DNA of 22,943 nt, taken from positions 1-22,943 of the IMG/VR virus record IMGVR_UViG_3300048591_000512. One strand, 5' to 3'. Made by a program: the position numbers and the translations under genes. The DNA comes from a virus. The notes beneath the pieces are model-generated. The model ran no database searches, had not been told where the DNA came from, and worked only from the letters and a program-made list of their open reading frames with translations. Below are positions 1 through 22,943 of the stretch, piece by piece; position 1 is the first letter of the stretch; each line of letters begins with the position of its first letter.

Positions 1-1730
1 ACCGTGGTTGAACCTGAGCTTGGGTTTTCTACCCCAAAAAAAGCATTGAGAGAGGTTAGCGTATAACCAGTGGCATCGCTATCCCTATTAGTCCAGTTTG
101 TGCCATCGGCTGATGTATCCCAATAGACCGTGCCAGACGCTTCTCTTATCCTAAACCATTTGTGATCAGTGCTGTTATAGGTGGCGCGGTATATTTCTGT
201 ATAGTCCACCGAGTTTGGCGACTTGTACGCCACAATCTCATCGGTTGCCCCATACTCAATGCCCCAATACAGGTCAATGGTATCGTTGTAAAGCTCGAGA
301 ATGTAGGTGGTGAATGAGAGAGATGTGTCGCCAGCACTAACAAGTTCGATAAAAGCAGATGAGGATGTTAGGTCGTATCGAGAATCAGAAGCAATCCCGT
401 TGTATGTTCCCTGACCCGTAGCGGCATTAACCACCAATTGACCACCAGTTTCAGAAGCGTTGTCGTTATTCCAAAGAGCTGTGTTTATTGAGTTGTCGTT
501 AAAGTTGTCGGTAAGGGTTTCAATTTTTGCTGTAGTGTAGGTGGCGTAGATGTCATACTGTCGAGTACCTGCTGAATTAGTTTTAGTCCAGGGATCTTCT
601 TGAGCATTTGTAAAACTTGAAGCATTAGAAAAGGTTTCTGAGTAGACATTCCTTGAAGATGTGTTGTCGAAAGCGAGGCGTATTTCACTTCCCGTAACAT
701 CTTCACCATTTGCAACTGCACTAATTACGTAAGTTCCTGCCGAAAGTGATTCGTTTGCAGCTGTTAAGTCATACCATGCTTGACTGGTAGTCCATGCCTG
801 ATTAGCAACAACTGCTTTAGCAATCTGACTGTGTGAGTCAGTTGTTTCGTTTTCTGTATTTATGAAAGCAGCTACATCAGTGGTTCCTGACCCAGAAGAA
901 ACCCTCGCTCTAACACTTAATTTGTCAAGTGTTCCCGATTCACTTAATACCCAGCCACCAGACCCAAGCCTGATACTGCGTGTTAAAGTTAATTGAGCAA
1001 TTGCGCTTTCAGAAGCTCCACCGCTTGTATATCCAAGCGTGGGGTCAACAATAACCGGATAAACCGCTTTGTCTAAAAACTCTTGAGGTACGGTGACACT
1101 TAATACACCACTTACTTCGTCAATGTTGAGTTCTGCCCATGTTTCCTCTCCCTTTTTATCAGTCACCTTTGGTCGGTAGATGTGAAACGCCTTGCCCGTC
1201 TTATACTCATTCCCTCCGTCTCGGTTCATGCCGCCCTTGGTTTTGTGGTAGACCGCATAACTCCCCACCACGTTCTCTGGTCGCTGCGATCCTTGGTCTA
1301 TTTCCTCTTGGGTTAGGGATGGCTGATAGAAGAAGTTTAGCTCCTTGGTTTGAATGGTGGCGGTTAATACATTCGACTCGGGCTTTTTAGGTAGCACCCA
1401 TTCAAACTCCAGACCCCCATCCTCACCTATATCGCCTGGGTCAAGCTCGTATTGATGCACCTCATAATCTGGAGTGATGTACTTGATGAGTTTGCCTTCG
1501 GTTCGCACCACCGCTTCAGGGTGTTCCTGCGCCCGTAGTGAGAAGTTGACCTCGTTCGACCATCTTGAGATTTTAGCCTGGGGTTTAAAGTCGGGCTGCT
1601 TGCTATCGCCAAGCTCAATCTCAATTAGGTCTTTGGGGTTATCCTTAACCACACCGCGCAACGTGTTGTTTTCCACACTAAACCGCTGTTTTAGCTCAGG
1701 GGTTACTCTTTTTTTGTCTATTTCCGGCAT
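1..1730 (-). CDS. Tail appendage protein with lectin-like domain, cut by window edge
   Basis: An open frame of 576 codons from the ATG at 1730 to the left edge without a stop; the C-terminus lies outside. Residues 1-235 form a domain that ends in YPVIVDPTLGYTSGG (around 226-240) and includes ENVVGSYAVYHK and TGKAFHIYRPKVT. Residues about 245-400 look like a beta-sandwich (GTLDKLSVRARVSSGSGTTD, AWYDLTAANESLSAGTYVIS). From about 405 there is a concanavalin A-like domain: DNFNDNSINTALWNN, GGQLVVNAATG, DHKWFRIREASGTVYWDTS. This suggests sugar binding at the tail tip for host recognition. Base use is less skewed than in neighbouring genes, in keeping with exchange of host-range modules. The start overlaps the upstream gene by 13 nt. 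Confidence 0.8.
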   Translation of the reverse strand, partial: MPEIDKKRVTPELKQRFSVENNTLRGVVKDNPKDLIEIELGDSKQPDFKPQAKISRWSNEVNFSLRAQEHPEAVVRTEGKLIKYITPDYEVHQYELDPGDIGEDGGLEFEWVLPKKPESNVLTATIQTKELNFFYQPSLTQEEIDQGSQRPENVVGSYAVYHKTKGGMNRDGGNEYKTGKAFHIYRPKVTDKKGEETWAELNIDEVSGVLSVTVPQEFLDKAVYPVIVDPTLGYTSGGASESAIAQLTLTRSIRLGSGGWVLSESGTLDKLSVRARVSSGSGTTDVAAFINTENETTDSHSQIAKAVVANQAWTTSQAWYDLTAANESLSAGTYVISAVANGEDVTGSEIRLAFDNTSSRNVYSETFSNASSFTNAQEDPWTKTNSAGTRQYDIYATYTTAKIETLTDNFNDNSINTALWNNDNASETGGQLVVNAATGQGTYNGIASDSRYDLTSSSAFIELVSAGDTSLSFTTYILELYNDTIDLYWGIEYGATDEIVAYKSPNSVDYTEIYRATYNSTDHKWFRIREASGTVYWDTSADGTNWTNRDSDATGYTLTSLNAFFGVENPSSGSTT

Positions 1731-2137
1731 ACCATCGTCCACATATTACTGGTATTTTTCTCATCAACCCACAATTGCAGTTCGTAATCGGCATATTTGG
1801 CTATGGCCACGGTAAACAGCCAGTCAACCTCTTGGGTATTGCCAGCAATGTCAATTTTCCGGCTTATTTTCCGGCATACTAGGTAATCAGTAGGCTTTTC
1901 TAGCCCATCAAACTCGATAAACTTGGGGTTTTTGCCCGCACTAGGCAGGTTAAAGGTGCGCCCGTCATTAGTTAGTAAACTAAGAGAGGTAATATGGGTA
2001 TTTTGCTCGGTTTTATACCGTAGCAACTTTTGCCAGGGCGATAGTTCGCCGGCAACCTCATCAAACAGGCCGCTGCCCTCAATAAAGGTATCGCCATTAG
2101 CAAGTGACACTTGCCAACGCAGGTTATGCAGGTGCAT
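1718..2137 (-). CDS. Unknown protein, probably virion-associated
   Basis: A 139-residue protein from the ATG at 2137, which has GGGGGC about 6 nt upstream; an in-frame TTG 12 nt further up is less likely. The protein reads LRWQVSLANGDTFIEGSG, ELSPWQKLLRY, HITSLSLLTNDGRTFNLPS, KPTDYLVCRK and ends with strands (YELQLWVDEKN, MWTMVCRK). It looks like a compact beta-rich protein. Similar proteins occur beside phage tail genes as far as I recall, with no known function. It overlaps the start of the tail appendage gene by 13 nt. Confidence 0.6.
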   Translation of the reverse strand: MHLHNLRWQVSLANGDTFIEGSGLFDEVAGELSPWQKLLRYKTEQNTHITSLSLLTNDGRTFNLPSAGKNPKFIEFDGLEKPTDYLVCRKISRKIDIAGNTQEVDWLFTVAIAKYADYELQLWVDEKNTSNMWTMVCRK

Positions 2138-2183
2138 ATAAGCCCCCAATACTAGCCAGGTCTATATAGCCCCGGCGGTTAAT

Positions 2184-2750
2184 TTATGAGTAGGTTAATT
2201 CGCTTCGCAGTGCAAAGGCGGTTTTCTCGCCCACGCTCTCAGGCGAGGCGCTAACGGCAATGTAAAAATCATGGCTCGTAGCGCTGGCGCTATCAGCAAC
2301 CGTTAACCCTGCGGCGCTACCCTCGGCATTAGTCCAGTTAGTATCGCCTTGTTCGGCGGCATAAAAGGTAACCCCGGTGGGTACCGCGGTGGTAGTGCTG
2401 TTATCGTAGGCGTAAAAAATATGGCTACTGGTTGCCACCGCACTGCCATGGGCAAAGGTAATTTTTAGGGTACACTCTGCATCCGTAATCGCGTCTAAGT
2501 CCTCGGTACCGTCGCCCCAATCGGCTTGCGAGTCGCCACCCGTGCCGCCCGTAGCACTTATAAACTTAACATTGTTAGGCGTATTGCCGCTAGAGTCATC
2601 GGCCCCAACGCTGCTTTCAACATGGGTGGTATCGTTATATGCGCCCACGGTAATTGCGCTATCAAATGTCGCCCCGGCAAACTGCACAAGGTCGGTAGCT
2701 TCAATGGTTGTAGGTGATGTGCCTTGGAGTACCCAAGTATAGGTAGCCAT
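2184..2750 (-). CDS. Probable virion protein, beta-rich
   Basis: A 188-residue acidic protein rich in Ala, Thr, Ser, Gly and Asp with hardly any lysine, typical of secreted or virion beta-sandwich proteins. Strand-like segments include YTWVLQGTSP, SSHIFYAYDNS, GVTFYAAEQG and SHDFYIAVSASPESVGEKTAFALRSEL. An AAAGGA SD lies 7 nt before the ATG. It lies between the last glycosyltransferase and the tail appendage genes, so a decoration or tail protein is likely. No family is recognised. Ser/Thr richness would allow O-glycosylation by the nearby enzymes, but this is only a possibility. Confidence 0.6.
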   Translation of the reverse strand: MATYTWVLQGTSPTTIEATDLVQFAGATFDSAITVGAYNDTTHVESSVGADDSSGNTPNNVKFISATGGTGGDSQADWGDGTEDLDAITDAECTLKITFAHGSAVATSSHIFYAYDNSTTTAVPTGVTFYAAEQGDTNWTNAEGSAAGLTVADSASATSHDFYIAVSASPESVGEKTAFALRSELTYS

Positions 2751-2775
2751 ACCATTATCCTTTCAATAAATACTA

Positions 2776-3816
2776 TTAGGTCAACGGCTGGCAATTATCC
2801 AAAAAAGCTTTTAGTTGTGTAGCCTCGCGGTTAAAGTCAACCTTTGACGTAAATACATTATACACATTTTGGCGCATAGCTTCATAGTGGGCAGGTTGGT
2901 TAAAGTGCAATATTTTGTTTATTATTTGCTGTGTTTCTAGCCCATCAATAGCAATACAGGTTTCGCCGTCGACCATTAGCTGCCCCGCTAGTTTGCCGGC
3001 ATAGTATTGCATAACCACAATTGGCGGCACGCCCATTGCGTAAGCATTATGGATTACGTGCCCATACCCATCGCCGCCCGATTTTGCATGCCACACAAAC
3101 CGGCTACGGCCCATAAGCTCGGCCATTATTTTTTGCCCATTGGCAGCGCCATCGCGGCATGAGCCGCCCAGCGATTTAAAGACCCAATCCGGCATTAGTT
3201 TTTCCACGCGGGTAAACGTAGCCCAATCGTGCTGGTACAGGCTGGCGGATTGGTAGCAGTTAATAAACGAGGTTATGGTATTGGTTTCGGTAGTGGGCAT
3301 CGGCTTAAACACGCTCGTATCAAATTCTTGGTGGTATTCCACAATAGTAAACCCATCGGGGTGGTTAGGTAGCAGGGCGCTGGCCATTATATTTTTGATA
3401 GGCTGGGCAGGGTCAATTTCCCACGCATTGCCAACTTGAAAAATAACCCGTGGTTTATTGGGGTGGTCTTGGGCCAGCTTGTAAAAACTAGGTATATGCG
3501 CCGGGATAGTGGCAATAACAAAATCAATGGGCAGCGCCATAAACTTTTCAACCGTAATAGCGTTATGGTTGTAGTTATATTCGGGGTCATACGCAAGGTA
3601 ATGGCCGGGGCTGGGGTTGGGGTAGTCGGGCCTAATACCCAAATACTGCGCCACGGTTAGCGGGTGGTTATTATATATTTCTGCCATGCGCCAGTAGCCG
3701 CGGTGTAGCCAATCCTCACCCAAGGGCCGGTATAACGTGCCGGCAAACCGCTGCTCTATGAGCAAGTAAAGTGAGTGATACAAACTAAAATGATGTAAGT
3801 CAGTAAATACATTCAT
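2776..3816 (-). CDS. GT-B-like glycosyltransferase
   Basis: A 346-residue protein from the ATG at 3816, giving MNVFTDLHHFSLYHSLYLL, a start typical of a phage glycosyltransferase group. The frame is open 39 nt further up to a GTG, but that extension is AT-repeat translation. YRPLGEDWLHRGYWRMAEIY follows. The second half has VIFQVGNAWE, then SRFVWHAKSGGDGYGHVIHNA and AMGVPPIVVMQYYAGKLAG, which correspond to the donor-binding end of GT-B enzymes. No SD is seen at the ATG. It is transcribed from a separate promoter with a structured leader and may be expressed differently from the upstream enzymes. Confidence 0.75.
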   Translation of the reverse strand: MNVFTDLHHFSLYHSLYLLIEQRFAGTLYRPLGEDWLHRGYWRMAEIYNNHPLTVAQYLGIRPDYPNPSPGHYLAYDPEYNYNHNAITVEKFMALPIDFVIATIPAHIPSFYKLAQDHPNKPRVIFQVGNAWEIDPAQPIKNIMASALLPNHPDGFTIVEYHQEFDTSVFKPMPTTETNTITSFINCYQSASLYQHDWATFTRVEKLMPDWVFKSLGGSCRDGAANGQKIMAELMGRSRFVWHAKSGGDGYGHVIHNAYAMGVPPIVVMQYYAGKLAGQLMVDGETCIAIDGLETQQIINKILHFNQPAHYEAMRQNVYNVFTSKVDFNREATQLKAFLDNCQPLT

Positions 3817-3972
3817 AATTATGTTAGTGGTTATATATATAGGACACTCCCCCACTCGCTATGATGTGCCACTATTTTAATTTTTAGCCTGGTGTAACCC
3901 CTCCCCTATTGGGTTTTTACGGTAGGGGAGTCGGGTTTCTTTCGGGTTTTTACCTGTATATAACTATTTTTC
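3817..3972 (-). promoter_or_regulatory. Structured 5' leader with competing helices
   Basis: This is the longest stretch without a gene in the window. On the minus strand ACTCCCCTA (3931-3923) can pair with TAGGGGAG (3908-3901) in a perfect 8-bp stem with a 14-nt loop. Alternatively its ACTCCCC can pair over 7 bp with GGGGAGT in the GGGGGAGT block (3853-3846). The two pairings exclude each other, as in attenuators. GTAAAAACCC occurs twice (3953-3944 and 3920-3911). There is no U-tract after the hairpin, so it is not a plain terminator, and no known riboswitch class is recognised. Confidence 0.35.
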
Positions 3973-3978
3973 CTACGG

Positions 3979-4007
3979 TATTTATTAGGGTTTTCTAACT
4001 ATATCAA
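3979..4007 (-). promoter_or_regulatory. Promoter with long leader before the last glycosyltransferase
   Basis: TTGATA (4007-4002) and TAAATA (3984-3979) lie 17 nt apart on the minus strand. The -35 overlaps the stop codon of the third GT-A gene. Transcription should start near 3972, leaving a leader of about 155 nt before the ATG at 3816. Confidence 0.5.
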
Positions 4008-4693
4008 ACTCTATCACGTATGTTTTGCACCATGTTAACAAACATGGGGTGCAAGGGTACGCCCACTTCAAGCGCCTCGGTTGCCCATGTTTTAAATGCT
4101 TGTGGTTGGTAGGTAATGGGCTGCCCCTCACATGCCAGCCGCCAATTATGGCTCAGGCCGTTATAGTGAAAATATAGCTCGGGCGGTATAACCACGGGCA
4201 CAATGCTGGCGCGCTGCAGGTCTATTTGTATGCGGCCAAAGTGGTCATACTCCGGCGGCTTGGCGCTAAAATCCTTATGGGTTTTGTTAAGCGCCTCACG
4301 GCTTAAAAATATGCTGCACGGGTGCATGCGATCACCTTGGTAAACCGCCACGCAATCGGCATTGATGTGGCTATCAACAAACTCAAAAAACCCCGGCTTA
4401 GGTATAAAGTCTTGCTCGGTAAACCAAAGGTGCGGGGCATTGTAGCTGTGCAGTAGTGATTGGTTAACGGCAGCATTACGCCAATCATCGCCCGCGGGTG
4501 TATGGCTTTCAATAAAATGGGCACGGGTAGTAAACAAGCTCTCGCGCACAAACGGGCTATAATCAAACCCCGCGTTGGTTTCCATAAACGCAATAATAAT
4601 TTCATTAAACCGGTGGCGCTCCCGTGCAAGCATTGCCCTGAATTGTGGGTAATCGCAGTTTTTAGGCCACGTGGTTACTACATCAAAAACCAT
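4004..4693 (-). CDS. GT-A-like glycosyltransferase (third of three)
   Basis: A 229-residue protein, shorter than its two neighbours. The metal/donor motif is APHLWFTEQDFIPKPGFFEF (86-105), in which EQD replaces EDD and the following PKPG matches the FKPG of the second copy. GDDWRNAAVNQSLLHS (68-83) precedes it. The C-terminal part has PEYDHFGRIQIDLQ and FHYNGLSHNW, where aspartate and histidine residues could complete an active site. Lack of the C-terminal helical region suggests a minimal catalytic domain. It is the last gene before the longest intergenic stretch, and its stop codon overlaps the -35 box of a promoter. Confidence 0.7.
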   Translation of the reverse strand: MVFDVVTTWPKNCDYPQFRAMLARERHRFNEIIIAFMETNAGFDYSPFVRESLFTTRAHFIESHTPAGDDWRNAAVNQSLLHSYNAPHLWFTEQDFIPKPGFFEFVDSHINADCVAVYQGDRMHPCSIFLSREALNKTHKDFSAKPPEYDHFGRIQIDLQRASIVPVVIPPELYFHYNGLSHNWRLACEGQPITYQPQAFKTWATEALEVGVPLHPMFVNMVQNIRDRV

Positions 4694-5669
4694 TGACCAC
4701 CTCCGCGGTTATCCGCTGCCGCTGTTTAATACGTTTTAGGCTTAACCCAAACTCGCCAATTAAACGGTCAATACCTTTTTTATATTTATCAGCCTGTTCT
4801 ACTAACGCCCCCGGCTCCCGGTTTTCCCAAAAGGTTAACCACCACTGTACCCGGCGCTCATACTCGCGCTTTTCAAAATCATTAGTGGGGCGGGCGGGTA
4901 GTGGTTTGTTAGTATCCAGTAAGTTATTGTAGCCGCTTGATAATGAGCCAATATGTAGCCAGTTTGCCTGACCATCCCAAATGCTTTTGCGGGTACGGTA
5001 ATGCTCATAATCATCGGGGTGTAAATGGTATTGCGGTATGGTTAGTATGCGCTCTTTAGCCACCACGCCACGCAGCTGTAGCGATGCATCAACAAAGGTG
5101 TCGCCGGCTTGGTCATGTTCAGCGGGCACATTAAACGGCTTGATTATGTCGCCCTTTGCCCAAAACTTTGCCCCGTAGTTATCCACGCCGCGCAGTATGT
5201 ATGCGTGGGTAAAGAAATAGCAGGGCCAAAAACTAGGGCCTTGGTCGCCGTAGCCCTCATACGATAAACCCCATGTGTTTTGCGCCAATTTTAGTATTTG
5301 GGTGCCACATGAGCCACGCTTTGAGCCAACTATGTCGTACGTGTCGTTTTCCAGGTACCTAAAACAATGCGCCACATGCCCCGGCTTAAAAATAAGCCCG
5401 TCATCCTCAACTAACATAATGTCGGTTTCTTTTACCGTTTCCAATGTGGTGGCAATGGCCTGCCCATGCTCTTGCTGGGTGGGGCTATAACTAACCACGG
5501 CATACCGTTTGTATAAATCGTGTATGTAATCAAAGGTTTCCTGGTCTGCTCCGTTAACGTGCATGTATAGTTTGTCAATTTCCAAGCGCCATACCCGGTC
5601 AAATAGCTTTAGCCAGTAGTGTAATAGGAATGGGTCGCCCGGTGTGGGTAAAATTGCTGCCCTACTCAT
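4683..5669 (-). CDS. GT-A-like glycosyltransferase (second of three)
   Basis: A 328-residue protein resembling its upstream neighbour: RAAILPTPGDPFLLHYWLKL (3-22) and TDIMLVEDDGLIFKPGHV (82-99), with the DXD-like EDD at 88-90. Further on are GSKRGSCGTQI (a likely sugar-contacting loop) and EHDQAGDTFVDASLQLRG, with acidic residues typical of the acceptor side of GT-A enzymes. YHLHPDDYEHYR may supply the last metal-binding histidine. The C-terminal 80 residues are helical and charged. It starts on an ATGA overlap and overlaps the next start by 11 nt. Confidence 0.8.
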   Translation of the reverse strand: MSRAAILPTPGDPFLLHYWLKLFDRVWRLEIDKLYMHVNGADQETFDYIHDLYKRYAVVSYSPTQQEHGQAIATTLETVKETDIMLVEDDGLIFKPGHVAHCFRYLENDTYDIVGSKRGSCGTQILKLAQNTWGLSYEGYGDQGPSFWPCYFFTHAYILRGVDNYGAKFWAKGDIIKPFNVPAEHDQAGDTFVDASLQLRGVVAKERILTIPQYHLHPDDYEHYRTRKSIWDGQANWLHIGSLSSGYNNLLDTNKPLPARPTNDFEKREYERRVQWWLTFWENREPGALVEQADKYKKGIDRLIGEFGLSLKRIKQRQRITAEVVNGF

Positions 5670-6748
5670 AGTTTTGCCTCAAATAATTGGTGAAATATGC
5701 CTTGCACTTGTTTTATTAGCTTTTTGTCCAGGTTAAAACGCGCTGTAATCCAGTCTAACTCGGTTTTGGCGTGCTGGTGGTATTTGCCTATGCCCTTAAA
5801 ATCATTTGCGGTCATAAACTCGCGCAAAAGTGCCAGTTTAAACATTTTGTCATTGCGCCACGGCTTTTGCATAGCAAAAAATGCCTCATGTTCTAAATTG
5901 CGCGCCACCGGCCCACCGCTTTGGGTTTCCAATTGCTCGCGCTCGCCTAAGTCGTAATACAGGCCGGCTATGTGGTATGCCATGGTTTGCAAATGCAAGT
6001 AGGTAAGCGGGGCGGCAAATAACCCCTCGCTATTTTTAAAGTCGTCAATAAACTGCTGCAAACCCCTGGGGTGGTGTATGTAGTTGGTAAACTCTATTTT
6101 TGGTATAGGGTGTATGTGTGCGCCCTGGGCGTATAACTCAAGGTTAAACTTAAAGTTTGTGTCGCTTTCAAACGGTCTATAGGCAGGTGTCCAGTCAAGT
6201 AATGGGCTGTATTCGCCAACGGGTACCACGTATTGCCCAAAATCCCGGCTACTGCCTGCAAAATACTTGCCCGGCACAAAGGTAAAGTTCAAGTAATAAC
6301 TAAAATAGTCGCTGTTATCCACAACCACGGGCACTTGTGTGGAATACTTTTTTACCATCAATTCTTCAACCAGTTGGCCTGGCGTATATATAGCGTGCAT
6401 GGTAGTAACCACTTCGCCTGTTTTTTCCACATGTTTAAAGTAGTTATCCACAACGCCGCGCTTAAATATCAGTAAATCATCGTGCATCAAACATACCGCG
6501 TCAGCCTCAATAGTGGCGGCAACCTGGTTTATGCTATTGGGCCAGTTAGTGTTAGTGTTTACCAGGGTAACTTTTGGCAGGGTAGCAATGTATTTCTCAA
6601 TCCACGGCCACGGTTTTGCATGCACTGGCTGGGATACGGCAATATATACCTGGTCAACCTCATCAAGCCAGTATTTTTGCGCCAGGTGTAGCCAGTACAA
6701 AATTAAATAGGGGTAAGCGTTAGTGCCAACCAACACGGCGCGCTTCAT
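5666..6748 (-). CDS. GT-A-like glycosyltransferase (first of three)
   Basis: A 360-residue protein. It opens RAVLVGTNAYPYLILYWLHL (3-22) and has a GT-A-type donor site with a DXD-like motif at AVCLMHDDLLIFKRG (84-98), with metal ligands expected at Asp90-Asp91. A middle region with strands and aromatic residues (YYLNFTFVPGKYFAG) and a helical C-terminal 120 residues complete it. The opening and the HDD/IFKRG block closely resemble the next gene, so they are likely paralogues. It overlaps the nucleotidylyltransferase stop by 4 nt and the next gene by 4 nt. Donor and acceptor are unknown. Confidence 0.75.
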   Translation of the reverse strand: MKRAVLVGTNAYPYLILYWLHLAQKYWLDEVDQVYIAVSQPVHAKPWPWIEKYIATLPKVTLVNTNTNWPNSINQVAATIEADAVCLMHDDLLIFKRGVVDNYFKHVEKTGEVVTTMHAIYTPGQLVEELMVKKYSTQVPVVVDNSDYFSYYLNFTFVPGKYFAGSSRDFGQYVVPVGEYSPLLDWTPAYRPFESDTNFKFNLELYAQGAHIHPIPKIEFTNYIHHPRGLQQFIDDFKNSEGLFAAPLTYLHLQTMAYHIAGLYYDLGEREQLETQSGGPVARNLEHEAFFAMQKPWRNDKMFKLALLREFMTANDFKGIGKYHQHAKTELDWITARFNLDKKLIKQVQGIFHQLFEAKL

Positions 6749-7159
6749 GTAAGCCTTTTTTTAATATCAGTGGTGCTAATGTCTTTAGTGTAGGGTATGT
6801 AGGCCAAGGCAATGTTTTTGCTGTCCAGCCAATCTTGGGTAAACCCCATTTGCTTGTAATAGTCTCGTTTTGCCCAGTCACTACCAATGGCAATGACATT
6901 TGGTTTAACCCACTCAATAGCCGGCTTGCTATCCTGGTCGCCTATATTACTAACCACCCTAGCCACCCACTTGCAGCCCAGCAATGCCTTTTTGCGCTCA
7001 ATGTAGCTCATTACTGGCGGTTTGCCCTTAAACTTGGCAATAAACTCATCACTGTTGAGCGCCACGGTTACAATGCCAAATTGGTGGCAGCGCTCTAAAA
7101 AACTAACATGCCCCCAGTGAAGTAAATCAAAAGGTGCCCCCGGTATAGACCGAGTTCAT
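6745..7159 (-). CDS. Nucleotidylyltransferase (TagD-like), needs +1 frameshift
   Basis: The gene opens with ATG at 7159 (GAGG about 4 nt upstream) and reads MNSVYTGGTF, then hits TGA at 7129-7127. Shifting +1 at TTT-TGA continues as DLLHWGHVSFLERC and on to the end. The 137-residue product is the normal length for TagD-like cytidylyltransferases. It has GGTFDLLHWGH (7-17) with the HxGH nucleotide-binding motif, TVALNSDEF (31-39), IERKKAL (53-59) and ISTTDIKKR (127-135), the family's closing signature. It would make a CDP- or ADP-linked glycerol, alditol or sugar, a donor for the nearby transferases. Without the shift only a tiny peptide or an N-terminally deleted protein lacking HWGH (GTG at 7065) is made. 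Sequencing error or decay after the upstream HNH insertion are alternatives. The stop overlaps the next start by 4 nt. Confidence 0.85.
7127..7141 (-). promoter_or_regulatory. Candidate programmed +1 frameshift site
   Basis: The minus strand reads GGGGG-CACC-TTT-TGA-T in the initial frame. The last sense codon TTT is followed by T, so the phenylalanine tRNA can slip one base and re-pair perfectly with TTT, bringing GAT (Asp) into the A site. A UGA stop in the zero frame and a GGGGG block just upstream mirror the prfB site (AGGGGG-TAT-CTT-TGA), though the spacer here is 4 rather than 3 nt. GGGGG also acts as apparent SD for two genes here (starts 13686 and 2137). Confidence 0.6.
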
Positions 7160-7173
7160 AATTCCTCACTTTC

Positions 7174-7677
7174 TCATGCTTGGGGTTTCCAAGTCTTATA
7201 GGCAGCTATTTGATAAACAGTTGATATTGATATATCAAACATTTTTGCCAAGTCATTGGCCCTTGTTTTCTTTTTGCTCCATAATTCTCTCAACTCTTTT
7301 ACCTTTTCATAAGTCATCACCGCATTGCTGTTTTTTTCACCAAATATTATTGGTGGTTTATTTCCCCTGGGTGGGTCTGTTTTTCTACCGGCAGCAATAC
7401 AGTCTTGTATATTTTCTTTTTGACTACCCCATCGTAGGTGATTGGGATTACAACAACCGGGGTTATTGCAATTATGTAACACTAGCTTTCCATCTTCTAT
7501 TTTTCCGCCGTTATAAAATATAAGTGCTAATCGGTGGGCGCTGTGTGTTTTTTTGTTAATTCTAAACCATCCATATCCAAAATGATGCTTAGAGGCAGAC
7601 CAGTACCAACACGATCTTTTATTGGTAACTTTTACCTTTGACCAAAAGCGTATTTCATCATTTTTTGTGTAATCCAT
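7174..7677 (-). CDS. HNH homing endonuclease with C-terminal DNA-binding domain
   Basis: A 167-residue mobile endonuclease. The N-terminal HNH_3-type nuclease domain shows CWYWSASKHHFGYGWFRI (23-40), AHRLAL (47-52), LVLHNCNNPGCCNPNHLRWG (65-84) and ENIQDCIAAGR (88-98). The catalytic histidine is in the VLHNC segment, and NPNHL forms the metal site. After a GEKNSNAVMT hinge (113-122), residues 123-165 form a helix-turn-helix (KTRANDLAKMFDISISTVYQI). The gene is visibly richer in A and T than its neighbours. It stands alone between the methyltransferase and nucleotidylyltransferase genes with only 19 and 14 nt around it, too little for an intron, so it is a free-standing homing gene. Confidence 0.9.
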   Translation of the reverse strand: MDYTKNDEIRFWSKVKVTNKRSCWYWSASKHHFGYGWFRINKKTHSAHRLALIFYNGGKIEDGKLVLHNCNNPGCCNPNHLRWGSQKENIQDCIAAGRKTDPPRGNKPPIIFGEKNSNAVMTYEKVKELRELWSKKKTRANDLAKMFDISISTVYQIAAYKTWKPQA

Positions 7678-7683
7678 ACGCTA

Positions 7684-7689
7684 ATTATA
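7684..7689 (-). promoter_or_regulatory. Perfect -10 box just ahead of the HNH gene
   Basis: TATAAT (7689-7684) ends 6 nt before the ATG of the HNH gene. No convincing -35 box is found 16-19 nt upstream (CAAGTG is the best there). The exact spacing matches three other genes in the window. Confidence 0.4.
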
Positions 7690-7696
7690 ACATGCT

Positions 7697-8371
7697 CTAT
7701 ACGCCCCACTTGTAATCAACTTGCTCATCAACTTTGTAAAACCCGGTTAACCCGCGTGGGGTGGCAAAGTGGAATGGCCGCAGCATATCCCGGCGCACAT
7801 AGTCTTTAATGACATTAGGCAACCTGCCCCAGGGCCACGCAAACCCATGCTCGCTGTTATCAACTTGCCCCATGTGTCCGTTTAAATCGTGTATAAATAT
7901 AAACCCGCCCGGTAGTACATAATCATAAAAGCGCACTAGCTCGGCAAAGCGTAGTTGTGGCTCGGTATCAAGCAAAACCAGCTTATACCGTGCATCAGGT
8001 TCAGGGTTCCACTTGGTAACGTCAGCCTCGAGGTTTCGTATCCATGGTTTAAACCCGGCTTTTTCAAATCGGCGGTCTGCCTCGCGGTAATGCTCTGGTA
8101 TAAACTCCAGCGTATCAAGCAAACCAAAGCCATTGTCCTGTAGCGCTTGGGCTATATACATGGCGCCAATGCCTTGGTGCGTGCCGGTTTCCAGCACGTT
8201 TTTAGGTTTTAACACCCTGGTCATGGCGTATAAAAACTCGCCCACCTCACACTCAACGCCAGCATCATTAAACGCGGCATATTGCCGGGCCACATCGCCA
8301 CCCGACCACAAAGACTCGGACACGGGGTCAACCCCCAGGGCTGTAACTATTTTTTTAGTAATGTCTAACAT
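7697..8371 (-). CDS. Class I SAM-dependent methyltransferase
   Basis: A 224-residue protein from the ATG at 8371 (opening MLDITKKIVTALGVDP). A GTG 15 nt upstream is possible, but GGAG stands 9 nt before this ATG. The fold is that of Methyltransf_24/CmcI-like enzymes: VLETGTHQGIGAMYIAQAL (59-77) is the SAM-binding loop, LVLLDTEP (132-139) the acidic strand, and LPGGFIFIHDLNG (153-165) motif III. Enzymes of this type often O-methylate sugars or small molecules. Placed among glycosyltransferases, it may cap or modify the phage-made glycan. The start overlaps the upstream stop by 7 nt. Confidence 0.85.
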   Translation of the reverse strand: MLDITKKIVTALGVDPVSESLWSGGDVARQYAAFNDAGVECEVGEFLYAMTRVLKPKNVLETGTHQGIGAMYIAQALQDNGFGLLDTLEFIPEHYREADRRFEKAGFKPWIRNLEADVTKWNPEPDARYKLVLLDTEPQLRFAELVRFYDYVLPGGFIFIHDLNGHMGQVDNSEHGFAWPWGRLPNVIKDYVRRDMLRPFHFATPRGLTGFYKVDEQVDYKWGV

Positions 8372-9357
8372 AAAACTTTGCTCCACTGCTCTTTAATAAA
8401 CTGCTTGCCAAATAGCTCAATAGCGGTTTGTCTGCCCGCAGCCGATATTGCCCTGGCCGCTCGCTTGTCCTTAACAAGTAAGTCAATTTTACTGCGCAAA
8501 TACTCTAAATCATCGCTCACAAAACCGTTATAACCATCCTGGATTATATCGGGTATTTCATACACCTTGCCGGCTATGTTTAGGCTGTTACCATATTTCT
8601 CGCCAACCGCCACAATCGGGCAGCCGGTCATCATGGCTTCAATAAACGATAGGGTATAGCTGGCAGGTTGGGTGCCGGTATACACATAAACCCGAGCATC
8701 GCGCATTTTTTGCTTCATGCCGTCGTATGACAAAAACCCACCATTTAACGGCCCCATTTGCTCATTTTTAGGGCCATAGACATGGGCATTAAACCCGTGC
8801 ATAAGTTGTTGGCAGGCGGTCACGTTTAAATACTCGCCCCGGTGTTTCATGTTTTGGGCAAAAGTAATAACCTCGGTGCCACCACCAGACCAGTGGTTAA
8901 ACTCGCGCTCGTCTTTATAAAACCGTATTAGGTGGTCAGCGCCTATATTACCGTCAATGTTTATTTCCCGTGGGCTATAGCGGATTACCTCCAAACCTTG
9001 TTTGCGGTATGGCGCAAGTTTAGCCTCAACCGCCGGGGTGCTTTGGCCAATACTGCGCCAAATAACCCGCTTATGCTTAATGCTTTCCCAATTCTCGGTA
9101 ATCCACTCCGGCACGTGCATAACGATAATAACGTCAAATTGCTCAACGTAGGACATGGTTAGTTTATTGCGCTCCGGCGCTGGCTGGTCATACATGGTTT
9201 GCGGTGGGTGGTAGGTTAGGGCAGGGCGGATAGGGTCGGCAGGCGCCCAAGGTAATATGTATGAGCCAAGGCTAAAATACTTAATGCCAAGCTCCTCAAA
9301 CAGTTTTAGCTCGTCATGCTCTAGTATGGAATGTGCGCTTAAGTATAGTATGGTCAT
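8365..9357 (-). CDS. GT-B glycosyltransferase
   Basis: A 330-residue protein of GT-B build. An N-terminal half with VEQFDVIIVMHVPEWI and RVIWRSIGQSTP is followed by a C-terminal half with DARVYVYTGTQPASYTLSF and IEAMMTGCPIVAVG (239-252), including Glu240 at the usual donor-binding position. The closing helices (ISAAGRQTAIELFGKQFI) are typical. The RGEG motif of its upstream neighbours is replaced by GTQPASYTLSF, so donor use may differ. It overlaps the neighbours on both sides. Specific substrate cannot be told. Confidence 0.87.
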   Translation of the reverse strand: MTILYLSAHSILEHDELKLFEELGIKYFSLGSYILPWAPADPIRPALTYHPPQTMYDQPAPERNKLTMSYVEQFDVIIVMHVPEWITENWESIKHKRVIWRSIGQSTPAVEAKLAPYRKQGLEVIRYSPREINIDGNIGADHLIRFYKDEREFNHWSGGGTEVITFAQNMKHRGEYLNVTACQQLMHGFNAHVYGPKNEQMGPLNGGFLSYDGMKQKMRDARVYVYTGTQPASYTLSFIEAMMTGCPIVAVGEKYGNSLNIAGKVYEIPDIIQDGYNGFVSDDLEYLRSKIDLLVKDKRAARAISAAGRQTAIELFGKQFIKEQWSKVLC

Positions 9358-10484
9358 GGTGTTGCCTTTGGCTCTAGTGATTTTCTAATTTCTAACAATC
9401 GTTGGTTCATTAAACCGCCCACGGTCTTGAGGTTAAACTTGTTTTTTACCACAAGTTTTCCACAATCGCCCATGGCCTTAGCTTGTTTTTGGTTTTCAAA
9501 CACCCACCGCATTGCCTTGCGTAGATCAGGTATAGACACATCGGCCCACTGTTGGTCGGGTGTATACCAGTTAGTATTGCGGTTATTGTTTACGGGTGCC
9601 ATTTTGTAGGGTAGTAGGTAGGCGTCTTGCATGTGGGTTAAATACTCATGGATACCCCCAGCGCCCGTGCTTATGATCGGGTTTCCCATTAGCAGCGCCT
9701 CCATTTGGGGTATGCCCCAGCCCTCGCCACGGTGGGGTGATACGTAGCAGTCAAAGGTGGTGTGTAGGCGGTAAATTTGGCGCCTATCCATAAGCTGCCG
9801 GTATAGGTAAATAGGGGCATAACTGCGCAGGCGCAAGCGTTTTTGCAGCTTTTTTATTTTCTGGTCAATTTCGGTTTTCTTATGTGGTTGAAAGTTATCC
9901 ACATAGGTCTTTAGGGTAAGCGATACGCCCTGGGCACCCTCAAACTCGCGCCAGTATGCCTCAAGTAGTGCGGCTGGGTTTTTGCGCTCCGTCCACTCAA
10001 ATATGCTATAAAAGCGGTAATCGCCATCGTTGGCGGTTAGGTATGGCTTAAACGGCTCCACGTTGGTGTCAATAGCCTCGGGTATTATATAAATTGGCTT
10101 AGTAACCCCAGCGGCCCGTATGGCATCGGCATTGTATTGGCTGCCCGTCCATATTTCATCGCACATTTGCGCCCCGGTGGCAAACTCGAGGGGTAGTTTG
10201 TTAGTTTCCCAAAACACGCGCCCCACGTGATATTTGCCCGGCTCTAGGTACTGCCTAATAACATTGGGGGTGGTGTGTATTATTTTTACTTGGTAGCCAA
10301 TAGGGTTGTTTTCCAAACCCCGGCCAATAGCGCCCATCGGGCCAAAATCGGCAATTTCTATGGTGTAGTGGGGTATTTCAGTGGTAACCGTTACCCCAGC
10401 CTCAACCAACGCCGCCACATCATGCCGGGCAGCCTCGCCATAACCGCTGTAGTCGCATAGTGGGCCGGTGTATTTAACTCTCAT
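9354..10484 (-). CDS. GT-B glycosyltransferase (GT4-like)
   Basis: A 376-residue enzyme with both Rossmann-like halves. The N-terminal acceptor side has YTGPLCDYSGYGEAARHDV (5-23) and a VGRVFWETNKLP segment (87-98). The donor side has SIFEWTERKNPAALLEAYWR (160-179), then SPHRGEGWGIPQMEALLMG (249-267), where Glu262 is the expected catalytic/binding acid, and GAGGIHEYL. Glycine-rich SGYGEAAR openings are common in phage and lipopolysaccharide GT4 enzymes. It starts inside the zinc-ribbon gene and overlaps the next glycosyltransferase by 4 nt (ATGA), so these are made together. Confidence 0.9.
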   Translation of the reverse strand: MRVKYTGPLCDYSGYGEAARHDVAALVEAGVTVTTEIPHYTIEIADFGPMGAIGRGLENNPIGYQVKIIHTTPNVIRQYLEPGKYHVGRVFWETNKLPLEFATGAQMCDEIWTGSQYNADAIRAAGVTKPIYIIPEAIDTNVEPFKPYLTANDGDYRFYSIFEWTERKNPAALLEAYWREFEGAQGVSLTLKTYVDNFQPHKKTEIDQKIKKLQKRLRLRSYAPIYLYRQLMDRRQIYRLHTTFDCYVSPHRGEGWGIPQMEALLMGNPIISTGAGGIHEYLTHMQDAYLLPYKMAPVNNNRNTNWYTPDQQWADVSIPDLRKAMRWVFENQKQAKAMGDCGKLVVKNKFNLKTVGGLMNQRLLEIRKSLEPKATP

Positions 10485-10665
10485 TAGCTATCCATTTGTC
10501 AGCTTCGTAATACAGGGTAGCACCGCAATTGTGGCAAATGCGTGGTTTTTTAAACACCTCCGGTGTATTAGCATAAAATGCTCTGCCGGTACACGCGTGG
10601 CAGTAAAACCGATACGCTGGCACGCTAGGCGCCTTAGTTTCCGCTTTTTTAGCTTTGGCATCCAT
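10474..10665 (-). CDS. Small zinc-ribbon protein
   Basis: A 63-residue protein with a basic, alanine-rich start (MDAKAKKAETKAP) and a four-cysteine zinc ribbon: CHAC (22-25) and CHNC (44-47), with YYEADKWI after it. A strong GGAGGTGA SD lies 6 nt upstream of the ATG. Its stop overlaps the following glycosyltransferase gene by 11 nt. Why a zinc ribbon sits among sugar enzymes is unclear; it may bind a partner protein or nucleic acid. Confidence 0.75.
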   Translation of the reverse strand: MDAKAKKAETKAPSVPAYRFYCHACTGRAFYANTPEVFKKPRICHNCGATLYYEADKWIANES

Positions 10666-10681
10666 ATACTATCACCTCCGT

Positions 10682-11893
10682 TTAGGTAAAACGCTCTAAC
10701 GGTAAAATGTTGCCCGAGCGTTGTTTTACGGGCAGCGGTTGCCGCCGTATATCATCAAGCACGGCCTTGAGCTTCCGCGCGGTTTCCTCAATAGTCCATT
10801 TTTTAACATACTCCGAGGCCCGCTTACCCATTTTACGCGATTGGCTCTCGTGTTCATAGGCAAAACGCATTTGGCGGCGCAGGTCGGCCACATCGCATAC
10901 CACCATATTGCCAACGTCCTGGCCTTTATAGCGCAAATACAAACCCGGGCAAGTGCCGCTAACCTTAACCTCATACATATAATCTTTATTAAAGTATTCA
11001 CTTATGCCATGGGCATTGGGTACAATCGCCGGCATGCCGGTGGCCATTGCCTCAAGCGGGGTAACCCCAAACCCCTCACCCCGGCTAGGAAATACAAAAC
11101 AATCGGCGTTGGTTAGTATGTTATTTAACTGCGCCTTAGTAGCCTTGCCCGTAATAACCTCAATGTTTGGGTACTGCGATTTTATAATAGGTATAGGCGT
11201 GCGGTTCAGGGTAGTTTTTAACACCAGGGTTACCGGCTCATCGCGCCTAAACTCTTGCGTAAACGCATTAAATACCTCCATAAACCCTTTGCGGGCATTA
11301 AAGGCGTTGTAGTGTAAAAAGGTAAAGTTGCGCCGTTGCGCGCGCACTGGCTTGCGCTCAACATACTTAAACGTATCAGCATCATAGCCAAGCGGCACCA
11401 CTTGTGCTGCATAGCCGGCTTTAGCAAATACACCCTGGCACCAGGCGCTAGGCACTAGGATTAAGTCGGCAGCGTCCAGGTAGTCGTGCCACTCATCAGG
11501 TATGCGGTCACTCTCAAACATGGTGTAAATAATGCGGTAAGGTGCCTCGATCTGCAAAATACCATAGGGCGCGTGAAATAGTATGGCTATGTTTTGTTTA
11601 TCGTAGTAGGTTTTAATTTGCTCACCTAGCTTAGTAAGTTGTTTTATGAGTAAGTGGCTGGCCATGCCGTACCCATCGGCACCGCCCTGGGTAACCGTGG
11701 CCATATATAACCCAAGCGCCGGGTCATTATTTGCCTGCTGTGCCCGTAGCACCTCGGCATACTTCTCGGCCTGTAGCTCTTTTACCTCATCGTCGGTAGC
11801 TTTCCTAAACCCCGGCTGCCTTAGCCAATCCTCAAACCGTTTAATATCGTCTACGGCGGTTATTTTACCCGATGGGCTGACTAAATATGGCAT
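10682..11893 (-). CDS. GT-B glycosyltransferase (GT4-like) with N-terminal extension
   Basis: A 403-residue protein. Residues about 70-395 form a GT-B glycosyltransferase: GGADGYGMASHLL near the start, YTMFESDRIPDEW (123-135), VPLGYDADTF (166-175) and the nucleotide-sugar-binding FPSRGEGFGVTPLEAMATG (268-286) with Glu281 of the EX7E-type motif. It should transfer a sugar from an activated donor; the acceptor is unknown. Residues 1-45 (MPYLVSPSGKITAVDD, then QPGFRKATDDEVKEL) are not part of the GT fold and look like a separate small domain. It opens a block of sugar enzymes after the capsid terminator and has its own promoter. Confidence 0.9.
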   Translation of the reverse strand: MPYLVSPSGKITAVDDIKRFEDWLRQPGFRKATDDEVKELQAEKYAEVLRAQQANNDPALGLYMATVTQGGADGYGMASHLLIKQLTKLGEQIKTYYDKQNIAILFHAPYGILQIEAPYRIIYTMFESDRIPDEWHDYLDAADLILVPSAWCQGVFAKAGYAAQVVPLGYDADTFKYVERKPVRAQRRNFTFLHYNAFNARKGFMEVFNAFTQEFRRDEPVTLVLKTTLNRTPIPIIKSQYPNIEVITGKATKAQLNNILTNADCFVFPSRGEGFGVTPLEAMATGMPAIVPNAHGISEYFNKDYMYEVKVSGTCPGLYLRYKGQDVGNMVVCDVADLRRQMRFAYEHESQSRKMGKRASEYVKKWTIEETARKLKAVLDDIRRQPLPVKQRSGNILPLERFT

Positions 11894-11899
11894 ACTACA

Positions 11900-11928
11900 A
11901 ATATATTACACGGGGTATAAAAACACAA
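11900..11928 (-). promoter_or_regulatory. Promoter of the glycosyltransferase block, probably leaderless
   Basis: TTGTGT (11928-11923) and TATATT (11905-11900) are separated by 17 nt. The -10 box ends 6 nt before the ATG at 11893, so transcription would start at the ATG. No SD is present. The -35 box falls inside the T-tract of the capsid terminator, a compact off/on junction. Confidence 0.5.
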
Positions 11929-11957
11929 TAGGCGGGCACCCGTTAGGGATACCCGCC
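11916..11957 (-). terminator. Intrinsic terminator after the capsid gene
   Basis: On the minus strand GGCGGGTATCC (11957-11947) pairs with GGGTGCCCGCC (11941-11931): an 11-bp stem with two G-U pairs and a CTAAC loop. A T-rich stretch follows (TATTGTGTTTTTATA), giving the standard hairpin plus U-tract. It lies 26 nt after the capsid stop codon and separates capsid from sugar-enzyme transcription. The T-tract is also part of the next promoter. Confidence 0.8.
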
Positions 11958-11982
11958 CACCGCGGCGTTATAGGTTAAATAA

Positions 11983-12900
11983 CTATACGCTCTCGACTTC
12001 AACTACTCTGCGTTGGTCTAAAATTGCAACTCCAAAGAGTAAATCTAAGGTTAACTGGTGCGCGCCAAGGTCGGCGTTGTACCAGAATAATGAGCGCAAT
12101 GATAATCCAATACGGGGGTCATTGATAACCGCACTCGACACGCCATTGCTCATTGGTTTGGGCAAAGGTCGGCTTGCTAACACCAAAGCGTTTTTGGTGT
12201 AGGCCAAGTTGTGATAGGCCACTGGCGAGCCAGAGGTTTCTACCATTTGGCTTTCGTGGGTTTCAATACCGTAGGTGCGCAGGAAGTTGCCATCAGTAAT
12301 GGTATTGCCATTACCTCGGGCATCGTACCTTGAATACTTGTCTGTGGCTAACAGTTTGTTGTAAACGGTTGGGTCAACATACAAGTATTTTTGCTCCAGC
12401 TGGGGTACTTTTTGCTCAGTAAAGTATTTACGGATGTTAAGCATTGACGTATCAATCGTGGTGGCACTGGTGCCATCAAAACTGATAGTGTTTTCAACAC
12501 TCGGGTGCAATGCGGCAAGCTCGGCCTCAACGGCTTCTGCAAGCGCAATAGCGCCATCCTCAGCATAGCGGTTTTGTGTGTCCTGGTTTTCTACCACCTT
12601 AGCAACATCATCAATGGTAATAGTAACCTCTTTGTGCTTGTTAAGAGTCACAAAAACGTCTGTACCAGTGGGATTTTGCTTGGTAAATAGTTCGCCGGCG
12701 GTTTTATCGTTAGCAACTACTGCACCCGTTTTGGGCACGCGGATAGTTGTACCAACCGTGGCGCTAGTCCAGTCACTGTCTCGTGATACGGTTTTTGCCA
12801 AGTTTAAATAGCTAGGAAATCGTTGGATTGCCTTTTGCGAAATAATCGTGGGAATAAAAACCGCGTTTTCCGTGGTTGTAAGAACATTATACGTAGGCAT
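11983..12900 (-). CDS. Major capsid protein
   Basis: A 305-residue coat protein, probably HK97-fold of the P22 gp5-like group. Its features include the opening TTTENAVFIPTIISQKAIQ, an early TVGTTIRVPKTG segment (48-59), a central KYLYVDPTVYNKLLATDKY region and a C-terminal IGLSLRSLFWYN strand with the closing DQRRVVEVESV. It has the best ribosome binding site of the window (GGAGGTGA about 9 nt before the ATG) and is followed by a strong terminator. Both fit a protein needed in hundreds of copies. Position after portal, minor head and scaffold supports the call more than motif identity does. Confidence 0.9.
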   Translation of the reverse strand: MPTYNVLTTTENAVFIPTIISQKAIQRFPSYLNLAKTVSRDSDWTSATVGTTIRVPKTGAVVANDKTAGELFTKQNPTGTDVFVTLNKHKEVTITIDDVAKVVENQDTQNRYAEDGAIALAEAVEAELAALHPSVENTISFDGTSATTIDTSMLNIRKYFTEQKVPQLEQKYLYVDPTVYNKLLATDKYSRYDARGNGNTITDGNFLRTYGIETHESQMVETSGSPVAYHNLAYTKNALVLASRPLPKPMSNGVSSAVINDPRIGLSLRSLFWYNADLGAHQLTLDLLFGVAILDQRRVVEVESV

Positions 12901-12925
12901 TTGTTTGTATCACCTCCAGTACCAT

Positions 12926-12954
12926 AAATTCGTTATTGCGTTAATAACGGTCAA
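12926..12954 (-). promoter_or_regulatory. Possible promoter and inverted repeat before the capsid gene
   Basis: TTGACC (12954-12949) could be a -35 box; the -10 region (GAATTT or AATTTA near 12925-12931) is weak. A perfect 7-bp inverted repeat, CGTTATT...AATAACG (12931-12937 and 12943-12949), occupies the spacer. It contains CGTTA-A-TAACG, which resembles the GGTTA-A-TAACC at the scaffold promoter. Downstream is the strong capsid SD (GGAGGTGA). Confidence 0.35.
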
Positions 12955-12981
12955 ATAATAGGTTCGGGGTGATGGTTGTGC

Positions 12982-13686
12982 TTACTGGCTGATTAAACCC
13001 TGCTTAAAGGCTTGTAAAATGTCCTGCTCGTTCTCAGCATAAAACACGGGGTCGCTTATTTGCTGTAGCGTAAACCTCCGGCCCACGGTGTTTCCGTCAC
13101 TGCCTGGGTTTGTCGCGTTTCCGAGTGTTTGCTGCTGGCTCTCGCCAAACAGGTATTTTTTGCCCTCTTGCATGGCTTTTATCGCTTCCTCAACGCCCAC
13201 CACATTGCCATTTTGGTCAATGCTTATAGCGCCGCGGTCAATAAGTTTGGCCACCGCCTCGGTGTCAACCGCGCCTGCCTTGGTTGCCTCAACTTGGATT
13301 TTAGAGGTAATAAGCGCCTCAGTGTATTTTGCCTCAATCGCAGCTTTTTCTGCCTCGGTTTTCTCGGCTAGTTCCTGCCACTTTTGCTGCTCTTTTAGCT
13401 TTTTACGCTCGGTTTCCTCTTGTTGTTTTTCAAGTTCGGCTGCCTTTTTGGCACGCTCGTTTAACTGCTTAAACCTTGAGTGCGTAAACAGTCTTGGGTC
13501 GTCGAAAACTTTTGAAAAGTCCTCATCGCCAATTTGTTTAGGGTCAAAGTTCGACTCACTAGCTTGCGTTTTTTGCGAGTTCGACTCGTTGCTAGTGTTG
13601 TCACTTGCTTGATTGTTAATGTTTTCGCTATTGCTGACGCCTTGCGCATTGTCGTCACCGCTAGTATTCGGTATAGGTCCTGGCAT
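12982..13686 (-). CDS. Scaffold protein
   Basis: A 234-residue protein located just before the major capsid gene. Residues 1-45 are rich in Asn, Ser and Gln and probably disordered. A long charged coiled coil runs from about 70 to 130 (HSRFKQLNERAKKAAELEKQ and onward). A C-terminal part ends in DPVFYAENEQDILQAFKQG. This is the usual build of capsid scaffolds, which organise the procapsid and leave before DNA entry. An ATG 12 nt upstream is possible, but a GGGGG SD stands 5 nt before the ATG at 13686, so I use the latter. A strong promoter lies upstream. Confidence 0.82.
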   Translation of the reverse strand: MPGPIPNTSGDDNAQGVSNSENINNQASDNTSNESNSQKTQASESNFDPKQIGDEDFSKVFDDPRLFTHSRFKQLNERAKKAAELEKQQEETERKKLKEQQKWQELAEKTEAEKAAIEAKYTEALITSKIQVEATKAGAVDTEAVAKLIDRGAISIDQNGNVVGVEEAIKAMQEGKKYLFGESQQQTLGNATNPGSDGNTVGRRFTLQQISDPVFYAENEQDILQAFKQGLISQ

Positions 13687-13737
13687 GTGTACCCCCATTT
13701 TTTACGCGGCTGGCCCGCTTGGGTTAATAACCTTATC

Positions 13738-13767
13738 ATTGTACAGGGTAAAAATCAGGCGTGTCAA
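13738..13767 (-). promoter_or_regulatory. Strong sigma70-like late promoter before scaffold and capsid
   Basis: A consensus TTGACA (13767-13762) and TACAAT (13743-13738) are separated by 18 nt on the minus strand, in the gap between minor head and scaffold genes. Transcription should begin near 13731, giving a leader of about 45 nt. A small perfect inverted repeat, GGTTA-A-TAACC (13722-13732), sits at the predicted start point and could be an operator. Confidence 0.65.
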
Positions 13768-13789
13768 TTGTTGTGGTATATATGTGTGA

Positions 13790-14659
13790 TTATTTTATTA
13801 CTTTTGTAGGTTGGTTGGGGTCATACGCCTTAGTTAGTTTAGCAAGGCGCGGCACCAGCACGTTTATGGCGTGTTTGCAGTTAGGGTGAAACAGCCCGGC
13901 AGCGGTAGCGTCCGCCACGGTGGGGTAACCCTTGGTTGCGCCGGTGGCACTTAGTATTTTACCCTCCCAAACAGCACACTCGTAGTGGTCGCTATTATGT
14001 GATGATACCTGCACTAGATCATAATTATTTTCAACTAATCGGTTGGCAATACCCCGGTTACGCGCCTCAACCATTTTAGTTCTAAACAGCATATCGGCGT
14101 AGCGATCAAGCGTCCACTTGCGCCCGCTTTTATCAACTAGGGCGGCAATGCCCTGCTCTTGTAGCTGCCCCTTTATTTGTTGCCTAACCTCACGCAATAC
14201 TTGGCTGCCCATCATGCCCTGGGCTAGTTTTTGGGTTATAGCCTCCCGGCTTATGCGCCCAAGTAATAATTGCCCGGTACGCGATACCCCGGTCATGCCC
14301 TGGGCAAACGCGGTGGCGGTTTCGTCTACCAGCCCCAAAATAGCGTCCTTGTGTATATTATTAAACCCCGTAGCCACGTTAATGGGCGCGCCGATATTAT
14401 CCAGCTGCTTAACCGCATCAGTAGCCCCCGACTTATACGCCTTGGGTATTTCTTTGTTTAGGTATTCCTGGGTTTGTTGCTCAAGCTCGGCTAGTGTAGC
14501 GTTGATTTGTGCCAGTAAACGCTGGCGGTTAGCCACGCCCCAATCAGTAGCCGTGGTTATTTCTTTTAGTATTTGCTGCTCGGCCTGTTTGTAGGTGTCT
14601 ATAAGCGCGGCAATGTTTTTCTCGTTAACATTTACCTCTTTGGGGTACATGGTGGCCAT
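13790..14659 (-). CDS. Minor head protein (Phage_min_cap2/SPP1 gp7-like)
   Basis: A 289-residue head morphogenesis protein. The N-terminal 130 residues are largely helical. The conserved C-terminal part reads DKSGRKWTLDRYADMLFRT (176-194), EARNRGIANRL, DLVQVSSHNSDHYECAVWEG (214-233) and ends with GLFHPNCKH (255-263). These are the family's conserved polar, cysteine and histidine residues. It follows the portal by 8 nt, as in many siphoviruses and Mu-like phages. No SD is visible; Met4 is an alternative start. The protein probably helps portal incorporation or DNA ejection. Confidence 0.9.
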   Translation of the reverse strand: MATMYPKEVNVNEKNIAALIDTYKQAEQQILKEITTATDWGVANRQRLLAQINATLAELEQQTQEYLNKEIPKAYKSGATDAVKQLDNIGAPINVATGFNNIHKDAILGLVDETATAFAQGMTGVSRTGQLLLGRISREAITQKLAQGMMGSQVLREVRQQIKGQLQEQGIAALVDKSGRKWTLDRYADMLFRTKMVEARNRGIANRLVENNYDLVQVSSHNSDHYECAVWEGKILSATGATKGYPTVADATAAGLFHPNCKHAINVLVPRLAKLTKAYDPNQPTKVIK

Positions 14660-14667
14660 ACATAGGG

Positions 14668-16173
14668 TTACTTAGCTGGCGCGGGCGGTTTTTGCCCACT
14701 AGGTTTAAAATCAGGCGTGGTATTCATGCGGATAGCCTCCACCGTTTCCTTGTCCTTTTCCTTAACCATTTTCTCGGCGGTGGCCTCATCAACATTGTAT
14801 AGGCTAATTATGGCGTCCTTTTTGGATTTTAGCCCGGCGTCTACCGCTTTTATTTCATTATCAAGTTGCTCAACCATATCCTCCGGCAAACCATCGGCCC
14901 ACTCAATTTCCGGCATAACCGGCTCACCTTGTAGTTTTTTACCCTCAACCTCAGTGCCCCATGCCTTAGCTAAAACCTGCGCCTTATACAGCATTTGCTT
15001 GAGCGCGTAGTCGTAGTACAGTTTTTTGCGGGCAACCTTGGCAATGGTGCGCATGAGTTTGAACTTGAGCGCCCGGCCACTATCGCTCACACCCTCACCC
15101 AGGCCCAACACATCAGGGCTAACCTCGCCCACCATGTACATAAACTCGGTTAGTTTTTCAATTTGTTTAAAGGCGTTATCGAGTGAGGCATCCCATACCA
15201 CGTACTCGGGTTTGCCCGTTTCGCCCTCTTGGATTTCAATTACCCCTAGTTGTGATTTTTTAACCCTGCCTTTTTCGTCTAGTATGCCCGGTGGCACGGT
15301 TAGGATAGGGTCGCTGTGTTTGTCTAGGATATTATCAACCTTAGACATACGGTTGTTTATGGCATAAAACAGGCTGTCTAGGTCGTAATAGTCGCTAATA
15401 CCAAAATGCCTGTCGCCAGTTTTCCAATTAACCACGTGCTGCAGTAGTGAGAAGTCTACGCGGGTAAGCTCAACCTTATTTACCGTGCCGCCCAATATGG
15501 TTAGTGGTTGCTCGGTGCCCAGCTTGTCGCCCTTTAGGTTGTAAACCTTATTTTCAATTTTGCCCGGCGTGTGTATTTCCATGCGCACATACTTAGCGCC
15601 GCTCACCTCAAACACCCATGCCAGCATTTCCTTATCAGGTTGGGCGCGCACATTAAAATCATCCACATTTGGAAAGTAAATACGCGGGGTAATATCCTCA
15701 ATAATTAAACTGGTTTTTTTATCAGCCGGGGTGCGCCTGCCAATACGCAATTTAAACAGGGCATCGCCCAAATAGCTATTGCTCAGGGCGCTCTCGTAGC
15801 ACTGTGCGTCCATATTATTCTCACGCCACAAACCCTCGACATACTCTTGGTCGCCATCCGGCACGCTTATGGCAATGGGCTCGCTAAACAGCATATCAGC
15901 GGTAATTTTGCTAATTAGCCCGGCAAAGTTAACCACGGTATACCGTAGTTTTTTCCACTCCCGGCTAAACCGCTCATCATCGCCAATTTTTATATTAAAC
16001 GCCTCAAAATGGTTACCGGTAAACAAGTTTGCAAAGTAATCGTACTGGCTTAGGCGTAGCCTATCAGCCTGCGGTGGAAACACGCTATTGATAGCCTGCG
16101 CCGGGCCGGTGTCCTCAATAGTTATGTTGGGCGGGGTAATGGTTGATTCGTTGGGGTAGTTGTTAGTTGGCAT
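14668..16173 (-). CDS. Portal protein
   Basis: A 501-residue protein preceded by a GGAG SD 4 nt from the ATG. The segment RYTVVNFAGLISKITADMLF (77-96), a central DYYDLDSLFYAINNRMSKVDNIL helix and the ISGLGEGVSD-like segment (DVLGLGEGVSDSGRALKFK) are typical of SPP1 gp6-type portals. The gene lies directly after the large terminase and before a minor head protein, which is the standard order. The portal forms the ring at the capsid vertex through which DNA enters. The C-terminus is proline- and lysine-rich and probably flexible. Confidence 0.9.
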   Translation of the reverse strand: MPTNNYPNESTITPPNITIEDTGPAQAINSVFPPQADRLRLSQYDYFANLFTGNHFEAFNIKIGDDERFSREWKKLRYTVVNFAGLISKITADMLFSEPIAISVPDGDQEYVEGLWRENNMDAQCYESALSNSYLGDALFKLRIGRRTPADKKTSLIIEDITPRIYFPNVDDFNVRAQPDKEMLAWVFEVSGAKYVRMEIHTPGKIENKVYNLKGDKLGTEQPLTILGGTVNKVELTRVDFSLLQHVVNWKTGDRHFGISDYYDLDSLFYAINNRMSKVDNILDKHSDPILTVPPGILDEKGRVKKSQLGVIEIQEGETGKPEYVVWDASLDNAFKQIEKLTEFMYMVGEVSPDVLGLGEGVSDSGRALKFKLMRTIAKVARKKLYYDYALKQMLYKAQVLAKAWGTEVEGKKLQGEPVMPEIEWADGLPEDMVEQLDNEIKAVDAGLKSKKDAIISLYNVDEATAEKMVKEKDKETVEAIRMNTTPDFKPSGQKPPAPAK

Positions 16174-16193
16174 ACGCTCCTATAATTGTATCA

Positions 16194-17747
16194 TTATTGC
16201 AATGGGTTTATAGCAAAAACACGGGCTGGCTTGGGTTTTAGTTTACGCATTTGCAGCGTAATCATTCCGGCAAATAGCGCATCATCATGTTTACCATCAG
16301 CATGCTCGCGCTTGCCGTTGGGTTTTTTAACAAAGGTGCGCATTTCGCCTAGGGTAATAGGTGAGTTAATTTCCAGGTGGTTCTCATCAAAATGTATTAT
16401 AAACTCATCAATCATAACGTCACGCGTTTTTATATTAGTATTCCAGCCTATTTTTTTAGTGCGCTTATTGGTGCGCTCGTCAATTCTCGTATCGTAATAG
16501 TAATTATCGTATATTTTGGTCAAAAATAATATGGTGGTAAGCATATTGTTCTCAACCCCAACAAAAGCGCGGTTATAAAACTCCGCCACTTGCTTGGTTA
16601 CCTCCGCCAACTCATCAGGCCGCAGCTTGCCATAGTATTGGGCGCACTGCCGGTACGTGCCCTCAATATCGCCCCAAACATCAATGCAGCTAAAATCAGC
16701 GCCCTCGCCGTCGCTAGGGTCAACCCCTATATCATATTTTGCATCGGGTTGCGGTAAGTGCCAAAACCTAAACCCTAGCTGCCTAAGCGCGTCAAGTTGT
16801 TGCTGCATGGTGTGCGTGGGGTTTACTAGCGGCATGCGCACGCGCACTTGGTCTATTTTGCTCGCATCAAACACGGCACCGGCGCCCGATTGAAACGCCT
16901 CAATTATGGTGCTGGGGTATTCCTGCTTAAATAACTGCTCGCTCGTAAGCCCCTCGCCAACACTAGCCGCCCGCAGCTCGGTCATTTTCCAGCGCCGCCA
17001 TAATAACTGCCCATCAGTAATCCCGTGGTTGGTTTGTAGGGTTATTTCATCAGCGGTTTTGTCCTCGGTTGGCAACACGCCGGGCAGGGTATACTCGGGG
17101 TTTTCAAACCAGGCAAAAAAGTGGGTTTTATAATCCATTGGCCCGAGCGTTGGTTTTTGGTGCTGCTCCATGTAAAAGTCGTAAAACTCATTAAACCCAT
17201 TCCCGGTAGTTTCCTCGGTAATGCGCCCGGTTTTGGGCACCGCCTGCTTACTCCCGGCAACCAACTCTGCCCGGTCTTTGATAAACGCGCTCTCGCTAAT
17301 ATGCAACCGCTGCACGGTACCCGAGCGTAGTTTTAGGGCCACGTAAATGCTGCTGTCCAGTGGGTAGCCGTCAAAACGGTTGGTAAATCGGTACATGCGC
17401 AGCGTATCGGTTTTAGTTTCCGGTTTTAGTTGGTCAGGCAGGTTAACAAACCCGCGCTTAACTATTTGGAAAATTTCATCGAGCGCCACCCGCTCATGGG
17501 CAATAACGGCGCAACCCATGCCGGGCACCCACAACGCCTCGTCCAATAAATCAATGCAAGCCTCGGTGGTAATGCCGTGCTGCCGGGCCTTGAGTATGGC
17601 GTTATAGCGGTGCGCGCCGCGGTCAACATAGTAAGCACGCTGTATAACGTTGGGTTTAAAGGTAATTAAAGCCCCGGACTTACTCTTGATTTTGTACAGG
17701 TGGTTCAGGCGCCACCACTTGCTCTTTAGCCTCTTGTCCAAGCTCAT
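16194..17747 (-). CDS. terL: Terminase large subunit
   Basis: A 517-residue packaging motor and nuclease. The ATPase half has a Q-motif-like region (KPNVIQRAYYVDRGAHRYN), a non-classical Walker A (KARQHGITT, 53-61), a Walker B-like LHISESAF (148-155) and a coupling motif TEETTGNG (177-184). The nuclease half has GVDPSDGEGADFS with Asp343, VGVENN (397-401) and the terminal HDDA (487-490), together the RNase H-like metal site. It drives ATP-dependent filling of the procapsid and cuts the concatemer. The start lies within the small terminase gene (68-nt overlap) without an evident SD; the protein start agrees with the usual WWRLNHLYKI opening of this family. Confidence 0.95.
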   Translation of the reverse strand: MSLDKRLKSKWWRLNHLYKIKSKSGALITFKPNVIQRAYYVDRGAHRYNAILKARQHGITTEACIDLLDEALWVPGMGCAVIAHERVALDEIFQIVKRGFVNLPDQLKPETKTDTLRMYRFTNRFDGYPLDSSIYVALKLRSGTVQRLHISESAFIKDRAELVAGSKQAVPKTGRITEETTGNGFNEFYDFYMEQHQKPTLGPMDYKTHFFAWFENPEYTLPGVLPTEDKTADEITLQTNHGITDGQLLWRRWKMTELRAASVGEGLTSEQLFKQEYPSTIIEAFQSGAGAVFDASKIDQVRVRMPLVNPTHTMQQQLDALRQLGFRFWHLPQPDAKYDIGVDPSDGEGADFSCIDVWGDIEGTYRQCAQYYGKLRPDELAEVTKQVAEFYNRAFVGVENNMLTTILFLTKIYDNYYYDTRIDERTNKRTKKIGWNTNIKTRDVMIDEFIIHFDENHLEINSPITLGEMRTFVKKPNGKREHADGKHDDALFAGMITLQMRKLKPKPARVFAINPLQ

Positions 17748-18027
17748 CGTAATTAGTTTCCAACTCGTCTAGTATTTCATCAACCTTGGTCACGGTTAAA
17801 TCAACCTTTTGCTGCGGCATTCCGTCCATATACTGCCACACTAGCTTGTATGCCGCTGGGTCGCCTTGTAGTGCTTTTTCAAATATTTTGGTGGCTATGG
17901 CTTGGCGTATTTCCGGCTTTTCCTGCAGCATTTGCTTGACCATTTCGGTTATGCTGTAGCCTTTTGGTGGCCTACCATTTGGGTTAGCCACTTGCCCTGG
18001 TTTGAATGAGGTTGATGTTTTAGCCAT
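17680..18027 (-). CDS. terS: Probable terminase small subunit
   Basis: A 115-residue protein that begins with FKPGQVANPNGRPPKG (8-23), the basic lead sequence typical of DUF5681-like proteins next to terminases. A helical part follows (YSITEMVKQMLQEKPEIRQAIATKI) with a GDPAAYKLVWQYMDG segment, then an acidic C-terminal tail. It would recognise phage DNA for packaging. Support comes from the N-terminal motif and its position just before the large terminase, which it overlaps by 68 nt. The ATG follows the methyltransferase stop directly. Confidence 0.75.
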   Translation of the reverse strand: MAKTSTSFKPGQVANPNGRPPKGYSITEMVKQMLQEKPEIRQAIATKIFEKALQGDPAAYKLVWQYMDGMPQQKVDLTVTKVDEILDELETNYDELGQEAKEQVVAPEPPVQNQE

Positions 18028-19497
18028 TTATTTGCCTATTATTGGGGTTATTTCTTGCCACGCTTCCTCTTGGCCGATTAGTTTAGCATATCGTTTTCTT
18101 ATAACGTCGCAATACTTAGGGTCAAGCTCCATCATGAAACAAGTGCGGTTGGTTTGTTCACAAGCGACAAGGGTAGAACCTGAGCCACCAAATAAATCAA
18201 GACAAAGCTCATCCTCTCTACTGCTTGTTTTTATTGCTCTTGCACATAATTCAATAGGCTTCGGTGTGGCGTGGTCGGTGTTTTGAACATCACGATTAAA
18301 CCTCCACACATTGTTCATATTGTCATGGGTATTATTAAAATATGCCCTTGTAGCGTAGTAGTCCTTTTTGATTTCCTCGTAGTCCTTTTTGAATGCCTCG
18401 TTTTTTGCCAAATCTTGTAACATTTTGTATTTTTCTTCTGTTGGTATTTCCCATTGGCTTTTACTAAACCAGTGAAGTCGAGGATCAATGTTTAGTTGTT
18501 CAGCAATCCATTTGTCTGTCCATCCTAATTTCTTCTTCTCACCTTCTAAATAAAGTCTAACTGGTTCCCATGCTTCGTAATAATTGTCTTGGTTAGTATT
18601 AAATCCCTGCACCCCAGTCATCACAAATAACAACTTTTCGTCAGCGATGGCATACATTCGAAATTCTTCGCTATTTTGTCCTTGCCCGCCTCCTTTGTCC
18701 CAGGTAATCAGGTTTCTAAATGTAATTTTGTTTTCTTTGATGTACGGCTTGAGAATGAACACATAAATATCCATCAACGGCTCATCCGTTCCCCAACAAT
18801 ACCAGCTGCCGTTGTCTTTTAAGTGTGTAAATGTTAGCGGTATCCATTGTTTGTTAAACTCAAGCAAGTCATCATAGTTTAGATTGTCGTTAAGCACTCC
18901 CTCATTCTCTTTTTTCATCCCATACGGCGGATCAGTAAACACCATGTCCGCCTTTTGCCCATCCATTAGCCTTTCCACATCCTCAATCTTCGTGCTATCG
19001 CCACACATCAACCTGTGTCTACCCAGTTGATACACCTCACCCAACTCACTCACGGGTTCGTCCGGCGGTGTAGCGTCAAACTCGTCCTCCTCTGGCTCTG
19101 GACCAAACTTGCCCAATAATTCCTCAATGCTTATTTGCTTGCCTAAATCAACCATGTAGTCGCCCAAATCAATATCAATGCCCTGCACCAACTCGGCTAG
19201 TTGTTGGTCTAGGTAATACCCGGCCCGGTCATTATCGCTTAGGGCAAACTCAACCATGCGCGCCTCAGTTTGTGCATCAACTACACTAACCGGCACCTCG
19301 TCAATGCCAAGCTCTTGGTATGCTTTTAGGCGCATATTACCGCCCAATACCACATTGTCTTGGTTTATGAGTAGTGGTTTGTATATACCCAGGTTTTTTA
19401 TTTGCTTTTTTAGCCGCTCGTAATCCTTTTTATTTATAGCCCTGGGGTTTTTATCCCAACCTGTTAGGTGTGATAGTTTGCGTGTTTGGGTGTTCAC
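18028..19497 (-). CDS. ParB-like domain fused to DNA adenine/cytosine-N4 methyltransferase
   Basis: A 489-residue fusion. Residues 1-95 form a ParB/Srx-like domain: NPRAINKKDYERLKKQI, then LLINQDNVVLGGNMRLKA with the GGNMR motif at 52-56. After an acidic linker (about 133-150) comes an amino-methyltransferase. The catalytic motif TDPPYGM is at 188-194 and the SAM-binding FGGSGSTLVA at 436-445. Catalytic motif before SAM motif is the beta-class order, and DPPY fits N6-adenine or N4-cytosine methylation. Phages use such enzymes to protect DNA from host restriction. The gene overlaps the upstream one by 4 nt and abuts the small terminase gene with no gap. The methyltransferase part looks less biased in base use than the ParB part and neighbours. 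Confidence 0.92.
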   Translation of the reverse strand: MNTQTRKLSHLTGWDKNPRAINKKDYERLKKQIKNLGIYKPLLINQDNVVLGGNMRLKAYQELGIDEVPVSVVDAQTEARMVEFALSDNDRAGYYLDQQLAELVQGIDIDLGDYMVDLGKQISIEELLGKFGPEPEEDEFDATPPDEPVSELGEVYQLGRHRLMCGDSTKIEDVERLMDGQKADMVFTDPPYGMKKENEGVLNDNLNYDDLLEFNKQWIPLTFTHLKDNGSWYCWGTDEPLMDIYVFILKPYIKENKITFRNLITWDKGGGQGQNSEEFRMYAIADEKLLFVMTGVQGFNTNQDNYYEAWEPVRLYLEGEKKKLGWTDKWIAEQLNIDPRLHWFSKSQWEIPTEEKYKMLQDLAKNEAFKKDYEEIKKDYYATRAYFNNTHDNMNNVWRFNRDVQNTDHATPKPIELCARAIKTSSREDELCLDLFGGSGSTLVACEQTNRTCFMMELDPKYCDVIRKRYAKLIGQEEAWQEITPIIGK

Positions 19498-19745
19498 TTA
19501 TTGCGCCTCGCTGCAATTAGGTTATTAACCATAGCATCAACCTCAGCCCGTTTGGCCGCGCTTTTATAGTACCCTGGTTTGTTTTTGCTTACCCGCTCCC
19601 AATACTTTAGTTTTGCCGGTGGCAACTCTTGTGGGTCAACAACAGCATGCGGGTTTTTTTTATACGCGCGCAGGCTCTTAACATTAGCAATAAACCGGGG
19701 CAGTTTTCCCGGCTCAAATAAAATAACGCTATGGGTTCGGTTCAT
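19494..19745 (-). CDS. Hypothetical small basic protein
   Basis: An 83-residue protein rich in lysine and arginine, with a likely strand at the start (HSVILFEPGKLPRFIANV) and helices later (LPPAKLKYWERVSKN, AAKRAEVDAMVNNLIAARR). The composition suggests nucleic-acid binding, but no family is recognised. It begins 6 nt downstream of a perfect TATAAT box, with no SD. Its stop overlaps the methyltransferase start by 4 nt, so the two are probably translated together. Confidence 0.55.
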   Translation of the reverse strand: MNRTHSVILFEPGKLPRFIANVKSLRAYKKNPHAVVDPQELPPAKLKYWERVSKNKPGYYKSAAKRAEVDAMVNNLIAARRNK

Positions 19746-19751
19746 ATAACT

Positions 19752-19780
19752 ATTATAGCAAGCGCTATACCACGTGTAAT
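19752..19780 (-). promoter_or_regulatory. Promoter with perfect TATAAT, probably leaderless
   Basis: TATAAT (19757-19752, minus strand) ends 6 nt before the ATG at 19745. A partial -35 (ATTACA, 19780-19775) lies 17 nt upstream. It overlaps the end of the nuclease gene and would start a new transcript at the small basic protein and methyltransferase genes. No SD fits between the box and the ATG. Confidence 0.5.
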
Positions 19781-20316
19781 AAATACTTGTTAAGCGGGCG
19801 CAACTCGCGGCTTATGATGTAATGGTAGGGCAGCGCTCTATTAGTTAGCCTATTTGCCTGCGCCACACCGGGCTGGGCGATTTGGTAAAACCACTCGGCG
19901 GTCATAACCCCGTAAATATGCGCGCCGATAAAATCGCGGTCAACCTCAACCCAGCAATAATGCGTTTCGCCCTTGCGCTGGTGGTGGTCAAACACAAATA
20001 GTTTTTTATTAAAAAAATACTGCTCGCTAAAATCACCCACCAGACTTTTAACCTCGATAAAATCATCCTCAAACGCAATGTCGTAAGGGTCGCCATGCAA
20101 AAACTTTTGTGTGCGGCTGCTGGTATAGGGCAGGTTTAGGCGCTCAATAGCCCGCTCAACCGCTAAATGGCCTAAAAACCCGCTCTTGTTTTTGTTTTTA
20201 CTAAAATTAACCGTTTTACTGCCCTGGTTTTTAGCATCCATGTACTGCTGCCACTGGTCAGCCTCTAAGCGGTCTTGGTTATCAAATCCAACGCTTACTA
20301 TATCGCTCAATTTCAT
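19765..20316 (-). CDS. Probable PD-(D/E)XK-type nuclease
   Basis: A 183-residue protein with a plausible restriction-endonuclease-like core. There is a helix with a glutamate (GFLGHLAVERAIERL, 46-60), then GDPYDIAFEDDFIEVKS (75-91), which supplies the D...EXK acidic/lysine pattern of metal-dependent nucleases. A strand-rich segment follows (LFVFDHH, YCWVEVDR, GAHIYGVM), as expected for the fold. It lies directly after the RusA and zinc-ribbon genes, so a role in phage recombination, repair or host DNA degradation is reasonable. I recognise no specific family; the assignment rests on the motif and order of elements. Confidence 0.6.
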   Translation of the reverse strand: MKLSDIVSVGFDNQDRLEADQWQQYMDAKNQGSKTVNFSKNKNKSGFLGHLAVERAIERLNLPYTSSRTQKFLHGDPYDIAFEDDFIEVKSLVGDFSEQYFFNKKLFVFDHHQRKGETHYCWVEVDRDFIGAHIYGVMTAEWFYQIAQPGVAQANRLTNRALPYHYIISRELRPLNKYLLHVV

Positions 20317-20507
20317 TGCCTTGGCCTTTTGGCATAACGGGTTTTACGGTTAGCCCGGCACGCATCGCAGCGCTTAGGCGCAGCTAAACCGCGTTCAAAA
20401 TAAAATGCCTGCTCGTCGCTCGTCCATAAAAAATCGCGCCCGCAATCACTGCATTGTAGGCTAGTATCCTCACCCGGCTCAAATTGGTTATCATTATCAT
20501 CGTACAT
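20313..20507 (-). CDS. Zinc-ribbon protein (PF13451-like)
   Basis: A 64-residue protein with an acidic N-terminus and four cysteines: CSDC (19-22) and CDAC (47-50). Between them is the segment EQAFYFERGL, and PKRC precedes the second pair. This matches the 'probable zinc-ribbon' family PF13451, common in phages and of unknown function, likely nucleic-acid binding. The last 15 residues are very basic. A GGGAG SD sits 6 nt before the ATG. The stop overlaps the next gene by 4 nt. Confidence 0.8.
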   Translation of the reverse strand: MYDDNDNQFEPGEDTSLQCSDCGRDFLWTSDEQAFYFERGLAAPKRCDACRANRKTRYAKRPRQ

Positions 20508-20510
20508 AAA

Positions 20511-20870
20511 CTACTCCCATTTGCTAATTAGTATGGTGGTGTGCCAGTCCGTTTGTTTTTCCGTTTTAGTAAACTGCCCGTGCATAACTTGGTTGTCATC
20601 GGCTATAGCCCCCACGTGCATAAGCGTATCCAAAATACTGGTAAACATATTATCGCCATCAATTTTATAATTGCCCTTAATACCAAACATGCACGACACG
20701 CTAACCGGCCCGGTAAACCGCTGCGTTACCTGCGGCCTAAGCTCCAGGGTGGCAGCGTGTAAAAAGGTAGTAAACGCGGTTGAGGGTACCAAAAACCTGC
20801 GGTTGCCCCGTTGTATAAACCGCTTGCTATTTTTTTTGCTAATTACGCGCCCGGTTAGGTGTAGTGTCAT
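20511..20870 (-). CDS. rusA: RusA-type Holliday junction resolvase
   Basis: A 119-residue endonuclease of the RusA family, which cuts four-way DNA junctions during recombination and before packaging. The N-terminus has the family's basic SKKNSKRF segment (11-18) and PSTAF (29-33). The active-site region reads KIDGDNMFTSILDTL (69-83), followed by GAIADDNQV (87-95). Aspartates 71, 73 and 91 match the three catalytic acids of E. coli RusA in order and spacing. Length is as usual for the family. It starts on the ATGA overlap with the upstream gene and is followed after 3 nt by a zinc-ribbon gene. Confidence 0.92.
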   Translation of the reverse strand: MTLHLTGRVISKKNSKRFIQRGNRRFLVPSTAFTTFLHAATLELRPQVTQRFTGPVSVSCMFGIKGNYKIDGDNMFTSILDTLMHVGAIADDNQVMHGQFTKTEKQTDWHTTILISKWE

Positions 20871-21037
20871 TTAACCTCAGTAAGCTCAATGGTAACCTGC
20901 TTATTTTTTAGGTAATTTGCTAGGTGCATGGCGGCATAGTGTTGCGGTGGCACGCGCAAAATAAGCGTCCAATCCTTTTCCCATCCATCGGGCACGGCAG
21001 CTAGTGGGGTAGCGGTAAACCTGGCTTTTTTACTCAT
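20867..21037 (-). CDS. Hypothetical 56-residue protein
   Basis: Starts at the ATG encoding MSKKARFTATPLAAV, overlapping the stop of the preceding gene by 8 nt; its own TGA overlaps the ATG of the resolvase gene (ATGA). The frame stays open further upstream, but that extension would overlap the pyrophosphohydrolase gene by over 150 nt and has an unnatural composition, so I use the internal start. The product is a compact mixed protein with an alternating strand segment (DWTLILRVP), a helix and a final strand (VTIELTEVK). No family is recognised. Confidence 0.6.
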   Translation of the reverse strand: MSKKARFTATPLAAVPDGWEKDWTLILRVPPQHYAAMHLANYLKNKQVTIELTEVK

Positions 21038-21314
21038 GTTGGCACTCCAACCACATGATTGATAAAACATTCCACACCAGGGCCGCCGCGTGGTCTTCGT
21101 CAGTTTTGCCCATGCGTAGTGCCTCAAAATGCCTAAATGCCGACTCGATAAACGCCTCCCTTGGCATACCATTTTTGTAGTTATCCACGCCATACTTAGC
21201 CGCGCCCCAAGCGTAGTGCTTAGCCACGCGCAATAATGCCTCTGGTGGAATTAGGTCATAGCGCGGTTTGCCGGCGTTATCATCGCGCACCGCGCCCCCA
21301 TTAAACTGCCTCAT
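21030..21314 (-). CDS. MazG-like dATP/dGTP pyrophosphohydrolase (DUF5664 type)
   Basis: A 94-residue all-helical protein matching the DUF5664 family, annotated in many phages as dATP/dGTP diphosphohydrolase. Visible hallmarks are GKPRYDLIPPEALLRVA (15-31), HYAWGAAKYG (33-42), SAFRHFEAL (58-66) and GKTDEDHAAALVWN (69-82). The last segment carries the acidic metal-binding residues expected of MazG-like folds. Such enzymes hydrolyse nucleoside triphosphates to monophosphates and so shape the nucleotide pool during phage replication. The start overlaps the upstream stop by 4 nt, and the stop overlaps the next start by 8 nt, so it is part of a tightly coupled run. Confidence 0.85.
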   Translation of the reverse strand: MRQFNGGAVRDDNAGKPRYDLIPPEALLRVAKHYAWGAAKYGVDNYKNGMPREAFIESAFRHFEALRMGKTDEDHAAALVWNVLSIMWLECQHE

Positions 21315-21442
21315 TGGTTGGCCGTTTCCTCGCTCATGGCTTTTTTGATAACCATTTTAATGGTGTACCAAAAACCAAACGTGCAAATCACAACCAGGTA
21401 GTACCAAAATGTTTCTAACGTGCTTAATTTCCAGCGTTTCAT
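21311..21442 (-). CDS. 43-residue single-span membrane protein
   Basis: A short gene with a clear GGAG SD 7 nt before its ATG and a stop that overlaps the next start in the ATGA arrangement. The product starts MKRWKLSTLETFWYYL and has one hydrophobic stretch (about residues 11-32) rich in aromatic residues. A basic flank and an acidic tail (SEETANQ) follow. A good SD, translational coupling and a membrane-protein-like composition make it more likely to be real than chance. It is the second tiny membrane-type gene in a row. The role is unknown; phage proteins of this kind sometimes act at the host membrane. Confidence 0.6.
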   Translation of the reverse strand: MKRWKLSTLETFWYYLVVICTFGFWYTIKMVIKKAMSEETANQ

Positions 21443-21479
21443 GGGTTTACTCCAAATAATATATATAATCGCGCCCGGT

Positions 21480-21719
21480 TTATCGCATGATTGCCTCCGT
21501 CATAATATAAAGCATTAGTAAAAACGCAAACGTGATTACGCCGCTCGCCAGCGCCATCATGCTTATATCAAAATTAGTTAATAGTGGCCGCATGTGTGAC
21601 TCAGTTTTTTTAAACTGCAGCTGTCTAAACGCCGCCTCATTACCACATTTTAGGCAGCGCCCATTTTGTATGGGTGCCATGCAACAATCGGTAACATACC
21701 AGTTTTGTAAGTCTGCCAT
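21480..21719 (-). CDS. Small zinc-ribbon protein with one membrane segment
   Basis: A 79-residue protein. The N-terminal half has paired cysteines (CC at 12-13, CLKC at 22-25) typical of a minimal zinc ribbon. The C-terminal half has a hydrophobic span, about residues 52-76 (MMALASGVITFAFLLMLYIM), that should cross the membrane once. A zinc ribbon joined to a membrane anchor suggests a small cytoplasmic domain tethered to the inner membrane. The start overlaps the ERF stop. A methionine at residue 43 could be a second start giving only the membrane part. No family is recognised. Confidence 0.6.
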   Translation of the reverse strand: MADLQNWYVTDCCMAPIQNGRCLKCGNEAAFRQLQFKKTESHMRPLLTNFDISMMALASGVITFAFLLMLYIMTEAIMR

Positions 21720-22360
21720 TATTCCCCCTTTGCTTTTGCAATTTTAGCTTTTAATTGGTCAATGAGTGTGCTGGCCTGCGGGCTGGTTAGCTCGTTTAGT
21801 GAGGTTATGTTATAGGCAGTATGTATTCCCTGCTTATCGGCATTTGACTGTTCTATAAGTATATGTATAAGCGCCAACTGCTTTGGGTTTACTAAGCCAG
21901 TAGGCGTGTTTGTTGGTTGTTGATACCTGCCAGCGCTTGTTTTTTTTGTGTCTTTTTCAGGGTCATCCCCGGTTGGTATGTTAAACGTCTTCATATAGAC
22001 ATATTTAATTGAGCCAGTAATGGCCTTATAAATTCCCTTGTCGCCGGTATCGGTTCCCTGCCCCTCTATGCTACCCTCGTATGTTTCGCCGGTTTCAATA
22101 TCGGCAAATATATATGAAACCTTAACGGTGGTAACATATTGTTTGGTTCCCTTGCTCGTTGGCGAAATTTCGGTTATGGCTTTTTCTTCTATGGATTTTG
22201 GCAAAAACATAACCCCATGTTTATCGAGCAGCTCTTTTATTTTTAAAGTAACCTGCGTTTCCGACAAGTAGGTATAGTTTTGCAACGTGTTTCTACCGTC
22301 TTTTTCCATTCTTTCAATTTCTGCCTGCATGGCATGGAGTTTTGTTAGTATGTTTTTCAT
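21719..22360 (-). CDS. erf: ERF-family single-strand DNA annealing protein
   Basis: A 213-residue recombinase of the ERF family, which anneals complementary single strands during phage recombination and genome circularisation. The ERF core spans about residues 1-137. It includes NYTYLSETQV (28-37), LLDKHGVMFLP (44-54), the signature GQGTDTGDKGIYKAITGS (100-117) and IPTGDDPE (128-135). A linker leads to a tail (158-203) with an NPKQ and a PQASTLIDQL motif shared with the preceding gene. The start lies 2 nt after the upstream stop and has a purine-rich AGGGAAAA stretch before it. The stop overlaps the next ATG by one base (TAATG), suggesting coupled translation. Nuclease and resolvase genes lie nearby, as is usual for such modules. 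Confidence 0.93.
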   Translation of the reverse strand: MKNILTKLHAMQAEIERMEKDGRNTLQNYTYLSETQVTLKIKELLDKHGVMFLPKSIEEKAITEISPTSKGTKQYVTTVKVSYIFADIETGETYEGSIEGQGTDTGDKGIYKAITGSIKYVYMKTFNIPTGDDPEKDTKKTSAGRYQQPTNTPTGLVNPKQLALIHILIEQSNADKQGIHTAYNITSLNELTSPQASTLIDQLKAKIAKAKGE

Positions 22361-22362
22361 AG

Positions 22363-22635
22363 TTATTTTCCCTCACTTGTTAGTTTTATGTATTGCTCGT
22401 GGTAAAAAATCCACGCGTTGTACGAGTTTATAACGTTGGCAAAAGCCAGGGCACTCTCGAGCCTGTTTGCTTGTATAAGCTCTATAAGGCGTGATGCCTC
22501 ATGTTTGGTAATTTTTGGCTTAGTGCCAAAGGTTATGGCGCTTACAACATTTTGTAGCGCGCTATTATGGCTTATGCCGTTAAGCATGCCAATTTGTTTG
22601 GGTGTGGCCGTATCGGCCCTTTCCGTGGTGTTCAT
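22363..22635 (-). CDS. Small helical protein resembling the ERF C-terminal tail
   Basis: A 90-residue protein with an AAGGGG SD about 6 nt before its ATG. Residues 10-55 follow a pattern seen at the ends of many phage recombination proteins: TPKQIGML, a variable linker, then ITKHEASRLIELI. The ERF protein encoded 2 nt downstream carries the same pattern near its C-terminus (NPKQLALI, then LTSPQASTLIDQL). It may therefore be a free-standing copy of that accessory module, perhaps helping to load or regulate the annealing protein. The function is inferred from pattern and position only. Confidence 0.6.
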   Translation of the reverse strand: MNTTERADTATPKQIGMLNGISHNSALQNVVSAITFGTKPKITKHEASRLIELIQANRLESALAFANVINSYNAWIFYHEQYIKLTSEGK

Positions 22636-22670
22636 GGTAATCCCCTTTATAGCCGGGGTGCCGGCATAAA

Positions 22671-22865
22671 TTATAATGTAGCTACCTTGCGTAATATCCA
22701 GTAAATATGCTCACGGGTGTATTTTTTGCCTGTATCAGGGTTGGCGTAGCGCTGGGCAATAGTGGCCGCGCTCATACCGGCGTTATAATCAGCGGCAACC
22801 TGCAGCCAAAACTCTCTGGCGCGCTGCTTGCGGTTACTGTGCTTTTGGTATTGTACTTTAGGCAT
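22671..22865 (-). CDS. Small helix-turn-helix protein
   Basis: A 64-residue basic protein. Residues 15-60 look like a resolvase or homeodomain-like helix-turn-helix: an AADYNAGMSAATIAQRYA stretch followed by a second helix starting at YTREHIYWILRKV. The lysine/arginine-rich N-terminus (residues 1-16) would add DNA contacts. It may be a small regulator or DNA-binding accessory protein; no specific family is recognised. It is the first gene after a good promoter and has no SD, consistent with a leaderless message. It ends 35 nt before the next gene. Confidence 0.6.
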   Translation of the reverse strand: MPKVQYQKHSNRKQRAREFWLQVAADYNAGMSAATIAQRYANPDTGKKYTREHIYWILRKVATL

Positions 22866-22871
22866 AAGATG

Positions 22872-22900
22872 ATTGTAATACTAAATTAGTTATAAATCAA
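22872..22900 (-). promoter_or_regulatory. Sigma70-like promoter, probably leaderless
   Basis: Read on the minus strand, TTGATT (22900-22895) and TACAAT (22877-22872) are separated by 17 nt, the ideal spacing. The -10 box ends 6 nt before the ATG at 22865, so transcription would begin at or next to the start codon. No SD is present between the box and the ATG. It would drive the first complete gene of the window. An AAGGAG lies further upstream, near 22923, and could belong to something outside the window. Confidence 0.55.
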
Positions 22901-22943
22901 GTGGCTTTTGTTTAGCTCTCCTTAATTAGTTATTCACTTTCTC

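What the first reader, a model, noticed from the sequence alone, without database searches (positions are those of the whole stretch)
7127..7141. prfB-like +1 frameshift site in a phage nucleotidylyltransferase gene
Seen: ATG at 7159 gives MNSVYTGGTF then TGA; the +1 frame continues DLLHWGH exactly where the family motif requires it, and stays open to a family-typical end (ISTTDIKKR). The junction is TTT-TGA with a fourth T, so perfect re-pairing is possible, and a GGGGG block lies 4 nt upstream. Known: prfB uses AGGGGG-TAT-CTT-TGA for +1 shifting, controlled by release factor 2. Inference: the phage gene may be regulated by RF2 level or UGA decoding speed. A caution is that GGGGGCACCTTT also simply encodes the conserved GGTF, so only the extra T is unexplained; it may be a one-base insertion or read error.
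Basis: partly seen in the sequence, partly recalled or inferred. Interest (0 to 1): 0.85.

Follow-up and report, generated by a model that had tools for sequence, protein, structure and literature searches.

The report
Homing-endonuclease cassette with rescuing ribosomal frameshift
In at least 16 different uncultured phages the same sugar-nucleotide enzyme gene carries one extra T that forces ribosomes to slip, always together with (or beside the remains of) a selfish DNA-cutting gene, which suggests the cutter travels with a one-letter 'do not cut me' mark and the phage rescues its damaged gene by ribosomal slippage.

Summary
On the minus strand a cytidylyltransferase-like gene (PF01467) starts at 7159, reads MNSVYTGGTF, then meets TTT-TGA; the +1 frame continues DLLHWGH to a family-typical end. 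The same extra T, always TTTT, at the same GTF|D codon boundary occurs in 15 further distinct IMG/VR loci. It occurs in no true family member among 84,980 bacterial and archaeal genomes, and none of the annotated phage relatives examined is interrupted.

The unexpected part is the company it keeps. Twelve of the 16 have a full or near-full homing-endonuclease gene directly upstream (HNH_3 here, endonuclease-VII type mostly, one GIY-YIG), one is cut by a contig edge, and three keep an endonuclease tail scar. Searching with the endonuclease alone, 10 of 10 relatives sit beside the shifted gene. None of 175 intact genes has these endonucleases. In the closest near-isogenic pair the only indels are the endonuclease insert and the single T.

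Best explanation: a mobile cassette (endonuclease, strong ribosome-binding site, new gene start, +1 T) in which the T blocks self-cleavage and a prfB-like +1 frameshift rescues the gene. It resembles T4 mobA/gene 60 bypassing, reduced to one nucleotide. Cleavage protection and frameshift efficiency remain untested.

The parts
7174..7677 (-). HNH_3 homing-endonuclease-like ORF (167 aa), HNH core H-CNNPGCCNP-HL intact, C-terminal helix-turn-helix
   Evidence: PF13392 E 1.7e-9, HTH_7 weak; 60% identical to the HNH ORF at the same place in L086
7164..7167 (-). Shine-Dalgarno GAGG for the nucleotidylyltransferase start, just after the endonuclease stop
   Evidence: sequence; anti-SD pairing energy -7.8 kcal/mol, stronger than typical intact relatives
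7127..7159 (-). zero-frame leader ORF MNSVYTGGTF-stop (N-terminus and GGTF half of the nucleotide-binding motif)
7137..7141 (-). GGGGG, SD-like element inside the conserved GG codons, 4 nt before the slippery codon
   Evidence: GGAGG/GGGGG in 9/15 shifted vs 25/94 intact alleles
7129..7132 (-). TTTT: Phe slippery codon TTT plus the extra T
   Evidence: TTTT in every shifted allele
7127..7129 (-). zero-frame UGA stop created by the extra T in front of the Asp codon
6745..7128 (-). +1-frame body of the nucleotidylyltransferase (DLLHWGH ... ISTTDIKKRLT)
   Evidence: PF01467; no loss of family-invariant residues
7697..8386 (-). upstream neighbour, methyltransferase-like gene (left flank of the cassette)
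   Evidence: PF13578
5666..6748 (-). downstream neighbour, 360-aa ORF without a Pfam hit whose ATG overlaps the nucleotidylyltransferase stop; part of a glycosyltransferase-rich cluster

Best explanation
The feature is the right-hand end of a mobile homing-endonuclease cassette. The cassette consists of an endonuclease gene inserted at the start codon of a phage cytidylyltransferase-like gene, a strong ribosome-binding site and new start codon for that gene, and the first ~10 codons of the gene with one T added at the GTF|D border. Inferred working: the endonuclease recognises and cuts the highly conserved GGTFDxxHxGH coding site in phages lacking the cassette, and repair copies the cassette in (homing). 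The added T destroys the site in the carrier, so it is not cut. The gene stays usable because the T sits where a +1 ribosomal shift is easy: tRNA-Phe on UUU in front of a UGA followed by a pyrimidine slips to UUU in the +1 frame, often helped by an SD-like GGAGG/GGGGG. A strong SD supplied by the cassette offsets the loss at the shift. Shown: the T is real, recurrent, cassette-linked, and bounds a tract shared between cassettes. Inferred: that the ribosome shifts, that the gene product is made, and that the T blocks cleavage.
For: (1) The same TTT-TGA shift occurs in 12 viral contigs with the GTF/HxGH pattern and in further GSF or HxNH variants: 16 distinct loci with the window. The 8 pattern hits in 84,980 prokaryote genomes are all chance, and a one-base-deletion control gave 9 hits, none a family member. 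(2) Endonuclease link: 12/16 full or near-full endonuclease directly upstream, 1 cut by the contig edge, 3 tail scars. HMMs of these endonucleases hit 0 of 175 intact loci, and one intact locus has an unrelated GIY-YIG ORF. (3) Independent direction: searching with the endonuclease VII-type protein only, 10/10 full relatives lie next to a shifted gene. (4) Shifted genes are scattered in the family tree (12 changes, at least 8 forced by supported branches); 8 of 8 independent pairs agree with endonuclease trace (p=0.008), about 6 of 8 for a full-length endonuclease (p=0.03). (5) Near-isogenic pair L085/L180: 94% and 93% identical flanks, the only indels being the ~580-nt endonuclease insert and the T. 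(6) Cassette border: L088, L092 and L227 share an identical 21-nt tract up to the T but only ~35% of same-aa codons after it. Shifted pairs have codon identity 0.55 in the tract vs 0.39 downstream; intact pairs 0.38 vs 0.37. Endonuclease identity does not track enzyme identity. (7) Shift codon TTT 15/15 vs 58/94. (8) Stronger start-site SD: median -9.1 vs -5.1 kcal/mol, p 8e-7. (9) No lesion elsewhere and family-invariant residues kept.
Against: No cleavage, homing or frameshift experiment exists. Purifying selection acting after the T arose is not proven: in the best sister pair (L089/L091) the endonuclease is less diverged than the enzyme gene, so the cassette may be younger than the dN/dS signal. 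Three alleles keep the T after losing the endonuclease. The SD-like stimulator is missing in 6 of 15 alleles. UUU_U is described as a rare RF2 shift site that may be disfavoured by tRNA-Phe modification (PMC5009743). No conserved downstream RNA structure was found. Only two HNH and one GIY-YIG cassette were found, so for them the link rests on few cases.
Confidence: 0.66

Rival explanations
1. Passive damage: endonuclease insertion brings a T that simply inactivates the enzyme gene; the phage does without it and the remaining frame is not yet decayed.
For: Post-shift selection could not be dated cleanly; phages can lose accessory glycosylation genes.
Against: 16 distinct loci with no second lesion and with catalytic columns intact; the cassette supplies a strong SD, start codon and a rebuilt in-frame N-terminus for the gene; the slip codon is always TTT; all three alleles that lost the endonuclease keep an open +1 frame.
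Confidence: 0.15
2. Hitch-hiking: the T is rescued by frameshifting but has no protective role; it is an accident in the co-converted tract of an early cassette that spread with the endonuclease.
For: The tract containing the T is shared between cassettes, so a single origin plus recombination could explain many copies.
Against: The T occurs with three unrelated nuclease families (HNH_3, endonuclease VII, GIY-YIG) and with different flanking codons (GGCACC, GGTACG, GGCACA); 10/10 endonuclease VII cassettes have it with none lacking it, as expected if an unprotected carrier is not viable.
Confidence: 0.13
3. Regulatory frameshift: expression set by RF2 level or UGA decoding speed, like prfB.
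For: UUU-UGA, pyrimidine after UGA, GGGGG 4 nt upstream in the window; SD-like element enriched among shifted alleles, 9/15 vs 25/94.
Against: SD-like element absent in 6/15; no reason for such regulation to coincide with an upstream endonuclease; minority state within the family; the gene product is not a release factor.
Confidence: 0.05
4. Sequencing or assembly error adding a T to a T-run.
For: Single-base difference in a short homopolymer in metagenomic assemblies.
Against: Same T in 17 contigs from many metagenomes, two of them identical over 4.5 kb; none among prokaryotic family members and no matching deletions; strict link to an endonuclease.
Confidence: 0.01

Closest known systems
T4 mobA / gene 60 translational bypass (byp) cassette
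   Same: Free-standing endonuclease next to a host gene that carries an extra out-of-frame sequence; translational recoding (there a UGA right after the take-off codon and a 50-nt hop) restores the product; the extra sequence is thought to protect from cleavage (Atkins 2016, PMC5009743; PMC3014915).
   Different: There 50 nt are skipped with help of nascent peptide and stem-loop in one phage gene, and mobA has also split gene 39; here one nucleotide, a +1 slip, no structure found, an unsplit gene, at least 16 phage loci and three nuclease families. Protection not tested here.
Collaborative homing (F-CphI / psbA group I intron, cyanophage S-PM2)
   Same: Free-standing endonuclease of the endonuclease VII motif type next to a target gene whose carrier allele has an insertion that prevents self-cleavage (PMC6083498).
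   Different: The protecting insertion there is a group I intron removed by splicing; here it would be one base tolerated by ribosomal frameshifting.
prfB (release factor 2) programmed +1 frameshift
   Same: Early in-frame UGA directly after a codon whose tRNA can re-pair on UUU in +1; SD-like element just upstream in 9 of 15 alleles; pyrimidine after UGA.
   Different: UUU instead of CUU; SD spacing 4 rather than 3 nt (the 3 nt for prfB from own knowledge) and not universal; gene is a cytidylyltransferase, so no autoregulation by RF2; shift linked to a mobile endonuclease.
Glycerol-3-phosphate cytidylyltransferase (TagD, 1COZ) / CTP_transf_like family
   Same: GTFDLLHWGH motif and ISTT C-terminal motif.
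   Different: Scores far below the TagD equivalog cutoff (67.9 vs 165.4), so substrate unknown; coding sequence is split by the +1 shift.

Membership tests
prfB-type programmed +1 frameshift site | P-site codon able to re-pair in +1 directly before an in-frame UGA | tested here: met
   TTT-T-GA in all shifted alleles
prfB-type programmed +1 frameshift site | internal Shine-Dalgarno at fixed spacing upstream | tested here: inconclusive
   GGAGG/GGGGG in 9/15, spacing 4 nt
prfB-type programmed +1 frameshift site | C after UGA | tested here: inconclusive
   GAC in 10/15, GAT in 5/15 including the window; not different from intact alleles, p 0.16
prfB-type programmed +1 frameshift site | product is release factor 2, giving autoregulation | tested here: not met
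   PF01467 nucleotidylyltransferase
prfB-type programmed +1 frameshift site | measured efficient +1 shifting | not testable with these tools
   needs reporter or mass spectrometry
Free-standing homing endonuclease | HNH, GIY-YIG or endonuclease VII nuclease domain with catalytic residues | tested here: met
   PF13392 and PF02945 above cut-off; GIY-YIG 20.4 bits, just below its cut-off of 22.6; DHxH..R..CN motif kept
Free-standing homing endonuclease | optional insertion between conserved genes, empty-site alleles exist | tested here: met
   L085/L180, L090/L146 pairs; no empty-site relative of the window itself was found
Free-standing homing endonuclease | spreads between backgrounds | tested here: met
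   endonuclease and target-gene identities uncorrelated among 9 cassettes (rho 0.12); shared tract
Free-standing homing endonuclease | cuts cassette-free allele near the insertion site | not testable with these tools
   needs cleavage assay
Endonuclease plus protecting recoded insertion (mobA-byp type) | endonuclease and out-of-frame insertion always together | tested here: met
   10/10 endonuclease VII relatives with the T; 0/175 intact loci with these endonucleases
Endonuclease plus protecting recoded insertion (mobA-byp type) | insertion blocks cleavage by the cognate endonuclease | not testable with these tools
   needs cleavage assay
Endonuclease plus protecting recoded insertion (mobA-byp type) | 50-nt bypass with take-off and landing codons | tested here: not met
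   single nucleotide insertion
CTP_transf_like nucleotidylyltransferase (PF01467) | HxGH and C-terminal ISTT motifs, full profile coverage | tested here: met

The most novel reading that the evidence does not exclude
Unrelated homing endonucleases (HNH, endonuclease VII type, GIY-YIG) have converged on the same trick: target a coding motif so conserved that synonymous changes cannot hide it, and mark the self allele by a single inserted base at the one spot where the motif's own codons (Gly-Gly as SD, Phe as slip codon, Asp turned into UGA) form a ready-made +1 frameshift site. Recoding is thereby used as self/non-self discrimination by a selfish element.
Probability: 0.45. Interest if true: 0.88.

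Novelty: new variant of a known kind. Interest (0 to 1): 0.82.

Why it matters
T4 gene 60 bypassing has long been described as a one-off whose origin was blamed on an endonuclease. If this reading holds, recoding as protection of a homing endonuclease is a recurrent strategy, can be as small as one base, and has arisen or spread across many phages and three nuclease families. It also explains a class of 'broken' phage genes that gene callers and error filters would discard, gives natural sites for studying +1 shifting at UUU-UGA, and makes a testable claim about why some programmed frameshifts exist at all: not for regulation but as scars that selfish DNA needs.

Tried and rejected
Sequencing error or chance: rejected by the prokaryote scan (8 chance hits only), the deletion control and recurrence. 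Direct initiation in the +1 frame: no ATG/GTG/TTG between the upstream stop and the Asp codon in 12 of 15 alleles; in 3 there is a GTG without an evident SD. A phage-encoded frameshift-suppressor tRNA: none in the window or 14 shifted contigs apart from one tRNA-Cys. Downstream RNA structure as stimulator: shifted and intact alleles do not differ. Evidence of selection from the L089/L091 pair (omega 0.15): set aside, because differences begin right after the T and the endonuclease is younger. Coding-difference excess left of the T in L084/L018 (7/21 vs 30/330, p 0.003) is suggestive, but most other pairs do not show it. Cultured phages: relatives listed by protein search all start in frame and a 58-nt cassette query found only intact Streptomyces phage genes. 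Literature searches found no report of an endonuclease-linked +1 frameshift; the library is incomplete.

Full report
What is in the sequence. On the minus strand of the window a cytidylyltransferase-like gene starts with ATG at 7159, after a Shine-Dalgarno GAGG at 7167-7164. It reads MNSVYTGGTF and then meets TGA at 7129-7127. The stop arises because four Ts (7132-7129) stand where the family needs three; one base on, the frame continues DLLHWGH and runs to a normal family end at 6745. Restored across the T, the 137-residue protein matches PF01467 over nearly its whole length and B. subtilis glycerol-3-phosphate cytidylyltransferase, which has the same GTFDLLHWGH motif. It falls well below the TagD equivalog threshold, so the substrate is open.

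The extra T is real and recurrent. A DNA pattern that demands the T at the GTF|D border, with the rest of the motif intact, hits 12 IMG/VR contigs, and every one is a true family member with TTTT. Relaxing the motif and searching from the endonuclease side adds L224, L227/L228 and L256. With the window that makes 16 distinct loci on 17 contigs; L227 and L228, from two metagenomes, are identical over 4504 bases. The same pattern in 84,980 bacterial and archaeal genomes gives eight hits, none of which encodes the enzyme. A control pattern with one T too few gives nine viral hits, none the enzyme. The cultured and annotated phage relatives listed (103 records matched, best rows and a spread inspected) start in frame. 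Error and chance are therefore out.

The T goes with an endonuclease. Among the 16, twelve have a full or near-full endonuclease ORF ending within about 50 nt of the enzyme start: HNH_3 (window, L086), GIY-YIG (L082; its Pfam score is just under the curated cut-off) and endonuclease VII type, PF02945 (L083, L084 via L231, L085, L089, L090, L091, L092, L224, L227; the L224 ORF ends about 15 residues early). L256 is cut by the contig end inside an endonuclease VII gene. L087, L088 and L093 keep only short tail-like scars: AGGTGATGCCAATGCC in L087, AGAAAAGAGGTGATGCC in L088, and YLEKYAKGGDA coding in L093. HMMs of these endonucleases find none of them upstream of 175 intact genes. One intact gene has an unrelated GIY-YIG ORF nearby (L185). 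The converse search is free of circularity: the endonuclease VII alignment alone pulls out ten full relatives, and all ten sit beside a shifted gene. Fisher p-values are below 1e-14, but rows are related. On the tree, supported branches give 8 independent pairs, all agreeing when scars count (p 0.008), and about 6 of 8 when only full-length endonucleases count.

It is a cassette that moves. Shifted genes are scattered through the family tree: 12 changes, at least 8 forced by supported branches. Their nearest neighbours are often intact genes: L085 and L180 are 98% identical in protein, L084 and L018 93%. In L085 versus L180 the left flank is 94% and the right flank 93% identical, and the only two indels are about 580 nt of endonuclease at the enzyme's start codon and the single T. 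L090/L146 and L093/L062 show the same insertion point. The stretch from the new start to the T behaves as part of the cassette: L088, L092 and L227 are identical there but share only about 35% of same-aa codons beyond it. Over all divergent pairs, shifted alleles agree in 55% of tract codons against 39% downstream, while intact alleles agree in 38% and 37%. Endonuclease relatedness does not follow enzyme relatedness.

How the gene is probably read. In 12 of 15 alleles no ATG, GTG or TTG lies in the +1 frame upstream of the Asp codon, and in the other 3 there is only a GTG without an evident SD; a start further in would lose the HxGH motif. The slip codon is always TTT (15/15 against 58/94 in comparable intact genes, p 0.002). 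A GGAGG or GGGGG 4 nt upstream is enriched but not universal (9/15 against 25/94). The base after TGA is C in 10 and T in 5. UUU_U is used by a minority of RF2 genes according to a review (PMC5009743). There is no special downstream structure and no suppressor tRNA. The cassette gives the gene a markedly stronger ribosome-binding site (median -9.1 against -5.1 kcal/mol, p 8e-7), which makes sense if only part of the ribosomes shift. Family-invariant residues are retained. That the ribosome really shifts is inference.

Why the T is there. Free-standing homing endonucleases cut a neighbouring conserved gene in phages that lack them and must not cut their own copy. Two precedents are described in the literature read: an intron that blocks F-CphI (an endonuclease VII-motif enzyme) from cutting its own psbA, called collaborative homing (PMC6083498), and the 50-nt bypassed insert of T4 gene 60, thought to protect against the endonuclease that entered gene 39/60 (PMC5009743; PMC3014915). 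Here the insertion would be one base. The GGTFDxxHxGH site is so conserved that synonymous changes might not protect, and it is built so that one T between Phe and Asp makes a prfB-like shift site. This protective role is the least proven step; about two in three is my estimate for the whole chain.

Limits. All shifted loci are metagenomic. The set of intact genes was capped and partly chosen by similarity. Only two HNH and one GIY-YIG cassette were seen. Selection after gain of the T could not be dated: the L089/L091 pair gives omega 0.15, but its differences start right after the T and its endonuclease is less diverged, so the cassette is probably younger than the gene divergence. A dead-gene reading keeps about 15%.

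The frameshift reading is likely right. RF2-level regulation is not supported. The mobile-cassette context is the finding.

Noticed in passing
window 2776-11893: Run of glycosyltransferase-like genes, a methyltransferase and the nucleotidylyltransferase directly beside what look like the head genes on the same strand, suggesting virion glycosylation.
   Followed up: partly
window 18028-19497: DNA methylase (N6_N4_Mtase, PF01555) fused behind a ParB N-terminal domain.
   Followed up: no
L277 (PP889473.1 region) 1486-2990: HNH_3 relative of the window endonuclease sits directly upstream of DNA ligase in Klebsiella podoviruses with a 4-bp overlap; a second possible endonuclease-target pair worth checking for recoding.
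   Followed up: partly
L082, shifted gene at 7217 on the minus strand: The GIY-YIG linked enzyme continues into a second domain (VDIDDTLL ... LFTARG, HAD-like) after the nucleotidylyltransferase part.
   Followed up: no
L185 around 9532: An intact nucleotidylyltransferase gene with a GIY-YIG-like ORF just upstream, the only endonuclease-like neighbour among intact loci.
   Followed up: partly
L224, endonuclease before the shifted gene: Endonuclease VII-type ORF ends about 15 residues early, probably by an indel, while the shifted enzyme gene stays open.
   Followed up: no
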